From Geothrix terrae (GTDB lineage Bacteria; Acidobacteriota; Holophagae; Holophagales; Holophagaceae): a stretch of 64,000 nt of DNA. The stretch lies in NCBI RefSeq assembly GCF_022808775.1, contig NZ_JAKZLA010000002.1, forward strand, positions 186,001-250,000, given 5' to 3'. How positions within the stretch are numbered: the stretch's first letter is position 1; each line of letters starts with the position of its first letter. Both the position numbers and the translations under genes were made by a program. The notes below the pieces were generated by a model. It was not told where the DNA came from, ran no database searches, and worked only from the letters and a program-made list of their open reading frames with translations. Shown in pieces: positions 1 through 64,000 of this stretch.

Positions 1-127
1 CGTGACCTCATTCGATTTGTTAGTACGATTGATCAATATTTATTATTGCATTTAGCAACACAGTGTAATTTTACTTAAACCAACAAGTAGATTAATTGTT
101 TGAATTATATGTTTTTTGAAATCGATC

Positions 128-156
128 TTGCCAAAATTGCTCGATCGGTTGATTCT
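128..156 (+). promoter_or_regulatory. candidate promoter of the tetR gene
   Basis: TTGCCA at 128-133 and GATTCT at 151-156 are separated by 17 nt, about 35 nt before the chosen tetR start. The first 190 bases of the window are clearly AT-rich and hold no other gene that I can support. No clean TetR palindrome was found by eye. Confidence 0.35.
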
Positions 157-190
157 ATTGGTCGGTCGAACGACTAAGGGTGAATGCCGC

Positions 191-844
191 ATGTGCCCCT
201 CCGATGCCACCCCATCCCCCGACACCCGCGATGCCCTGATCGAGGCGGCCCTGACCTGCTTCGCCAAGTACGGCTACGAAGCCACCTCCATCCGGCTCGT
301 GGCTTCCATGGCCGGAAAGAACTCGTCGCTCATCTCCTACTACTTCAAGAGCAAGGAGGGGCTGTACCGGGAGGTCTTCCGCTACGTGCTGGCCCACTTC
401 GCCGCCAAGACGGGCGACGGGAGCCCCCCGGACCCGGCCACGGTGGATCCCCAGGATGGGCGGGCGCGCCTCCGTGCCCACATCCAGAGGGTCCTCCGCG
501 GCGTGGACGCCCACTTCGACACCTCGGATCCCCTGCGGGAACCGGCCTGCCGCCTGTGGATGAACGAACTGCAGGCCCCCCGGCACGAGGTCAAGGACCT
601 CCTCCAGGCGCGCATGGAGCCCTACGTCCGTGAAGCCCGGGCCTGCCTCCGGGCCATCCGTCCCGACCTGTCCCCCGAGGAGATCGACTTCTGGGGCATC
701 GCCCTCCATGGCAGCTGCATCCACCATGCGCTGATGCCCGAGATCAAGCACCTGGCCTGGACTTCAGCCGACCCCTCGCTGACCCTCGAGGTCATGGCCG
801 ACCGCCTGGCTGATTTCACTTATCACGGCCTCCGTCAGCGTTGA
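191..844 (+). CDS. TetR/AcrR family transcriptional regulator
   Basis: A 217-residue TetR-type regulator. The N-terminal helix-turn-helix spans about residues 14-56, with the typical block from ATSIRLVA to SYYFKSKEGLY. The C-terminal ligand-binding half resembles the CerR-like (DUF1956) type. I chose ATG 191 because AAGGGTG lies just upstream and the protein then begins right before the DNA-binding domain; an in-frame ATG at 116 would add 25 residues that do not fit the family. It precedes the efflux genes by 72 nt in the same direction, so it probably represses that operon and itself. The inducer is unknown. Confidence 0.9.
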   Translation: MCPSDATPSPDTRDALIEAALTCFAKYGYEATSIRLVASMAGKNSSLISYYFKSKEGLYREVFRYVLAHFAAKTGDGSPPDPATVDPQDGRARLRAHIQRVLRGVDAHFDTSDPLREPACRLWMNELQAPRHEVKDLLQARMEPYVREARACLRAIRPDLSPEEIDFWGIALHGSCIHHALMPEIKHLAWTSADPSLTLEVMADRLADFTYHGLRQR

Positions 845-916
845 TACTGACGATCCGTCGTTCCTGATTCCCCCTCAGGCAACCAGATTTTTCTCAGCCC
901 TTCCTGGAGCACTCCC

Positions 917-2107
917 ATGCAGATTCCCTATCGAGGCGGAACGATCGTCGTCGCCGGCGTCCTGGTGGCAGGTGCGCTGACCATCGGTTGCGGCAAGAAG
1001 GAACAGGCGAAGGCCACGCCCGAGGTCTCCGTGGTGACCCTGCAGCCTGAAAAGGTCGCGATCACCTCCGAGCTTCCGGGACGGACGTCCGCGTTCCTCG
1101 TGGCCGAGGTCCATCCCCAGGTGAACGGCATCGTCCAGCAGCGGCTCTTCACCGAGGGGGCCGACGTGAAGCAGGGCGATGTGCTCTACCAGATCGACCC
1201 CAGGCCCTACCAGGCCGCCTACGACACGGCCGCCGCCGCCCTCGCCCGGGCCGAGGCCAACCTGCCCGCCATCCGGAAGCGCGCCGAGCGGTTCAAGGAG
1301 CTGCTCGCGGTCCACGCCGTGGGCCAGCAGGACTACGACGACGCCTCCGGCGCCCTCAAGCAGGCCGAGGCCGAGGTCCAGTCCCTGAAGGCCGGCGTCG
1401 AGTCCGCCCGCATCAACCTGGGCTACACCCGCATCACCGCGCCGATCTCGGGGCGCACGGGCAAGTCCAGCGTGACGCCCGGCGCCCTGGCCGCGGCCTA
1501 CCAGGGCGCCGCCTTCACCACCATCCAGCAGCTGGATCAGGTCTACGTGGATTCGCCCCAGTCCAGCGCCATCCTGCTCGGCATCCAGCGGAACCTGGCC
1601 GCCAACCGCATCAAGGGCAGCTCGGATTCCGCCCGCGTGAAGCTGCTGCTGGAGGACGGCACGCCCTATCCCCAGACGGGGATCCTGAAGTTCTCCGATG
1701 TGACCGTGGACCCCAGCACGGGCTCGCAGCTCCTGCGCATGGTCTTCCCGAACCCCCGCCATGTCCTGCTGCCGGGCATGTACGTCCGCGCCATCGTCGA
1801 GGAGGGCGTGGCCGAGCGGGCCATCCTGGTGCCCCAGCAGGGCGTCACCCGCGATCCCAAGGGGAACGCCATCGCCATGGTGGTGGACCCGTCCAACAAG
1901 ATCGAGCAGCGGACGCTCAAGGTGGACCGCGCCATCGGCTCGAAGTGGCTGGTCCTTGAAGGGCTCGCCGCCGGGGACCGCGTGGTCGTGGAAGGCCTGC
2001 AGAAGATCCGCCCGGGCTCGGCCGTGAAGGTCGTGTCCGCCTCGACCCCCGCCCCGAGCCCCGCCCCGAGCCCCACATCGGCCCCCGCCCCCGCGGCCGG
2101 CAAGTAA
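917..2107 (+). CDS. RND efflux periplasmic adaptor (membrane fusion) lipoprotein, AcrA-like
   Basis: A 396-residue membrane-fusion protein that bridges the inner-membrane pump and the outer-membrane channel. A signal peptide ends in a lipobox (LTIGC) with lipidated Cys25. The split lipoyl half-motifs (VHPQVNGIV and NLGYTRITAPISGR) flank an alpha-helical hairpin rich in Ala, Glu and Lys. A beta-barrel and membrane-proximal domain follow, then a Pro/Ala/Ser tail with PAPSPAPSP repeats. It is the first structural gene of the operon, 12 nt before the permease. Substrates cannot be read from sequence. Confidence 0.95.
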   Translation: MQIPYRGGTIVVAGVLVAGALTIGCGKKEQAKATPEVSVVTLQPEKVAITSELPGRTSAFLVAEVHPQVNGIVQQRLFTEGADVKQGDVLYQIDPRPYQAAYDTAAAALARAEANLPAIRKRAERFKELLAVHAVGQQDYDDASGALKQAEAEVQSLKAGVESARINLGYTRITAPISGRTGKSSVTPGALAAAYQGAAFTTIQQLDQVYVDSPQSSAILLGIQRNLAANRIKGSSDSARVKLLLEDGTPYPQTGILKFSDVTVDPSTGSQLLRMVFPNPRHVLLPGMYVRAIVEEGVAERAILVPQQGVTRDPKGNAIAMVVDPSNKIEQRTLKVDRAIGSKWLVLEGLAAGDRVVVEGLQKIRPGSAVKVVSASTPAPSPAPSPTSAPAPAAGK

Positions 2108-2119
2108 GAGGAGCCGTCC

Positions 2120-5100
2120 ATGGTCAATTTCTTCATCGACCGGCCCATCTTCGCCTGGGTGGTGGCCATCGTCATGATGCTGGCGGGCCTCCTGGCCATC
2201 ACCACCCTGCCCATCTCCCAGTACCCGCCCGTGGCCCCGCCCTCCATCTCCGTGGACGCCTTCTACCCCGGCGCCTCCGCCAAGACCGTGGAGAACACCG
2301 TCACCCAGATCATCGAGCAGAAGATGACGGGCCTGGACCGGCTGCTCTACATGTCCGCCACCAGCGATTCCGCCGGCCACGGCAGCGTCACGCTCACCTT
2401 CCAGCCCGGCACCGATCCCGATGCCGCCTGGGCCAAGGTCCAGAACAAGCTGGAGCTGGCCAAGCCCCTGATGCCCCAGGTCGTGCAGCAGATGGGCATC
2501 GCGGTCACGAAGTCCACCAAGAACATCTTCATGATCCTGTCCATCACCTCCACGGACGGCAGCATGAACGCCGAGGACCTGCGCGACTACCTGGCCTCGA
2601 ACGTGGAGAACGTGATCAGCCGCGTGGAGGGCGTCGGCGAGGTGCTGTCCTTCGGCACCCAGTACGCCATGCGCATCTGGCTGAACCCCGACAAGATGGT
2701 GGGCTACCACATCACCCCCGACGACATCCGGCAGGCCGTGAGGGCCTACAACGCCCAGATCTCTGCAGGCCAGGCGGGCGGCCTGCCGGCCGTCAAGGGC
2801 CAGCGCCTGAACGTGACCGTGAACGTGCAGGAGCTCCTCCAGACGCCCGAGCAGTTCGGGGCCATCCCCCTGCGCATCAATCCCGACGGCTCCACCATCC
2901 GCCTGCGGGACGTGGCCCGCACGGAGCTGGGCACCGAATCCTACGAAAGCGACACGCGGCTCGACGGCCAGCCCGCCGCCGGCATGCTCATCCGCCTGGC
3001 TTCCGGCGCCAACGCCCTGGACACCTCGAAGCTCATCAAGGCCAAGCTCAACGAGCTCTCCCCCTATTTCCCGCCGGGCGTGAAGGTCGACTACCCCTAC
3101 GAGACGACCCCCTTCGTGTCCGTGGCCATCAACGAAGTGGTGAAGACCCTCATCGAGGCCGTGATCCTCGTCTTCCTGGTGATGCTGCTCTTCCTGGGGA
3201 ACTTCCGCGCCACCCTGATCCCCACCATCGCGGTCCCCGTGGTGCTCCTGGGCACCTTCGCCATCCTCCAGTACGTGGGCATGTCCATCAACATGCTCAC
3301 CATGTTCGCCATGGTGCTGGCCATCGGCCTCCTGGTGGATGACGCCATCGTCGTGGTGGAGAACGTCGAGCGCATCATGCACGAGGAGGGCCTACCGCCC
3401 CTGGCGGCCACCCGGAAGTCCATGGGCCAGATCACCAGCGCCCTGGTGGGCATCGGCCTGGTGCTGTCCGCCGTGTTCGGCCCCATGGCCTTCTTCGGCG
3501 GGTCCACGGGCATCATCTTCCGCCAGTTCTCCTTCACCCTCATCACCGCCATGATGCTGTCCGTGGTGGTGGCCCTGGTCCTCACGCCCTCCCTCTGCGT
3601 CACCTTCCTGAAGCCCGTCGAGAAGGGTCACGAAGCCGCCGAGAAGGGGTGGAAGGTCACGCGCCCCTTCTTCCTGTGGTTCGACCGGGCCTACTACAAG
3701 CTCAACCACATCTTCGTGGGCCAGCTGGAGCGCGTGCTCTCCAAGTGGGGCCGCTACGTCGTCATCTACGGCGTGATCGTGGCCGGCATGGGCGTGCTGT
3801 TCCTGCGGCTGCCCACCGCCTTCCTGCCCGAGGAGGACCAGGGCATCATCATGACCCTCGTCCAGCTTCCCGCGGGATCCACGCTGGAGCAGACCCAGAA
3901 GGTCCTGTCCGAGGTCCAGCACTACTTCCAGGACGACGAGAAGGAGGCGGTCGCCTCCTGTCTGACCGTGGGCGGGTTCAGCGTGGCCGGCCGCGGCCAG
4001 AACAACGGCATGGCCTTCGTCAAGCTCAAGGACTGGCACCTCCGGGACCGCTCTGAGCTGAAGGCGGAGGCCGTCATCCGCCGGGCCATGCGCACCTTCT
4101 CCTCGCGCCGGGATTCCATGGTCTTCGCCGTGGCCCCCCCCGCCATCCTGGAGCTCGGTAACGCCACGGGCTTCGACTTCCAGCTGCAGGACCGCGGGGG
4201 CGTCGGCCACGCCAAGCTCATGGAGGCCCGCAACCAGCTGCTGGGCCTGACGGCCCAGGATCCCAACCTCAAGGCCGTGCGCCCCAACGGCCTGGACGAC
4301 CAGCCCGAGTACAACGTCCGGCTGAACCAGGACCGGGCCGGTGCGCTGGGCGTCCCCCTGCCCGTCATCAGCGATACCCTCGCCAGCGCCTGGGGCGGCT
4401 CCTACGTGAACGACTTCATCAACCGCGGCCGGGTCAAGCGCGTCTACATGCAGGCCGACGCGCCCTTCCGCATGCAGCTGGAGGACCTGAACAAGCTCTA
4501 CGTCCGGAACACCGCCGGCGCGATGGTTCCGTTCTCGGCCTTCTCCGCCGGGGAATGGAGCTACGGATCCCCCAACCTCCAGCGCTACAACAGCTTCCCG
4601 TCGGTGAACATCCAGGGCGAGCCGTCCGCAGGCAAGAGCACCGGCGACGCCATGCTGGCCATGGAATCGCTCGCCAAGAAGCTCCCCGCGGGCATCGGCT
4701 TCGAGTGGACGGGCCTCTCCTACCAGGAGCGCCAGGCCGGCGCCCAGGCCCCCGCCCTCTACGCGGTCTCGATCCTGGTGATCTTCCTGTGCCTCGCAGC
4801 CCTCTACGAGAGCTGGACGATCCCCTTCTCGATCCTGCTGATCCTGCCCCTGGGCATCTTCGGCGCCGTCCTGGCCACCTGGTCCCGCGGCCTGTCCAGC
4901 GACGTCTACTTCCAGATCGGCCTGCTGACCACCCTGGGCCTCACCGCCAAGAACGCCATCCTCATCGTGCAGTTCGCCGAGGAGCAGATGGCCCAGGGCG
5001 CTGGCCTCCTCGAAGCGGCCATGGAGGCCTCCCGCCTGCGGCTCCGGCCCATCCTGATGACCTCCCTGGCCTTCACCTTCGGCGTGCTGCCCATGGCCCT

Positions 5101-5290
5101 CACCCGGGGCGCCGGCGCCGCGGCCCAGAACGCCATCGGGACCGGCGTGGTCGGCGGCATGCTGTCGGCCACCTTCATCGCCATCTTCTACATCCCCCTG
5201 TCCTTCGTCCTGGTGAGCCAGCTGTTCAGGAAGAAGGCCCAGGAGCCCGCCCCGGCGCAGGCCGCGGTTTCCGAGGAGGGGCAGCCATGA
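2120..5290 (+). CDS. RND efflux transporter permease, HAE1/AcrB family
   Basis: A 1056-residue proton-driven inner-membrane pump of normal family length. The N-terminus ([17 protein letters not shown]) is the classic HAE1 start. The proton-relay acidic pair lies in [12 protein letters not shown] at Asp407-Asp408, the same numbering as E. coli AcrB, and the partner Lys is near residue 944 in [11 protein letters not shown]. Twelve TM segments in two repeats with two large periplasmic loops are evident. Its stop codon overlaps the start of the next gene (ATGA), indicating translational coupling with the outer-membrane factor. Confidence 0.96.
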
Positions 5291-6798
5291 TGTCGCCCAA
5301 AGCCTGGTCCATCCTTCCCCTCACCATGGCCCTGACCCTGGCCCTGACCGGGTGCGTCTCCATGGCCCCGCGGTACCGCACCCCGGAGCCCCCCGTTCCG
5401 AAAGCCTGGCCGGAGGGCGCCGCCTACAAGGGCGCCACCGCGCCAGGCCAGGCGGGCGTCGCCGCCTCGGGCCAGCCGGCCGCGGACCTCCCCTGGCAGG
5501 CCTTCTTCGCGGACGAGCGGCTACGGAAGGTGCTCGACCTCGCCCTGCGCAACAACCGGGACCTCCGGATCGCGGCCCTGAACACCGAGAAGGCGCGCGC
5601 CTACTACCGGATCCAGCGGGCCGAGCTGCTTCCCACGGTCAACGCGGTGGGCTACGGCAATCGCCAGCGGCTGCCCGCCAGCGTCTCGGGCACCGGCCAG
5701 CGGATCGTGGCCGAGCAGTACGCCGCCAACGTGGGCATCAGCGCCTGGGAACTGGATTTCTTCGGGCGCGTCCGGAGCCTCAAGAACCGGGCCCTGGAGC
5801 AGTACCTCGCCACGGAGCAGGCCCGCAACAGCGCCCAGGTCTCCCTGCTGGCGGAAGTGGCCAACGTGTACCTCGCGCTCGCGGCGGACCGCGAGAGCCT
5901 GAAGCTCGCCCAGGAGACCCTCGCGAACCAGGAAGCGGCCTACAAGCTCGTCCGCCGGCAGTACGAGGTGGGGGTCGTGTCCGAGATCGACTCCTTCCGC
6001 GCCCAGGTGAGCGTGGACACCGCCCGGGGCGACATGGCCCGGTACACCCGCACCGTGGCCATGGACCAGAACGCGCTGCAGCTCCTGGTGGGCTCGACGG
6101 TGCCCGCGGAATGGCTGCCCGACGCGCTGGGCAGCGTGACCGCCCTGGCCGACGTCGCCCCGGACCTGCCCTCCGAGGTGCTGGCCCGCCGGCCCGACAT
6201 CCTCATGGCCGAGAACCAGCTCAAGGCCGCCAACGCCAACATCGGCGCGGCCCGGGCGGCCTTCTTCCCCCGGATCTCGCTCACCACGAACGTCGGCACC
6301 ATGGACCGCCAGCTCTCCGGGCTGTTCCAGTCCGGCTCCGACGCCTGGACCTTCTCGCCCCAGATCGTCCTCCCGATCTTCGACACGGGCGCGCGGCGGG
6401 CCAACCTCAAGGCGGCGAACGCCGACCGCGACATCGCCCTGGCCCAGTACGAGAAGGCCATCCAGGTGGCGTTCCGGGAAGTGGCCGACGCCCTGGCCCA
6501 GCGGGGCACCCTCGACGACCAGCTGGCGGCCCAGGAATCGCTCACGCAGGCCCTGGAAGGCACCTACCGCCTCGCCCAGGCCCGCTACACCGCGGGCATC
6601 GACGGCTACCTGGGGGTCCTGGATGCCCAGCGGTCGTACTACGCCGCGCAGCAGGGCCTCATCGCCCTCCGGCAGGCCAAGTACGGCAACCTCGTCAGCC
6701 TCTACAAGGTCCTGGGCGGCGGCTGGGACCGCCCCGGCCGACCCGCGCCCGCACCCGCGCCCACGCCTGCGAAGGCCCCCGCGGCGCCGGCCTCCTGA
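5287..6798 (+). CDS. outer-membrane efflux factor lipoprotein, NodT/TolC family
   Basis: A 503-residue outer-membrane channel that completes the RND tripartite system. The signal peptide ends at a lipobox (LALTGC) with Cys23, followed by the usual [11 protein letters not shown] linker of NodT lipoproteins. Two OEP repeats follow, including [21 protein letters not shown] and a second repeat with [12 protein letters not shown]. The start ATG at 5287 overlaps the permease stop. The C-terminus ends in a Pro/Ala-rich tail. A strong intrinsic terminator follows directly, so this is the last gene of the operon. Confidence 0.95.
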
Positions 6799-6816
6799 CC
6801 GGATCGCGCCAGGCTC

Positions 6817-6855
6817 AAAGCCCCCACGATCCCGGCCGGGAACCGTGGGGGCTTT
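6817..6855. terminator. intrinsic terminator between efflux operon and trpB2
   Basis: A perfect 12-bp stem, AAAGCCCCCACG with CGTGGGGGCTTT, encloses a 15-nt loop. A-rich and T-rich ends on both sides make it usable from both strands. It sits between the convergent ends of the efflux operon and trpB2. Confidence 0.85.
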
Positions 6856-6876
6856 CTCCCGTGAAGACGGGCATCT

Positions 6877-8250
6877 TCACCGCGCGGCCGGTTTCGGCAG
6901 CCCCTCCAGGCAGGCCAGGCTGCGGGCCATCTCCTCGTCGGAGAGGGCGTGGTCCGAGAGCTTGCCATCGAGGAAGTCCGCGTAGCCGTTCAGGTCCATG
7001 AGGCCGTGGCCGCTGAGGTTGAAGAGGATGACGCGCTCCTTGCCCTCCTCGCGGGCCTGCTCCGCCTCCCGGATGGCCTGGGCGATGGCGTGGCTGGATT
7101 CCGGCGCGGGGATGATGCCCTCGGTGCGGGCGAAGCGCACGGCGGCATCGAAGCACTCGAGCTGCTGGATGGCCACGGCCCGGGTGAGGCCCTCCACCAC
7201 CGTCTGGCTCACCAGGGGCGCCATGCCGTGGTAGCGCAGGCCGCCGGCGTGGATGCCCGGGGGCATGAAGGTGTGGCCGAGGCTGTGCATGGCCATCAGG
7301 GGCGTCATCTTCGCCACGTCGCCGTGGTCGTACACGTAGGGCGCGCGGGTGAGCGTGGGGCACGAGGCCGGCTCCACGGCGATGATGTCGATGTCGGCGC
7401 CCGCGATCTTCTCCTTCACGAAGGGGAAGCTGAGGCCCGCGAAGTTGCTGCCGCCGCCCACGCAGGCGATCACCTTGTCCACCTTCGTCTCGCCCAGGGC
7501 CGCGAGCTGCTTCTGGGCCTCCAGGCCGATGATGGTCTGGTGCAGCAGCACGTGGTTCAGTACGCTGCCCAGGGTGTAGCGGGTCTGGCCCGTGGGATCG
7601 CTGACAGCGGCCTCCACGGCCTCACTGATGGCGATGCCCAGCGAGCCGGTGCAATTGGGGTCCTCTGCGAGGATGGCGCGTCCCGCCGCCGTCTCGAGGC
7701 TGGGGCTGGCCACGCAGTCCGCGCCCCAGGTGCGCATCATCATCTTGCGGAAGGGCTTCTGGTCGAAGCTTACGCGGACCATGTAGACCTTGCACTCCAG
7801 GCCGAACTGCCCGCAGGCGAAGGCGATGGAGCTGCCCCACTGGCCCGCGCCCGTCTCCGAGGTGATGCGCCGGATGCCGGCCACCTTGTTGTAGTAGGCC
7901 TGGGCGATGGCAGTGTTCACCTTGTGGCTGCCCGCGGGGCTCACGCTCTCGTTCTTGTAGTAGATGCGGGCGGGCGTCTTCAGCGCCGCCTCCAGGGCCC
8001 GGGCCCGGTGCAGGGGCGTGGGGCGGTAGCGCAGCAGGATCTCCAGCACCTCGTCCGGGATGCTGATCCAGCGCTCCTGGCTCATCTCCTGCTCGATGAG
8101 GTTCATGGGGAACACGGCCGCCAGGGCCTCCGGGTTCACGGGCTTTCCGTCGGGTCCCAGAGGCGGCAGCGGCGCGTGGGGCAGGTCCGCCGCGAGGTTG
8201 TACCACTGGCGGGGGATCTCCTGGTCGGAGAGGATGGCGCGGCTTGACAC
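6877..8250 (-). CDS. trpB2: tryptophan synthase beta-like protein, TrpB2 type
   Basis: A 457-residue PLP enzyme that condenses indole with serine to make tryptophan. The PLP lysine is Lys110 in SPAGSHKVNTA, and the phosphate-binding loop is CVGGGSNFAG. Length and the extended N-terminus (QEIPRQWYNLAADLP) match the TrpB2 subgroup, which is often not paired with trpA; no trpA is nearby here. Known TrpB2 proteins may act alone or salvage indole. It lies 27 nt downstream of trpR in the same direction, so the two are very likely co-transcribed and repressed by tryptophan-loaded TrpR. Confidence 0.93.
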   Translation of the reverse strand: MSSRAILSDQEIPRQWYNLAADLPHAPLPPLGPDGKPVNPEALAAVFPMNLIEQEMSQERWISIPDEVLEILLRYRPTPLHRARALEAALKTPARIYYKNESVSPAGSHKVNTAIAQAYYNKVAGIRRITSETGAGQWGSSIAFACGQFGLECKVYMVRVSFDQKPFRKMMMRTWGADCVASPSLETAAGRAILAEDPNCTGSLGIAISEAVEAAVSDPTGQTRYTLGSVLNHVLLHQTIIGLEAQKQLAALGETKVDKVIACVGGGSNFAGLSFPFVKEKIAGADIDIIAVEPASCPTLTRAPYVYDHGDVAKMTPLMAMHSLGHTFMPPGIHAGGLRYHGMAPLVSQTVVEGLTRAVAIQQLECFDAAVRFARTEGIIPAPESSHAIAQAIREAEQAREEGKERVILFNLSGHGLMDLNGYADFLDGKLSDHALSDEEMARSLACLEGLPKPAAR

Positions 8251-8277
8251 GAGAAACTCCTTGAACGGGAACGGGAC

Positions 8278-8568
8278 TCAGCCCTGGCGTCGGTGGCGGT
8301 CCAGCATGGCCCGCAGGGCCGAACCGGGTTTCTTCAACTCCCGGGAACCCCGGGTGATCTTGCACAGGCTCAGGCCGAGCTCCGCGGCGATGGCACGCTG
8401 GCTTTCGCCTTCGTCCAGCCGCTTCACCAGCTCCCAGCGGGAGCTGATGCCGTGGATCTCCGAGGGCGTGAGGATCTCCCGCAGGAACTGCTCGACCAGG
8501 CGCGGATCCCGCGCCTCGTCGAAGAGCGAGGCCAGTTCCGGCAGGCGGTCCAGACTGTTTCTATGCAT
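8278..8568 (-). CDS. trpR: Trp repressor (TrpR family)
   Basis: A 96-residue protein with the TrpR fold. The region from FLREILTPSEI through SQRAIAAELGLSLCKITRGSRELKK aligns with the E. coli TrpR helix-turn-helix, including the ITRGS block that contacts DNA and tryptophan. It directly precedes trpB2. The ATG at 8568 has no convincing Shine-Dalgarno sequence, and a promoter with TTGACG (8598-8603) and TGAACT (8575-8580), spaced 17 nt, would place the transcript start at the ATG itself. A 24-bp palindrome over the start codon is the probable self-operator. Confidence 0.9.
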   Translation of the reverse strand: MHRNSLDRLPELASLFDEARDPRLVEQFLREILTPSEIHGISSRWELVKRLDEGESQRAIAAELGLSLCKITRGSRELKKPGSALRAMLDRHRRQG

Positions 8569-8577
8569 AGAAACAGT
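8554..8577. promoter_or_regulatory. palindromic operator over the trpR start codon
   Basis: A perfect 24-bp palindrome (half-site ACTGTTTCTATG) covers the trpR start codon and part of the proposed -10. It differs from the E. coli trp operator apart from CTA/TAG elements near the centre. Its position fits repression of the trpR-trpB2 transcript. Confidence 0.7.
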
Positions 8578-8603
8578 TCATCAGGGGATGGCGGCCTCGT
8601 CAA
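8575..8603 (-). promoter_or_regulatory. candidate leaderless promoter of trpR-trpB2
   Basis: On the minus strand, TTGACG (8598-8603) lies 17 nt from TGAACT (8575-8580), which is 6 nt before the trpR ATG. The -35 overlaps the stop codon of the upstream methyltransferase gene. The geometry predicts a transcript starting at or very near the A of the ATG. Confidence 0.55.
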
Positions 8604-9343
8604 TGGCCTTTCACCATCGGCACGAACCGCACGGGCAGCACCCCCTGGCGCCTCAGCCCCGTGGCCGTCTTCCGCAGCAGGTACAGCTCCTGGGCCCCCC
8701 ACTGGGAACCCACGGGGATGATCATGCGGCCGCCCACCTTGAGCTGGTCCACCAGCGCCTGGGGCACGTCTTCGGGCGCGCAGGTGACGATGATGGCGTC
8801 GAAGGGCGCCGCCTCGGGCCAGCCGAGATGGCCATCCCCGGCGCGGACCTTCACGTTGGTGTAGCCGAGCCGCTTGAGGTCCGCCTCGGCGCGCTGGGCC
8901 AGCGGCTCCACGATCTCCATGGTGTAGACCTCGGCCACCAGGCCTGCCAGCACGGCGGCCTGGTACCCCGAGCCCGTGCCGATCTCCAGCACCCGGTCCC
9001 CGGGCCGCGGAGCCAGCGCCGCCGTCATGAAGGCCACGATGTAGGGCTGGGAGATGGTCTGGCCGTAGCCGATGGCCAGAGGCCAGTCCTCGTAGGCCTG
9101 GCTGCGCTGGGCGGCCGGGACGAATTCGTGCCGGGGCACCCGGCCCATGGCTTCGAGCACCCGGGGATCGGCGACGCCCCGGGCCACGATCTGCTCGCGC
9201 ACCATGCGCATGCGGGCCTGCGCGAGCACCGGATCTGCCACCGGATTCGCCACCGGATCCGCCAATGGGGCGGCGGGCCGGGCGGGTTCCGGGTCACAGC
9301 CCCCGAGGGTCAGCATCAAGGTCACTCCCAGATGCCATCGCAT
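8600..9343 (-). CDS. pcm: protein-L-isoaspartate O-methyltransferase, lipoprotein form
   Basis: A 247-residue SAM-dependent enzyme that methylates isoaspartyl residues to start repair of aged proteins. The diagnostic segments are present: MVREQIVARGV, the substrate loop GYGQTISQPYIVAFM and SAM motif I EIGTGSGYQAA. Unlike cytosolic Pcm, the N-terminus is a signal peptide with lipobox LGGC (Cys16), followed by a short ADPV/ANPV repeat, so it is probably anchored in the envelope. Start ATG 9343 has a TACCTT hexamer 6 nt upstream and no Shine-Dalgarno. It is upstream of trpR but likely has its own transcript. Confidence 0.92.
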   Translation of the reverse strand: MRWHLGVTLMLTLGGCDPEPARPAAPLADPVANPVADPVLAQARMRMVREQIVARGVADPRVLEAMGRVPRHEFVPAAQRSQAYEDWPLAIGYGQTISQPYIVAFMTAALAPRPGDRVLEIGTGSGYQAAVLAGLVAEVYTMEIVEPLAQRAEADLKRLGYTNVKVRAGDGHLGWPEAAPFDAIIVTCAPEDVPQALVDQLKVGGRMIIPVGSQWGAQELYLLRKTATGLRRQGVLPVRFVPMVKGH

Positions 9344-9349
9344 GGTTCG

Positions 9350-9355
9350 AAGGTA
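9350..9355 (-). promoter_or_regulatory. -10-like hexamer (TACCTT) 6 nt before pcm start
   Basis: TACCTT on the minus strand, followed by CGAACC and the ATG. It fits the recurrent TANNNT plus 6 nt plus ATG layout seen at several genes here and suggests a leaderless mRNA. Confidence 0.5.
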
Positions 9356-9378
9356 CCCCGTACGGGGGTCCACGCCAG

Positions 9379-9408
9379 CGCGCATCCCAGGCAAGCCCGG
9401 GATGCGCG
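9379..9408. terminator. GC-rich hairpin after the VIT/VWA gene
   Basis: A 10-bp perfect stem (CGCGCATCCC with GGGATGCGCG) has a 10-nt loop and sits 18 nt past the stop of the VIT/VWA gene on the minus strand. There is no T-tract, so it could be a transcript-end stabiliser rather than an intrinsic terminator. Confidence 0.4.
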
Positions 9409-9426
9409 TGGGTCGAAAGATTGAAA

Positions 9427-11796
9427 TCAGCCGAGGGTGAGCTCGAGTTGCCCCGCCAGGCCGCCGGTCCAGGTCCGCAGGCGCCAGGTCCGGATCAGGG
9501 TTTGGGCCTTCGCGGCCCCCGGGAAGGCCTGGCTGAAGGTCACGGCGGTCACCTGCCCGGAGGCGTCCACCTGGAGTTCCAGCTCGGTGCCTGCGGGCAT
9601 GGCCGCCAGGGCCGCCACCACGGCCGGGTCCTTGAGCCGGGCCTCCAGCTCGCCCCGCAGGTGGCGCGGATCCGAGGTCCCCGTGAGGCCCGAGAAGGCC
9701 AGGATGCGGAGCCGGGGCGCCGCCTTGACCCCCTTGGCCCGCTCGCGCCGGACCTGGTCCTGGGCCACGACTTCCGCCGCCGCGGAGGCGGGCGCCTCCA
9801 GGGACATCATCCGCGGCGCCGGAGCGTAGGCCATGGTCTTGGTGGCCACGCCGCCCATGCCGCCCACGGCCGCGTCGGACACGCCTTCCGGCAGGGGCAG
9901 GGGCTGGGTGACGGTGGTGGAGGCTCCACCCGCGTTCCGCACCTGGGTGTCCACCGCCACGAAGGAGGTGTAGGCCGTCAGCAGGTGGTAGGCCAGGCCC
10001 AGCCGTGTGACCTCGGCCTTGCGACCCTCGTCGGCGCCGAACTGGTCGTAGTCGGAGAGCCTCTGGATGCGCTGGCGGGCCCAGAGCTGGCGCAGGGCGC
10101 CGTGGTCGCGGTCCTTCACCTTCCCCACCTCGAAGGTCTGGCTCCAGGGCCCCGCGGCGGTCATGCCCGAGAGCGTGACCGTGCCCTTGGCTTCGCCCGT
10201 CCACCTGCCCAGGCAGATCACCGGGCGGTCCGCCAGCACGTCCGGCAGCTGCAGCGGCTCGAGGTCCTGGATGTGGAACCCGTTCGTGGTGAGCTTCACG
10301 TTCGTGAGCACCGGCGACGACACGTAGGCGCGGAAGCGCTCGGCCTCGGCCGCGGCCTGCTCAGGCCGGGTGATGACGAAGGCCTCGCCCTGCCCCGCGT
10401 GGGCCATGCCCTCGATGAGGTGCCGGTTCACGGAGCTGCCGATGCCGAAGGCGAAGAGGTTCGCGGCGCCCAGGTTCTTCCGGATGAGGTCGAAGACCTG
10501 GCCGTCGGCACTGATGTAGCCGTCCGTGGACACCACGAAGGTGCGCGAGATGCCGGATGCTCGAGGCAGGCCGAGGGCCTTGCGCAGCGCGCTGCCCAGC
10601 TCCGTGCCGCCACCGCCGTGCTGGGATCCCACGAAGGCCAGGGCCTGCGCCGTGGCTTCGGGCGTGGCGTGCCGCGATCCGCTGGGCGACCAGAAGGCCG
10701 AGGTGCCCTCGAAGACCATCACGTTGAAGAGGTCCTGGGGCCGCAGGCCCTGGATCATCTCCTTCATGAGCACCTTGGAGACCTCGATCGGGAAGCCCAT
10801 CTGGCTGCCGGAGACGTCCATGATGAAGACGTACTCGCGGGGCGGCAGGTCCTTGGGCGTGACCCGCTTGGGCGGCTGGGCCATGAGCAGGAAGGTGTTC
10901 CCCCCTTGGCCATCATCGGGGCCCTGGTCCAGCAGCAGCCCGGACTGCACGGCGTTCCCGGCCAGCTGGTACTTCACGATGACGTCGCGGTTGCCGCCGT
11001 GGGCCTCGCTGGGGTCGAGCTTCAGCGTGGCCTCGGCCTTGCCGTCGTAGGCGATGGACGTCTTGTGTGTGTCGCAGGCCATGCGCTGGATGGGCAGGCC
11101 CGCGGACAGCTTCACCTCCAGATCGAAGGTGGTGGCGGGCTTCTCGCCGGCATGCGTGTAGGGATTGGCCACCCAGGGCTCGCCCGTGCTGGACTCCGTG
11201 CCCGCCTTCCCCGCGTAGCGCGGGCCCACCACCGTGGGATAGACGAAGCTGTACGTGCCCTCCGTGGGCACCAGCAGCTCGGTGTAGCGCAGCTCCACGC
11301 GGATCTCGTCGCCGGGCAGGATGTTGGCCACGTTCATCTGGAAGACGTTGGGCCGGTGCTGCTCCAGCAGGGAGGCGCTGCGGCCCTCCTGCTTGGCCCG
11401 CTCGTAGTCGGCGCGGGCCTGGCCGCGCTCCTTGATCTGGGCCTTCAGCACCCGCTCGCCGATGTGCATGGTCATGCCGTAGACCGCCGAGCGCGTGGAG
11501 CCCGGAAACACGTAGAGGGCCTCCAGGGGCTTCGTGCCGGTGTTGCGGTAGACCTGGGTCACCGTCACGTCGGCGATGACGCCCGCGATGGCCACCTTGG
11601 CCGAGGTGGCTTTCAGCGGCAGCTGATCCAGGGCGGCATCCTCGCCCTTCACGAAGAAGTAGGGCGAGAGGGTGCGGTCCGCGGAGGCCTCGCCCTGGGG
11701 GTCGGGCCGGAAGGCCACGGGACGGCTGCGGGCGCAGGCCAGGGGCGTCAGCCCCGTCCAGCAGGCGAGCATGAGGGCGGCGGCGCGGTGCGACAT
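9427..11796 (-). CDS. VIT and von Willebrand factor A domain protein
   Basis: A 789-residue exported protein. A signal peptide comes first, possibly with a lipidated Cys in TPLAC. The VIT domain follows (about residues 45-180, with ALYVFPGSTRSAVYGMTM and RRP-like segments). A VWA domain has its metal-site motif DVSGS near residue 325. The C-terminal part from about 580 has no fold I recognise; the end resembles a TonB-type or AgmX-like region (LIRTWRLRTWTG). VIT-VWA proteins of Gram-negatives are usually envelope proteins of unclear role. It follows the ECF sigma and anti-sigma-like genes by 66 nt with SD GGGAGG, so it is probably a target or partner of that pair. Confidence 0.85.
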   Translation of the reverse strand: MSHRAAALMLACWTGLTPLACARSRPVAFRPDPQGEASADRTLSPYFFVKGEDAALDQLPLKATSAKVAIAGVIADVTVTQVYRNTGTKPLEALYVFPGSTRSAVYGMTMHIGERVLKAQIKERGQARADYERAKQEGRSASLLEQHRPNVFQMNVANILPGDEIRVELRYTELLVPTEGTYSFVYPTVVGPRYAGKAGTESSTGEPWVANPYTHAGEKPATTFDLEVKLSAGLPIQRMACDTHKTSIAYDGKAEATLKLDPSEAHGGNRDVIVKYQLAGNAVQSGLLLDQGPDDGQGGNTFLLMAQPPKRVTPKDLPPREYVFIMDVSGSQMGFPIEVSKVLMKEMIQGLRPQDLFNVMVFEGTSAFWSPSGSRHATPEATAQALAFVGSQHGGGGTELGSALRKALGLPRASGISRTFVVSTDGYISADGQVFDLIRKNLGAANLFAFGIGSSVNRHLIEGMAHAGQGEAFVITRPEQAAAEAERFRAYVSSPVLTNVKLTTNGFHIQDLEPLQLPDVLADRPVICLGRWTGEAKGTVTLSGMTAAGPWSQTFEVGKVKDRDHGALRQLWARQRIQRLSDYDQFGADEGRKAEVTRLGLAYHLLTAYTSFVAVDTQVRNAGGASTTVTQPLPLPEGVSDAAVGGMGGVATKTMAYAPAPRMMSLEAPASAAAEVVAQDQVRRERAKGVKAAPRLRILAFSGLTGTSDPRHLRGELEARLKDPAVVAALAAMPAGTELELQVDASGQVTAVTFSQAFPGAAKAQTLIRTWRLRTWTGGLAGQLELTLG

Positions 11797-11862
11797 GGGA
11801 TCCTCCCGATGGCCGCGCGACGGCGCGGTTCAGGAGGGAATGCCGCCGCCCTCAGATCCCTT

Positions 11863-12969
11863 TCACCGATCCGGACCTTTTTTCTCGGCGGGGAAGATGC
11901 GCGCCCGGAAGCCCCCCACGGGGCCGGTCTCCGGCAGATTCTCGGGAACTGCGACGGGATGGGCCGTCACATAGAGGTCCAGGGCATCCCCCTCCCTCAG
12001 CCGCACCTGGTAGCGTCGCTGGGCCTCCCGGACCTCCTTGAACGCCGCGGCACGATCCTGGAGGACCTCCACGCCCCCGTCCCCGCGCCTGAGGAGCCAC
12101 ACCTGCGTCTGGGGCGAGGCGGTCACGGTCACCAGGGTGGTTCCGTCCGGCTGGGGGGTGAGGGTCCAGGTGGGGAGCTCCGGGGCCGGGGCTCCGCTGG
12201 ACCGGCGCTCGGCCTTGGCTTCAACCCGGGCGGCCTTGGCCCGGGCCGGAACCTGGGAGGCGGTGGACCGGACCTCCATCAGCGCCTGCGGGGCCGGGTG
12301 GTCCGGCGGGGCCCCGGCCGCCTTCCCGACGGGATCCTGGGCCTTGTCCTGGGCGTTATCCCGGACCACCGGGACCGGCCGCGGGATATACGCAGGCACC
12401 GGCACGGGCGCCGGCGCCGCGGCGGCGGGCACGGGAGCGGCGTCGGAGGCGGAGATGCCGGCGGCCGGCGGGAGCGCGGCCTCCGGTGCGGGGGCTTTCT
12501 TCGGGCCTGGAGGGGTCGGCGTGCGTCGCTCGCGTGTCGGTTCCGCGGGCGCCTCCGGAGGGACCTCGAAGGACAGGGCCTTCGGGCTCGCGGGCGCCTG
12601 CCGGGCCGGAGGTGGCGCCTGCCGGGCCGGAGGCGGTGCCTGGGGATTCCGCAGCCAGGTCAGGCCCGCCAGGGAGGCCATCAGCACCCCGGCCGCCGCG
12701 CCCAGCACGCCGGGCCGTCGCCAGAAGGGTACGACCTTCGCCGAGGCTGGATTCGGGGCCAGGTTCGGGGCCGGAGCCGTGAGGGCGGCGAGCACCTGGG
12801 TCCGCGCCGCGGGATCCGCCAGCAGCTCCCGCAGGGCCTCCTCGTCGGCCAGGGCGTCGAACAGATCCTGGTGCGCCAGGGCCGCCTCGAACAGCGTGCG
12901 GCACTCCTCGGCGGTGAGGGTGCCGGTGGCGTAGCCGCCCAGGAGCTTCTCGGCCGTGGCGCGCTTCAT
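11863..12969 (-). CDS. membrane anti-sigma-like protein
   Basis: A 368-residue protein without a recognised full-length family. The cytoplasmic N-terminus (about residues 1-85) is a helical segment with EKLLGGYATGTLTAEE, typical of proteins paired with ECF sigma factors, but it lacks a zinc HxxxCxxC motif. One TM helix follows at about 95-115. A long Pro/Ala-rich periplasmic linker contains PPPARQAPPPARQ, and a C-terminal beta-rich domain starts near residue 265. ATG 12969 overlaps the sigma-factor stop (ATGA). The anti-sigma role is inferred from position and topology. Confidence 0.7.
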   Translation of the reverse strand: MKRATAEKLLGGYATGTLTAEECRTLFEAALAHQDLFDALADEEALRELLADPAARTQVLAALTAPAPNLAPNPASAKVVPFWRRPGVLGAAAGVLMASLAGLTWLRNPQAPPPARQAPPPARQAPASPKALSFEVPPEAPAEPTRERRTPTPPGPKKAPAPEAALPPAAGISASDAAPVPAAAAPAPVPVPAYIPRPVPVVRDNAQDKAQDPVGKAAGAPPDHPAPQALMEVRSTASQVPARAKAARVEAKAERRSSGAPAPELPTWTLTPQPDGTTLVTVTASPQTQVWLLRRGDGGVEVLQDRAAAFKEVREAQRRYQVRLREGDALDLYVTAHPVAVPENLPETGPVGGFRARIFPAEKKGPDR

Positions 12970-13553
12970 GACGCCCCCCTTCCCGGCCCTTCCCACCGGC
13001 CGCCCAGGGCCTCGAGCAGCTGCTTCCGGCAGCGGTGGTCCCAGGTGTAGATGGTGTTGAGCGTGGCGGCGCCCATCAGGCCCTGGATCTCCGGGAAGCT
13101 GCGCCCCTCCAGCTTCAGCCGGAACAGCTCGCGGCAGCGCTCGCCCAGACGGGCGATGCCACCCATGAGCCGGGTGAGCAGCTCTTTCCGCTCCAGCATG
13201 GCCGCGGGATCCGGCGCGTCCGAGGCGGGGGGGAAGGCGTCCACGTCCACGGCGTCGAACTCGCCCCGGCGGGCCGCCTTGCGGAGGTGGGCCCCCAGCT
13301 TGAAGCGCAGGATCTGGAAGGCCAGGGGCACCAGGTCCTCCGCCCGCTCCAGATGGCCGTACTTCGTGTGGATGAGCACCAGCACCTCCTGCGCCAGGTC
13401 CTCCGCATGGGCGCCTGCACCCCGGGATGCCGCAAAGGCCACGATCCTTTCACGGAGGCGGGTCAGGACCTCGAGCCGGTCCGGCGCCGCCACGTCCCCC
13501 GCCTCCCCGTCGGGGATTGGGAGGGCGGAGGTCATCGGGAGGTCGGGATCCAT
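12966..13553 (-). CDS. ECF-type RNA polymerase sigma factor
   Basis: A 195-residue sigma-70 family protein. Region 2 includes AHAEDLAQEVLVLIHTKY, matching the DxxQExF-like core. Region 4 ends in RLKLEGRSFPEIQGLMG with a helix-turn-helix around NTIYTWDHRCRKQL. ATG 13553 is chosen as the first start close to the domain; ATG 13535 is an alternative. It heads a minus-strand operon with the membrane anti-sigma-like gene and the VIT/VWA gene, so it probably directs their expression in response to an envelope signal. Confidence 0.85.
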   Translation of the reverse strand: MDPDLPMTSALPIPDGEAGDVAAPDRLEVLTRLRERIVAFAASRGAGAHAEDLAQEVLVLIHTKYGHLERAEDLVPLAFQILRFKLGAHLRKAARRGEFDAVDVDAFPPASDAPDPAAMLERKELLTRLMGGIARLGERCRELFRLKLEGRSFPEIQGLMGAATLNTIYTWDHRCRKQLLEALGGRWEGPGRGAS

Positions 13554-13690
13554 GGCGGAGATGGGGCGCGCTCCATCCTGGCAGGAAAACCGCCAAGGCT
13601 GACTGGCCGGGGCAGGGGTGCGGACGGCAAGATGGATACGCGCCGGTCCTGATCCGAGCATGGCCCGTCCCACCCCACTCCGAGAATCCC

Positions 13691-14824
13691 ATGCCCCTGG
13701 CACTGTCGATCTTAGTGGTCCTCCTCGCCTCCCTCCTGTCCGGGCTGCTGGGCGCCCTGGCCGCGGGCCTGTGGTACCGGCGGCGGCCCCGGCCGGCGGA
13801 TCTGATCGATCCCGACTGCCAGCACCAGCTGGAGGCCCTGGCCCGGGCCCGGGAGGCCAGCGAGCGGGCGAACGCCGAGCTCCGGCGGGCGCTGGATCAG
13901 CTGGAGCGCACGGCCGCCACGGACCGTCTCACCGGAACCTGGAACCGCCGCTGGCTCGAGGATGGCGCCGCCCAGCTCATCGCCGCGGCCGGCCGCGGCG
14001 ATGCGCCCATCAGCCTCATCCTGTACGACCTGGACCACTTCAAGCGCGTCAACGACTCCTTCGGCCACGAGGTGGGCGACGAGGTGCTCAAGTCCGTCAC
14101 GGAGGCCGTCCGCAGCCAGCTGCGCGCCTCGGACGCGCTGGCTCGGTGGGGCGGCGAGGAGTTCATCGCGCTCTGCCCGGCCACCACGCTGGCGGGGGCC
14201 ACCATCCTGGCCGAGAAGATCCGCCAGGCCGTGGAGGCCCGCGTCACTCCGCAGGCCGGCGTGGTGACCATCAGCCTGGGCGTGGCCCAGCGCCAGGAGA
14301 AGGAATCCCTGGAAGGCTGGATCCGCCGCGCCGACGAGGCCCTCTACCGGGCCAAGGCCCGGGGCCGGAACCAGACCGAGGCCTCCCTGGACGTAGGCGT
14401 CGCCGCCGGAGAAGACCGGCCCTCCTTCCTGACCCTCGTCTGGGATCCGGCGCTGGCCTGCGGCGAGGCCCGCATCGACCACCAGCACCAGGAGCTCTAC
14501 CGCCTCTCCAACGGCCTCCTGGCCTCCATCAACCAGGGCCGGTACCCCGAGGAGACGAAGCTCCACATGCAGCTTCTCATCGCCCACGTGGCCCAGCACT
14601 TCCACGACGAGGAGGACATCCTGATCCGGGTGGGATACCCGCACTTCGCCGCCCACGCCCAGGAGCACGGCCGCCTCCTCGCCAAGGCCAAGACCCTCCA
14701 GCAGCAGATGGGGGGCGACAGCGCGGACCTGCCGGCCATCCTCGGGTTCCTGGCCCTCGACCTGGTGAAGGGGCACATCCTCGGCTCGGATCGGGACTAT
14801 TACAAATACCTGGCCCAGGACTGA
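13691..14824 (+). CDS. diguanylate cyclase with C-terminal bacteriohemerythrin domain
   Basis: A 377-residue protein. An N-terminal TM helix (about 5-28) and short coiled coil (about 45-75) precede a GGDEF domain with an intact active site, RWGGEEF, so it should make cyclic di-GMP from two GTP. After about residue 250 comes a hemerythrin domain with the di-iron ligand pattern DHQHQELYRL, HFHDEE, HAQEH and a C-terminal KGHILGSD. Hemerythrin-GGDEF fusions are known to be O2- or redox-controlled cyclases. The gene is divergent from the ECF sigma gene. Confidence 0.93.
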   Translation: MPLALSILVVLLASLLSGLLGALAAGLWYRRRPRPADLIDPDCQHQLEALARAREASERANAELRRALDQLERTAATDRLTGTWNRRWLEDGAAQLIAAAGRGDAPISLILYDLDHFKRVNDSFGHEVGDEVLKSVTEAVRSQLRASDALARWGGEEFIALCPATTLAGATILAEKIRQAVEARVTPQAGVVTISLGVAQRQEKESLEGWIRRADEALYRAKARGRNQTEASLDVGVAAGEDRPSFLTLVWDPALACGEARIDHQHQELYRLSNGLLASINQGRYPEETKLHMQLLIAHVAQHFHDEEDILIRVGYPHFAAHAQEHGRLLAKAKTLQQQMGGDSADLPAILGFLALDLVKGHILGSDRDYYKYLAQD

Positions 14825-14841
14825 CGCCCCCGCCCGGCGGG

Positions 14842-14847
14842 TACACT
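14842..14847 (+). promoter_or_regulatory. -10-like hexamer (TACACT) 6 nt before surE start
   Basis: TACACT then GGCTCC then ATG, with CTGACG 15 nt upstream as a possible -35. There is no Shine-Dalgarno before the start, so a leaderless mRNA is likely. Confidence 0.5.
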
Positions 14848-14853
14848 GGCTCC

Positions 14854-15615
14854 ATGCCCGAACGCCTGATCCTGCTCACCAACGACGATGGCCTCTGGGC
14901 CCCGGGGCTGGCGGCCCTGGCCCGGGTGGCCTCCCGCTTCGGCCGGGTGGTCACCGTGGCCCCCGATCGCAACCGCTCGGCCATCTCCTCGGCCCTGAGC
15001 CTGCACAACATCCTCCGCCTGCACGAGATCGGGCCCGACCGCCACGCCTGCGACGGCACCCCCGTGGACTGCGTGCTGCTGGGCGTCTGCGAGGTGCTGG
15101 AACGCCGCCCGGACTGGGTGCTCTCCGGCATCAACCACGGTTTCAACCTGGGCGAGGACGTGTTCTATTCCGGCACCGTGGGCGCGGCCTTCGAAGGCCG
15201 CCTCCAGGGCGCCCGGGCCGCGGCCTTCTCCATCCACCCGCAGGGCCGACTGGAGGACGCCGAGCCCTGGATCGGCCGCTTCCTCGAACGCTGGGAGACC
15301 ATGGACCTGCCGGCCAACCGCATCTGGAACGTGAACTTCCCCAAGGGAGACCCCCAGGGCTTCCGACTCACGGGCCAGGACAGCCGCGCCTACCACGACC
15401 TGGTGGAGCGCCGGGCGGATCCCCGGAACACCCCCTACTTCTGGATCGGCGGCGATGCGGGTCCCACCTACGCCAAGGCCCCCGGCAGCGACGCCGAAGC
15501 CGTGTTCGAGGGCTTCGCCAGCGTCACGCCCCTGCGGCTGGACCTGGGCTGCCCCGAGACCCTGGCGCGGCAGGCCGACTTCGACTCGACCTTCAACGGG
15601 CCGGCGGGAGACTAG
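14854..15615 (+). CDS. surE: 5'/3'-nucleotidase SurE
   Basis: A 253-residue metal-dependent phosphatase of nucleoside monophosphates. The metal-binding TNDDG motif is near the N-terminus (LLTNDDGLWAPG). The other SurE signatures are APDRNRSAISSALSL and SGINHGFNLGEDVFYSGTVGAA. Length is normal. ATG 14854 follows a TACACT hexamer by 6 nt. It is followed after 4 nt by the acylphosphatase gene and then apt, a small housekeeping phosphate/nucleotide operon. Confidence 0.95.
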   Translation: MPERLILLTNDDGLWAPGLAALARVASRFGRVVTVAPDRNRSAISSALSLHNILRLHEIGPDRHACDGTPVDCVLLGVCEVLERRPDWVLSGINHGFNLGEDVFYSGTVGAAFEGRLQGARAAAFSIHPQGRLEDAEPWIGRFLERWETMDLPANRIWNVNFPKGDPQGFRLTGQDSRAYHDLVERRADPRNTPYFWIGGDAGPTYAKAPGSDAEAVFEGFASVTPLRLDLGCPETLARQADFDSTFNGPAGD

Positions 15616-15619
15616 TCCG

Positions 15620-15892
15620 GTGCCCATCCGCTTCTGCGTCCACGGCGCCGTCCAAGGCGTGGGCTACCGCCGCTTCGTCGAGCGGGAGGCCCGGGCCCTC
15701 GACCTGGCGGGCTGGGTGCGCAACGATCCGGATGGGTCGGTGAGCGGCGAGGTGGAAGGCGCCGAGGCCGCCCTGGCGGCCTTCCGGGCGCGTCTGGCGG
15801 AAGGCCCGGCCTTTGCCGCGGTACGACGGCTGGACTGGGAGGCCATGGATGTGCGATCCTCGCTTCCCCTTCCTTTCCAGATCATCAGGTAG
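15620..15892 (+). CDS. acyP: acylphosphatase
   Basis: A 90-residue acylphosphatase that hydrolyses carboxyl-phosphate bonds such as acetyl phosphate. The phosphate loop VHGAVQGVGYRRFV holds the catalytic Arg, and GWVRNDPDG holds the catalytic Asn. I chose GTG 15620 because it places the VHG motif at the family's usual position; longer in-frame starts would lie inside surE. It sits 4 nt after surE and 2 nt before apt. Confidence 0.93.
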   Translation: MPIRFCVHGAVQGVGYRRFVEREARALDLAGWVRNDPDGSVSGEVEGAEAALAAFRARLAEGPAFAAVRRLDWEAMDVRSSLPLPFQIIR

Positions 15893-15894
15893 CC

Positions 15895-16419
15895 ATGACC
15901 CTCACGACTCCCCTCACTGCCTTCGTCCGCGATGTTCCGGACTTTCCGAAAGCCGGGATCCTCTTCCGGGACATCACGCCCCTGCTGTCGCACGCCGAGG
16001 CGTTCGGCGAGGCGGTGGAGGCCATGTCCCAGCCCGTGCTCACCCTCCAGCCCACCCACGTGCTGGGGCTGGAATCGCGGGGCTTCATCTTCGGCAGCGC
16101 CCTGGCCCAGAAGCTTGGCGTGGGCTTCGTACCCGCCCGCAAACCCGGCAAGCTGCCCATGCCCACCCACAAGGAGGCCTATGGCCTCGAGTACGGCAGC
16201 GATGCCCTGGAGATCCACAAGGATGCCTTCGGCCCCGGCGACCGGGTGCTCATCGTCGACGACGTCATGGCTACGGGCGGCACCGCCGCCGCCGCCCAGC
16301 GCCTCGTGAACCGCACCGGCGCCCAGCCCGTGGCCCTCACGGTCTTCATCGAGCTGACCTCCCTGCCCGGCCGCGAGAAGGTCGAGGGGCTGCCGGTCTT
16401 CAGCGTGCTGCGGTACTGA
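15895..16419 (+). CDS. apt: adenine phosphoribosyltransferase
   Basis: A 174-residue purine-salvage enzyme making AMP from adenine and PRPP. The PRPP-binding motif VLIVDDVMATGGTAAAA and the N-terminal FPKAGILFRDITPLL block identify Apt rather than other PRTases. The start is preceded by AGG at the acyP stop. Its stop codon lies 1 nt from the end of the convergent crp-type gene. Confidence 0.96.
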   Translation: MTLTTPLTAFVRDVPDFPKAGILFRDITPLLSHAEAFGEAVEAMSQPVLTLQPTHVLGLESRGFIFGSALAQKLGVGFVPARKPGKLPMPTHKEAYGLEYGSDALEIHKDAFGPGDRVLIVDDVMATGGTAAAAQRLVNRTGAQPVALTVFIELTSLPGREKVEGLPVFSVLRY

Positions 16420-16420
16420 C

Positions 16421-17077
16421 TCACTCGTCCAGGTTCCCCAGGATGCGGATCCTCGATCCCTCCACTGCGATCTGCCCCGCATCCATGAGCTGGCGCAGGT
16501 GGCGGCTGAAGGTCTCCGGCGCCATGCCCAGCTGAGCCGCCTGCACCTTCTTCGAGACCCGCAGGAGAATCTCCCGGTTCGGCGCCCGGCGGGATTCCTC
16601 CGCCAGCCAGGAACGCAAACGCCCCGCGGTGTCCTGGGCGCGGAGCGTCTGGATCTGGAAGGTGAGCCGATGGTGCCAGGCGGCCAGGCTCTCCAACATC
16701 CGCAGGCAAAGCTCCGCGTCCGAGCGCAGCAGGGCCAGAAAGGGGACCCTGGGCACCTTGGCGAGCAGGGTCGGCTCCAAGGCCCGGGCCGTGGCGGGGA
16801 ACTCGGCTCCGGCGAACAGGGCGGCTTCCGCGAAGGACTGCCCGGGCCGCAGCAGGTTGAGCTGGGTCTCGCCCCCATCCTCCGCGGGGCGGAGGAGCTG
16901 GATGGCGCCGTCCAGCACCACGAAGAAGCCCGTGCAGGGTTCTCCGGCCAGGAAGAGGGTCTGGCCTGGGTCCAGGGAGCGGATCTCCACCAGCGCCCCC
17001 ACCCGGGCGATCTGCGCCGCATCCAGGGTCCGGAAGAGGGGGGCCTTGGACCAGAGACCTTGGTAGCGGGTGGCCAT
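16421..17077 (-). CDS. Crp/Fnr family regulator, Dnr/NnrR-like
   Basis: A 218-residue regulator with a cyclic-nucleotide-like sensor domain (about 1-135, EPCTGFFVVLDGAIQLL) and a C-terminal winged helix (AAQLGMAPETFSRHLRQL). It lacks the N-terminal Cys cluster of Fnr, so it is more like the Dnr/NnrR group, which senses nitric oxide via heme. That sensing is inferred. ATG 17077 is favoured over the upstream GTG/ATG region because CACAAT lies 6 nt before it. It is divergent from ytfE, and a Dnr-type box lies between them. Confidence 0.88.
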   Translation of the reverse strand: MATRYQGLWSKAPLFRTLDAAQIARVGALVEIRSLDPGQTLFLAGEPCTGFFVVLDGAIQLLRPAEDGGETQLNLLRPGQSFAEAALFAGAEFPATARALEPTLLAKVPRVPFLALLRSDAELCLRMLESLAAWHHRLTFQIQTLRAQDTAGRLRSWLAEESRRAPNREILLRVSKKVQAAQLGMAPETFSRHLRQLMDAGQIAVEGSRIRILGNLDE

Positions 17078-17117
17078 GGCTCCATTGTGCGCCTTCCGGG
17101 TCCGTTGCGACGGCGTC

Positions 17118-17159
17118 TTGAGATCGGTCAAGGCGGTGGGATTCTCCGGGCGGGATTCT
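17118..17159 (+). promoter_or_regulatory. Fnr/Dnr-type box and candidate -10 of the ytfE promoter
   Basis: TTGA-GATCGG-TCAA at 17118-17131 is a perfect Fnr/Dnr-class half-site pair; the flanking C and G extend the dyad. GATTCT at 17154-17159 could be the -10. The predicted start would put the box centre near -41.5, the class II activator position for the rightward ytfE promoter. Confidence 0.7.
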
Positions 17160-17192
17160 TTCCTTGCGTCCGGATGGACAGAGGAGGACCCG

Positions 17193-17897
17193 ATGAGCCA
17201 GGAATGGGAGAACCGCAGCGTGGGCGAGCTGGTGCTGGAGAAGCCAAGCCGCTCGAAGGTCTTCGAGAAAGTGGGGCTGGACTACTGCTGCAAGGGCCAG
17301 GATGCCCTGGGCAAAGCCTGCCAGCAGAAGGGGATCGCCCTGGAGGGCGTGGTGGCCGCGCTGCAGGAGATGGAAGCGAAGGCTCCGGAGGATGAGGACC
17401 GGAGCTGGATGATGGACCTGCCCACGGCCGTGGAGCATGTCCTCCGGGTCCACCACGACTACACCAAGGAGGCCCTGCCCCGCCTGCTCTTCCTCACGGG
17501 GAAGGTGGCGAAGGTGCACGGCGACGAGGACCCGCGCCTGATCGAGCTGGACCGCGCCTTCCAGGCGTTCGCCCAGGAGACCTTCGACCACCTGGCCAAG
17601 GAGGAGCAGATGCTCTTCCCCATGTTCCTGGCCCTGGCCAAGGGCCAGCGGTGGCCCGCCCCCCCCACCGTGCAGATGCCCATCGCCCGCATGCTGGAGG
17701 AGCACCTGCAGCACGGGGAGAACCTCGAGCTGTTCCGGCACCTCACGGACGGATTCGTGCCCCCGCCGGGCGCCTGCAACAGCTGGCGGGCCCTGCTGGA
17801 CGGCCTGGCAGAGCTGGAATACGACCTGCACCGGCACATCCACAAGGAGAACAGCTGGCTCTACCCGACCGCCATCGAGCTGGAAGCCAAGCTGTAG
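17193..17897 (+). CDS. ytfE: iron-sulfur cluster repair di-iron protein (YtfE/ScdA/Ric)
   Basis: A 234-residue Ric-family protein that repairs Fe-S centres damaged by nitric oxide or peroxide. The N-terminal ScdA_N segment carries the conserved Cys pair in GLDYCCKGQ. The C-terminal hemerythrin-like domain supplies the di-iron His and Glu ligands (HHDYTKE, FDHLAKEEQMLFP, MLEEHLQHGE, HIHKENSWLYP). ATG 17193 has SD GAGGAGG. The upstream Fnr/Dnr-type box and the divergent Dnr-like gene suggest induction by nitrosative stress. Confidence 0.95.
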   Translation: MSQEWENRSVGELVLEKPSRSKVFEKVGLDYCCKGQDALGKACQQKGIALEGVVAALQEMEAKAPEDEDRSWMMDLPTAVEHVLRVHHDYTKEALPRLLFLTGKVAKVHGDEDPRLIELDRAFQAFAQETFDHLAKEEQMLFPMFLALAKGQRWPAPPTVQMPIARMLEEHLQHGENLELFRHLTDGFVPPPGACNSWRALLDGLAELEYDLHRHIHKENSWLYPTAIELEAKL

Positions 17898-17932
17898 GTC
17901 TCGCGGCGCCCTTCCTTTGACTCCAATTCGAA

Positions 17933-18835
17933 TCAGCCTCCGGAGGCGGGCAGCCCCATCTCCCGCAGGCTGTCCCGGATGCCGGCCTCCGGCCCCCGGG
18001 GCGTCACGCCCAGCTCACGCACCAGGCGCGGGCTGAGCACCCGCCGGGACTCCCGCAGGAAGGCCAGGAGGCCCGGGCTCAGGGCCTCCTGGGCCTCCTG
18101 CCAGGTAACTTCCCGGGGGGCGGGCAGGCCCACCAGGGCCGCCACCCGCGCCGTGAAGGCGGCCATGCCCTCGGGGCAGCCGTCCGCCACGTTGACCACG
18201 CCCGCCACCGGCCGCGCCAGGGCCGCCAGGCAAGCCGCCACCAGGTCGTCCACGTGGATGCGGTTGCCCGGGCCCGAGTCCTCCGCCCGGAGCACCGGCT
18301 CGCCGCGGCGCAGGCGGTCCAGGGGCAGGCGGTGGGGGCCGTAGATGGCCGCCACGCGCAGGATCACGCAGCGGGCTTCCCGCGCCTCGCACCAGCGCAA
18401 GGCCTGAGCCTCCGCCTGCAGCCGCTGGCGCGAACGCGCATCCCCGGGCGCGGTCGGGGCGGCCTCGTCCACCGCCGCGCCGCCCGTGTCTCCGTAGACG
18501 CCCGTGGTGCTCAGATAGACGAGCGCCCGCGGGCGAGCCGGGCCGAGAGCTTCCAGGAAGCGCCACAGGCGGGGGTCGCCTTCGCCATCTGAGGGCGGGG
18601 GCGCCAGGTAGACCACGGAGGCCAGGTCGCCGGGCGGATCGAAGGGGCCCGGGCGGTCCAGGTTCAGGGCCCGCGCGGGGATCCCGGCGGCGGCGAGCGC
18701 CGCAGCGGAGGCCTCTGAGCGCACCAGTCCCAACACGGGCCCCCGCGCCGCTAGGCGCCGGGCCAGCCGCGCCCCGGTGTAGCCGCAGCCCATCAGGAGG
18801 TGGGTGCCTGCGGAGGTGCTTACTTCGGTCTTCAT
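17933..18835 (-). CDS. NAD-dependent epimerase/dehydratase, YeeZ-like
   Basis: A 300-residue extended SDR. The N-terminal Rossmann motif is MGCGYTGARLARRLAARG, and YLSTTGVYGDTGG carries the Ser/Tyr region. It resembles YeeZ-type nucleoside-diphosphate-sugar epimerases; the substrate is unknown. ATG 18835 has TATGCT 6 nt upstream and no Shine-Dalgarno, and an earlier in-frame ATG lies beyond that hexamer. The gene abuts the left edge of the inverted-repeat cassette. Confidence 0.85.
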   Translation of the reverse strand: MKTEVSTSAGTHLLMGCGYTGARLARRLAARGPVLGLVRSEASAAALAAAGIPARALNLDRPGPFDPPGDLASVVYLAPPPSDGEGDPRLWRFLEALGPARPRALVYLSTTGVYGDTGGAAVDEAAPTAPGDARSRQRLQAEAQALRWCEAREARCVILRVAAIYGPHRLPLDRLRRGEPVLRAEDSGPGNRIHVDDLVAACLAALARPVAGVVNVADGCPEGMAAFTARVAALVGLPAPREVTWQEAQEALSPGLLAFLRESRRVLSPRLVRELGVTPRGPEAGIRDSLREMGLPASGG

Positions 18836-18841
18836 GGGGCC

Positions 18842-18847
18842 AGCATA
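18842..18847 (-). promoter_or_regulatory. -10-like hexamer (TATGCT) 6 nt before the epimerase start
   Basis: TATGCT then GGCCCC then ATG on the minus strand, with TTGCTC 15 nt further upstream. One of the cleanest examples of the leaderless layout in this window. Confidence 0.6.
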
Positions 18848-18931
18848 GCCCGCCGCATTCCGGAGCAAAGCGCTGGTCACGGAAGACACGGAAGGGGCCG
18901 TGGCCCTTGCCGCACGGCCCGCAAGAGACGG

Positions 18932-18967
18932 CTTCCGGCATGGCCGGAAGTCTGGAGTTTGGACAAT
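18932..18967 (-). repeat. left copy of a ~36-bp hairpin-bearing inverted repeat
   Basis: Read on the minus strand it begins ATTGTCCAAACTCCAG and ends in the hairpin CTTCCGGC-CAT-GCCGGAAG. The second copy at 21306-21341 has the opposite orientation, with two single-base differences in the non-hairpin part. The hairpins point outward from the cassette. Confidence 0.75.
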
Positions 18968-19008
18968 TTAAGGTCCGCCAATACGTAACATCGTAATGGT
19001 GTTTATCT

Positions 19009-19518
19009 TTAGGGCCACGCAGGTGCGCTACCGCTATGTGGTCGACCTCGAGTCGTCGGCTGACTGACCACTTCCAGCACATCCAGCGCTTGCACCAGTG
19101 GCAGCATCTGCGGATCGCGGCGCGCCTCTCCCAGGGCCTGGTCCAGCGCCTCGTCGTAGGTGGGCCGAGCCTGCTCTAACATCGCGAAGCCACTTTGGGT
19201 GACGTTGGTGTAGATCCCTCGGCGGTCGATGGGGCAGAAGTCGCGCTGCAGCAGGCCCCGATCCTCCAGCCGGGTCACCAAGCGGGTGGTGGCGCTCTGG
19301 CTCAGAAGGACCGAATCCGCCACCTGTTTCATTTGCAGATGGCCTCCAGTCCCCTCGTGCTGCCGGCTAAGCACGGTGAGCAGGGAGTACTCGCGCACGC
19401 TCAGGTCGTGTCGGTCCTGAAGGGTGCGCTCCAGGTGCGCTTGGATGCGCTCATGCAGGAGAGACAGGGCGCACCAGTGCTGGGCCAGTGCGGTTGGTCT
19501 AGGGGAATCGGCAGGCAT
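19009..19518 (-). CDS. MarR family transcriptional regulator
   Basis: A 169-residue winged-helix regulator. The MarR core is present: DLSVREYSLLTVLSR, then LSQSATTRLVTRLEDRGLLQR as the recognition helix and wing entry, then DRRGIYTNVTQSG. SD GGAGG precedes ATG 19518. It is divergent from the old-yellow-enzyme gene, which it probably controls. It lies inside the inverted-repeat cassette, and its codon use is less extreme in GC than neighbouring genes. Confidence 0.9.
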   Translation of the reverse strand: MPADSPRPTALAQHWCALSLLHERIQAHLERTLQDRHDLSVREYSLLTVLSRQHEGTGGHLQMKQVADSVLLSQSATTRLVTRLEDRGLLQRDFCPIDRRGIYTNVTQSGFAMLEQARPTYDEALDQALGEARRDPQMLPLVQALDVLEVVSQPTTRGRPHSGSAPAWP

Positions 19519-19684
19519 TGAACCTCCGGGCACTGCACCTAGATGATACCAGGACGATATATTTCACGATCGCTAAATTTTTAATTTTGAATTACACGCG
19601 TATGCAATTATTCTACTCCCCGGCCTGGCAGCCCGGACCAGCCGCCAGGCGCCCCTCCCCAACCCACTCCCGAAAGGATGAACC

Positions 19685-19845
19685 ATGGAATCTGTGACCT
19701 AGCCCGAGCGCTATACCCCAGGAAGCGCCAACAACTACGTCTGCAACGAGGTGATCGTGCCGGGCCTGACTGTCGCCGACCGGACAGAACCCCGCCTCTC
19801 TGAGCCGGTCGCCGCGGCTTTGTTGAAACTCGTGAAGGAGTAAGC
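19685..19845 (+). pseudogene. small ORF interrupted by an in-frame TAG at codon 6
   Basis: ATG 19685 has a good ribosome site (GAAAGGATGAACC). The frame reads MESVT, then TAG, then continues open for 47 codons (PERYTPGSANNYVCNEVIVP and on to LLKLVKE) to a TAA that ends just before the next start. The part after the TAG reads like a real protein C-terminus, but I do not recognise the family. It is probably the remnant of an oxidoreductase-type gene once upstream of the flavin oxidoreductase. Readthrough is possible but unsupported. Confidence 0.5.
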
Positions 19846-19846
19846 C

Positions 19847-20944
19847 ATGCCTGGATTGTTCGACCCTTACCAACTCAAAGACGTGACGCTGCGCAACCGC
19901 ATCGCCGTGCCACCGATGTGCCAGTACATGGCCCAGGACGGCCTGGTCAACGAATGGCACCAAGCCCACTACGCCTCCCTCGCACGCGGAGGCGCCGGCC
20001 TGATCGTGGTTGAAGCCACCGCCGTCTCCCCGGAAGGCCGAATCACCTGGGCCGACCTGGGCCTGTGGAACGACGACCAGGCGGCTGCCATGCGCCCGAT
20101 CGTGGCCGCCATCAAGGCCGGTGGCGCGGTACCCGGCATCCAGATCGCCCACGCAGGCCGAAAGGCATCGGCCAATCGCCCCTGGGAAGGGGATGACCAT
20201 ATTGCCCTGGGCCAGCCCAATGCCTGGGAGACCCTCGCCCCCTCCGCCGTCGCCTTCGGCAAGGGCCTACCGCGGGTCCCGAGGGCCATGACCCTGGAGG
20301 ACATCCGTCGGGTGCAGGAGGACACCGTGCGCGCCGCAGAGCGCGCCCGCGACCTGGGTTTCCAGTGGCTGCAGTTGCACTTCGCCCATGGTTACCTGGC
20401 GCAGGAGTTTTTCTCGCCACTCGTCAATCGGCGTACCGATCTCTACGGTGGCAGCGCCGAGAACCGGGCGCGCTTCCTGATGGAGACGTTCCGCGCCGTA
20501 CGCGCGGTCTGGCCCGCGAACCTGCCGCTCAATGTGCGGTTGGGCGTGATCGAGTTCCACGGGGACGATGGGGCGATGCTCGCCGAGGCCGTCGCCCTGC
20601 TCAAGCAGATGAAGGCCGAAGGGCTCGATTTCGTTGACGTCTCGCTCGGGTTCAACACCCCCGAAGCGCAGATCCCCTGGAGGCCTGAGTTCATGGTACC
20701 GACTGCGCGCCAGGTGCATGAGGCGACTGGATTGCCGGTGGCCACCAGTTGGAACCTGCCCCGTGACCCCAAGGCGGCTGATGCCCTGCTTCGGGCGGGG
20801 CAACTCGAGTTGCTTACCCTGGGGCGCCCCTTGCTGGACGATCCACACTGGCCCTACCACGCAGCGCGCGACCTCGGTCTTCCGGAGGCCGCCGCCTTGA
20901 CGCTTCCGCCGCCCTACGCCCACTGGCTCTCCCGCTACCACTGA
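19847..20944 (+). CDS. NADH:flavin oxidoreductase, old yellow enzyme family (YqjM/XenA-like)
   Basis: A 365-residue FMN ene-reductase that reduces activated C=C bonds or nitro-compounds with NAD(P)H. The N-terminal PPMCQYMA places the regulatory Cys of the thermophilic-like YqjM/XenA class. QIAHAGRKAS and LHFAHGYLAQEFFSP-type segments carry the substrate-binding His residues and FMN contacts; the C-terminal LTLGRPLLDDPHWP contacts FMN phosphate. It lies downstream of a divergent MarR gene, a common detoxification layout, and is followed by a strong terminator. Confidence 0.95.
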   Translation: MPGLFDPYQLKDVTLRNRIAVPPMCQYMAQDGLVNEWHQAHYASLARGGAGLIVVEATAVSPEGRITWADLGLWNDDQAAAMRPIVAAIKAGGAVPGIQIAHAGRKASANRPWEGDDHIALGQPNAWETLAPSAVAFGKGLPRVPRAMTLEDIRRVQEDTVRAAERARDLGFQWLQLHFAHGYLAQEFFSPLVNRRTDLYGGSAENRARFLMETFRAVRAVWPANLPLNVRLGVIEFHGDDGAMLAEAVALLKQMKAEGLDFVDVSLGFNTPEAQIPWRPEFMVPTARQVHEATGLPVATSWNLPRDPKAADALLRAGQLELLTLGRPLLDDPHWPYHAARDLGLPEAAALTLPPPYAHWLSRYH

Positions 20945-20967
20945 GCCGAAATCCGACCTTCCGGCCC

Positions 20968-21011
20968 CCAAAAGCGTGGGCGCACTGAGAGCTGGGCGTC
21001 CACGCTTTTGG
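20968..21011. terminator. intrinsic terminator after the flavin oxidoreductase
   Basis: A perfect 12-bp stem, CCAAAAGCGTGG with CCACGCTTTTGG, and a 20-nt loop lie 24 nt past the stop codon. The downstream T-rich part is inside the stem, so termination efficiency is uncertain. Confidence 0.65.
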
Positions 21012-21305
21012 AGGAATCAGGAATATCGTTCAATGGGTATCAAGGCTGTGAACTGCGGTGCATTCCCTCAGCCCCGGTTGGGACTGCGGGAGCGTACCTG
21101 CGACCGTAGACCAGAACCTGCCATCGCCTTACTTCAGGCCGCCCTCCGCTGACTCATCTCACGAGAGTCGGTCAGATCCGCCTTGGACTGCCTGAAATTC
21201 CGAGGACCAAGGAAAAACATCGGTCACGTCCCTGAGCCACGATGACCGCTATTTCGAGTTCCTCGAACGAAACGCCCTGGATTTCCGGGGCGTTCAGATG
21301 CTCGT
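21012..21305. other. gene-poor stretch inside the cassette
   Basis: No credible coding region on either strand. Short dyads (for example around GACTCATCTCACGAGAGTC near 21150-21168) are visible but not assignable. The stretch ends at the right copy of the inverted repeat. Confidence 0.5.
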
Positions 21306-21341
21306 ATTGTCCAAAGTCCAGGCTTCCGGCATGGCCGGAAG
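21306..21341 (+). repeat. right copy of the ~36-bp hairpin-bearing inverted repeat
   Basis: ATTGTCCAAAGTCCAGG followed by the hairpin CTTCCGGC-ATG-GCCGGAAG. It is inverted relative to the copy at 18932-18967, and the pair encloses the MarR, pseudogene and flavin-oxidoreductase cassette. Confidence 0.75.
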
Positions 21342-21548
21342 TGCTCCCGGGGGCGCCTGATCCGCGTCCAGAAGCGCGGCGCTGGCGCCCCCTGGATACA
21401 GCCCGTGCTTTCGGAGCGGACGTACCTGCCTTGTTCCGTGCCTTCCGTGACCAGCAAGGCGCTCGATGGCCGGCCGACGGTTCCGGACACCGGAACCCAC
21501 ACCCATGAGAGGCTGGTCCGGGGGCATGGCCCCCATTCGGAGCCTTCG

Positions 21549-21641
21549 GTGTCGCCGCTGTTCAAGATGGTCGTGCTGGCCTGGCTGGTGATCGGTCCCG
21601 TGGGGCTCTGGCTGCGGCGCCGACGGCGGCGCACCACCTGA
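21549..21641 (+). CDS. putative 30-residue single-pass membrane protein
   Basis: GTG 21549 has GGAG with 6-nt spacing. The product would be a short N-terminus, one hydrophobic helix (MVVLAWLVIGPVGLWL) and a tail of six Arg. Third codon positions are almost all G or C, like the host genes, which supports real coding. A longer frame exists back to 21405 but its N-terminal part looks non-coding. No family recognised. It could also be the surviving C-terminus of a gene cut by the cassette. Confidence 0.4.
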   Translation: MSPLFKMVVLAWLVIGPVGLWLRRRRRRTT

Positions 21642-21700
21642 CCCGGCGGGCCGGATCTCAGAACCGGAGCCCCGGAGCCGGAGCCTCGGAATCGGGGCGG

Positions 21701-23812
21701 TCAGAGCTGGGGCGGCAGAGCCAGGCTGAAGCGGCTGCCCCGCGCCAGGGGCTCGTACCAGGCGTCCCCGCCGTGGTCGTGGGCGATGCGGCGCACGATG
21801 GCCAGGCCCAGGCCTGTGCCCTTCCACTTGGTGGAGAAGTAGGGCTCGAAGAGCCGGTCCCGCTCCGCCTCGGCCACGCCGGCCCCATCGTCCTCCACGT
21901 CGAAGCGCAGCCGCCCGTCCGTGTCGGTGAGCGACAGGGAGACGTGGCCCTGGCCCTCCACGGCAGCCACGGCGTTGTCCACCAGGTTGATGAGGGCCCG
22001 CTTCACCATGTCCGCGTCCCAGAAGGCCTCCCGGGGGCCCTGCGGGAAGGTCAGGGTCCACCGGATGCCCGGCTGGTTGGGTTCGTAGAGGGCCAGCACC
22101 TGGCGCAGCAGCTCCGCCGGATCGCAAGGCGCGAACTGGGGCGAGGGCAGGCGGGCGAAGCGGCTGAAGCTGTCCACCAGGCGCGAGAGGCTGGCGACTT
22201 CCGCCAGGATGGTCTCCGCGCCCTCCTGCACGGCCTCCGGATCCAGGCGCCCTTCGCGGGTGCGCCGCAGCAGCCGCTGGGCCGTAAGCTGGATGGGCGT
22301 GAGGGGGTTCTTCACCTCGTGGGCCATGCGCCGGGCCACTTCCTGCCAGGCCGCGCGCTTCTCGGCCTGGGCCAGCAGGGAGAGGTCCTCCAGCACGGCC
22401 AGGACGCCGCCGCCCTCCAGCGGCTCGAGGATGGCGCGCACGGGGCGGCCCTCGCCCTCGCCGCCGAGGCGCAGCTCCTCCTGCACGCCGCGGCCGGATT
22501 CGCGGACCGCCGCCAGCAGCTCGGGCAGTCGGCCCAGCCGCGGCAGGGCCGCCAGGGAACCCCAGCTCTCCTCGGAGGGGTCGAAGGACTCGAGGCCCGT
22601 CCAGGTCTTGGCCGCGGCGTTGAAGGTGCGCAGCTCGCCGTCCGCCCGCCAGCTCATGACGCCCACGGGCAGGGCCGCCAGGATCTGGCCCAGGTAGGCC
22701 CGCTGCTGCTCGATGCGGCTGGCCTGGGCCTCGATGGCGGCGCGGCTGGCCTTGAGGTCGCGGATCATGGCGTTGAAGGTGCGGGCCAGGAAGGCCAGCT
22801 CGTCCTCGCCCATCTCCGGGATCTGCACCTCCAGGTCCCCGCTCCCCACGCGCTGGGCGGCCTTGGCCAGGGCGCGGATGGGCTCGCTCAGGGACTTGGC
22901 CAGGGCCAGGCCCGACCACACGGCGAAGAACAGCGTCAGCAGCGTGAGGAAGAGGAACGTACTCTGGGGCAGGGTCTGGAGCGTGGCGCGGGCGGCCCGG
23001 ATCTGCTGGCTCTCCCGGTAGCGCTGCTCCAGGGCCAGCACCCGCTCGAGGGTCTCCCGCGGCATGAGGATGCCCACGGCCCAGGTCCCGTCGCCCCGGG
23101 GCACGGTGCGCAGCAGCCAGAGGCCCTCGCGGGTCTCGCGCGCGCCCTCGGCCCCCAGGCCGGCCAGGTCCGGCGGCTCGAGGCCGGTGCGCAGGTCCAT
23201 GGCCTTCACGCCGCCCTCGCCGCCCTTTCCGCCCTCGCCGCCCTTCGCAGCCTCGCCGGCCCTGGGTCCGAGGAAGGCCACCAGGTCGAGGTTGGTCGCG
23301 GCTCGAAGGACGGGCGCCTCCGCCGAGGGGGATTCCAGCAGGCGGCCCGCGCCGAAGTCCAGGCGGGCCTCGGCGGCGGCGCGGAGGTCCCCGGCCACCT
23401 TCTGGCCGTCGCGGATGGCCACCTCCGTCTCGGGGCTGAACCAGCGCTCCACGTTCTTGTTGATGAAGTTCCGGCCCACCAGGAAGAGGATCAGGCTGGG
23501 CACGATGCCCACGATGAAGAGGGTCAGCACCATGCGGGTGCGCAGCCGGGAGCCCAGGATGCCGCTCTTGCGCTCGAAGTAGAGCTTGGCCAGGCTGCGG
23601 GCCACGATGAAGAGCAGGGTCCCGATGGCCAGCACGTTGGCCAGGCCCAGGGCGATGAGGGCCCAGCGCGAGGGCGCGTCCAGCCCGCCCTCCGCCACGC
23701 GGTTCCCCACGGCCTTGTAGCTGAGGATGATCATGACGATCAGCACGCCCAGCCCCACGGCCACGTAGAGGCGGGTCAGCTCGGGGTGGCGCTTGGGCGG
23801 CTTGGGGACCAT
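21701..23812 (-). CDS. two-component sensor histidine kinase, NtrY-like
   Basis: A 703-residue membrane kinase. TM helices sit at about 15-35, 50-70, 90-110 and 300-320; a periplasmic region with a Gly/Lys repeat (EGGKGGEGG) lies between, followed by HAMP (about 320-375), PAS (about 385-490) and HisKA with phospho-His about residue 498 (RRMAHEVKNPLTPIQL). The ATPase domain shows NLVDNAVAAV, DDGAGV and GTGLGLAIV. The architecture matches NtrY, but no response regulator is adjacent. ATG 23812 has TAGCCT 6 nt upstream, divergent from the methyltransferase gene. Confidence 0.92.
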   Translation of the reverse strand: MVPKPPKRHPELTRLYVAVGLGVLIVMIILSYKAVGNRVAEGGLDAPSRWALIALGLANVLAIGTLLFIVARSLAKLYFERKSGILGSRLRTRMVLTLFIVGIVPSLILFLVGRNFINKNVERWFSPETEVAIRDGQKVAGDLRAAAEARLDFGAGRLLESPSAEAPVLRAATNLDLVAFLGPRAGEAAKGGEGGKGGEGGVKAMDLRTGLEPPDLAGLGAEGARETREGLWLLRTVPRGDGTWAVGILMPRETLERVLALEQRYRESQQIRAARATLQTLPQSTFLFLTLLTLFFAVWSGLALAKSLSEPIRALAKAAQRVGSGDLEVQIPEMGEDELAFLARTFNAMIRDLKASRAAIEAQASRIEQQRAYLGQILAALPVGVMSWRADGELRTFNAAAKTWTGLESFDPSEESWGSLAALPRLGRLPELLAAVRESGRGVQEELRLGGEGEGRPVRAILEPLEGGGVLAVLEDLSLLAQAEKRAAWQEVARRMAHEVKNPLTPIQLTAQRLLRRTREGRLDPEAVQEGAETILAEVASLSRLVDSFSRFARLPSPQFAPCDPAELLRQVLALYEPNQPGIRWTLTFPQGPREAFWDADMVKRALINLVDNAVAAVEGQGHVSLSLTDTDGRLRFDVEDDGAGVAEAERDRLFEPYFSTKWKGTGLGLAIVRRIAHDHGGDAWYEPLARGSRFSLALPPQL

Positions 23813-23818
23813 GCCAGC

Positions 23819-23824
23819 AGGCTA
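23819..23824 (-). promoter_or_regulatory. -10-like hexamer (TAGCCT) 6 nt before the NtrY-like start
   Basis: TAGCCT then GCTGGC then ATG on the minus strand. The same short intergenic DNA must also serve the divergent methyltransferase gene, which has a normal SD. Confidence 0.45.
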
Positions 23825-23850
23825 TCCTGGTTGATCTGGGAAGGGCAGGG

Positions 23851-25074
23851 ATGGAGAAGGAGACAGCCGCGAGCAGGGCCTTCCTGGCGGACCTCGCCCC
23901 GGTGGAGGACGCGGCCTGGGACGAGGTCGAGACGGTCTCCGGCCGGCACCCCCGCCTTTCGGCCGAGTTCTGGACCTCCCGCCAGCGGCAGGCCGCCAAC
24001 CTCCACGAGATCTCGTACCGGGCCTGCTACAAGCCCCAGCTGCCCCGCCACTTCATCGAGCGCCTCACCCTGCCCGGCGAGCGGGTCTACGACCCCTTCA
24101 GCGGCCGGGGTACCACCGCGCTGGAGGCCGCCCTCATGGGGCGCCGCGTGGCCGCCAACGACCTCAACCCCCTGTCCCGGCTGCTGGCGGAGCCTCGCCT
24201 CATGCCGCCGGAGCCCGCCGCCGTGGCCGCGCGTCTGGCAGACATCCCCCGCACCGGCGCCTCGGACGGGCTGGACCTGTCCATGTTCTTCCACGCCGAC
24301 ACCGAGGCCGAGATCCGCGGCCTGCGGGCCTGGTGCCTGGAGCGCGAGGCCGCGGGCGAGCTGGACGCCCTGGACGCCTGGATCCGCATGGTGGCCACCA
24401 ACCGCCTCACGGGCCACAGCCCCGGCTTCTTCTCCGTCTACACCCTGCCCCCCAACCAGGCCGTCAGCGCCGACAAGCAGCGCCTGATCAACGCGAAGCG
24501 CGAGCAGGTGCCGCCCTACCGTGACACCCACGCCCTCATCCTGAAGAAGACGCGGCAGCTCCTCGCCGGACTCGACGCCCTGGCCCTGCGGAACCTGGCG
24601 ACGGCGGCCGAGGACGCGATCTTCCTCACCGGCGAGGCCCGGTCCACACCGGCGCTGGCGGACGGCTCCGTGACCCTCACCGTCACCTCGCCGCCCTTCC
24701 TCGATGTGGTCGACTACGTGGGCGACAACTGGCTGCGCTGCTGGTTCAACGGCCTGGACGCCCAGGCCATCGGCCGCGGCCTCAGCACCCACCGCACGGT
24801 GGAGGCCTGGTCGCAGGCCATGGGCGAGGCCTTCGCCGAGCTCTTCCGCGTCACCCGGCCCGGCGGCTTCGTGGCCTTCGAGGTGGGCGAGGTGCGGGGC
24901 GGCAGGCTGAAGCTCGACGAGGTCGCCCTGCCCCTGGGCCTGGCGGCGGGCTTCCGCGCCCACGGCGTGCTGGTGAACACCCAGGTCTTCACCAAGACCG
25001 CCCACATCTGGGGCGTGGACAACAACGACAAAGGCACCAACAGCAACCGCATCGTGCTGTTCGAGAAGGCCTGA
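23851..25074 (+). CDS. site-specific DNA methyltransferase (N4-cytosine/N6-adenine type)
   Basis: A 407-residue DNA methylase. SAM motif I DPFSGRGTT is at about residues 81-89, and the catalytic motif IV TSPPF is at 279-283; S-P-P-F favours an N4-cytosine target, though N6-adenine cannot be excluded. Motif I comes before motif IV. No restriction endonuclease or specificity subunit is nearby, so it looks like an orphan methylase with a possible regulatory role. SD GGAAGGGCAGGG precedes ATG 23851. Confidence 0.88.
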   Translation: MEKETAASRAFLADLAPVEDAAWDEVETVSGRHPRLSAEFWTSRQRQAANLHEISYRACYKPQLPRHFIERLTLPGERVYDPFSGRGTTALEAALMGRRVAANDLNPLSRLLAEPRLMPPEPAAVAARLADIPRTGASDGLDLSMFFHADTEAEIRGLRAWCLEREAAGELDALDAWIRMVATNRLTGHSPGFFSVYTLPPNQAVSADKQRLINAKREQVPPYRDTHALILKKTRQLLAGLDALALRNLATAAEDAIFLTGEARSTPALADGSVTLTVTSPPFLDVVDYVGDNWLRCWFNGLDAQAIGRGLSTHRTVEAWSQAMGEAFAELFRVTRPGGFVAFEVGEVRGGRLKLDEVALPLGLAAGFRAHGVLVNTQVFTKTAHIWGVDNNDKGTNSNRIVLFEKA

Positions 25075-25156
25075 TTGGCCCGACCTATGCAGGTTGGCGC
25101 GGTGCCCGGGAAGGACCGACCCTGATTCCGGTTTCTGAACCAGGAAGGGGGCGGGA

Positions 25157-26905
25157 TTGGGACTCAGAGTCCTGCTGGTCTATCCGGAAATGCCGCCCAC
25201 CTACTGGAGCATGCGCTACGCCCTGCCCTTCATCGGCAAGAAGGCGGTGTTCCCGCCCCTGGGCCTGCTCACGGTGGCGGCGATGCTGCCCCCAGATGTC
25301 GAGGTCTCCCTGGTGGACCTGAACGTGGCGCCGCTGACGGACGCCGCCCTCGCCGCGGCGGACCTGGTCTTCATCTCCGCCATGATCGTCCAGAAGGAAT
25401 CCATGGCGCAGGTCATCCGCCGCTGCAACGCGCTGGGCAAGCCGGTGGTGGCGGGCGGGCCCTACCCCACCAGCTGCCATGACCAGATCCAGGGCGTGGC
25501 CCACTTCGTGCTGAACGAGGCGGAGGTCACGCTGCCGCTGTTCCTCGAAGACTACGCCAAGGGAGAAGCCAAGCCCCTCTACACCAGCGCGGAAAAGCCC
25601 GACCTCACGCGCACCCCCGCGCCGCGCTTCGACCTGGTGCGGCGGAAGGACTACGCCGAGATGGCCCTGCAATTCTCCCGCGGCTGCCCGTACGACTGCG
25701 AGTTCTGCGACATCATCGAGCTCTTCGGCCGCCGGCCACGCACCAAGACCCCGGCGCAGTTCCTCCACGAGCTGGAGCTCCTCCATCGGGAGGGCTGGCG
25801 CGGCCCCCTCTTCCTGGTGGACGACAACTTCATCGGGAACCGCCGGGAGGTGAAGGCCCTGCTCGCCGAGCTGATCCCCTGGCAGCGGAAGCACCACCAC
25901 CCCTTCTCCTTCTTCACCGAGGCCAGCCTGGACCTGGCCAGTGACGAGCCCCTCATGGACCAGATGGTCCAGGCCGGCTTCAACATGGTGTTCCTGGGCA
26001 TCGAAACACCCGACCTCTGCGCCCTGAAGGCCGCCGGCAAGCAGCAGAACCTCAGGGCCGACCTGCTCGCCAGCATCCGGACGATCCAGCGCAAGGGCAT
26101 GGAGGTCTGCGGCGGCTTCATCGTGGGCTTCGACAGCGACCGCGGCGACATCTTCGAGCGCCAGGCGCGGTTCATCCAGGAGGCCGCCATCCCCACGGCC
26201 ATGGTGGGCCTGCTCACCGCCCTGCCCAAGACCCGCCTGCACCGCCGCCTCGCGGCCGAGGGCCGCCTCACGGGGGATTCCGGCGGCGGCAACAACACCC
26301 ACGACCTGCGCCTCAACTTCCTCCCGAAGATGGAGCCCCGGAAGCTCGTCGACGGCTACAAGCACCTCCTGGCCGAGATCTACCACCCGGACCACTACTT
26401 CGACCGCTGCCTGCGGCTCCTGAAGACCCTGAAGCCCCACCGCGCCACGCGCCGGAAGCTGCACGTCATGGAGCTCCGGGCCTTCGTGCGCTCCCTCGTC
26501 GTCCAGACCTTCTCGCGCTACGGCTGGGCCTACTGGCGCTTCCTGGTGAAGGGGTTCTTCGCGCGGCCCCTCATGGTGCCCGAGACCGTCACCCTGGCCG
26601 TGAAGGGCCACCACTACTTCAAGATCACCCGCAGCCTGCTGGAGTTGGAGAGCTTCAAGGCCAGCCTCCATGAATGGGCCCAGACCTTCGAGGCGCGCCT
26701 GCAGGCCGTCGCGGCCCAGGACGTGCCCCAGCGCCTGGCCGAGCTCAAGGCCTTCCGCGACCGGGCGCTGACCCAGATGCAGGCCCGGTACCAGCGCCTG
26801 CCCAGGGATTTCCGCGCCTACGCCGACGACGCCGTGGCCGCCTTCCGGGCCAGCCTGGAGGAACGCCTCTCGCGCTTCGCCCGTGAGGTCCCGGCCCAGG
26901 GCTGA
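25157..26905 (+). CDS. B12-binding domain radical SAM protein (DUF4070 family)
   Basis: A 582-residue enzyme with an N-terminal cobalamin-binding fold (about 1-140, LLVYPEMPPTYWSMRYALPF, FPPLGLLTVAAML), then a radical SAM core with its [4Fe-4S] motif at Cys177, Cys181 and Cys184 (RGCPYDCEFC). A DUF4070 C-terminal region follows, with a helical end. This layout is shared with hopanoid C2-methylase HpnP and related lipid-modifying enzymes, but I cannot assign the substrate. TTG 25157 is preceded by GGAAGGGGG. No hopanoid genes are adjacent. Confidence 0.88.
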   Translation: MGLRVLLVYPEMPPTYWSMRYALPFIGKKAVFPPLGLLTVAAMLPPDVEVSLVDLNVAPLTDAALAAADLVFISAMIVQKESMAQVIRRCNALGKPVVAGGPYPTSCHDQIQGVAHFVLNEAEVTLPLFLEDYAKGEAKPLYTSAEKPDLTRTPAPRFDLVRRKDYAEMALQFSRGCPYDCEFCDIIELFGRRPRTKTPAQFLHELELLHREGWRGPLFLVDDNFIGNRREVKALLAELIPWQRKHHHPFSFFTEASLDLASDEPLMDQMVQAGFNMVFLGIETPDLCALKAAGKQQNLRADLLASIRTIQRKGMEVCGGFIVGFDSDRGDIFERQARFIQEAAIPTAMVGLLTALPKTRLHRRLAAEGRLTGDSGGGNNTHDLRLNFLPKMEPRKLVDGYKHLLAEIYHPDHYFDRCLRLLKTLKPHRATRRKLHVMELRAFVRSLVVQTFSRYGWAYWRFLVKGFFARPLMVPETVTLAVKGHHYFKITRSLLELESFKASLHEWAQTFEARLQAVAAQDVPQRLAELKAFRDRALTQMQARYQRLPRDFRAYADDAVAAFRASLEERLSRFAREVPAQG

Positions 26906-27200
26906 CGCGCCTGATCCGCCTGCGCAGGTTCTGGCCGCCGCCTGTATCGCGCCGGCCCGCAGCAACGCCATGGACAAAGTAAAAAACAGACATTGAATTC
27001 TATTTCCACACATTGACTCGCCGTCGCAACAACCCATGTTGGAAGACCGCCTCCAGGGGGGTCCAGATTCGTCTGGACCGTACCTTCGAGGAGGCGCCGC
27101 ACGGCAGCTTCCCTGCGTGGGCGGCTGGTCGAGTTGTTGTGTCTGGACGAGGTCCGCCCCCTCAGACGATCGAATCACCACATCCCCAAGGAGGGGTTCC
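26906..27200. other. 295-nt intergenic leader of the cupin gene
   Basis: No gene seen. A short AT-rich patch at about 26970-27015 could hold promoters; TTGACT at 27013-27018 is followed by CATGTT with 16-nt spacing. A TTCG-capped hairpin lies at 27060-27079. This implies a leader of about 150 nt for the cupin mRNA. Confidence 0.45.
27060..27079 (+). ncRNA. UUCG-capped hairpin in the cupin gene leader
   Basis: GGTCCAGA-TTCG-TCTGGACC forms a perfect 8-bp stem capped by a UUCG tetraloop, an exceptionally stable RNA cap. There is no T-tract after it. It may be a leader structure or a processing/stability element. Confidence 0.4.
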
Positions 27201-27665
27201 ATGAAGACACGCATCCTGGCCGTATCCGCGCTGACGCTGGCCTTGGCCGCGCTCGCGCCACCCGCCCTCGCCAAGGACGGCAAGAAGGCCGGCACCGCCG
27301 TCCTGCTTCCCGCCGGTGACATCCAGTGGACCGACGTGCCTGATGTCCCGGGCGCGCAGATGGCGACCCTCGACGGGGATCCCACCAAGGGGGCGGGCCA
27401 CTTCCTGATCAAGCTCAAGGATGGATTCGTCGCCCCCCTGCACCACCACACCTCCGACCACTTCGCCACGGTGCTCTCGGGAACCATGTCCTTCACCGTC
27501 GATGGCAAGGAGACCCTGCTGCCGGCGGGCTCCTTCTTCGTGTTCAAGGGGAAGAAGGAACACATCACCAAGTGCATGCCCGGCGCCGATTGCGTGCTTT
27601 CCGTGGACGTCCGCGGGAAGTGGGACGTGGTGCCGGAAAAAGCCGAATCCGCGGCGAAGAAGTAG
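27201..27665 (+). CDS. exported cupin-domain protein
   Basis: A 154-residue secreted protein. A signal peptide ends near LAPPALA (residue 24). The cupin barrel carries the metal-binding His cluster APLHHHTSDHF, the LSGTMSFTVDG strand and a C-terminal HIT segment. It probably binds a metal; the substrate is unknown. Two Cys near the end (KCMPGADC) could form a disulfide. ATG 27201 has SD AAGGAGGGG. The MBL-fold gene follows after 34 nt. Confidence 0.85.
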   Translation: MKTRILAVSALTLALAALAPPALAKDGKKAGTAVLLPAGDIQWTDVPDVPGAQMATLDGDPTKGAGHFLIKLKDGFVAPLHHHTSDHFATVLSGTMSFTVDGKETLLPAGSFFVFKGKKEHITKCMPGADCVLSVDVRGKWDVVPEKAESAAKK

Positions 27666-27699
27666 CCCGACTGGATTCCATTGGACCCACGAGGCCTCC

Positions 27700-28425
27700 A
27701 TGACCACCCGCATTGACGAAATCGCCGATGGCATCTTCCGCATCAGCACAGGTGTTCCCATTCCTGCCATCCCCGGCGGGTTCACCTTCAACCAGATCCT
27801 CATCCGGGACGAGGCGCCCCTGTTGTTCCATACGGGCCCGCGCAGCCTCTTCGAGGCCACCCGCACCGCCATCGAGCGGGTGTTGCCGGCGTCCTCGCTG
27901 CGCTTCCTGGGGTACTCCCACGTCGAAGCCGACGAGTGCGGGGCCATGAATGACCTCCTCGCCGTGGCCCCCGCGGCCGTCCCCCTGTGCAGCCGGGTGA
28001 GCGCCATGGTGTCCATGGTAGACATGGCCGACCGCCCGCCCCGCGCCATGGCGGATGGAGAGGAACTGGACCTGGGGCGCCACCAGGTCCAGTGGCTGGA
28101 CACCCCCCACGTGCCCCACGGGTGGGATGCCGGGCTGATCTGGGTCCCCGCGGCCCGCACCCTCCTCTGCGGAGACCTGTTCACCCAGCCCGGCGCAGAG
28201 CTCCCGCCGGTCACCGAAGGGGACATCCTCGGCCCCAGCGAGGCCATGCGCGCGGGCATGGACTACTACGCCTGCCAGGACAAGGCCCGGACCACCCTGG
28301 CCCGCCTGGCGGAACTCCAGCCGCAGACCCTCGCCACCATGCACGGCAGCGCCTTCCGCGGCGATGGCGCGGCCCTGCTGCAGGCCCTCTCGGCGGCGCT
28401 GGCGGAGCCCGCAGGCGTCCGCTGA
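27700..28425 (+). CDS. MBL-fold metallohydrolase, flavodiiron/ODP-like
   Basis: A 241-residue metallo-beta-lactamase-fold protein. The HVEADE motif is the HxExD form typical of redox di-iron members (flavodiiron, ODP-like) rather than of hydrolases. Additional ligand candidates are His in TPHVPHGWD, Asp in CGDLF and His in MHGSAF. There is no flavodoxin domain. By analogy it may bind O2 or NO at a di-iron site; this is inferred. It is preceded by GAGGCCTCC and probably co-transcribed with the cupin. Confidence 0.82.
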   Translation: MTTRIDEIADGIFRISTGVPIPAIPGGFTFNQILIRDEAPLLFHTGPRSLFEATRTAIERVLPASSLRFLGYSHVEADECGAMNDLLAVAPAAVPLCSRVSAMVSMVDMADRPPRAMADGEELDLGRHQVQWLDTPHVPHGWDAGLIWVPAARTLLCGDLFTQPGAELPPVTEGDILGPSEAMRAGMDYYACQDKARTTLARLAELQPQTLATMHGSAFRGDGAALLQALSAALAEPAGVR

Positions 28426-28450
28426 CACGGAGGCGCCGAGCGCCCCAACC

Positions 28451-28474
28451 CCCTGCCACGCAGGCGTGGCAGGG
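28451..28474. repeat. palindromic CTGCCACGC element (copy 1)
   Basis: CCCTGCCACGC-AG-GCGTGGCAGGG, an 11-bp inverted repeat between two convergent genes. It shares the CTGCCACGC core with the element at 29327-29342. It may serve as a bidirectional terminator or be a REP-like sequence. Confidence 0.5.
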
Positions 28475-28492
28475 AGAATCTCCCCGAAGCAA

Positions 28493-29122
28493 TCAGAACC
28501 GGTAACCGACGCCGACTCCGTAGAGCATGGGATCCACCTTCACGGTCGTGACCTTGGCTCCGGTGGCGGCAACCTTGACATCGCTCTGGATCTGTACGTA
28601 TTTCACATCCAGGTTGATGAAGCAGTTCCTGGCCACCTTGAAGTCCACGCCCACCTGGGCGGCGAGCCCGACACTGGTCTTGTCCAGGTCCAGGGCACCA
28701 CCCGCCAGCTTCACGTCGGAGATCAGGGTGAGGTTCAGGCCCAGGCCCACGTAGGGATCCACCGTCTGGCCCGGGAGGAAGTGCCACTGGGCCGTGAGGG
28801 TGGGCGGCAGCTCCTTGAAGGTGCCGATCTTCGTGCCCGACAGGGTGACGTCGTGCTCCTGGGGCACGGTGAGCACCAGTTCCGCCGCGACATGCTTCGT
28901 GAAGAAGTAGCTGACGTCCACCTCGGGGATGGTCTTCGAGCTGACGTGGATGGCGTCCGCCGGGAGGCCGGAGGCCGCATCGGACTGGTTCGCGGGCTGG
29001 AGCGAGACGGCGCGCAGGCGCACCATCCACGGGCTTTCCTTGCACGGGCTTTCCTGGGCCTGGAGCGGGGCAGAGCTCAGCAACCCGGCGGCCAGGGCCA
29101 CCGGCAGGATGAGGGACTTCAT
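28493..29122 (-). CDS. ompW: OmpW family outer-membrane protein
   Basis: A 209-residue outer-membrane beta-barrel of the OmpW type. Signal peptide residues are about 1-22. Family features are SPWMVRLRAVSLQPAN near the N-terminus, VPEVDVSYFFTKHVAAEL-like strands and a C-terminal GVGVGYRF ending in Phe, the barrel-assembly signal. OmpW forms a narrow channel for small hydrophobic molecules. ATG 29122 has SD AGGAG. It stands alone and is convergent with the MBL-fold gene. Confidence 0.92.
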   Translation of the reverse strand: MKSLILPVALAAGLLSSAPLQAQESPCKESPWMVRLRAVSLQPANQSDAASGLPADAIHVSSKTIPEVDVSYFFTKHVAAELVLTVPQEHDVTLSGTKIGTFKELPPTLTAQWHFLPGQTVDPYVGLGLNLTLISDVKLAGGALDLDKTSVGLAAQVGVDFKVARNCFINLDVKYVQIQSDVKVAATGAKVTTVKVDPMLYGVGVGYRF

Positions 29123-29326
29123 GGGACTTCTCCTTGGCATCGCCCCGGAAGCGGGGCATGGGACACAAAGGCCCCCCGCCCCGCCATGGGACGGGGAGCC
29201 GGTTCACACGCGATGGGTCAGGTCAGGCAGAGGTACGATGGTGCTGGAGAACAAGCCCAACCGTGGATCTGCCGCGATTGGGCGCGGGGGCCCAGGGTGT
29301 GTGCGCAAGCGCGCCCCTAGATCCCT

Positions 29327-29342
29327 GCCACGCATGCGTGGC
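29327..29342. repeat. palindromic CTGCCACGC element (copy 2)
   Basis: GCCACGCATGCGTGGC is a perfect 16-bp palindrome 22 nt past the cydB stop, embedded in ATCCCTGCCACGC like copy 1. It is a possible terminator or REP-like repeat. Confidence 0.5.
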
Positions 29343-29363
29343 GGAAGGAGCCCCCGGAGAGCA

Positions 29364-30389
29364 TCAGTAGGAAGGTCCGCGGGAGATGCTCTCGGCGGTC
29401 ACCGTGTCCCGGAACGCCAGGTACACCCACAGCTGGTAGCCGATCACCACGGGCAGGAAGCAGAGCACCACGCCCAGCATGATCTTCAGCGTCAGCGGGC
29501 TGGAGGCGGCATTGAAGGCCGTCACCGAGGCCGCGGGGTCCAGGCTGGAGGGCAGCAGGTCGGGGAAGAGGCCCGCCACGCCGAAGAGCACGGCGCCGAG
29601 GATGAGCGCCGAGGAGGCGAACCAGGCCTTCCACCAGGCGCCCTTGGCCGCGAAGACCCGGGTCAGCAGCAGGCCCGCGACGGCCATCAGGGGCAGGGCG
29701 AGGAGGACGGGCTTCGCCAGCACGTGCTGCCAGAGCCGCGTGCTGAACCAGGTCAGGACGAGGAAGGCCACGGCCACGACGGCCTCCACCAGCCACAAGG
29801 TGGTGGCCATGCGGCCCGCGCGGGCCTGCAGGTCGCCCTCGGTGCGGGTGGCCAGCCACAGGGCGCCGTGCACCGCGAAGATCAGCACGAAGAGCACGCC
29901 GCCCAGCAGGCCGTAGGGGTTCAGCAGCGTGAGGAGGTTGCCGTGGAAGAGGCCCGCGGCGTCCAGGGGCAGGCCCTGGAAGATGTTGGCGAAGGCCACG
30001 CCCAGCAGCAGCGCGGGCAGGAAGGAGCCCACGACGAGGCAGGCGTCCCAGGTGGCGCGCCAGCGGGCGCTGTCCACCTTGCCCCGGAACTCGAAGGCCA
30101 CGCCGCGCAGGATGAGCGCGAAGAGCAGCAGCATCAGCGGCGTGTAGAGGCCCGAGAACATGATGGCGTAGGCCCGCGGGAAGGCCGCGAAGGTCACGCC
30201 CCCCGCCGTGATGAGCCATACCTCGTTGCCATCCCAGAAGGGGCCCATGGCGTTCACCAGGATGCGCTTGTCGGTCTCGTCCTTCGCCAGGAAGGGGAAC
30301 AGCGTGCCCAGCCCCAGGTCGAAGCCGTCGAGCATGAAGTACACGGCCCAGGCCACGCCCCAGATCACGAACCAGATGGATTCCAGCAT
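29364..30389 (-). CDS. cydB: cytochrome bd ubiquinol oxidase subunit II
   Basis: A 341-residue integral membrane subunit of the bd quinol oxidase. The N-terminal helix AVYFMLDGFDLGLGTLFPF and FWDGNEVWLI are CydB signatures; about nine TM helices are visible. ATG 30389 has SD GGGAGG and lies 11 nt after cydA. The complex reduces O2 to water at high affinity and is known to withstand nitric oxide and sulfide. Confidence 0.96.
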   Translation of the reverse strand: MLESIWFVIWGVAWAVYFMLDGFDLGLGTLFPFLAKDETDKRILVNAMGPFWDGNEVWLITAGGVTFAAFPRAYAIMFSGLYTPLMLLLFALILRGVAFEFRGKVDSARWRATWDACLVVGSFLPALLLGVAFANIFQGLPLDAAGLFHGNLLTLLNPYGLLGGVLFVLIFAVHGALWLATRTEGDLQARAGRMATTLWLVEAVVAVAFLVLTWFSTRLWQHVLAKPVLLALPLMAVAGLLLTRVFAAKGAWWKAWFASSALILGAVLFGVAGLFPDLLPSSLDPAASVTAFNAASSPLTLKIMLGVVLCFLPVVIGYQLWVYLAFRDTVTAESISRGPSY

Positions 30390-30400
30390 GGTCGCCTCCC

Positions 30401-31720
30401 TCACTTCGCGGCCGCGGTGGCGGCGTCAGGGCCCTTGCGGGCGAACGTGAACAGCAGGTAGAAGTCCACGGCGCCCAGCAGCGCGTAGACCAGGAAGAAG
30501 GCCACGAGCGAGGTGCCCACCTGCGCGGTCGCCAGGGGCGAGGCCGCGTCGGAGGTCTTCATCAGGCCGTAGACAATCCAGGGCTGCCGGCCCAGCTCCG
30601 CGATGGTCCAGCCCAGCTCGTTGGCCAGGTAGGGCAGCGGGATGAGCCAGGGCAGTACCTTCAGGAACCGCGGCTGGTCCTCGATGCGGTGGCGCTTGAG
30701 GAAGGCCCAGAGGCCCAGCGCCAGGAACAGCACGCCCAGGCCCACCATGGCGCGGAAGCTCAGAAACACGGGCAGCACCGGGGGCCGCTCCGAGGCGGGG
30801 TAGTCCTTCAGACCCTTCACCTCGCCGCCGGTGGAGTAAGTGGCCAGCAGGCTGAGACCGCTGGGCACGGAGAGCGACTGCACGGTGTTGCGCTCATTGG
30901 CCGCGTCGGGCCAGGCCAGCAGGTGCATGGGCACGTTGCGGCCGGTCTCCCAGTGGGCCTCCATGGCCGCCAGCTTGGTGGGCTGGGCGGTGCCGAGGAT
31001 CTCGGCGTTCATGTGGCCCTGGGCGATCTCGAACAGCGCGAAGATCAGCGTCCAGGCCGCTGCCAGGCGGAAAGACTTCTTGAAGAAGGCCGTCTCCTGC
31101 TTGCGGATCAGGTGCCAGGCCGAGATGCCCAGCACGAAGAAGCCCGCCGTGAGGTAGGCGCCGCCCAGGGTGTGGATGAACTCCAGGATGGCGAAGCGCT
31201 GGGTGATGACGGCGAAGAAGTCCGCCAGCTCGGCGCGGCCGTTCCGCAGCACGAAGCCCGTGGGGTGCTGCATCCAGGCGTTGGCCACCAGGATCCAGAA
31301 GGCCGACAGGTTCGACGCGATGGCCACCAGCCAGATGGCGGTGACATGGGCCTTCTTCGAGAGCTTGTTCCACCCGAAGTGCCACACGGCGATGAAGGTG
31401 GACTCCAGGAAGAAGGCCGCCGTGGCCTCGATGGCCAGCAGCGAGCCGAAGATGTCGCCCACGTAGGCGGAGTAGCGCGACCAGTTCGTACCGAACTGGA
31501 ACTCCAGGGTGAGGCCCGTGACCACGCCCACGGCGAAGTTGATGAGGAAGAGCTTCCCCCAGAACTTCGCCATGCGCTGGTAGTCCTCGTCGCCGCTGCG
31601 CACGTACTGCGTCTCCATGAGGGCGACGAGCATCGAGAGGCCCAGGGTCAAGGGCACGAACAGGAAGTGGAAGTAGGTCGCCACCGCGAATTGCAGGCGC
31701 GACAAGGTCAAGGCGTCCAC
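30401..31720 (-). CDS. cydA: cytochrome bd ubiquinol oxidase subunit I
   Basis: A 439-residue heme b558/b595/d subunit. The N-terminal RLQFAVATYFHFLFVPLTLG holds the heme b595/d axial His; EFIHTLGGAYL holds another heme His. GRQPWIVYG is a CydA hallmark. The Q-loop is short, as in non-enterobacterial bd enzymes. GTG 31720 has SD GGAGGA. It forms an operon rrf2-cydA-cydB with 43 and 11 nt gaps. Confidence 0.97.
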   Translation of the reverse strand: MDALTLSRLQFAVATYFHFLFVPLTLGLSMLVALMETQYVRSGDEDYQRMAKFWGKLFLINFAVGVVTGLTLEFQFGTNWSRYSAYVGDIFGSLLAIEATAAFFLESTFIAVWHFGWNKLSKKAHVTAIWLVAIASNLSAFWILVANAWMQHPTGFVLRNGRAELADFFAVITQRFAILEFIHTLGGAYLTAGFFVLGISAWHLIRKQETAFFKKSFRLAAAWTLIFALFEIAQGHMNAEILGTAQPTKLAAMEAHWETGRNVPMHLLAWPDAANERNTVQSLSVPSGLSLLATYSTGGEVKGLKDYPASERPPVLPVFLSFRAMVGLGVLFLALGLWAFLKRHRIEDQPRFLKVLPWLIPLPYLANELGWTIAELGRQPWIVYGLMKTSDAASPLATAQVGTSLVAFFLVYALLGAVDFYLLFTFARKGPDAATAAAK

Positions 31721-31763
31721 GGACTCCTCCTACGGGTCTGAGTTGGGGATGGGGCTTAGGGGA

Positions 31764-32240
31764 TCAGGAACAGCTCGACGCCGCCTTGGTCCTGAGCGCC
31801 GTATGGCAGCGCAGGTGGGCGGCGAGGTGGGTCTCCGGAGAGCGGGCCAGGGCATCGAAGCGCACGCCGGCCAGGTGGGTCTCGAGGGTGCGGGCGGCCT
31901 CGGCCCAGGCCGCCTGGATGGGGCAGCCGTGGGCCAGCGGGCAGTGGTGGTGTCCGTCCAGGCACTGGTTGAGGACGATGGGGCCCTCGAGGGCGGTCAC
32001 CACGTCCAGCAGGGAGATCTCCGAGGCGGGCCGGGCCAGGGCGATGCCGCCCCCCGTGCCCCGGGCCGTCTGGAGGATGCCCGCCTTGGCCAGGCCGCCG
32101 ATGAGGCGGCGGACGAAGGGCGCGGGCAGGAGGCGGGCCTCGGCGATCTCGGCGATGGAGGCCCGCGTCCCCTCCGGCAGCGAGGCCAGGTGGAGCACCA
32201 GCCGCGCCGCGTAATCCGTCTGTCTGGAGATGCCGACCAT
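31764..32240 (-). CDS. Rrf2 family regulator with Fe-S-type cysteines (NsrR/IscR-like)
   Basis: A 158-residue Rrf2 regulator. The winged helix includes IAEIAEARLLPAPFVRRLI, and RGTGGGIALARP forms the wing. Three Cys in NQCLDGHHHCPLAHGC (C-x6-C-x5-C) match the cluster-binding loop of NsrR/IscR, so it probably carries a [2Fe-2S] or [4Fe-4S] cluster and senses NO or O2. It heads the cydAB operon and probably represses it. An inverted repeat over its promoter is the candidate operator. Confidence 0.9.
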   Translation of the reverse strand: MVGISRQTDYAARLVLHLASLPEGTRASIAEIAEARLLPAPFVRRLIGGLAKAGILQTARGTGGGIALARPASEISLLDVVTALEGPIVLNQCLDGHHHCPLAHGCPIQAAWAEAARTLETHLAGVRFDALARSPETHLAAHLRCHTALRTKAASSCS

Positions 32241-32252
32241 GGGACCTCGAAT

Positions 32253-32286
32253 GTGACCGTGGAGATAACATTACCCCAACGGTCAC
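32253..32286. promoter_or_regulatory. inverted repeat over the rrf2-cydAB promoter
   Basis: GTGACCGT (32253-32260) and ACGGTCAC (32279-32286) are perfect inverted arms with an 18-nt spacer. On the minus strand TTGACC (-35) lies just upstream, with TAATGT 16 nt away between the arms, so a protein on the arms would bracket the -10. Confidence 0.5.
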
Positions 32287-32350
32287 CTTGGTCAATACCC
32301 CTCGGTCGTCAATTTAAGGGATCCATGCGTAGCCTGAACCCGGCCGGCCC

Positions 32351-32773
32351 TCAGCCCAGGCGCTGGTACAGCAGCGCGTCCTCGCCGTCGGCGTAGTAGC
32401 GGGGGCGCCGCCCACAGGGCGACCAGCCGCAGGCCTCGTAGAGCCGCACAGCCGCCTCGTTCGAGGGGCGCACCTCCAGGTACAGGCGGTCCATCCCGTC
32501 CGCCGCCAGCTCCCGCTGGCTGGTCATCAGCAGGGCCCGGCCCAGGCCGCGGCCGCGGGCCGCCGGGGCCACGGCGATGCGAATCAGCTCCGCCTCCCCC
32601 GCCCGGGGCGCCCGCGACCACAGGGCGAAGCCCACCTCCGGCACCACCCACAGGGCCTCGTGGCCGGCCAGATCGGCCCAGGGCTCGCCGAAGGCCTCGC
32701 GGTCCAGGGCCACCACCCAGGGCGGCATCGCGGCCCCCTCCAGGAGCCGATGGACCGCGTGGGGCCGGGTCAT
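32351..32773 (-). CDS. rimI: ribosomal protein alanine N-acetyltransferase-like GNAT
   Basis: A 140-residue GNAT acetyltransferase. The acetyl-CoA loop VAPAARGRGLGRALL and the C-terminal LEVRPSNEAAVRLYEACGW are typical of RimI. It overlaps the end of tsaB by 4 nt (ATGA), the common tsaB-rimI arrangement. Expected role: acetylation of the N-terminal alanine of a ribosomal protein; the true substrate is not visible from sequence. Confidence 0.9.
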   Translation of the reverse strand: MTRPHAVHRLLEGAAMPPWVVALDREAFGEPWADLAGHEALWVVPEVGFALWSRAPRAGEAELIRIAVAPAARGRGLGRALLMTSQRELAADGMDRLYLEVRPSNEAAVRLYEACGWSPCGRRPRYYADGEDALLYQRLG

Positions 32774-33480
32774 CGCGCCACGCCCTTCCGCAGGGCCTCC
32801 GGCAGGTGGGCGGCGGCGTGGGGGAAGTTCACCTCGGCATCCGTCTCCCGCAGGTAGAAGGGCGTCAGGGGCGCTTCCGGCGCGCCCTGGACCACCCGCC
32901 GGGCCAGGGCCACCAGGCCCGCCAGGGTGGCCGCGCCCTCGTCGGCCAGCGCGATGCGGTGATCCGGCAGCACGGCCGCCACCTTCGGCGCGAAGGCCTC
33001 CGGGGCCCACCAGGGCTCCTCGCCCACGCGCCCGGGCAGGTCCGCCAGGGGATGCTTGGCGGCCGCTTCCAAGGGGCCGTCCGTCCCCCAGCGCTGGTGG
33101 AAGGCCTCGCCCCGCTGGCCGTCCAGGAGGATCCACCGGGGCCCTGAGACGCCCGTCCCTCCCCCAGCCTGACGCAACGCCTCGGCCCGCAGCGCGAAGG
33201 CGGAGAAGCCCCAGGTGGGCAGGCCCGTGAGGCCGAAGCCCTCCGCCGTGGCCACGCCGATGCGCAGGCTGGTGAAGCCCCCGGGCCCCAGGCAGGCGGC
33301 CACGCCGGTGAGGTCGTCCGGGGCGGCGCCGGCCTCGGCCATGAGCTCGTCCAGGGTGGGGATCAGCCGCTCGCTGTGCCCCCGTCCCACGCCCGAGACC
33401 ACCCGCCGCGTCCACGCGCGGTTCCCCCGGATCAGCGCCAGGTGCAGGATTTCCGTGGTGGTGTCGAGGGCGAGCAGCAT
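32770..33480 (-). CDS. tsaB: tRNA t6A threonylcarbamoyladenosine protein TsaB
   Basis: A 236-residue ASKHA-fold partner of TsaD in making t6A at position 37 of ANN-decoding tRNAs. LLALDTTTEILHLAL at the N-terminus and CLGPGGFTSLRIGVATAEG are TsaB signatures. ATG 33480 is preceded by CAGACT with 6-nt spacing, a weak example of the leaderless layout. It is coupled to rimI. Confidence 0.93.
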   Translation of the reverse strand: MLLALDTTTEILHLALIRGNRAWTRRVVSGVGRGHSERLIPTLDELMAEAGAAPDDLTGVAACLGPGGFTSLRIGVATAEGFGLTGLPTWGFSAFALRAEALRQAGGGTGVSGPRWILLDGQRGEAFHQRWGTDGPLEAAAKHPLADLPGRVGEEPWWAPEAFAPKVAAVLPDHRIALADEGAATLAGLVALARRVVQGAPEAPLTPFYLRETDAEVNFPHAAAHLPEALRKGVAR

Positions 33481-33507
33481 GAGATCAGTCTGACAGGCGC
33501 ACCGAGC

Positions 33508-33551
33508 CCATACGCGAAGCGGCGGCCGTCCGGCCGCCGCTTCGCGTATGG
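33508..33551. repeat. perfect 20-bp hairpin between rpmB and tsaB
   Basis: CCATACGCGAAGCGGCGGCC pairs exactly with 33532-33551 across a 4-nt loop (GTCC). It starts 10 nt past the rpmB stop on the minus strand. Neither side has a T-tract. It could act as a transcript stabiliser or a rho-independent-like stop for rpmB. Confidence 0.75.
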
Positions 33552-33560
33552 AGAAAAGCC

Positions 33561-33752
33561 CTAGACCGCCTTCAGGACCTTGCCGGCCTGGATGCAGGAG
33601 GTGCAGACGCGCAGGCGCTTGGGGGCGCCGCCCACCAGGGCGCGCACGCGCTGGATGTTCGGGTTCCAGCGGCGCTTGGTGACGTTGTTGGAGTGGGAGA
33701 CGTTGTTCCCGAACTGGGGCTTCTTGCCACAGACTTCGCACTGACGGGACAT
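33561..33752 (-). CDS. rpmB: 50S ribosomal protein L28
   Basis: A 63-residue L28 of the zinc-binding (C+) form, with Cys pairs in [16 protein letters not shown] and [25 protein letters not shown] is the rRNA-binding core. ATG 33752 is preceded by GAGGTTCCC. It is monocistronic, with a strong hairpin downstream. Confidence 0.97.
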
Positions 33753-33885
33753 GGGAACCTCACGGGCCGGAAAGGGAAATAGCCAAGAGACCCAGTGTAA
33801 TCGGATGTCTGGGAAATGCAAGGGGAAAGGGCTTGCACCACGCGCCCCGCCGCATCCAGGATAGCCTTCCACGCCCGAGAATCCC

Positions 33886-34728
33886 ATGGACCTCGCCCTC
33901 TGGGCCCTAGCCTTCACGGTTCTGGACTGGCCCGAGCGCCAGAAGGCCGAAGCCTGGGCGGCGGTCCAGGCGGGGGTGGAGCCCGCCCTGTCCCCGGACC
34001 AGGCCACGGCCCTGGTCCGCCTGGAGGCCAGCCTGCCCCGGCGGCGCCAGGAGGCCCTCAACCGCGGCGCCCGCCTGCTGCTGCCGGGCGACGAGGGCGC
34101 CGACGCCCTGCTGGCGCCCCTGCCCTACCCCGTGGCCCTGTGGGTGCGGGGGAACCTGCCCCCGCCGGTGCCCGGCGCGCGTCACAGCCTGGCCATCGTG
34201 GGCAGCCGCCAGGCCAGCCGGCACGGACGGGACCGCGCCCGGAGCTGGGCGAAGGTGCTGGCCGAGGCGGGTGTGGCGGTGATCTCCGGCCTGGCCCGGG
34301 GCATCGACGTCGCCGCGCACCAGGGGGCGCTGGAGGCGGGCCCGGGCGGCGCGGGCACCTGGGGCGTCCTGGGCTCGGGCCTGGACCATCCCTACCCGCC
34401 GGAGCACGCCCCCCTCATGGACCGCATGGTGGCCGCCGGGGGCGGGGTCATCACTCCCTTCCCGCCCGAGGCCCCGCCCCGGAAGTGGCACTTCCCCCGG
34501 CGGAACTGGCTGCTGGCGGCCTGGTCCGAGGGCGTCCTGGTGGTGGAGGCCCGGTGGCAGTCCGGGTCCATGGTCACCGCCCGCCTCGCCCTGGACCTGG
34601 GCAAGGAGCTCTGGGTGGTGCCGGGATCCGAAGGACCGGATGCCCTCCTGGGGGAGGGCGCAGCCCATGCCTGCGGAGGTCCCGAAGAGGTGCTCGCGAT
34701 GCTCAGGGACCTTCCGCGCTGGCCCTAA
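33886..34728 (+). CDS. dprA: DNA processing protein DprA
   Basis: A 280-residue DprA/Smf protein that loads RecA on incoming single-stranded DNA during transformation. The Rossmann-fold core is [19 protein letters not shown] and [16 protein letters not shown], with the late motif [20 protein letters not shown] helical N-terminal region precedes it; there is no DprA winged-helix C-domain. The stop overlaps the end of the convergent cytochrome gene by 4 nt. Confidence 0.93.
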
Positions 34729-35228
34729 CCCTCCGTCCGCTTCAGCGTCCGCAGGTACCCCACCACCTGGTCGATCTGGTCCGGGCTCAGCGTCTTCCCG
34801 TAGGGCGGCATCATGGCGGACAGGCCCACCCCCAGGCCCCCCCGCTGGACGACGTCCCTGAGGTCCGCGTCCGTCTTGGCCTTCTGGAAGGCGGGGTCCG
34901 ACAGATCGCGGGGATGGGGATCGATGTTGAAGGCATTGAAGCCGTCCCCCGCCCCGGTCTCACCGTGGCAGGTCTGGCAATGGTGCTGGTAGACGCCCTT
35001 CCCCAGCCGCAGCTCGTAGGACAGGGGCGCCTCCGCCGGGGGGGCGTCGGCGGCCGGGGCCGGGGCCGCGGCTTCGACTGGAGGAGCCGCCGGGGGGGCG
35101 TCGGCGGCCGGGGCCGGGGCCGCGGCTTCGGCTGGAGGAGCCGCCGGGGCCGCGGCCTTGTGGCGGGAGCAGGCCCCCGCCGCGAGCAGGAAGAGGACCG
35201 GGCCGAGGATCTGGAACCGGGACTTCAT
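34725..35228 (-). CDS. monoheme c-type cytochrome lipoprotein
   Basis: A 167-residue protein. The signal peptide has a lipobox (LAAGAC, Cys20). A Pro/Ala-rich linker follows that contains an exact 18-residue duplication from a 54-bp tandem DNA repeat. The C-terminal cytochrome c domain has one heme site CQTCH and a distal Met in AMMPPYG. It is the last gene of the redox operon, overlapping the octaheme gene (ATGA), and probably carries electrons between the bc complex and a partner. Confidence 0.9.
   Translation of the reverse strand: MKSRFQILGPVLFLLAAGACSRHKAAAPAAPPAEAAAPAPAADAPPAAPPVEAAAPAPAADAPPAEAPLSYELRLGKGVYQHHCQTCHGETGAGDGFNAFNIDPHPRDLSDPAFQKAKTDADLRDVVQRGGLGVGLSAMMPPYGKTLSPDQIDQVVGYLRTLKRTEG
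35036..35144. repeat. 54-bp tandem duplication in the cytochrome linker
   Basis: A 54-bp unit beginning CCGGGGGGGCG is repeated in direct order at 35036 and 35090 with one base difference seen. It encodes the Ala/Pro-rich linker and is a likely slippage site. Confidence 0.7.
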
Positions 35229-37237
35229 CGCGTGCCTCCCTGCTTGGCTTTCGAGGCCGTGGACGACTTGACGAGCGTGTCGAGGTAGGCCGTCAGCTGG
35301 AGCGCGCTGGCGTCGCTCAGGCCGTAGTTGGGGCAGCGGACATCCGCGCGCCACTTCTGGGGGCCCTTGAGCCAGGCATAGGTCCAGCCCGGTTTCAGGC
35401 GCGTGCCGGCCTCGGTGAGGGGCGGCCCGTAGTAGCCGCCGCCGGCGCCGAGGATGTGGCAGGCGCGGCAGCCCAGCGTGTCGTAGAGGCGCTTGCCCTC
35501 CACCGGGTCCCTGGAGGTCGCGGGCTGGCCCGCGTAGGGATCCTCCGGAATGCGCGGATCCAGGTAGAAGGTCTCGAAGGCCTGCGCGATCTGGGCGGCC
35601 TCCTCCCGGGTCATCCGGAACACCGGCATGCGGTCGGTGAGGATGGGGCGGATGGTGGTCGAGAGCACCAGGTAATTCACCAGCCAGTCCTGCTTCACCT
35701 TGCTGCCTTCGGCGGTGAGGGGCGCGGTGGAGATGTCCCCGCCCCGGTCGCCGATCTGATGGCAGGACAGGCAGCGGTACTTGTCCATCAGGGCCCCCAC
35801 GGCCCCGCCGGGCAGGAGGCTCGCCCGCACGGCCGGCGTGGAGCGGTAGGCCTGGGGAACCGGGCGGGCGCCCAGGGACAGCAGGGCCGTGACCACCGCC
35901 TGCGCCTCCTTGGGCGACAGGGCGAAGGTGGGCATCTTCAGGCCGTCCTGGAAGGAGCCGGGGGCTTTGACCTTCGCTTCCAGCCAGGCCGGCAGGGTGC
36001 GGGCGATGTCCGTCCGCTTGCCGAAATCCAGCGAGGCGGCGCGCTTGTCGCCGATGCCGTCGAGGGCGGGGCCGAACCGGTCCGCCGCCGCGCCGGGGTC
36101 GTGACAGGCGTAGCAGCCCTTCTGCCGGAAGAGCACCTTCCCCTTCTCCGCCAGGGTCTGGTTCACGCGGAGCGGGTCGAGGATCTCCTTCGGCGCGTCG
36201 AAGTCCTTGAACTCCGATTCCATGTAGGCCACGACGTGGCGGGCCTCGTCGGCGGAGAAGTTGAACTGGGGCATGCGGGTCCGCGGGTTGAAGGCGTGGG
36301 GGTCGCGGATGAAGGCCAGCAGCCAGCCGGCCGAGGCCCGCGAGGCCACCTTGGAGAGCTCGGGCGCCGAGCCGTTGCCCTTGCCTTCGAGGGTGTGGCA
36401 GGAGATGCAGCGGGCCTCGGCGAAAATCGCCTTGCCCTTCGCCACGTCGCCGGCCGGCTCGGCCCCGGCCGCCTGGACCTTGTCCGCCAGCGCCCGGCCG
36501 GGGGCGAGGCTGAACACGTAGTTCGCGAGCTCCTCGATCTCGGCCTGGCTGAGCTGGAAGCGCGGCATGGTGGCGTTGGGATCGACGGCCTTGGGATCCT
36601 TCAGCCAGCGCCGGAGGGCCTCGGCCCCGGTCTTGAGGCCCACGGCCTCGATGGGCGGGGCCTCCGAGCGGAAGGCTTCGTGGCCCTTCACGGCGTGGCA
36701 GGCGTAGCAGCCGTTCCGTTCCAGGGCCGCCCGGCCCAGGGACAGGGTCGCGGCGCCGGCCACCTTCTCGGCGGCATGGCAGCGGCCGCAACCCGACTCG
36801 ATGAACGGGAGGGGCACCATGGGCGATCCGGCATCCGCCACTTCGCCATGGGCGTCCTTCTCCAGCGTGGCCAGCCCCTGCCCGCCGTGGCAGGCGGTGC
36901 AGCCGAACCGGCCGATGTCCTTCGGCGTGTGGTAGGTCGCCGCGTGCAGGCGGAAGGGCTCCGGGGCGCCGGTCATGGCGGCGTCCTGCACGCCGAGGTG
37001 GCAGGTGGTGCAGCGGTCCACGCGGTTCTCGAAGTCCGGCAGCCAGATCTGGTGGATGGCCACGGGCTGCTGCTGGTAGGCCTTGGCGGCCTGCAGGCTC
37101 TTGGCCCGCGAAGCCCCCAGCCGGGCGAAGGCCCGCTGGAATCCCCGGTAGGGGCGGAGGGCGTTCTTCAGCGGGGAGACCGCCAGGACCGCCAGGAACA
37201 GGATGCTGGTGATGGCGAAGATGCGTCGCAGAGGCAC
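35225..37237 (-). CDS. octaheme membrane-anchored c-type cytochrome
   Basis: A 670-residue multiheme cytochrome. One N-terminal TM helix (IFAITSILFLAVLAV) anchors it, with the rest periplasmic. There are eight CxxCH sites: CTTCH, CTACH, CGRCH, CYACH, CISCH, CYACH, CLSCH and CRACH. The second half is a string of cytochrome-c-like domains (ELANYVFSLAP, RMPQFNFSADEARHVVAYM, MPVFRMTREEAAQIA). GTG 37237 with upstream GGAG is chosen 10 nt after the subunit IV stop. It likely replaces or extends cytochrome c1 in this bc complex. Confidence 0.92.
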   Translation of the reverse strand: MPLRRIFAITSILFLAVLAVSPLKNALRPYRGFQRAFARLGASRAKSLQAAKAYQQQPVAIHQIWLPDFENRVDRCTTCHLGVQDAAMTGAPEPFRLHAATYHTPKDIGRFGCTACHGGQGLATLEKDAHGEVADAGSPMVPLPFIESGCGRCHAAEKVAGAATLSLGRAALERNGCYACHAVKGHEAFRSEAPPIEAVGLKTGAEALRRWLKDPKAVDPNATMPRFQLSQAEIEELANYVFSLAPGRALADKVQAAGAEPAGDVAKGKAIFAEARCISCHTLEGKGNGSAPELSKVASRASAGWLLAFIRDPHAFNPRTRMPQFNFSADEARHVVAYMESEFKDFDAPKEILDPLRVNQTLAEKGKVLFRQKGCYACHDPGAAADRFGPALDGIGDKRAASLDFGKRTDIARTLPAWLEAKVKAPGSFQDGLKMPTFALSPKEAQAVVTALLSLGARPVPQAYRSTPAVRASLLPGGAVGALMDKYRCLSCHQIGDRGGDISTAPLTAEGSKVKQDWLVNYLVLSTTIRPILTDRMPVFRMTREEAAQIAQAFETFYLDPRIPEDPYAGQPATSRDPVEGKRLYDTLGCRACHILGAGGGYYGPPLTEAGTRLKPGWTYAWLKGPQKWRADVRCPNYGLSDASALQLTAYLDTLVKSSTASKAKQGGTR

Positions 37238-37247
37238 GGGAACTCCG

Positions 37248-37957
37248 TCAAGCGGGGGGATACATGTTCCAGGGCCAGACGAGCGACCACCCGGGACCAC
37301 GGAAGAAGGTGCCGATGAGCGTGAGGACCGTGGCCACGAGGATGAACCAGGTCATGATCCATTCCGGCAGGGTGACGCTCACGAGGAACCGGCGCAGGCG
37401 CCCCTCCTGCCCGCCGCCGTAGACCGAGAACATGGCCGCCCCGATCAGGAGGGTCGGGACCACGATGGGCCAGCAGCCGAAGAGCGCGAAGAACACGGCC
37501 AGGAAGCCCGCCGCCCCGCCCACCCAGTTCCGGGTCCGCGCCTTGTCCCCCGACCAGAGGGGCCGCGCCGACAGGTTGATCTTCGCGTAGGGGATGACCA
37601 CGAGGGCCACCACCACCAGGCCGGGGAAGACGACGCCGGCGACCACCGGCGGGAAGTAGTGGAGCAGCTCCTGGAGGCCCAGGAAGTACCAGGGCGCCTT
37701 CGAGGGGTTCGGCGTCTCCAGGGGATTGGCGATCCCCTCGAGGGGGGCGTTGAAGAGCAGCGCGATGATCGAGAGGGCGACCACCACGACCTGGAAGCAG
37801 ATCACCTCGCGGAGGATGAGGTTGGGATAGGTCATCACCCAGCGCTCCTCCACGCGGCGGAGCGTGGCCCTCGCGTCCGGGCGCACCAGGGCCACGCGCT
37901 TGGGCACGGCCACGGGATCGTTGGACTCGACGACCCGCAGGGGGGGCATGGGCTGGC

Positions 37958-37961
<4 letters not shown>
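37248..37961 (-). CDS. cytochrome b C-terminal half (subunit IV-like)
   Basis: A 237-residue membrane protein corresponding to the C-terminal part of cytochrome b. The Qo-site motif normally PEWY reads APWY ([18 protein letters not shown]). A long soluble N-terminus (about 1-45) precedes the first helix; about five TM helices follow. It overlaps the upstream cytochrome b6-like gene (ATGA). The split cytb layout resembles b6/subunit IV and Firmicute-type complexes. Confidence 0.92.
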
Positions 37962-38724
<763 letters not shown>

Positions 38725-38728
<4 letters not shown>

Positions 38729-39198
38729 ACCTTCAGCACCTTTCCGTGGGGGACGACCACACTGGTGTCGACCGTGAGGTTCCCGTCCGCGTCGGCCTTC
38801 ACCTCCAGCCAGGGGAGGGAGCGGGGGGCCGGGCCGTGGACCACGTTGCCCTCCGGGTCGAAGCGGCTGCCGTGGCAGGGGCAGGCGATCACGCCCTCAT
38901 CCGCGTGGTAGCGGGTGATGCAGCCCAGGTGGGTGCACACGGCGGACAGCGCGAAGACGCCGCCCTGGCCGCCGACGATGTAGGCCCGGTGCTCCTCGTC
39001 GAAGCGGATCGTGCCCTCCGGGTAGTCCTGCAGGTGGCCCGCCTTGAACTCCGTCGGCGGCTCGAAGAGCACCTTCGGTTCCATGTAGTCCAGCACCGTG
39101 AGGGCGGCCCCCGCGGCGGTCAGGGCGCAGGCGCCCAGCCCCAGCCGGGCCAGGAACTCCCGGCGCGACTCCTCGCCCGACTTGAGCGGCAATGCCAT
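38725..39198 (-). CDS. Rieske [2Fe-2S] protein of the bc complex
   Basis: A 157-residue Rieske subunit. The N-terminal [11 protein letters not shown] is a twin-Arg-like segment before a membrane anchor. Cluster ligands are in CTHLGC and CPCHGSRFD, with a disulfide-forming Cys pair. ATG 39198 has SD GGAGG. It lies between the FAD/Fe-S oxidoreductase and cytochrome b. Confidence 0.95.
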
Positions 39199-39211
39199 GC
39201 CTTCCTCCGCG

Positions 39212-41041
39212 TCACGCACTGGCGCGCTCCTTTCCTGCAAAGCTCTGCATCGTGATGGTCCCCACCGGGCAGCGCATGGCGCACAGGCCGCACCGGATGC
39301 AGGTCTCCTCGTCCTTGATGAAGATCGAGCCGGCCCGCTCGCCGTCCAGCAGCAGCGGCGCCAGCTCCCGCGCCGAGGCCGGCGCCTCGCCCTCCAGCCG
39401 CGACGGCACGATCTCGATGCAGTCCTCGGGGCAGATGTCCTGGCAGCCGCCGCAGAGGATGCACTCCGTGCCCTCGTCGGGGTTCTGTTCGAAGATCGTG
39501 TTCGTCCAGCAGTGGAGGCAGCGCAGGCCTTCCTGGCGCGCCGCGCCCTCGCTGAAGCACTCCTCGACTTCCGCGAAGCCCACCCGGCGGGAGGTCGGCC
39601 GCATGGGCGGCTGCTGGCGGGGGATCCCCTCGTAGTCCCAGGCGCGCTCGTAGCGATCCTCCTGGTCGATCTCGACGGTGATCTCGGGCTCGGGGCACGG
39701 CCGGCCCCGCAGGAACTCGTCGATGGACCGCGCGGCGCGCTTGCCGTCGGCCACCGCGCTGATGGCGATCCGGGGGCCGAAGGCCGCGTCGCCGCCGGTG
39801 AAGACGCCGGGGGCCGTGGTGGCGAGGGTATCGGGATCGAAGATGATCCGGCCCTGGGCCGTCTGGATGCCGTCCTCGGGGCGCAGGAACGAGAACTCGC
39901 CCGTCTGCCCGATGGCCACGATGACCGTGTCGGCCTCGAAGATCTCCTCCGAGCCATCCTCGAACTGGGGCGCGAAGCGGCCGGTCTCGTCGAACACGCG
40001 GGCCACGCGGGTGAACTCGATGCCGGTCACGGCGCCCTTCTCGCCCACGATGCGCCTGGGCCCCACGCGGTAGCGGAAGTGGATGCCCTCCTTGTGGGCC
40101 TCCTCCACCTCCTCCGGGGAGGCCGGCATCTCCTGCTCGGATTCCAGGCAGCAGACCGTGACCTCACGGCCGCCGAAGCGCACGGCGCTCCGGGCCACGT
40201 CCAGGGCCTGGACGATGGACAGGCTGCGCTCCATGTTCGCCTGCTCGCCGCCCCGGGCCGCGGTGCGGGCCACGTCGAGGGCCACGTTGCCGCCGCCGAT
40301 GACGACGACCTTCCGGCCCATGTCGACCTTGTAGCCCAGGTTCAGGTTCAGCAGGTAGTCGATGCCCTTCAGCACGCCGTCCAGCTCGATGCCCGGCGTC
40401 CGCAGATCGCGGCTCTGCATGGCCCCCACGCCCAGGAAGATGGACTGGTAGCCCTGGGCCTTCAGGTCCTCCAGCGTGAAGTCCTTGCCCAGCCGGGCGT
40501 TGGTCCTCAGCTCCACCCCCAGCGAGAGGATGGCGTTCACCTCGAGCTGGATGAGGGCCCGGGGCAGGCGGTACTCGGGCACGCCCAGCCGCAGCATGCC
40601 CCCGGCCACGGGGGCCGCTTCGAAGATGGTCACCGGGTAGCCCAGGAGCGCCAGGTCGTGGGCGCAGGCCAGGCCTGCGGGGCCCGAGCCGATGACAGCC
40701 ACCTTCTCGGCGTACCGGTCCTTCCGGTGGCCGTAGATCTCGGACAGCACGGAGAAGTCCATCATGCTCTCGACGCCGAACTTCTCCGTCACGAACCGCT
40801 TCATGGCGCGGATGGCCACCGGGGCGTCGAGCTCGCCCCGGCGGCACACCGCCTCGCACGGCGCCGCGCAGATCCGCCCGCAGATGGAGGCGAGCGGGTT
40901 CGGGCGCCGGGCGACCGCGTAGGCCTCCCGGTACTTCCCCTCCGCGATCAGCGTCACGTACTTGCCCGCCTCGGTATGGACCGGGCACGCCCACTTGCAG
41001 GGGAAGTTCCGTTCAAGCCATTCCTGGCTGACGTCGGCCAA
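39212..41041 (-). CDS. FAD/Fe-S NAD(P) oxidoreductase, GltD-like with C-terminal ferredoxin domain
   Basis: A 609-residue cytoplasmic flavoprotein. An N-terminal Fe-S region (PCKWACPVHTEAGKY, ICGRICAAPCEAVCRR) is typical of glutamate-synthase beta-type proteins. FAD binding IGSGPAGLACAHDLAL and NAD(P) binding VIGGGNVALDVARTA follow. The C-terminus holds two [4Fe-4S] motifs, CILCGGCQDICPEDC and CIRCGLCAMRCP. TTG 41041 is chosen because GCGAGG, overlapping the upstream stop, gives a good ribosome site. No GltB partner exists; instead it sits inside the bc operon, as reported for some anammox bc clusters. Confidence 0.9.
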   Translation of the reverse strand: MADVSQEWLERNFPCKWACPVHTEAGKYVTLIAEGKYREAYAVARRPNPLASICGRICAAPCEAVCRRGELDAPVAIRAMKRFVTEKFGVESMMDFSVLSEIYGHRKDRYAEKVAVIGSGPAGLACAHDLALLGYPVTIFEAAPVAGGMLRLGVPEYRLPRALIQLEVNAILSLGVELRTNARLGKDFTLEDLKAQGYQSIFLGVGAMQSRDLRTPGIELDGVLKGIDYLLNLNLGYKVDMGRKVVVIGGGNVALDVARTAARGGEQANMERSLSIVQALDVARSAVRFGGREVTVCCLESEQEMPASPEEVEEAHKEGIHFRYRVGPRRIVGEKGAVTGIEFTRVARVFDETGRFAPQFEDGSEEIFEADTVIVAIGQTGEFSFLRPEDGIQTAQGRIIFDPDTLATTAPGVFTGGDAAFGPRIAISAVADGKRAARSIDEFLRGRPCPEPEITVEIDQEDRYERAWDYEGIPRQQPPMRPTSRRVGFAEVEECFSEGAARQEGLRCLHCWTNTIFEQNPDEGTECILCGGCQDICPEDCIEIVPSRLEGEAPASARELAPLLLDGERAGSIFIKDEETCIRCGLCAMRCPVGTITMQSFAGKERASA

Positions 41042-41046
41042 GGGAG

Positions 41047-41625
41047 CTACCTCGCGATCTCGAAATCGGCCTGCGTGCTGCCCGCCACCTTGACGCTCTT
41101 CTGGGTCGCCTTCAGCTTCGGGTGCCAGACCTTCACAGTGAGCTGGCCGTCGGGGACGTTCTTGATCTCGTAGCTGCCGTCCGCCTTGGTGACGGCGAAG
41201 TACGGGGTGGGGACGGCCACGACGAAGCCTTCCATCTCGGGGTGGACCTTGCACAGCAGCGTCGCCTGGCACTCGTTCTTGAAGGTGTAGCTGCGGGACT
41301 GCCCCTGGGGCCAGGTGCCCAGGTTGAACTTGCTGCAGCAGGTGTCGGGTGAGAAGACGTTGTGCAGCACGGCATCGTCGTTGTGGAAGTCGACCGTGGT
41401 GCCCACCTGCACCGGCAGCACGTGCGGGATGAAGACCAGGTTCTTCTGGTCCACCAGCGCATGCTTGGCGGGCGCGGGGAACGTCTTGCCGGGGATCGTG
41501 TCCACGAAGACGACGGCGTCGGCATTGTTGCGCACACCCTTGCAGGTGACCTTCCCGTGCAGGTCCCCGGCGGCGAGCGAGGCTGCCGAGCCGAGGGCCA
41601 GGATGGTGATGAGTGCGGTTTTCAT
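41047..41625 (-). CDS. exported cupredoxin-like protein
   Basis: A 192-residue periplasmic blue-copper-like protein. Signal peptide about 1-20. Type 1 copper ligands appear as His in AVLHNVFSP and Cys, His, Met in LLCKVHPEMEG. A pair DTCCSKF lies nearby. A small C-terminal carboxypeptidase-regulatory-like fold (TKADGSYEIKNVPDGQLTV) follows. It lies directly between the porin-cytochrome and the oxidoreductase gene and likely shuttles electrons across the periplasm. Confidence 0.88.
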   Translation of the reverse strand: MKTALITILALGSAASLAAGDLHGKVTCKGVRNNADAVVFVDTIPGKTFPAPAKHALVDQKNLVFIPHVLPVQVGTTVDFHNDDAVLHNVFSPDTCCSKFNLGTWPQGQSRSYTFKNECQATLLCKVHPEMEGFVVAVPTPYFAVTKADGSYEIKNVPDGQLTVKVWHPKLKATQKSVKVAGSTQADFEIAR

Positions 41626-41683
41626 CGTAGGGCTCCTGTCATGCGGGTGCGGGGGGCGCCGGAGCGCCCCCCGCGGGGGTGGG

Positions 41684-43174
41684 TTAGAAGGCGGCGCGGA
41701 TGACGGTGTTCAGGGCCTTGTTGCTTCCGACCCCGGCCTGGTCCGACTTCTGGTACTCGATCATGAACTTCACGTTGGCCGCGGCCAGGTAGCTGAAGTT
41801 GAAGTTGGAGACCTTCAGGGGCTGGACGGTGGTGTCGCCGGGCGTGAGCTTCTCGAAGCGGGCGGAGACCTGGAAGGGCGGCGCGATCACGTAGTCCGCC
41901 TGGACGAAGGCGGCCTTGTAGGTGCGGTCGTTCGTGCTCACCACGGTGAGGTTGTCGGCGGTCCGGAGCTCCAGGGTGTCCCGGCCATTCAGGTAGACAC
42001 CGAACACGTTCAGGTCCATCCAGGTCCAGGAGGCATAGAGGCCGCCGCGGGTGTAGCTCGTGTCCTGCATGTGGAAGGGGTTGGTCCCATCCACGGGGTC
42101 GATGACCGGGCCGTTGATGTCCGCGGCCAGGAAGTCGACGTTCGTGGCGTTGCCCTTCAGGCCGAACACGCCCACGCGGAAGGAGGTCTCACGCCAGTTC
42201 TCGGGGGGCAGCTGCACGCCTTCCGTGTCGCCGTCCAGACCCATGCCGCCGAACTTGTAGTCCATCCGGAGGTAGATGTCTTTGTGGGTGCTGTTGTTGA
42301 AGTTCCCGTTGGGGGAGCCGGTCGTGCCGAGAGCATTGGCGCCACTGACCGGCGTGTTCGCCCCGGGGCTGATCTTGCTCATGACGCCGAAGGTGTAGAA
42401 GAAGCGGTGCTTGATGACGCCGTAGGCCTCGATGGCGCGGGCCCGGGCGGGCAGGGACACGACGCCGGCCGCGTCATCCAGGATGCCCACGCCGCCGTTG
42501 TAGCCCACGGGGTTGTAGTTGAACATCGAGTCCACGCCGTTGTCGGTCATGATCCACATCTCCTGGAACCCGTCGTAGAGGTTCGGCGCGAACTTCCCGA
42601 TGCGGACGTTGAAGGCGTGCTCGGGGCCCAGGAGGGAGTCGAAGTCCAGGCGGGCGTGCTCGATCTCCGTGCCGGTGCTGCCGTCCGAGTTCTCGGCGTG
42701 AGTCAGCTCGGCCATGAAGCTCATGTGCTCGCCGAGCGTCCCCGCCGCGAAGAGGTTCACCTCCTGGGGGAACTGGAAGTCGTTGTGGACGACCGTCTTG
42801 TTGCCGGAGGCGTCCGTGGCGGCGTTGTAGACGCTCGCCATCTTCACGTTCACGGCCAGGGGGGCGTTGCCCGGCAGCTCGCTGGGCCACACGGCCTGGG
42901 GCCACACGCGCTTGTAGGCCTCGGAGCCGAGCGAGACGGGCCTCTGCTTGATCTGCTCCTCGGTCTCCTTGGGCATCCGGTAGCCGTTCAGGCGGAAGGC
43001 CTCGCCGAAGGCGTTGAGCTTGGGATACACCGTGTGGCAGGTCACGCAGGAGGTCTGGTACTTCCGCGCGAAGATGGGGAAGGCGCTGGCGGGCGTGGCC
43101 AGGCCCAGGAAGAGACCCGCCAGGACGGCGAGTCTTCCCAGGGCGGGGAAAGGATGCTTCAAGGGGAGGCGCAT
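41684..43174 (-). CDS. Cyc2-like outer-membrane porin-cytochrome
   Basis: A 496-residue protein. After a signal peptide (about 1-31) comes FPIFARKYQTSCVTCH with heme Cys43, Cys46 and His47, then PKLNAFGEAFRLNGY. This order and wording resemble the N-terminus of Cyc2-type fused cytochrome-porins. The remaining ~440 residues are beta-strand-rich with alternating aromatics, ending in VIRAAF with C-terminal Phe, as in a barrel. ATG 43174 has SD AGGAG. Cyc2 oxidises extracellular Fe(II) in known cases; that role here is inferred. It could be a related porin-cytochrome of other function. Confidence 0.78.
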   Translation of the reverse strand: MRLPLKHPFPALGRLAVLAGLFLGLATPASAFPIFARKYQTSCVTCHTVYPKLNAFGEAFRLNGYRMPKETEEQIKQRPVSLGSEAYKRVWPQAVWPSELPGNAPLAVNVKMASVYNAATDASGNKTVVHNDFQFPQEVNLFAAGTLGEHMSFMAELTHAENSDGSTGTEIEHARLDFDSLLGPEHAFNVRIGKFAPNLYDGFQEMWIMTDNGVDSMFNYNPVGYNGGVGILDDAAGVVSLPARARAIEAYGVIKHRFFYTFGVMSKISPGANTPVSGANALGTTGSPNGNFNNSTHKDIYLRMDYKFGGMGLDGDTEGVQLPPENWRETSFRVGVFGLKGNATNVDFLAADINGPVIDPVDGTNPFHMQDTSYTRGGLYASWTWMDLNVFGVYLNGRDTLELRTADNLTVVSTNDRTYKAAFVQADYVIAPPFQVSARFEKLTPGDTTVQPLKVSNFNFSYLAAANVKFMIEYQKSDQAGVGSNKALNTVIRAAF

Positions 43175-43366
43175 AGGGGGGTGGCTCCTTGGAAGGGGTT
43201 CGGCTTCAAGGAATACGACTGGCCCCAGGGCCCCACCATCCGGCGCCCGCATCATTCTGCGTGGGGAGAATGCATCAGGGCCCGGCGGAGCGGCGGCCCG
43301 GGCCGGACGCCCGGCCACGCGGCAACCCTAGCAACCCCAGCACTTCTAAAAGAGCGCCTGGCCCCC

Positions 43367-44041
43367 CTAGACGATCCCCTTCTGGAACGCGAAGGCCACC
43401 GCCTCGGCCTTGGAGTGCACCTCCAGCTTGTCGAGGATCTTCTGGGTGTGGTTCCGCACCGTCAGGGCCGAGATGTGGAGGAAGTCGGCGATCTCCGGGG
43501 TGGTCCGCCCCGCGGCGATGAGGCCCAGGATCTCCACTTCCCGCTGGCTGAGCCGGCGGGCCCGGGCGTCCGGCGACTCGCGGGCGTTCTGGGCGGCCGG
43601 CCGGGGGGCCGCGCCGTTCTCGTTCCCGCTGGCGGCGGGCGCCGCCGACCGCTCCGAGGGCTTCAGGATGTGCATCAGGTAGAAGTGGTGGGGCGGCGGG
43701 GCCGCCAGCTGGAGGATGACCACCTCCGCGAGGACCAGGTGGCGGTCCTTCGCCACGAAGCGGAGGTCGAAGTGCCGGACCACCTCTCCCCGGCCCGCCA
43801 TCCCCACCAGGGGGCAGTTCTCGCTGCAGTAGCGGTTGCCCCATCCGTCGCACCCGCCCATCAGGTCCGCGCAGGAGGCCCCCACGGCTTCCTGGGCCGT
43901 GAAGCCCAGCAGGGCCTCGGCGCTGCGGTTCCAGGCCGCGATGTGGTTGTGGCGGTCCGTGATGAACACCGGATCGGGCGAGTGCTCCACCGTCGCCAGG
44001 ATGGGGCGCAGCTCCTCGGGCAGGCGCGAGACCGCGCTCAC
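43367..44041 (-). CDS. PAS-domain LuxR-type transcriptional regulator
   Basis: A 224-residue regulator. An N-terminal PAS domain (about 10-120) contains SCADLMGGCDGWGNRYCSENCP, a four-Cys group that could bind a metal or cluster. A LuxR helix-turn-helix follows (about 155-215, LSQREVEILGLIAAGRTTPEIADF, LTVRNHTQKILDKL). GTG 44041 with GGGAG upstream is preferred; a longer frame to 44161 has no good ribosome site. It lies 193 nt before the redox operon in the same direction, so it is a likely controller. Confidence 0.8.
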   Translation of the reverse strand: MSAVSRLPEELRPILATVEHSPDPVFITDRHNHIAAWNRSAEALLGFTAQEAVGASCADLMGGCDGWGNRYCSENCPLVGMAGRGEVVRHFDLRFVAKDRHLVLAEVVILQLAAPPPHHFYLMHILKPSERSAAPAASGNENGAAPRPAAQNARESPDARARRLSQREVEILGLIAAGRTTPEIADFLHISALTVRNHTQKILDKLEVHSKAEAVAFAFQKGIV

Positions 44042-44333
44042 CGGCGCTCCCGCGATCCCGGGTGGGGGGCGGCAGGCTGGCCGGGAACTTGACGCATGGG
44101 ATCCGCTCCGTGGTCCCGGAGGGCCGGTGATAAAGGAAATGCGTCGTATTCTCCGCAGCACAACGAAGGCCTGTCCACAGAAATTTCATATGTATTTGTA
44201 TAAACAAGATTTTAAGACCCGCGCCAGCATTGGCTCCCTTCGTTTTTTACCAGGGGGGTCCGGGGCGCCCCTCCCCGCCGGCACTTGACAAACCTCCGCC
44301 CCCAGGACTCATCCTTGGCCCCTGGGGGATGCT
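44042..44333. other. AT-rich intergenic stretch before topA
   Basis: No gene seen. The part near 44160-44220 is AT-rich, and TTGACA at 44285-44290 could be the topA -35, with only weak -10 candidates around 44309-44314. The LuxR-type gene's own promoter should also lie here. Confidence 0.4.
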
Positions 44334-46817
44334 GTGACCAAACTCGTGATCGTCGAAAGCCCGTCGAAGGCGAAGACCATCACCAAGTACCTCGGCAAGG
44401 GGTACAAGGTCATGGCCTCCGTGGGCCACATCCGGGACCTCCCGCGCAAGCTGGGGGTCGACATCGAGAACGGTTTCCAGGAGGAATACGAGATCAGCCC
44501 GGCCAAGGAGAAGGTGGTCAAGGAGCTGAGGGCCGCCGCCAAGACCGCCGACGAGCTGGTGCTTGCCACCGACCCCGACCGCGAGGGGGAGGCCATCAGC
44601 TGGCACCTGCTGGAGGCCATCAAGCCGCCCAAGAGCCTGCCCGTCAGCCGCGTCCTCTTCAACGAGATCACCCCGGCGGGCATCCAGAAGGCCATGGCCG
44701 CGCCCACGGTCATTAATAAGAAGCTTGTGGATGCCCAGCGGGCCCGCCGCGTGCTGGACCGGCTCGTGGGCTACAAGGTGAGCCAGGTGCTCTGGGACAA
44801 GGTGCGCCGCGGGCTCAGCGCCGGGCGCGTCCAGAGCGTGGCCGTGCGCATCATCGTGGACCGCGAGAAGGAGATCCAGGCCTTCAACCCCGTCGAATAC
44901 TGGGTGCTGAAAGCCAAGTTCGCCGCCAAGCTGCCGCCCTCCTTCTGGATGAAGCTGGTGAAGGTGGGAGGCGAGGCCCTGCAGCTCGGCAACAAGGAGA
45001 CCAAGCGCCGGGTGGCGGACGCCGCCCAGGCCAAGGACCTGAAATCGAAGCTGGAGAAGGCCGCCTACAAGGTCACCAGCCTGGAGACGAAGGAGAAGAA
45101 GCGGAACCCCGCCGCCCCCTTCACCACCGCCAAGCTCCAGCAGGAATCGGCCCAGAAGCTGAAGATGAGCGTCAGCCGCACCATGCAGAACGCCCAGCGC
45201 CTGTACGAGGGCGTGGAATTCGGCGAAGGCCCCGTGGGCCTCATCACCTACATGAGAACGGATTCGCCCCGCATGGCCCCCGAGGCCGTGGAGGCCACCC
45301 GCGAGCTCATCGCCAAGAAGTACGGCAAGGAGTACCTGCCCGCCAAGGCCCGAGTCTACACCGGCAAGGCCGGGGCGCAGGACGCCCACGAGGCCATCCG
45401 CCCCACGGACGTGGCCCGCACGCCCGAGAGCCTGCGCGGGCACCTGGAGCCCGACCAGTTCCGCCTCTACGCCCTCATCTGGCGGCGGACCATGGCCTCG
45501 CAGATGGAGGCCGCCCGCTTCGACGAGACCGTGGTGCAGACCGAAGCGGAAGTGGGCAAGGAGACGGCGCTCTTTGAAGCCAAGGGCGAGATCGAGCGCT
45601 TCCCCGGCTGGCTGGCGGTCTACCGCGCCGACAAGAGCGAGGCCGACGCCGAGTCCATCGCCGACGCCACCAAGGATGGCACCCGGGATGGCGAGGAGGA
45701 CGAGGACGAGGAGCAGCTCCCGGCCCTGAAGCTGGGCGAGGCCCTGAAGCTGGAGCAGCTCGACGCCGACCAGTCGTTCACCAAGCCCCCGGCGCGCTTC
45801 AACGAGGCCACCCTGGTGAAGGAGCTGGAGGAGGACGGCATCGGCCGGCCCTCCACCTACGCCAGCATCATCAGCACCATCCAGGACCGGGACTACGTGA
45901 AGAAGCACGAGGGCCGCTTCAAGCCCACGGAGCTGGGCATGGTGGTCACCGAGCTGCTCATCCAGGGCTTCCCGCGCCTGCTGGACAGCAAGTACACCTC
46001 GGGCATGGAGGGCAACCTCGACCGCATCGAGGAGGGCCAGCTCACCTTCAAGAAGGCCATGACCGACTTCTACGGCCCCTTCGAGAAGGCGCTCCAGGCC
46101 GCCGGGCAGGACATGCAGAACCTGAAGGCCGGCGTGCCCACGGGCGAGAAGTGCCCCAAGTGCGGCGACCGGAAGAAGCACCCGGGCGTGCTGCTCAAGC
46201 GCATCGGCCGCAACGGGCTCTTCGTGGGTTGCACCAACTACAGCGCCGAGGCCGAGAAGGACAAGTGCGACTACACGGCGGACCTCGAGAAGATGGAGGA
46301 GCCCGAGGACGCGCCCGAGTGCCCGCTCTGCGGCACCACGCCCATGAACCTGCGCAAGGGCCAGTGGGGCCCCTTCTGGGCCTGCCCCAACTACCCCAAG
46401 TGCAAGGGCATCGTGAAGGCCGATCCCAAGGGCATCCCCGTGCCGCCGGACGAGCCCATCGGCGAGAAGTGCCCCAACTGCGGCAAGGACTTCGTGAAGC
46501 GCCACGGCCGCTACGGCGAGTTCATCTGCTGCATCGACTACCCCACCTGCAAGACGGTGAAGAAGGAGATCCTGGCCGTCCCCTGCCCCAAGTGCGGCGG
46601 CGGCCTCAGCCCCCGCAAGACCCGCTTCGGCAAGGTCTTCTACGGCTGCGTGAACTACCCCAAGTGCGACTTCACCGCCTGGGACAAGCCCGTCCCCGTC
46701 ACCTGCCCCGCCTGCAAGAACCCCAGCATGGGCGAGAAGACCCGCAAGCCGAGGGGGAAGGACCCCATCCAGGTGCTGCTCTGCCCCAAGTGCGGGCATG
46801 AAGAGCCGATGGGATGA
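44334..46817 (+). CDS. topA: DNA topoisomerase I
   Basis: An 827-residue type IA topoisomerase that relaxes negative supercoils. The TOPRIM start is KLVIVESPSKAKTITKYLG and the catalytic Tyr306 is in LITYMRTDSPRM. The C-terminus carries five zinc-ribbon-like CxxC units (CPKCGDRK, CPLCGTTP, CPNCGKDF, CPKCGGGL, CPACKNP), somewhat more than many TopA proteins. GTG 44334 is the start; there is no earlier in-frame option. The AT-rich island begins right after its stop. Confidence 0.97.
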   Translation: MTKLVIVESPSKAKTITKYLGKGYKVMASVGHIRDLPRKLGVDIENGFQEEYEISPAKEKVVKELRAAAKTADELVLATDPDREGEAISWHLLEAIKPPKSLPVSRVLFNEITPAGIQKAMAAPTVINKKLVDAQRARRVLDRLVGYKVSQVLWDKVRRGLSAGRVQSVAVRIIVDREKEIQAFNPVEYWVLKAKFAAKLPPSFWMKLVKVGGEALQLGNKETKRRVADAAQAKDLKSKLEKAAYKVTSLETKEKKRNPAAPFTTAKLQQESAQKLKMSVSRTMQNAQRLYEGVEFGEGPVGLITYMRTDSPRMAPEAVEATRELIAKKYGKEYLPAKARVYTGKAGAQDAHEAIRPTDVARTPESLRGHLEPDQFRLYALIWRRTMASQMEAARFDETVVQTEAEVGKETALFEAKGEIERFPGWLAVYRADKSEADAESIADATKDGTRDGEEDEDEEQLPALKLGEALKLEQLDADQSFTKPPARFNEATLVKELEEDGIGRPSTYASIISTIQDRDYVKKHEGRFKPTELGMVVTELLIQGFPRLLDSKYTSGMEGNLDRIEEGQLTFKKAMTDFYGPFEKALQAAGQDMQNLKAGVPTGEKCPKCGDRKKHPGVLLKRIGRNGLFVGCTNYSAEAEKDKCDYTADLEKMEEPEDAPECPLCGTTPMNLRKGQWGPFWACPNYPKCKGIVKADPKGIPVPPDEPIGEKCPNCGKDFVKRHGRYGEFICCIDYPTCKTVKKEILAVPCPKCGGGLSPRKTRFGKVFYGCVNYPKCDFTAWDKPVPVTCPACKNPSMGEKTRKPRGKDPIQVLLCPKCGHEEPMG

Positions 46818-46873
46818 CATCCCCCCAAAAAACGTCTTAGTGTAATTAAGCAACAATTAAATGTCGGTGACCC

Positions 46874-47980
46874 ATGACGCTTGAACTAGAAATCAACCAA
46901 GCTAGAAAAGAAATCGTTTCCGATGGATATGACATGTCTTTCGGAGAAGTTATGAATTTGTACAAGGATAATGAATTAACAATTAATCCCGATTTTCAAA
47001 GATTGTTTAGGTGGGATGATTCGCAAAGAACTAGATTCATAGAATCTCTTCTACTTGGTATCCCGGTTCCACCCATCTTTGTGTACCAGAATACGGATGG
47101 CATCTGGGAATTAATTGATGGTCTTCAAAGATTATCCACCGTCCTCCAGTTCGCCGGCATGTTGCACGACGAAAACGGAGTCCCCCTTCCCCCACTTACT
47201 CTTAGTGGCACCAAATATCTACCAGGTCTTGCCGATAAACGTTGGGAACAGACCGACTCCACTAGTAATGATGGTATTGGAAAATCAATTCAGTTAACTA
47301 TAAAAAGAGCCAGAATCAGAGTCGAAATTCTCAAAAAAGAAAGTGACCCTAACTCAAAATACGAATTATTCCAGAGATTAAACACTGGTGGGTCAAAACT
47401 TTCAGAACAAGAAGTGCGAAATTGTGTTGCAGTCATGATAAATCCTCCATTTAAAGAATGGCTTTTTGATCTATCTTCTAATACCGATTTTCTTAACACA
47501 ATAGCCCAAACAGAAGATGCAATTAGAATTCAGGCAAACGTCGAATTGGCTTTTCGATTTATTGCTTTTAGAAATGTCACATACACCAAGGGTCTTGATG
47601 TACATGAATATCTTGATGAGGCCCTAATTTCAATCGCGAGTGACCCATCATTTGACATGCCAACGGAAGGTGAAATTTTCAATAAAACATTCAAACTTCT
47701 TAATCGGGCACTCAATTCTGGAGCTTTTAAGAAATGGGATGGCTCGAGATTTACAGGCAAATTTTTAATGTCATTGTTTGAAGTTGTGTCAATTGGAGTT
47801 TCCAAACAAATAAGTGAAATCGAAAAATTAACCGAAGATGGACAAATCGATTTAATTACAAGTAGAGTTAAGGCTCTATGGTCGGACACCACGTTCCTCT
47901 CTCATTCCGGTGCAGGAACGCGTGGAACCACTCGACTCGTACATCTTTTACCCCTATCAAATGAATACTTTAGGCCGTAA
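46874..47980 (+). CDS. DUF262 (GmrSD/ParB-like nuclease fold) protein
   Basis: A 368-residue DUF262 protein. The N-terminal ParB/Srx-like fold has INPDFQRLFRWDDSQRTRFI and the nucleotide-binding/nuclease motif IDGLQRLST (Asp82 to Arg86); the usual DGQQR reads DGLQR. It lacks a DUF1524/HNH domain, so any cleavage would have to come from the DUF262 domain itself or a partner. DUF262 proteins are central to several anti-phage systems (GmrSD, SspE, BrxU). Very AT-rich (28% GC at 47281-47340) against the GC-rich host, so recently acquired. It ends 3 nt before the HEPN gene. Confidence 0.87.
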   Translation: MTLELEINQARKEIVSDGYDMSFGEVMNLYKDNELTINPDFQRLFRWDDSQRTRFIESLLLGIPVPPIFVYQNTDGIWELIDGLQRLSTVLQFAGMLHDENGVPLPPLTLSGTKYLPGLADKRWEQTDSTSNDGIGKSIQLTIKRARIRVEILKKESDPNSKYELFQRLNTGGSKLSEQEVRNCVAVMINPPFKEWLFDLSSNTDFLNTIAQTEDAIRIQANVELAFRFIAFRNVTYTKGLDVHEYLDEALISIASDPSFDMPTEGEIFNKTFKLLNRALNSGAFKKWDGSRFTGKFLMSLFEVVSIGVSKQISEIEKLTEDGQIDLITSRVKALWSDTTFLSHSGAGTRGTTRLVHLLPLSNEYFRP

Positions 47981-47983
47981 TCC

Positions 47984-48628
47984 ATGAAGCCTCGGACTTC
48001 ATCACAACTCCAAGATTTTCTGGACCAAGAATTTGCTTGGAGATTAAAAGAAATTGCCAATTTAAAAAATGTCATTAATGGCACGGGATCACTCGAAAAG
48101 AAAACACTTATTCGCGCATCACTCGCACTTCTTTATGCACATTGGGAGGGATTCATCAAAGCTTCCTCATTTGCATTTCTCTTTTTTATTGAGCATCAGG
48201 GATTAAAATACAATGAACTTCAATCCTGTTTTTCTGTTTTAGGTCTAAAGGGCAAACTCAATTCCTTGAAATCATCAAAACAAATGGACCAAAACAAAGA
48301 AATTCTTGAATTTATTATCAACGAATTAGATCAACCAGCAAAATTAAAATTTGATGGTGCCATACGGACTGAATCTAATCTGAACTCAGAAATTTTTGAG
48401 AATATATCTATCTCCATTGGGATTAACCCCGCACCCTATCAGACGAAATATCATTTAATCGATGAAAGTTTACTCAAACGACGAAATGGTATTGCGCATG
48501 GAGACTACATAGATATTTCCGGTTCGGATTATAAGAATCTTGCCGATGAGGTATTACAATTACTCAGAAATTTCAAAACAGATATAGAGAATTCCATTAT
48601 TTTGAATGCTTATAAAAAAAGTGCGTAA
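47984..48628 (+). CDS. HEPN-like nuclease, MAE_28990/MAE_18760 type
   Basis: A 214-residue all-helical protein. The HEPN RNase signature R-x4-H is present as RRNGIAHGDY (Arg167, His172); an upstream HWEGFIK segment matches the MAE_28990-like group. This family was predicted to be toxins or RNases of defence modules. It is as AT-rich as its partner and separated from it by 3 nt, so the two form an operon. Likely an abortive-infection or toxin-antitoxin-like effector; inferred. Confidence 0.85.
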   Translation: MKPRTSSQLQDFLDQEFAWRLKEIANLKNVINGTGSLEKKTLIRASLALLYAHWEGFIKASSFAFLFFIEHQGLKYNELQSCFSVLGLKGKLNSLKSSKQMDQNKEILEFIINELDQPAKLKFDGAIRTESNLNSEIFENISISIGINPAPYQTKYHLIDESLLKRRNGIAHGDYIDISGSDYKNLADEVLQLLRNFKTDIENSIILNAYKKSA

Positions 48629-48642
48629 AAATTTCTAGTTCT

Positions 48643-49146
48643 ATGCTCCAGGACGCCCCCTCCTTCCTCGCCTACTGGCGCAACGCCCGGTCTCGCACGG
48701 TGCGGGTGCTGGAGGCGCTGGCGCCCGAGGACCTCGAGTGGGCGCCCGTGCCCGGGGCCTTCACCTTCGGCGACCTGTTCCGCCACCTGGCGGGGCTGGA
48801 GCGCTTCATGTACGCAGAGAACGTGCAGGGCCGCCCCAGCACCTACCCGGGCCACGGGGCTGACTTGGCCGCGGGCCTGGATGGCGTGCGCGCCTACCTG
48901 GACCGCTGCCACGCGGAATCCCTGGTCCTCTTCGGCACCCTCACGGACGCGGACCTGTTGGCCCCCTGCGTGAACCCCGCCGGGGCTTCCATGGCCACAT
49001 GGAAGTGGCTCCGCGCCATGGCCGAGCACGAGGCCCACCACCGCGGGCAGCTCTACCTCATGGCCAGCCTCCGCGGCCGAACCGTCGCCCCCCTCTTCGG
49101 CCTCACCGAAGCCCAGCTCGCCGCCGCCTCCCAAGCGAAAAGCTGA
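48643..49146 (+). CDS. DinB family protein
   Basis: A 167-residue four-helix DinB-like protein. Candidate metal-binding His are in LFRHLAGLERF and EHEAHHRGQLYLM. DinB proteins are putative metal-dependent enzymes, often thiol-transferases; function here is unknown. Its composition returns abruptly to high GC, marking the right edge of the island. ATG 48643 lies 14 nt after the HEPN stop. Confidence 0.88.
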   Translation: MLQDAPSFLAYWRNARSRTVRVLEALAPEDLEWAPVPGAFTFGDLFRHLAGLERFMYAENVQGRPSTYPGHGADLAAGLDGVRAYLDRCHAESLVLFGTLTDADLLAPCVNPAGASMATWKWLRAMAEHEAHHRGQLYLMASLRGRTVAPLFGLTEAQLAAASQAKS

Positions 49147-49324
49147 ATCAGCCACCGATGTCAGTGAGGATGGTGATGGGGCGCCGCGAGCTTCCCGCAT
49201 GGGCGGAGCCGGGCCTCCCCGAAATCACCGGAATCGGTGGCCCGAAAAGAGCCTTGCTCCTCCCTCCGCGCCCATCCGGGGCCCGGGTCGCGAGGGCTGA
49301 GGGGTGCGTCCGCGGCGCAGGGCG

Positions 49325-49684
49325 CTAGGTCGCTTTTCCGGCCTTGCCCGTGAGGCAGTCGACGAAGGCCTCGATGGCATCGCAGGTGGCCTGGGCGCCC
49401 TCATCCGCCGTCATGCCGTGGCGGTAGTGGGGGTGGAAGGCGCAGGTGCGCAAGGGCGCAACGGCGGCTTCCAGGCTGGAGGCCGACGGGGCGTAGGCGA
49501 CCAGCTTTCCCATCTGCAGCTCCAGCTTTTCCAGCTTGCCCGTGAGGACGGCGTGCCGCTCGGGAAGCGGCACGGTGTCGATGGCCGCGGTTCCCCCGCG
49601 ATGGGCGTGCTTCACGGCCGGCTTCTCGGGGGTCGGCCAGGTGCCGATGGCGATCCCTTCCCCTTTGGGGGCGGTCTTTTTCAT
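49325..49684 (-). CDS. hypothetical protein of 119 residues
   Basis: A small soluble protein without a signal peptide and without a family I recognise. It starts KKTAPKGEGIAIGTWP and has a middle helix rich in Leu/Lys (LTGKLEKLELQMGKLVAY) and three Cys near the end. ATG 49684 has SD GGAGGT with good spacing. No operon partner. The 178 nt between DinB and it hold nothing that I can identify. Confidence 0.6.
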   Translation of the reverse strand: MKKTAPKGEGIAIGTWPTPEKPAVKHAHRGGTAAIDTVPLPERHAVLTGKLEKLELQMGKLVAYAPSASSLEAAVAPLRTCAFHPHYRHGMTADEGAQATCDAIEAFVDCLTGKAGKAT

Positions 49685-50040
49685 AGGACCTCCTTGGGTG
49701 ATGCCCACCCGGGCGAGTCACGCCCGAAGGCTAGGTCCCCCGGCCCCGCCATCAAGGCCCAGGCAGGCAACTTCCCTCCACCCCACCTCGGCCCAGAAAG
49801 GATTGCCCAGCACAAGATGGAGCAAACATGCCTTGTTCGTCCATTGTTCAATGTTTTCTAAGGTGTCGCTTGGTTTTTTCAATCATCAAAATATTGACAA
49901 GGCTTCCTTCAAGCCGATCTTGAGGACAGTCCATCACGCGCACATGCCGGGATTCCAAGGCGTGGGCCATGCCGTGGACGCCGTCCGGGGATCCAAGTCC
50001 CTTCTTCCTATTAGGCATGTCTTTCCGCGTCGAGGAACCG
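49685..50040. other. intergenic stretch with candidate promoter of the five-gene operon
   Basis: No gene seen. Locally AT-rich at 49850-49900. TTGACA at 49894-49899 with GATCTT 16 nt downstream could drive the operon, giving a leader of about 110 nt. GGCTT-CCTTC-AAGCC at 49901-49915 can fold into a small hairpin. Confidence 0.4.
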
Positions 50041-50739
50041 ATGCCGACCCTCCTGACCCCCTTTGACAGCCTCACCCACTTCATCACCGCCGCAGGCGCC
50101 CTGGGCACCGCCGCGTTCGGCCTCGTCGAGGCCGCGAAGGGGACCACGCCCCTGGGGGTGGCCGGCCTCCGGCGCCTGGAAAGGGCCCTGGGGAGGGCCA
50201 ACCTCCGGGCCCTGCACAGGACCTACGGGAAGGAAGGCTGGGATCACATCCTCAGGGGTGCCTACCGCAAGGGCGATGCGGCGCTCATGCAGGTGCTCCG
50301 GGACGGGCTGAAGGTGGCCCTGGACGGCCCCGAGGACAAGGAATTCGCCAAAGCCTTGAACCTGGATTCCGGAAAGCTCGAGGCCGCCCTCAAGACGTTC
50401 CGGGACTCCCAGGTGAAGGGAGGCCCGGGGGTGGACGAAGCCCAGCTCCAGGAGGGCCGGAAGGTCCTGGGCACGGCTGAGCTCACCTTGAATGCCTGGG
50501 TGGAGGGAGCCGTGGCCACCGCCATGAATGCCCGCGTGGGTTGGACCCAATGCTGGGCCGGGATCGTCGCGATCCTCGGCGCCCTGTCGGTCGCGGCCAT
50601 GGTCCCTCCCGACGGCAGCCTGGCCGGCCACCTGGGGAAGGCCCTCCTGCTCGGGGTCGTGGCCGTGCCCATCGCCCCCATCTCGAAGGACCTCGTCTCC
50701 CTGCTGAAAGCGGCCAAAGAGGCCGTGGGCCGGCGATAG
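50041..50739 (+). CDS. hypothetical membrane protein, first gene of an unknown operon
   Basis: A 232-residue protein with no family that I recognise. A hydrophobic segment lies at about 10-32, a charged helical middle domain (about 50-145) follows, and two C-terminal TM helices lie at about 170-187 and 195-215. SD GAGGAACCG precedes ATG 50041. It is the first gene of a five-gene operon whose members are spaced 4 to about 40 nt apart. Confidence 0.7.
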   Translation: MPTLLTPFDSLTHFITAAGALGTAAFGLVEAAKGTTPLGVAGLRRLERALGRANLRALHRTYGKEGWDHILRGAYRKGDAALMQVLRDGLKVALDGPEDKEFAKALNLDSGKLEAALKTFRDSQVKGGPGVDEAQLQEGRKVLGTAELTLNAWVEGAVATAMNARVGWTQCWAGIVAILGALSVAAMVPPDGSLAGHLGKALLLGVVAVPIAPISKDLVSLLKAAKEAVGRR

Positions 50740-50743
50740 CGCC

Positions 50744-51607
50744 ATGGCGGACATGCACCTGCTCGACTTCAGGATCCAGAACGTCGGCGGTCCCGTCGTG
50801 CGACCGAAGATGTATCTCGTCTCGGAGGATGGCCGGGAGATCGAGGTCGAGCCGGGCTCCACCCTCCGCGCGCACCCGGCCTGGACCTTCGTCATCCACG
50901 GCTTTGCCAACGACCGCAGGGAGGGGAAGGCGAAGCTCTCCGCCTACGCGGCCCAGCTGCGCAAGGAGGCCCTCGGCCTGGATACGGGTCTCGCCCTCGT
51001 GCTGTGGCCTGGCGACAACCGGCTTTCCCCGCTCACCTACTCCGTGGAAGAGGAGGATGCCCAGAGCACGGCGGACAAGCTGTCCGCCTTCATCCTGGCG
51101 TATCTTCCCGGCTCCGTGCGTCCCCACTTCATCGCGCACAGCCTGGGCTCCCTGGTCGCGCTGGAGACCATGAAGCGGCTGCATGAAGATGGTGTTCCCG
51201 CGGGCATGTGCCTCCTGCTCGCCGGTGCGGTGGACTGTGACGCGCTGGCGCGGCGGGCGAGATTCCAGGCCTGCGTCCAGGCCGCCGCCCGCGTGCAGGT
51301 GCTGTCCTCGAAAAAGGACGTGGTCTTGCAATGGTGCTTCCCGATCGGCGATTTCATCGCGGGTTTCCTCTTCGGGGGCTACACCCGGTCCGCCCTGGGG
51401 CGCGTCGGTCCCCAGCCCTCGGAGGCCAGGGAAGGGATCCCCGGCACCGTGGTGTCCCTACCCCTCCCGAATGACTGGAATGTGGGCCACGGGGACTACC
51501 TGGCCGGGTCCGACGGGGGCATGAACGGGAAGCAGCTGAGCTCGGCCCATCTGGCGGCAGGAATCCTCTCCGGCGGCCCCGCCGTCTACCCCCCTCCGAC
51601 GCCCTGA
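50744..51607 (+). CDS. alpha/beta hydrolase-like protein
   Basis: A 287-residue alpha/beta-hydrolase-fold protein. The early strand ends WTFVIHGF (oxyanion loop), the nucleophile elbow is IAHSLGSL with Ser, and the likely catalytic His is in NVGHGDYLAG. No signal peptide is seen. It resembles DUF900-type or lipase-like hydrolases; substrate unknown. It starts 4 nt after the membrane-protein stop. Confidence 0.78.
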   Translation: MADMHLLDFRIQNVGGPVVRPKMYLVSEDGREIEVEPGSTLRAHPAWTFVIHGFANDRREGKAKLSAYAAQLRKEALGLDTGLALVLWPGDNRLSPLTYSVEEEDAQSTADKLSAFILAYLPGSVRPHFIAHSLGSLVALETMKRLHEDGVPAGMCLLLAGAVDCDALARRARFQACVQAAARVQVLSSKKDVVLQWCFPIGDFIAGFLFGGYTRSALGRVGPQPSEAREGIPGTVVSLPLPNDWNVGHGDYLAGSDGGMNGKQLSSAHLAAGILSGGPAVYPPPTP

Positions 51608-51644
51608 ACCCGATGTCCTTCGCGGTGATCTCTCCGGAGCTTCC

Positions 51645-53186
51645 ATGCGATCCATCCTGCTCGCAACCCTGCCCGCCGTGCTGCTTGCCCAGGCTCCTGC
51701 CCCGGGCCCGGCACAACCCCCGCCTTCCAGTGTGACTGGAGCCAAGGATCCAGATCCACAGGCTGCCGCCCTCCAGGTGGAGCCCAAGGACCTGGCGGAG
51801 AAGTTCAAGCTCGAGGGCCTTGAGTCCACTTCCGGAACGGTCACGGCGGTGTTCAGGTGCGTGAAAAAGCACGGGGATGCCGAGGTGGACTCCAAGCTGC
51901 GGGTGCCGCTGGACAAGGATCAGCTCAACCTGGCCGGGGCCCGCTGGAGCCGGGTGGCGGAGACCCAGGGAGAGGCCATCAGCACCAGCACTCCCAAGCC
52001 CTCCTGGCGGGAGGTTCTGGGATCGAAGGGGGTGGCCCTGGACCGGAACCTGCTCGTGGAGTTCTTCCGGATCAACGCCTTCCACCCCGTCGGCGACGAC
52101 TCCGCCCGGAGGAGCACCCCCGCGGCCCGGTTCAGGGTGACCCTCCTCTGCATCGCGCCCATCCGGAAGGAAGGATCGAAGGACCCGCTCCTCAAGGAGG
52201 GAACCCGGGTGTTCTGCATCGGCGAGCTGGGTGATGGCGGGATCCGGCTCAGGTTCTCCGGCGGGCCTTGGGCCGAGGCCCACACGGTGCTCGGACCCGA
52301 CGGCACGGAACTGGAGGGCCCCGTCGTCCTCCTGCCGAGCTGTGACGGCCTGGATCTCAGGGATCTGGACACCCTCTCCACCGACGATGCCCGCACGCTC
52401 GCCTGGTGGATGCGGGGAAATGACAGCCACTTCTTCTGGACGCCCAGGGCGACGACCCTTCCCGTGTACAGCTGCCCCCTGGATGTCCAGCTCTACGCGG
52501 GGGCCAGCTGGTCCAACCTCTACGTCGCGCCCAGCCAGGGCGGCTCCTCGAACTTCTTCGCCGAACGGGGCCTGCTGCGCCTCGAGGCCACCCAGACCTG
52601 GACGGACAAGACCGCGCTGGCCTTCTTCCAGTCCGTGATCATCGCCCAGGTGGAACCCGAGAAATCCGTGGAAGTGAAGGACCTCTCCGGAATGGCGACG
52701 GCGATCCGGACGACGCGCGGATTCCTCGGCGCCGTGGACCTGTCCCTGGGATACGCCTTCTTCCAGCATGCCAACCTCGGCCTCGGCGTCCGGCTGTCCG
52801 CCCAGCAGGAGCGGGTCGTCCCGGTCGAGGCCGACGGCAGCCCGGTCCCTTCGGCCGTGCCCTTCGATCAGGTCGTGAACCAGCGCCACATCTTCCTGCG
52901 CCTCCAGCAACAGGATCCCCAGTGGCGGGGAAGCTTCTTCGAGATCGGGTTGACGACCTGGGACGAGCGGTTCCGGGATCCGGCCGTGCCCGAGAACGAG
53001 AAGCGCCGGCTTTTCCGCGGGAGGGTGGCCTTCCGTCCGGAAAAGTGGTCCGCCACCAGCTTCTTCCTCGAAGCCAGCATGAACCGGGCGACGAACAACC
53101 GGTCCAAGCTTCCCGAGGAATCACGGATCCAGGTGGGCATCCGGGTGGACCTGAAGATCTTCAGCATGCCTACCTGGCCCTTCTGA
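51645..53186 (+). CDS. hypothetical exported protein, possibly outer-membrane
   Basis: A 513-residue protein with signal peptide (about 1-15, LLATLPAVLLAQA) and a Pro/Ala-rich linker. The first half has no known fold; the second half (about 280-510) alternates hydrophobic and polar residues with GLGVRLSAQ and SFFEIGLTTW-type strands. It ends in MPTWPF with a C-terminal Phe, which suggests a beta-barrel. The start has no clear SD. A 41-nt gap separates it from the next gene. Confidence 0.7.
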   Translation: MRSILLATLPAVLLAQAPAPGPAQPPPSSVTGAKDPDPQAAALQVEPKDLAEKFKLEGLESTSGTVTAVFRCVKKHGDAEVDSKLRVPLDKDQLNLAGARWSRVAETQGEAISTSTPKPSWREVLGSKGVALDRNLLVEFFRINAFHPVGDDSARRSTPAARFRVTLLCIAPIRKEGSKDPLLKEGTRVFCIGELGDGGIRLRFSGGPWAEAHTVLGPDGTELEGPVVLLPSCDGLDLRDLDTLSTDDARTLAWWMRGNDSHFFWTPRATTLPVYSCPLDVQLYAGASWSNLYVAPSQGGSSNFFAERGLLRLEATQTWTDKTALAFFQSVIIAQVEPEKSVEVKDLSGMATAIRTTRGFLGAVDLSLGYAFFQHANLGLGVRLSAQQERVVPVEADGSPVPSAVPFDQVVNQRHIFLRLQQQDPQWRGSFFEIGLTTWDERFRDPAVPENEKRRLFRGRVAFRPEKWSATSFFLEASMNRATNNRSKLPEESRIQVGIRVDLKIFSMPTWPF

Positions 53187-53227
53187 CCCCCTTCATCACG
53201 GGCTTCGCCCGTCAGGCGGAGATTTCC

Positions 53228-53725
53228 ATGGACATCACATCGAGCGCTCTGAATCCGAAGATTCTGGAAGTGGTGAACGCGGGGGTCGGGGCCTTGGCCG
53301 TCGTCATCTTCTTCCTCGCCTGCTGGTTCGCCTACCCGGTCATCAAGAAGGATCACCCGAACCGTGGATCCATCCGGCTCTGCATGTGGATGAGCGGGCT
53401 GTCGCTGGTGTTCCTCGGCGGCGCCATGGTCTTCCTCTTCTTCAAGCCCGCTGGGCTCGCACACCAGGTCATGGTGACGGTGAACCCGGAGCACCTGGCT
53501 GACGAGTTCCATCAATTCCCCTTCCTCAAACGCGGCGAATCCGAGACCTTCCTGAAGGGGAAGGCCAGGCAGTCCCTGGAGGTGCGCGACCGGGACCAGC
53601 TGGACATCCATCTGGATGAGCTCTACGCCCAGTACCAGCATCAGAAGCAGCTGGCCGACCAGCAGCAGCAGATTCTGAGAGCCCGGGCGCAAGCCGCGAC
53701 GGGAGGCGCCGATGTGGCCATGTAG
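53228..53725 (+). CDS. hypothetical two-TM membrane protein
   Basis: A 165-residue protein with TM helices at about 18-38 and 52-72 and a soluble C-terminal part rich in Gln/charged residues (YQHQKQLADQQQQILRARAQ), probably coiled coil. No family recognised. The TPR gene starts within its last 14 nt, so the two are translationally linked. Confidence 0.68.
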   Translation: MDITSSALNPKILEVVNAGVGALAVVIFFLACWFAYPVIKKDHPNRGSIRLCMWMSGLSLVFLGGAMVFLFFKPAGLAHQVMVTVNPEHLADEFHQFPFLKRGESETFLKGKARQSLEVRDRDQLDIHLDELYAQYQHQKQLADQQQQILRARAQAATGGADVAM

Positions 53726-54311
53726 CGTTCGGGAGAGGGCGATCCTGGGGGTGGTGGTGCTGGGCTGCACGCCGGCGGCCTTGGCTCAGGACAGGTACCA
53801 GCCGGACATCAAGCCCGCCGACGTCCAGCGGATGGTGCAGGCCCGGGAGCTGCTCCGGCACGGGAATTCAAAGGGGGCCGCGGAGGCGCTGCGGCAGCTC
53901 ACGGTGACCGTCCCGGACTACTTCCTGGCCCACTACAACCTGGGCATCGCCTTGAGCAACCTCGGAGACAACAAGGGCTCCCTGGCGGCCTTGAAGCGGG
54001 CCCTCGCCATCAAAGAATCGAAGGCCCTCAATGAATGGAGCATCTACAACTCCACAGGATGGGCCTACATGATCCTTGGGGATGACCGCCAGGCGGAAGC
54101 GCTGCTGAAAGTGGCCGAGGCCCACGCCGACCAGCTGCCCCAGGGAAGCCAGGCCAAGCTGTGGAACAACCTCGGCTACCTCTACATGAGCCGCCACGCC
54201 TACTCAACAGCCCGCCCGTACCTCGAGCGCGCGAAGGCCTCAGGCAGCGCCTTGGCGGAGGACAACCTCAGGGTGCTCCAGCAGCTCGAGACCTCCGAAC
54301 GGTCCAAGTGA
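53712..54311 (+). CDS. exported TPR-repeat protein
   Basis: A 199-residue protein. A signal peptide ends near AALAQ; four or more TPR units follow (AHYNLGIALSNLGDNKGSL, IYNSTGWAYMILGDDRQAE, LWNNLGYLYMSRHAYSTA). TPR proteins scaffold protein complexes; this one would act in the periplasm. It is the last gene of the operon and ends before a convergent SDR gene. Confidence 0.8.
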   Translation: MWPCSVRERAILGVVVLGCTPAALAQDRYQPDIKPADVQRMVQARELLRHGNSKGAAEALRQLTVTVPDYFLAHYNLGIALSNLGDNKGSLAALKRALAIKESKALNEWSIYNSTGWAYMILGDDRQAEALLKVAEAHADQLPQGSQAKLWNNLGYLYMSRHAYSTARPYLERAKASGSALAEDNLRVLQQLETSERSK

Positions 54312-54359
54312 GCGGGCTTCCAGAGGCCATCGCGGGGCTTTTTCCCGCCTTCCCCAGCC

Positions 54360-55364
54360 TCACCCCGCGAACCGAACCCCCGTGAGCCGTTCGCTCAGGG
54401 CCCACAACCGTTCGGCAGCCTCGGGGTCGATGGCGTGGGGGCGGACGCCGACGGTGCCGGGGGCGCCGGGCGGCAGGATGGGCGCCATGTCGCAGTCCTG
54501 GCAGTAGACGCCGCCCCGCCCGGCGAGCTGGGGGCTGGTGGCGGCCCAGACGCTGGTGGCGGCGCCCTGCTGGGCGTTCTTGAAGTCGCCGCCCTCGGCC
54601 ACGGAGCGGCCCGCGGGCACGGTGCCGGGACCGTCCGCCGCCGTGAGTCCGAAGGCCTGCCGGTCCTCGTCGGTCATGTGCTGGCCCAGGTCCGTGAGGA
54701 TCACGCCCGGATGCACGGCGAAGGCGCGGACGCCGCGGGCCTCCCCGCGCCGGTCCAGGCCCACGGCGAAGAGCACGTTGGCGCTCTTGGCCTGGCCGTA
54801 GGCCTGCCACTTGTCGTAGGGCCGGCGCTCGAAGTTCGGATCGTCGAAGTCCACCCCGGCCCGCTGGTGGCCCCGGGAGGAGAGCGCCACGACCCGCGCA
54901 TCTCCTGCGGCCAGGAGCGCCGGCCAGAGCCGCGCCGTGAGCTGGAAGTGGCCCAGGTGGTTCGCGGCGAACTGCGCCTCATAGCCCCGGGCGTCCCGCG
55001 TGAGGGGCGTGGCCATGATGCCGGCGTTGTTGATGAGCATGGCCAGGGGCCGCTCCGAGCTCAGGAAGGCCACCGCGAAGGCGTCGATGGAGGCCGGGTC
55101 GAGCAGGTCCATGGGGGCCACCTCGACCCGACCTTCCACGTGGGGAAGGCCGGCCACTGCCGCGCGGGCCTTCGCCACGTTCCGGGCCGGCACCACCACC
55201 GTGGCTCCGGCTTCCGCCAGGGCCCGCGTCGTCTCCAGGCCCAGGCCCGCGGAGCCACCCGTCACCACGGCCACGCGGCCCGAGAGATCCAGCCCCCGCA
55301 GCACCTCGCGGGCCGTGGTGGCGGGTCCGAAACCGGAAGGAAGGGGCGTCTGCGGGCTGGGCAT
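54360..55364 (-). CDS. SDR family NAD(P)-dependent oxidoreductase
   Basis: A 334-residue short-chain dehydrogenase. The cofactor motif VTGGSAGLGLET, structural NNAG and catalytic YGQAK (Y-x3-K) are present. It resembles retinol-dehydrogenase-like SDRs; substrate unknown. ATG 55364 has SD GAGGAG. Convergent with the TPR gene. Confidence 0.93.
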   Translation of the reverse strand: MPSPQTPLPSGFGPATTAREVLRGLDLSGRVAVVTGGSAGLGLETTRALAEAGATVVVPARNVAKARAAVAGLPHVEGRVEVAPMDLLDPASIDAFAVAFLSSERPLAMLINNAGIMATPLTRDARGYEAQFAANHLGHFQLTARLWPALLAAGDARVVALSSRGHQRAGVDFDDPNFERRPYDKWQAYGQAKSANVLFAVGLDRRGEARGVRAFAVHPGVILTDLGQHMTDEDRQAFGLTAADGPGTVPAGRSVAEGGDFKNAQQGAATSVWAATSPQLAGRGGVYCQDCDMAPILPPGAPGTVGVRPHAIDPEAAERLWALSERLTGVRFAG

Positions 55365-55448
55365 GGTCGGCTCCTCGGACAGGCAGGATAGCGGCGTTCG
55401 CCCCGGCTCGCCCCTGGGCGGGAGCGCCCCAGGCGCAGTGCGCGGTGG

Positions 55449-55976
55449 CTACAGGATGGCCATGAGCAAGCGCTGGAGCTGGTCCAGGTGCAGGAGGTCG
55501 TGGCCGGCGAGCATGGGCAGGAGCTGGCCCAGGGACTCGGGACCGCGCTCGCTGTGCCGGCCCGCGCGTGCCAGGTCCCGCGGCGTCAGGCTCCGCCAGA
55601 GGCGCAGGTTGTGGGGGCGCAGGGCGCGGAACTGCTCGACGAGCTCGCGGGGGTCGCGCTCGTTGTGGTGCTGCCCCACCACCCACAGGTCCTGGTCCAT
55701 GACCTGCATGGCCGGGTTCTCCTCGCAGAGGATGAGCCGGGCGCGGTAGCCGTAGACCCACTCGCAGTCGCAGAGGTGGCCGATGACCTCGCAGGGCGTC
55801 CACTTCCCGGCGATGGGCCGCGTCTGAAGGCGCTTCCCGGCGTGATCCCGGACCAGGCCCGCCAGCGCGTCGCCCGTCGAGCCGAGCACCGCGAGCGGAT
55901 CCCGGTCCCCCAGGAACCCCAGGATTCTCGCCCGGTAGGCGGCGGTGGCGTCCTGCGGATCCGGGGTGGTCGCCAT
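55449..55976 (-). CDS. DinB family protein
   Basis: A 175-residue DinB-fold protein. Metal-binding His candidates are in EVIGHLCDCEWVYGYR and AGHDLLHLDQLQRL, plus GQHHNERDP. The function of this DinB subgroup is unknown. SD GGAGG precedes ATG 55976. It is not closely similar to the DinB protein at 48643. Confidence 0.9.
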   Translation of the reverse strand: MATTPDPQDATAAYRARILGFLGDRDPLAVLGSTGDALAGLVRDHAGKRLQTRPIAGKWTPCEVIGHLCDCEWVYGYRARLILCEENPAMQVMDQDLWVVGQHHNERDPRELVEQFRALRPHNLRLWRSLTPRDLARAGRHSERGPESLGQLLPMLAGHDLLHLDQLQRLLMAIL

Positions 55977-56314
55977 GGAGTCCTCCGTGGGGGTGGGGGA
56001 GAGCCTAGCCAGGAACGGCCGCCAACGGAAGCCTCGGGCCTCGAAAGGAACGGCGTCAAAAGCCTCCGCGAAGCCCACGAAGAAGAACGCACAGGCCGCG
56101 AAGGCGGGCCGGCGCCCTGACCAGGGCATCCAGGGCGGCTGCCGATGGCCTCATCCTCAATTCGCCACAAGTCAGCAGTACGGATGACGGGTTACAGCCT
56201 GTTTACAGAAGCCCGTCATTGCTTAAAACAACTATTAAAAAACGATCATTTAGCGTCTTGACATACTCCAATGGATCTAGGAAGAATAAGGCCTTCCACT
56301 GCTGAAAGATTTCT
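55977..56314. other. intergenic stretch with candidate promoter
   Basis: No gene that I can support; a plus-strand frame rich in Lys/Ala is probably chance. The last 120 nt are AT-rich, and TTGACA at 56258-56263 is a likely -35 of the lipoprotein and collagen-like operon, with only weak -10 candidates (TAGGAA 14 nt, GAATAA 20 nt away). Confidence 0.4.
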
Positions 56315-56905
56315 ATGCGCATACGCCATCGACTCGCGGGCGCCGGTCTGGTTGCCGGTCTGCTTCTCCCCCTCCTGGCCTGCTTCGGCAACACCCGGCC
56401 GGCCGCCACGGCCGGCGGGGCCTTCCTGGCGCAGGTGAGCCCCGGGAGCCTGAGCATCCCCGCGGGCGGCGGCGGCTACGTCTCGGTGACCACGGCCCGC
56501 GCCCTGCCCCACTTCCCCAACCTCCAGGGCCCCCTGACCCTCAGCCTGGACCAGGCCCCCGCCGGCGTGACCGGCAGCGGGACCATCCCGGCGGGCCAGG
56601 GCACGGGAACCCTGTCCCTCTGGGTGGACGCCGCCGTGGCGCCCCAAGTGCTCCAGGGCCTCCGGGTGAAGGTCGCCGCCGCAGGCCTGGCCACCGTGGC
56701 CACCTTCGACCTGACGGTGACCGCGCCCCTGCCCCCCGGGCAGCTCCGCGCGGACCTGGTGCAGGCCAGCGGCCAGGCCCAGCAGGGCGGCGCCTACGCC
56801 AACACGCCGGTGGTCCAGGAGCCCGTGGCCGCCCGCCCCGCGTCGGACGCCGCCCAGGTCCAGACCCTGCGCCACGGGTTCCATCCCGCCGCGCCCGCCA
56901 ACTGA
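56315..56905 (+). CDS. hypothetical lipoprotein with beta-rich domain
   Basis: A 196-residue lipoprotein; signal peptide ends at LLAC (Cys23). A single beta-sandwich domain (about 45-145) with [11 protein letters not shown] and [13 protein letters not shown] resembles BACON/Ig-like modules. A short Gln/Ala-rich tail follows. It lies 44 nt before the collagen-like gene and probably forms an operon with it, perhaps as its surface anchor or partner. Confidence 0.72.
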
Positions 56906-56949
56906 TCCCCCCGCGACCCCTCTTCCACATTCCCGCCCTGCGAGGTTCC

Positions 56950-58830
56950 ATGCCCTTCCGTCCCACCCTCCTGACCCTGGCGCTGATCGGCCTGACCCCC
57001 GGCCTCCACGGCCAGGGGACGCCCGCCCCCACCGTCGCGGCCCCGAGTCCCCAGGTGGCCTACCAGGGCCGCCTGACGGAAGCCGGCCTGCCGGTCACCG
57101 GCACCCGCAGCTTCACCTTCGCCATCCTGGACAGCCAGGGGGCCGAGCTCTGGACGTCGGGCCCGCAGGACGTCTCCGTGAACAACGGCCTCTACGCCGC
57201 GGTGCTGGGCGGCACGGGCCAGCCCGCCATCCCCGCCTCCCTGCTGGCCACGCCGAACCTCAAGCTGCGCGTGGCCATCAACGGCGTGGCGCTCACGCCG
57301 GACACGGACCTGGTGCCCGCCCTCCAGGCCCGCAGCGCCTTCGAGTTCTCCGGCCCGCTGGCCGGCGATGTCACCGGCACCCAGAACGCCACGGTGGTGC
57401 TGCGCCTCAACGGCATCCCCCTCGACACTGCGGCCCCCTCTGCGGGTCAGGCCCTGGTCTTCAACGGCTCCACCTGGGCGCCCGCCACGGCCGCGGGCCC
57501 CGTGGGCCCCGAAGGCCCGCAGGGGCCTGCCGGTCCTGTGGGCGCCGCGGGCGCGACAGGCGCCACGGGCCCCGCCGGTCCCCAGGGCCTGCCCGGCATC
57601 CAGGGCGCCACCGGCCCCCAGGGTGCGGCTGGTCCTCAGGGCGCGGCGGGGAAGACAGTCCTCAACGGCATCGTTCCACCCGCGGCCAGCCTGGGCGTGG
57701 ACGGGGACTTCTACCTGGATACCGCCGCCAGCGTGCTCTACGGGCCCAAGGGCGCCCTCACCGCCGGCGCCTGGCCCCTCCCCGGCACCAGCCTGGTGGG
57801 ACCGGCCGGTGTGACGGGCGCTACGGGTGCGACGGGCGCTACGGGGCCACAGGGCCCCATCGGGCTCACCGGCGCCACAGGTGCGACGGGTGCGACGGGG
57901 CCGCAGGGTCCCATCGGCCTGACGGGCGCCACCGGCCCGCAGGGTCCCATCGGGCTCACCGGCGCCACAGGTGCGACGGGCGCTACGGGTCCGCAGGGCC
58001 CCATCGGCCTGACGGGCGCCAGCGGCCCGCAGGGCCCCATCGGGCTCACCGGCGCCACGGGTGCGACGGGCGCTACGGGTCCGCAGGGCCCCATCGGCCT
58101 GACGGGCGCCACCGGTCCGCAGGGCCCCATCGGGCTCACCGGCGCCACGGGTGCGACGGGCGCTACGGGGCCGCAGGGAGCGACCGGGGCGACCGGGGCC
58201 ACCGGTGCCACCGGCCCCCAGGGGCCCACGGGGCTCCAGGGCCTGACCGGTCCCGCGGGCGCGGCCGCCACCGTCGCCGTCGGCACCACCACCACGGGCG
58301 CCGCGGGCTCCGCCGCCGCGGTCACCAACTCGGGCACCTCCAGCGCCGCGGTTCTGAACTTCACCATCCCCCAGGGCGCCTCGGGCACCGGACTCCAGGT
58401 GCTGGATGCCAACAACGTGGTGCTGGGCAAGGTGACCCGCGCCGACAGCTACGGCTACACCGTCCTGACCTCCACCGGCTACCTCCTGGACATGTCCTGG
58501 GACGGCACCGTCTACCCCGCCCAGGCCTACTTCACGACCTACACCGGCGGCGTGTGCAGCGGCACGGTCTACCTGAACGACGGCGGCAATCCGGGCTCCC
58601 TGCTCTGGGGCAAGACGGCCTACTGGGTGGGCTCCAAGAACAGCTTCATGGTCCCCTCGACCGTCAACGCTTCGGGCATGAGCCTCTCGGTGTCCTTCAC
58701 CAGCCAGGGCATCGACAACCCCACCTGCTATGCCTCCGGCGGCTCCGTCAGCGGCTGGCTGCTGAAGACCATCACCAACGCCGCGCTGGGCCTGCCCGCG
58801 AGCGTCGCCGCCCCGCTGAAGCTGCAGTAG
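56950..58830 (+). CDS. exported collagen-like (Gly-X-Y) repeat protein
   Basis: A 626-residue secreted protein. Signal peptide about 1-22; an N-terminal globular domain (about 25-185) like those of phage-tail or collagen-like surface proteins; two Gly-X-Y blocks (about 185-235 and 285-435) separated by an insert; and a C-terminal domain of about 170 residues. Triplets such as [15 protein letters not shown] recur. Proline is mostly in X and Thr in Y, as in bacterial collagens, which form triple helices without hydroxyproline. Its exact tandem repeats make length variation likely. Confidence 0.9.
57841..58170 (+). repeat. exact 90-bp tandem repeats in the collagen-like gene
   Basis: The decamer CGGGCTCACC recurs at 57861, 57951, 58041 and 58131, exactly 90 nt apart, and the sequence between is nearly identical. 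Each unit encodes ten Gly-X-Y triplets, so copy changes keep frame and register. Confidence 0.85.
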
Positions 58831-58874
58831 GCCGGGCCGAGGGTCCCGCGAGCGTCCTGCTGCGCAAAATCCTT

Positions 58875-58921
58875 TTGACAGGTTCCCAATTCGAAACCAT
58901 CATGGTTACGGATTGGGAACC
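58875..58921 (+). promoter_or_regulatory. promoter and nested palindromic operator of the rrf2 gene
   Basis: TTGACA (58875-58880) is a consensus -35 with CATCAT 17 nt downstream. GGTTCCCAAT (58881-58890) and ATTGGGAACC (58912-58921) form an inverted repeat sharing its centre (58901) with the inner AACCAT-C-ATGGTT. A dimeric regulator on it would cover the -10. Confidence 0.75.
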
Positions 58922-58924
58922 CGC

Positions 58925-59347
58925 ATGACCAACACCCGCTACACCGTCGCCATCCATGTGCTCACCCTGCTGGCCTACGCGGGGCCCGAGGCCCTCACCT
59001 CGGAATACATCGCCGGCAGCGTGAACACCAACCCCGTGGTGATCCGCCGCATCCTGGCGGGTCTGCGGGAGGCCGGACTGGTGCGCAGCCAGGGCGGGCC
59101 GGGGGGCGGCTGGCAGCTGCTCCGGGCCCCGGAGGCCGTGAGCCTCCTGGACGTGCTGCGGGCCGTGGACACGGAAGCCTCCTTCCCCCTGCACGCCACG
59201 CCCCCGAACCTGGCCTGCCCCGTGGGCCGGTCCATCCAGGCCATCCTCACGGGCCACTTCCACACCGCCCAGGCTGCCATGGAACGGGAGCTGGCCCGCG
59301 TCAGCCTCCGCGACCTGCTGGAGGGTGTGAAGGCCCAGCCCGCCTGA
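58925..59347 (+). CDS. Rrf2 family regulator (YwnA-like)
   Basis: A 140-residue Rrf2 winged-helix protein. The recognition region is TSEYIAGSVNTNPVVIRRILAG and the wing GGPGGGWQL. It has only one Cys, in the C-terminal part (NLACPVG), so it is not a cluster-binding NsrR/IscR type and may instead sense electrophiles or oxidants by Cys, like YwnA/HypR members. ATG 58925 follows the operator. The downstream qorB-like gene carries the same AACC-N5-GGTT motif, pointing to joint control. Confidence 0.88.
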   Translation: MTNTRYTVAIHVLTLLAYAGPEALTSEYIAGSVNTNPVVIRRILAGLREAGLVRSQGGPGGGWQLLRAPEAVSLLDVLRAVDTEASFPLHATPPNLACPVGRSIQAILTGHFHTAQAAMERELARVSLRDLLEGVKAQPA

Positions 59348-59365
59348 GTTTTTTTGTCTTAATCC

Positions 59366-59382
59366 GCAACCGATACGGTTGC
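59366..59382 (+). promoter_or_regulatory. second AACC-N5-GGTT operator, before the qorB-like gene
   Basis: GCAACCG-ATA-CGGTTGC is a 17-bp dyad 20 nt before the qorB-like start. Its core AACC-N5-GGTT matches the inner dyad of the rrf2 operator. Confidence 0.65.
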
Positions 59383-59401
59383 ACTTCCCGCAGGAGCCTC
59401 C

Positions 59402-60265
59402 ATGTCCGCCCCAATCGTCGTCACCGGCGCCGCCGGCCAGCTCGGCCGCCTCGTCCTCCAGTCCCTCCTGAAGCAGGTGCCCGCGGGCCAGCTCGTGGCC
59501 GCCGTGCGGAGCCCCGAAAAGGCGCAGGATCTGGCCGCCCTGGGCCTCCAGGTGCGCCGCGCCGACTACGACCGCCCCGAGACCCTGGCCGAGGCCTTCC
59601 GCGGGGCCGGCAAGGTGCTGCTCATCTCCTCCAGCGAGCTGGGCAAGCGCTTCGTCCAGCACCGCGCGGCCATCGACGCGGCCAAGGCAGCCGGCGTGCC
59701 GTTCCTGGCCTACACGAGCCTGCTGCGCGCCGACACCTCGCCCCTGCCCGTGGGTCTGGAGCACCGCCAGACGGAGGACTACCTCAAGGCCTCGGGTCTG
59801 CCCTTCGCGCTGCTGCGGAACGGCTGGTACACGGAGAACTACATGGCCAGCATCCCCCCCGCCCTGCAGCACGGGGTCCTCCTGGGAAGCGCCGGGGAGG
59901 GGAAGATCGCATCGGCCGCCCGGGCCGACTACGCGGAAGCCGCCGCCACCATCCTGCTGAGGCCCGACCAGGCGGGCCGCGTCTACGAGCTGGCGGGGGA
60001 CTCGGCCTATACGCTGGCCGGCCTGGCCGCCGAGATCGCCCGCCAGGCCGGGAAGCCCGTGGCCTATCAGAACCTGCCCGAGGCCGAGTTCATGGCCATC
60101 CTGACCGGCGTGGGCCTGCCGGAACCCATCGCCCGCCTCCTGGCCGAATCGGACACGGGCGCGGCCAAGGGCGGCCTCTTCGACGACTCGCGCACCTTGA
60201 GCCGCCTCATCGGCCGGCCCACCACGCCCATGGCAGCCTCCGTGGCCGAGGCGCTCATGGGTTGA
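59402..60265 (+). CDS. NAD(P)H-binding quinone oxidoreductase, QorB/NmrA-like
   Basis: A 287-residue atypical SDR. The Rossmann motif VTGAAGQLGRLV is at the N-terminus. The body (LISSSELGKRFVQHRAAIDAA, LLRNGWYTENY) closely fits QorB (YtfG), an NADPH-dependent quinone reductase that limits quinone redox cycling. In enterobacteria ytfG neighbours a regulator gene; here the neighbour is an Rrf2 gene in the same direction. Confidence 0.9.
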   Translation: MSAPIVVTGAAGQLGRLVLQSLLKQVPAGQLVAAVRSPEKAQDLAALGLQVRRADYDRPETLAEAFRGAGKVLLISSSELGKRFVQHRAAIDAAKAAGVPFLAYTSLLRADTSPLPVGLEHRQTEDYLKASGLPFALLRNGWYTENYMASIPPALQHGVLLGSAGEGKIASAARADYAEAAATILLRPDQAGRVYELAGDSAYTLAGLAAEIARQAGKPVAYQNLPEAEFMAILTGVGLPEPIARLLAESDTGAAKGGLFDDSRTLSRLIGRPTTPMAASVAEALMG

Positions 60266-60380
60266 GGCACCCCACCGGCGGGGAGGCCCTCCCGGGGCCC
60301 GCTAGGAGGCGGTGGCCGCCGGTGGCCCCCCGCCGCGTTCCGCCCATCCTTGGGGGTGCGCTGTGTCGAAGGAGGCTGCC

Positions 60381-60836
60381 ATGGCCACGACGAAGCTGGA
60401 GGAATTCCTCAACCAGAACGGGGTGGTCCACCAGATCATCCATCACCCGCTGGCCTTCACGGCCACTTCGGTGGCCGGGGCCGCCCACATCAAAGGCAAG
60501 GAGATGGCCAAGACCGTCATGGTGAGCCTGGACGGCCACCTGGCCATGGCCGTGGTGCCCGCCGACCGCAAGGTGGACCTGGAGCGGCTGCGCCAAGCCA
60601 CCGGGGCCGTCAATGTCGAGCTGGCCGACGAGCGCGAGTTCATCGGCGACTTCCCCGAGTGCGAGCCCGGCGCCATGCCGCCCTTCGGGAACCTGTACGG
60701 CATGGACGTCTACGTGGAGCCGCACCTGGCGGCCGACCCGGAGATCGCCTTCAACGCCGGCTCCCACACCGAGCTGATCCGCATGGCCTACAAGGACTTC
60801 GAGCGCCTCACGCACCCGAAGCTCGTGGACATGTAG
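60381..60836 (+). CDS. YbaK/EbsC-like aminoacyl-tRNA deacylase-domain protein
   Basis: A 151-residue YbaK-fold protein. Members hydrolyse mischarged aminoacyl-tRNA such as Cys- or Ala-tRNA-Pro. The fold core is AKTVMVSLDGHLAMAVVPADRKVDL and GAMPPFGNLYGM, with a late SHTELIRMAYKDF helix. ATG 60381 has SD AAGGAGG. Substrate specificity cannot be read. Confidence 0.88.
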   Translation: MATTKLEEFLNQNGVVHQIIHHPLAFTATSVAGAAHIKGKEMAKTVMVSLDGHLAMAVVPADRKVDLERLRQATGAVNVELADEREFIGDFPECEPGAMPPFGNLYGMDVYVEPHLAADPEIAFNAGSHTELIRMAYKDFERLTHPKLVDM

Positions 60837-60899
60837 ATCCGCTGAGATCGGCCTTTCCCAGGCGAGGCCTGGCGCGCCGGGCCCCGTGAGGAGGTTCCC

Positions 60900-61652
60900 A
60901 TGCGCCTGAAGGGCAAGTCCATCCTCATCACCGGCGGCGCCAGCGGCATCGGGCTGGCCACGGCGGAGCGCTGCCTGGAGGAAGGCGCCGGCGTCGTCCT
61001 CGCGGACCTCCCCACGTCCCAGGGCGTGGCCCATGCCAAGGACCTGAACGGCCGCCACGCGGGCCGCTGCCTGTTCCTGCCCTGCGATGTCACCGCCACG
61101 GACCAGGTGGACCGGCTCATCGCCGACACCGTCAGGGAGCTCGGCCGCCTGGACGGTGTGTTCAACAACGCGGGCATCGGCGGCATGAGCCTGGCCCACG
61201 CCTACAGCGACGAGGACTTCCTGCGGGTGATCGACATCAACCTCATCGGCGTGTTCCGCGTGGCCCGGGCCGCGCTGCGCCGGATGTACCCGCAGGGCAG
61301 CGGCAGCATCGTGAACTGCGCCTCCATCCTGGGCGTGTTCGGCCAGACCATGGTGGCGGCCTATTCGGCGGCCAAGGGCGGGGTGGTGAACCTCACGCGC
61401 ACGCTGGCGCTGGAGGCCGCCGCCAAGGGCGTGCGCGTGAACGCCGTGGGGCCGGGCTACATCGACACGCCCCTGCTCTCGGGCCTGGACCCCGACGTGC
61501 GCCGGGCGCTGATCGACCTGCATCCCCTCGGCCGCCTGGGCCGCCCCGAGGAAGTCGCCCACGCCGTGGCCTTCCTCCTGAGCGAAGAAGCCAGCTTCGT
61601 CACCGGCGCCCTCCTGATGGTGGATGGCGGCTTCACGGCTGGGAAGTCCTGA
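60900..61652 (+). CDS. SDR family oxidoreductase
   Basis: A 250-residue classical [17 protein letters not shown] binds cofactor, NNAG is the central motif, Ser in NCASILG and YSAAK complete the catalytic set, and GPGYIDTPL with [13 protein letters not shown] ends the fold. Asp in VLADLP suggests NAD preference. ATG 60900 has SD GAGG. Its last 20 nt overlap the convergent monooxygenase-fold gene. Confidence 0.94.
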
Positions 61653-61998
61653 CGCCGGCGGCCTGGTAGATCCCCCGCACCATCTCGACGCCCCAGCCCT
61701 TCAGGGCCGCGGGCAGGTCGAAGCCGAGCCGCTGGTAGTGGGCGCGGACCTCCCGGCCCGCATTCTCGTAGGCTTCGCGGCTGGCCCAGGCGGCGAGGGT
61801 CACGAGGTTGAAGGTGGACGCCCCGTCCCGCTGCTCGAGGACCAGGTGGCCCCGGAAGCCGGGCAGGGTGCGGATGAAGGCCAGGTTCTGCTGCATCCGG
61901 TCCGTGAACGCCGCCCGGGCGGCCTGGGGCACCGTGAAGGCGTCGTGCAGGAAGCAGAGTCCGGGCTCGCGGTCGAGATCGAGGGAGAAGGTGGACAT
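61633..61998 (-). CDS. antibiotic biosynthesis monooxygenase-like (ABM fold) protein
   Basis: A 121-residue dimeric-barrel protein. [26 protein letters not shown] and [18 protein letters not shown] are ABM-fold hallmarks. Members include quinol monooxygenases and heme-degrading enzymes; the activity here is unknown. ATG 61998 has SD GGAG. It is divergent from the AraC gene. Confidence 0.85.
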
Positions 61999-62097
61999 GG
62001 GGGCTCCTGGGGGCGGGCGGAACGGTCTGCGCCGCCCTCCGATTCTTGTCGCGACGGCCATTGGGAACTTGTATGAATTCAGGAACTCCATGCCGGG

Positions 62098-62103
62098 TAG
62101 GAT
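62098..62103 (+). promoter_or_regulatory. -10-like hexamer (TAGGAT) 6 nt before the AraC start
   Basis: TAGGAT then CACCCC then ATG; no Shine-Dalgarno. Fits the leaderless layout found at other starts in this window. Confidence 0.5.
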
Positions 62104-62109
62104 CACCCC

Positions 62110-62892
62110 ATGCAGGTCCACGCCTTCGCCCCCACCGAAGCGCTCGCGCCCTTCGTCCGCACCTTCGAGATCATCGAGGCGGGCGACGCCGGGGAGAAGC
62201 TGCTCATCCCGGAGACGGGGCTGATCCTCGGCTTCCGATACGCGGGTTCCTCGAGCCTGGTGGAAGGCGCCGCGCGGCTCGAGGTCCCGGACCATGTCGT
62301 GACGGGCCTGCGAGCGACGGCCCGCCGCATGGTCACCGCCGCCGGCAGCGGGATCATCCTGGCGAAGTTCCGGGACGGGGCGGCCGGGGCCTTCTTCGAT
62401 CCGCCGCTGCACCAGCTCTTCGGGGCCACCCTGCCCCTCGAGGACCTGGTGGATCCCCGGGCGGTGGAGGCCGCCTCCGCCGGCATCCGGGCGGCCCGCA
62501 GCCACCGGGCGCGCGTGGATGCCCTCGAGCGGTTCCTGCTGGCGCAGCGGGCGCGCCGGGACTGGCGCGCGGACCCGGTGGTGGACGCCGCACTCCGGGC
62601 CATCCGGGCAGACCCCGGCGCCTTGCGCGTCGCGCCCCTCGCGGGGGACCTGGGCTTGAGCGTCGATGGGCTGGAGAAGCGGTTCCGCCGGAGCGTCGGG
62701 GCCTCGCCCAAGCAGGTGGCCTCCATCCTCCGCCTGCGGCGGGCCCTCGGCGCCCATCGCCCGGGCACGCCCCTGACCCGGCTCGCCCTGGACGCGGGGT
62801 ACTACGATCAGGCCCACTTCATCCGCCAGGTCGTGGCCGCGGTGGGTGTGGCGCCGAGGGCCTTCCTCCACGCCGCGGAGTTCTGCCTCTGA
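62110..62892 (+). CDS. AraC family transcriptional regulator
   Basis: A 260-residue regulator. An N-terminal ligand-binding-type domain (about 1-130) is of the short form with FAPTEALAPFVRTFEI (DUF6597-like). A C-terminal double helix-turn-helix (about 165-250, LAGDLGLSVDGLEKRFRRSVG and RLALDAGYYDQAHFIRQV) is typical. Its target may be the divergent ABM gene, since such pairs are common. Effector unknown. Confidence 0.9.
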   Translation: MQVHAFAPTEALAPFVRTFEIIEAGDAGEKLLIPETGLILGFRYAGSSSLVEGAARLEVPDHVVTGLRATARRMVTAAGSGIILAKFRDGAAGAFFDPPLHQLFGATLPLEDLVDPRAVEAASAGIRAARSHRARVDALERFLLAQRARRDWRADPVVDAALRAIRADPGALRVAPLAGDLGLSVDGLEKRFRRSVGASPKQVASILRLRRALGAHRPGTPLTRLALDAGYYDQAHFIRQVVAAVGVAPRAFLHAAEFCL

Positions 62893-62913
62893 AGCGTTCC
62901 CGCTCGAAGCTGG

Positions 62914-62919
62914 GATACT
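62914..62919 (+). promoter_or_regulatory. -10-like hexamer (GATACT) 6 nt before the hydrolase start
   Basis: GATACT then GCCCCC then ATG. The upstream sequence TGGGATACT is shared with the last gene of the window. Confidence 0.5.
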
Positions 62920-62925
62920 GCCCCC

Positions 62926-63663
62926 ATGTCCCTTCCAGGTCCCGATCCTTCGCCGGCCCGCGCCGGGCGGCCGCTTCTGGTGCTGCTGCCCGGCCTGGAC
63001 GGCACGGGGATCATGTTCGGGCCCTTCGTGGCGGCCCTGGAGGCCGCGGGCTTCGAGGCGCGGGTGGTGCGCTACCCGCCGGCCCTGGTGTCCTACCCCG
63101 CCTGCGCCCACTTCGCCCGCACGCTGCTGCCCCGGGACCGGCCCTTCCTGCTGCTGGGGGAATCCTTCTCGGGCCCCGTGACCCTGGCCCTGGCGGCGGA
63201 GGCGCCGGAGTACCTGATGGGCGTGGTGCTCTGCGGCACCTTCGCGAAGAACCCCCGGTCCGGCCTGGGCCGGCTGGCGCCCCTGCTGCCCATCCTGCCC
63301 AACCGCCTGCCGCCGGCGGTGATCCGCTTCCTGCTCCTGGGCCGCTGGGCCACGGAACCGCTCATGGACCGGCTGCGCGCCCTAATCCCGCAGGTGCCGG
63401 CCGCCACGGTGAAGGCCCGCCTGCGCGCCGTGGTGGCCGTGGACCAGACGCCGCTGCTGGGCCGCATCCAGGTGCCCGTCCTGGCGCTCGTGGCCGTCCG
63501 GGACCGCCTGGTGCCCCCTTCCGCCACCGCCTGGCTCCGCGCCCGCCTGCCCAACCTGGACATCGTGCGGCTCCAGGGCCCCCACTGGCTCCTCCAGACC
63601 CGTCCCGACGCCTGCGTCCAGGCCATCGACGCCTTCCTGAACCGCCTGCCGAAGCCCGGCTGA
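62926..63663 (+). CDS. alpha/beta hydrolase
   Basis: A 245-residue alpha/beta hydrolase. The oxyanion strand LLVLLPGLDGTG opens the fold; the nucleophile elbow GESFSG holds Ser; a likely acid is Asp in VRDRLVPP and catalytic His is in GPHWLLQ. Substrate unknown. No signal peptide. It is preceded by a GATACT hexamer and no SD, so its mRNA is likely leaderless. Confidence 0.9.
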   Translation: MSLPGPDPSPARAGRPLLVLLPGLDGTGIMFGPFVAALEAAGFEARVVRYPPALVSYPACAHFARTLLPRDRPFLLLGESFSGPVTLALAAEAPEYLMGVVLCGTFAKNPRSGLGRLAPLLPILPNRLPPAVIRFLLLGRWATEPLMDRLRALIPQVPAATVKARLRAVVAVDQTPLLGRIQVPVLALVAVRDRLVPPSATAWLRARLPNLDIVRLQGPHWLLQTRPDACVQAIDAFLNRLPKPG

Positions 63664-63666
63664 TGG

Positions 63667-63672
63667 GATACT
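63667..63672 (+). promoter_or_regulatory. -10-like hexamer (GATACT) 6 nt before the last gene
   Basis: GATACT then CGCCCC then ATG, within the 15-nt gap after the hydrolase gene. A possible -35 (CTGCCG) lies 15 nt upstream. Confidence 0.5.
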
Positions 63673-63678
63673 CGCCCC

Positions 63679-64000
63679 ATGCCCTTCCTCGCCCGCCCCG
63701 CGATCCGCTGGTCCGTCCTCATCGCCCTCTGGGCGGTGGTGGGGGCGGTGCTGTGGATCCTGCTGGTGCAGATCTTCCTGCTGGCGCTGAATCCCTTCTG
63801 CCACGCGCAGCGGCCCGGCGTGGCCCACGTGGAGGTGCGCAGCGTGGACCGGGATTCCGACAGCCAGATCACGGACTTCGTGACGGTGAAGCACGGGGAT
63901 TCGGAGCAGATCCTCAAGATGGCCAAGGCCGAGGCCGCGGAGCTGCGCCCGGACGATGAGGTGTGGATCCTCGACGCCTGGTACGCCGATGGCCTGCGCC
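63679..64000 (+). CDS. hypothetical membrane protein, cut by the window end
   Basis: An incomplete reading frame of at least 107 codons, open to the window edge. One N-terminal TM helix (WSVLIALWAVVGAVLWILLV, then QIFLLAL) is followed by a soluble region with HVEVRSVDRDSDSQITDF and DDEVWILDAWYADGLR. Family not recognised. It starts 15 nt after the hydrolase gene with its own GATACT hexamer. Confidence 0.6.
   Translation, partial: MPFLARPAIRWSVLIALWAVVGAVLWILLVQIFLLALNPFCHAQRPGVAHVEVRSVDRDSDSQITDFVTVKHGDSEQILKMAKAEAAELRPDDEVWILDAWYADGLR

Follow-up and report, generated by a model that had tools for sequence, protein, structure and literature searches.

The pairing of a DUF262 gene with a HEPN gene is already known in outline: PD-T4-2 is published, and a survey of 2013 had pointed out HEPN next to a "ParB nuclease" gene. 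PD-T4-2 was reportedly described from E. coli ECOR65 by Vassallo et al. in 2022. The system came from a functional selection and protects ECOR65, the strain it is native to, as well as K-12 against T4 (PMC9519451); it is listed under DUF262 and the PF18735 HEPN family (PMC10952713). The 2013 HEPN survey of Anantharaman et al. placed the MAE_28990 HEPN in an operon with a ParB nuclease, listing "ParB nuclease and DNA methylase" (PMC3710099); these operons were predicted to be defence systems from their gene neighbourhoods, and their mechanism and the clade considered here were not studied in 2013. In BrxU and SspE, DUF262 controls the nuclease through its binding or hydrolysis of NTP, which is linked to sensing whether DNA is modified (PMC10952713). 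Literature searches for a DUF262-HEPN pair by domain name returned PMC3710099 and PMC10952713 only, and searches under the names NsnA and NsnB returned only unrelated papers.

The locus described here lies in a 64,000-nucleotide stretch of the Geothrix terrae genome (the window) and, as in PD-T4-2, consists of two genes, for a DUF262 protein and a HEPN protein assigned to PF18735. With the MAE_28990-type operons it has in common the HEPN family and a ParB-like partner, DUF262 having the ParB/Srx fold. Menshen (DUF262, a DUF3696 ATPase and a third gene) has a related sensor, but in the window a HEPN gene stands in place of the DUF3696/OLD gene and is followed by DinB. GmrSD, BrxU, SspE, DndI, GrwAB and TgvAB share the QR, DGxQR and FxxxN motifs and the predicted fold with the window DUF262; their DUF1524 His-Me nuclease, however, is absent from the window pair, whose effector is a predicted RNase encoded by a gene of its own. 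HEPN-MNT toxin-antitoxin modules also carry a HEPN RNase in a two-gene unit, whereas the partner there is a nucleotidyltransferase and here DUF262. We consider it probable that the locus is a horizontally acquired two-gene anti-phage module in a topA-DinB hotspot, in which DUF262, sensing phage DNA by way of an NTP, would switch on an abortive HEPN RNase. Relative to the papers we could search, both the clade to which the pair belongs and the hotspot are new.

A foreign two-gene cassette

The first-pass annotation of the window, made from the sequence alone, had reported an AT-rich two-gene island of DUF262 plus HEPN. Both open reading frames lie where it placed them, in the following setting:

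44334 to 46817, forward strand: topA, conserved left anchor of the hotspot, 87-99% identical among relatives within the genus
46818 to 48640, no strand: variable segment, the hotspot cargo, 37% GC (window 69%), without a DNA match in 28 relatives
46874 to 47980, forward strand: DUF262 / GmrSD N-terminal domain gene, ATG start, 368 aa (PF03235, PADLOC, AlphaFold2/Foldseek)
47984 to 48628, forward strand: HEPN-domain gene, ATG start, 214 aa (PF18735, PF18737, AlphaFold2)
48643 to 49146, forward strand: DinB-superfamily gene, right anchor of the hotspot (PF12867, 73 bits)

The segment at 46818-48640 has a GC content of 0.374, whereas 1-kb windows over the rest of the 64 kb average 0.699 (sd 0.031) and never fall below 0.601; third-position GC is 0.33 in the DUF262 gene and 0.30 in the HEPN gene, compared with 0.96 in topA and 0.93 in DinB. 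On this base composition the segment is foreign DNA, and it carries two complete genes. The gap of 3 nt between them (47980 to 47984) is as first annotated; the DUF262 ATG lies 56 nt past the topA stop and the DinB ATG 14 nt past the HEPN stop. Neither a tRNA, an Rfam RNA nor a convincing direct-repeat att site was found at the island. That the island is a decayed or silent remnant without present function is very improbable: it is AT-rich, probably a recent acquisition, and simple scans recognised no promoter or terminator, but both frames are full length, their active-site motifs are intact, and gene order and spacing have been kept.

The DUF262 protein

The product of the first gene matches PF03235 (GmrSD_N) at 89 bits, and among PADLOC models it scores best with NsnA (201 bits) and reaches 122 bits (E 5e-36) with PD-T4-2_A. 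Three motifs can be placed on an alignment (A4) of 74 pairs:

46997 to 47002, forward strand: QR motif (Q42 R43), Q in 73/74 and R in 71/74
47117 to 47131, forward strand: nucleotide motif DGLQR (D82-R86), with D82, G83 and R86 in 74/74 and L or V at position 84
47369 to 47383, forward strand: FxxxN motif (F166QRLN170), with F166, R168 and N170 in 74/74

R354 is likewise invariant. The motifs QR, DGQQR and FxxxN have been reported for GmrSD-family and Grw sensors (PMC12137116); the nucleotide motif reads DGLQR in the window protein and DGQQR in GmrSD, BrxU and SspE. The AlphaFold2 model (pLDDT 92) has as its top Foldseek matches SspE (6jiv), DndI (9jfl), BrxU (7p9k) and CTP-bound ParB, with probabilities near 1, yet with low whole-length TM-scores (0.2-0.4). 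A Pfam search of both proteins of the pair found no DUF1524 or HNH (His-Me) nuclease, bearing out the absence noted in the first-pass annotation. The protein is thus predicted to be a ParB/Srx-fold NTPase and sensor without a nuclease domain.

The HEPN protein

The second protein had been described as a HEPN of the MAE_28990 kind; it does match PF18737 (HEPN_MAE_28990, 115 bits), although PF18735 (HEPN_RiboL-PSP) fits slightly better (127 bits). Its catalytic motif is conserved throughout the aligned pairs:

48482 to 48502, forward strand: HEPN motif R167-N-x3-H172-G, with R167, H172 and G173 in 74/74

The R167/H172 motif did not belong to the search pattern by which the HEPN relatives were found; W19 and R20 are invariant too, and so is the YAHWEG block, a biased observation since this block was part of that pattern. 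The residues first proposed for mutation, Asp82 of DUF262 and Arg167 and His172 of HEPN, were correctly numbered and are invariant in all 74 pairs. The AlphaFold2 model is all alpha-helical (pLDDT 95.9); Foldseek found no significant structural match for it in the PDB, and a close solved structure for this HEPN family does not seem to exist. Because of that result the RNase assignment rests on the R-x4-H motif and Pfam, from which the protein is predicted to be a metal-independent endoRNase effector.

In the HEPN domains studied so far, RNA is the main target. This preference, the conserved RN-x3-H motif and the absence of a DNase domain argue against a direct modification-dependent restriction of DNA, in which HEPN would be a DNase or a structural partner and the infected cell would survive instead of aborting. 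The partners of DUF262 in GmrSD, BrxU and GrwAB do cut DNA, and two-gene DUF262 systems can work as complexes (PMC12137116), but we hold this reading to be quite unlikely and prefer HEPN as an RNase effector.

Relationship to PD-T4-2 and other DUF262 systems

The window DUF262 falls in a well-supported clade (99/97) of 35 DUF262 proteins, each paired with a HEPN of the window type and separate from a PD-T4-2-like prophage pair (L196), from Menshen and from a second pair of the genus (L092); several branches in that part of the tree are long and the deep order is unsure. The prophage pair has the same gene order as the window, and its HEPN scores 33 bits with the PD-T4-2_B model and 71 bits with PF18735, whereas the window HEPN has no match to PD-T4-2_B up to E=1, and an hhalign profile comparison with a PD-T4-2-like HEPN aligns it around the catalytic motif only (probability 8.9). 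Given the separate clade, this missing match and a DUF262 that scores higher on NsnA (201 bits) than on PD-T4-2_A (122 bits), the window pair is best called, on its sequence relationships, a lineage related to PD-T4-2 and not a strict member of it. The original statement that no known system name fits the pair therefore needs amending, since PD-T4-2 is a validated DUF262 and PF18735-HEPN system, but holds to the extent that the window pair is only its divergent relative. Our reading is that the PADLOC NsnA model belongs to Menshen, because a DUF262-DUF3696 operon (L197) scores 401 bits on it; this Menshen-like DUF262 branches apart from that of the window.

A further possibility is a restriction-like system in which a methylase of the host or cassette marks self DNA, DUF262 reads these marks, and DNA without them, or the transcripts of such DNA, is attacked by the pair. 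Methyltransferase or restriction-modification genes adjoin the pairs on a K. pneumoniae plasmid and in the P2 4B2 prophage (a cytosine methyltransferase in both), on a Terrisporobacter phage and on a Psychrobacter plasmid, and a DNA methylase is among the genes listed for MAE_28990 operons (PMC3710099); however, the window pair has no DNA methylase gene beside it, and such pairs are also found on small plasmids without a methylase. We regard this methylase-guided alternative as unlikely.

In another DUF262 and HEPN clade, a cytosine methyltransferase gene follows immediately after the pair on the opposite strand, both in an E. coli P2-like phage (L010:1296-3041) and on a Klebsiella plasmid (L193:3441-5182).

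Conservation and mobility of the pair

The first-pass annotation had proposed a search for conserved DUF262-HEPN pairs near defence genes. A HEPN profile scan of GTDB genomes yielded 298 confirmed relatives, the best 80 of which were taken further, and a scan of viral contigs yielded 12. Among the resulting 87 HEPN loci (the best 80 of 298 plus the viral scan), which span about 11 phyla and include prophages, DUF262 lies directly upstream on the same strand in 86, and five further viral loci have the same order; the sole exception, a Limnohabitans isolate (L106), retains the last 19 DUF262 codons before a full-length HEPN. Thoeris ThsB, BrxA, AbiU, PsyrT, DpdF and type II restriction-modification genes occur among the neighbours of family members, a tally made without a matched control set. 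The modal spacing of the two genes among relatives is a 4-nt overlap, which suggests translational coupling, and the distance matrices of DUF262 and HEPN are correlated (r=0.85 over 74 pairs; none of 2000 permutations gave a value as high).

The DUF262 tree mixes phyla, the sequences closest to that of the window by path coming from Actinomycetota, Acidobacteriota and Pseudomonadota, and within the host genus a window-type HEPN is present in only one of 47 species, the window's own; this distribution indicates, as judged from the phylogeny, that the unit spreads horizontally. In the family, a single further genome encodes such a HEPN, at 33% identity. Annotated plasmid copies of the pair exist in Psychrobacter, Corynebacterium, Roseomonas and Leptospira, and the pair is also found on a Terrisporobacter phage and on IMG/VR contigs; a single-sequence query of a phage GenBank set gave no HEPN relative at E 1e-5. 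No DUF262-HEPN fusion was found among 396 searched genomes from the phylum; the only long open frame, in G125, proved to be a HEPN gene interrupted by a transposase gene.

Five loci retain an intact HEPN where DUF262 is broken or gone: the Limnohabitans locus; L176, in which DUF262 is split by about 2.6 kb; L005, in which it is present as two ORFs; and L162 and L169, which have DUF262 frameshifts in MAGs. The reverse, a broken HEPN with an intact DUF262, is seen in L174 and L211, and both genes are decayed in L154 and L181. These loci bear on the alternative of a plain toxin-antitoxin system kept for plasmid or island stability, with HEPN as a constitutively dangerous RNase and DUF262 as its antitoxin. 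There are known HEPN toxins whose antitoxin is an MNT protein, many plasmids carry the pair and its two genes overlap, but a strict antitoxin should not be the first to go, and in the GmrSD-family systems that have been studied DUF262 is a sensor or NTPase domain. Because intact HEPN proteins persist where DUF262 is lost or broken, a free HEPN seems to be tolerated, which speaks, if weakly, against DUF262 as an obligatory antitoxin, although the cases are few and two are MAG frameshifts. The "toxin module" of the first-pass annotation is, in the toxin-antitoxin sense, less well supported than its anti-phage reading, and we think it improbable.

A proposed sensor coupled to an RNase

Under the anti-phage reading, the first gene would provide a stand-alone DUF262 NTPase, corresponding to the sensing part of modification-dependent restriction enzymes of the GmrSD/BrxU/SspE type but lacking their DUF1524 nuclease, and the second, probably co-translated, would provide a HEPN RNase. 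DUF262 would recognise something in the DNA of an infecting phage, most likely that a base is modified or lacks modification; NTP binding or hydrolysis would then alter the complex so that HEPN is switched on, and HEPN would cut RNA (tRNA or mRNA) and stop phage production, probably through abortive infection or dormancy. That DUF262 stands alone without a nuclease and is coupled to HEPN suggests such an arrangement of sensor and effector, and the most economical model, by analogy with BrxU and SspE, is that a switch of their type would control an RNase. The analysis establishes the gene pair and its conservation as a unit, its intact active-site motifs, predicted folds and mobility, and its place in the hotspot; phage protection, the sensing of DNA modification, RNA cleavage and an effect of DUF262 on HEPN that activates instead of inhibiting are the parts that we infer. 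The model is simple and testable, DNA-modification sensing being converted to RNA cleavage, and a clade with 298 matching genomes in one scan is placed beside PD-T4-2, which is validated and mechanistically unexplained.

The topA-DinB interval as a defence hotspot

In 18 of 28 relatives topA is followed, 1-8 kb downstream, by a complete or partial DinB-like gene, at 70-93% identity and sometimes duplicated or fragmentary. The island DNA of the window was found beyond topA in none of the 28, though all match at topA and 18 also at DinB. Among the 18 relatives with both anchors the cargo varies from species to species, except that L088-L090 share a GC-rich stretch and L084 and L088 a short piece; in 15 of the 28 the first kilobase after topA drops to 50% GC or less (250-nt bins). 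The cargo includes:

G035 (L102): PD-Lambda-5 A and B, 400 bits each
G019 (L101): retron III-A PRTase, 177 bits, and RT, 408 bits
G033 (L084): type III restriction enzyme, 711 bits
G021: nucleotidyltransferase of candidate system PDC-M70, 101 bits
G006: Ppl-like AAA protein, 111 bits
G007: N6-methylase with specificity domain
G012 (L078): NACHT
G024 (L094): TIR
G018: PIN
G014: weak HEPN beside a large unassigned gene
G011, same spot: divergent second pair, DUF262 (L092:759-1976; NsnA 203 bits) and HEPN (PF18735 35 bits)

The interval between topA and DinB is a variable defence hotspot in the genus. That two different DUF262 and HEPN pairs occupy one intergenic site in one genus argues strongly, by position, for the window pair as a defence cassette. 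A defence role of the pair is likely, well supported by position and by conservation; the suggestion of a probable anti-phage module has gained strongly from a unit that is conserved, occurs on phages, on plasmids and in defence islands, and here sits in a genus-wide hotspot.

More tentatively, with the balance tilted slightly against it, the pair may represent a large unnamed defence lineage that joins DUF262, the sensor of modification in type IV restriction, with a HEPN RNase acting abortively and not with a DNase; DUF262 would then be a general sensor to which various effectors can be attached, be it an HNH DNase, DUF3696/OLD or one of several HEPN types, and the genus would swap cassettes at a dedicated topA-side hotspot, having received two such pairs independently. 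The site is a new place to search for defence genes in the genus, and cargo without a family becomes a candidate. The closest relative, G004, has there an AT-rich gene for a 656-aa protein (L076:1063-3033) without a Pfam or PADLOC match, a candidate defence gene of a new kind.

The genus has a third pair, in G022 (L206:342-2085, reverse strand), away from topA, with a DUF262 of 363 aa and a HEPN of 216 aa (PF18737, 79 bits).

In L077, L082, L084 and L093 the cargo is accompanied by additional partial copies, or remnants, of the 5' end of DinB, which suggests repeated insertion or recombination at the start of the DinB gene. At the other anchor, directly after the topA stop, G005 and G008 have a sequence like the 3' half of a tRNA-Thr (CTGATTCGTAATCAGCAGGTCGCAGGTTCGAATCC), and G022 has it with small changes (L080, L085 and L087); no complete tRNA was found at these topA stops, and the sequence is possibly an attachment-site scar. 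Upstream of topA, ARAGORN called a tRNA-Arg (CCT) at 43860-43948 on the forward strand, probably a false positive, within the coding region of a PAS-LuxR regulator (43367-44161, reverse strand). Only 6 of 29 relatives have this regulator gene at a distance of up to 1.5 kb from topA, so the upstream side of topA is plastic as well as the downstream side.
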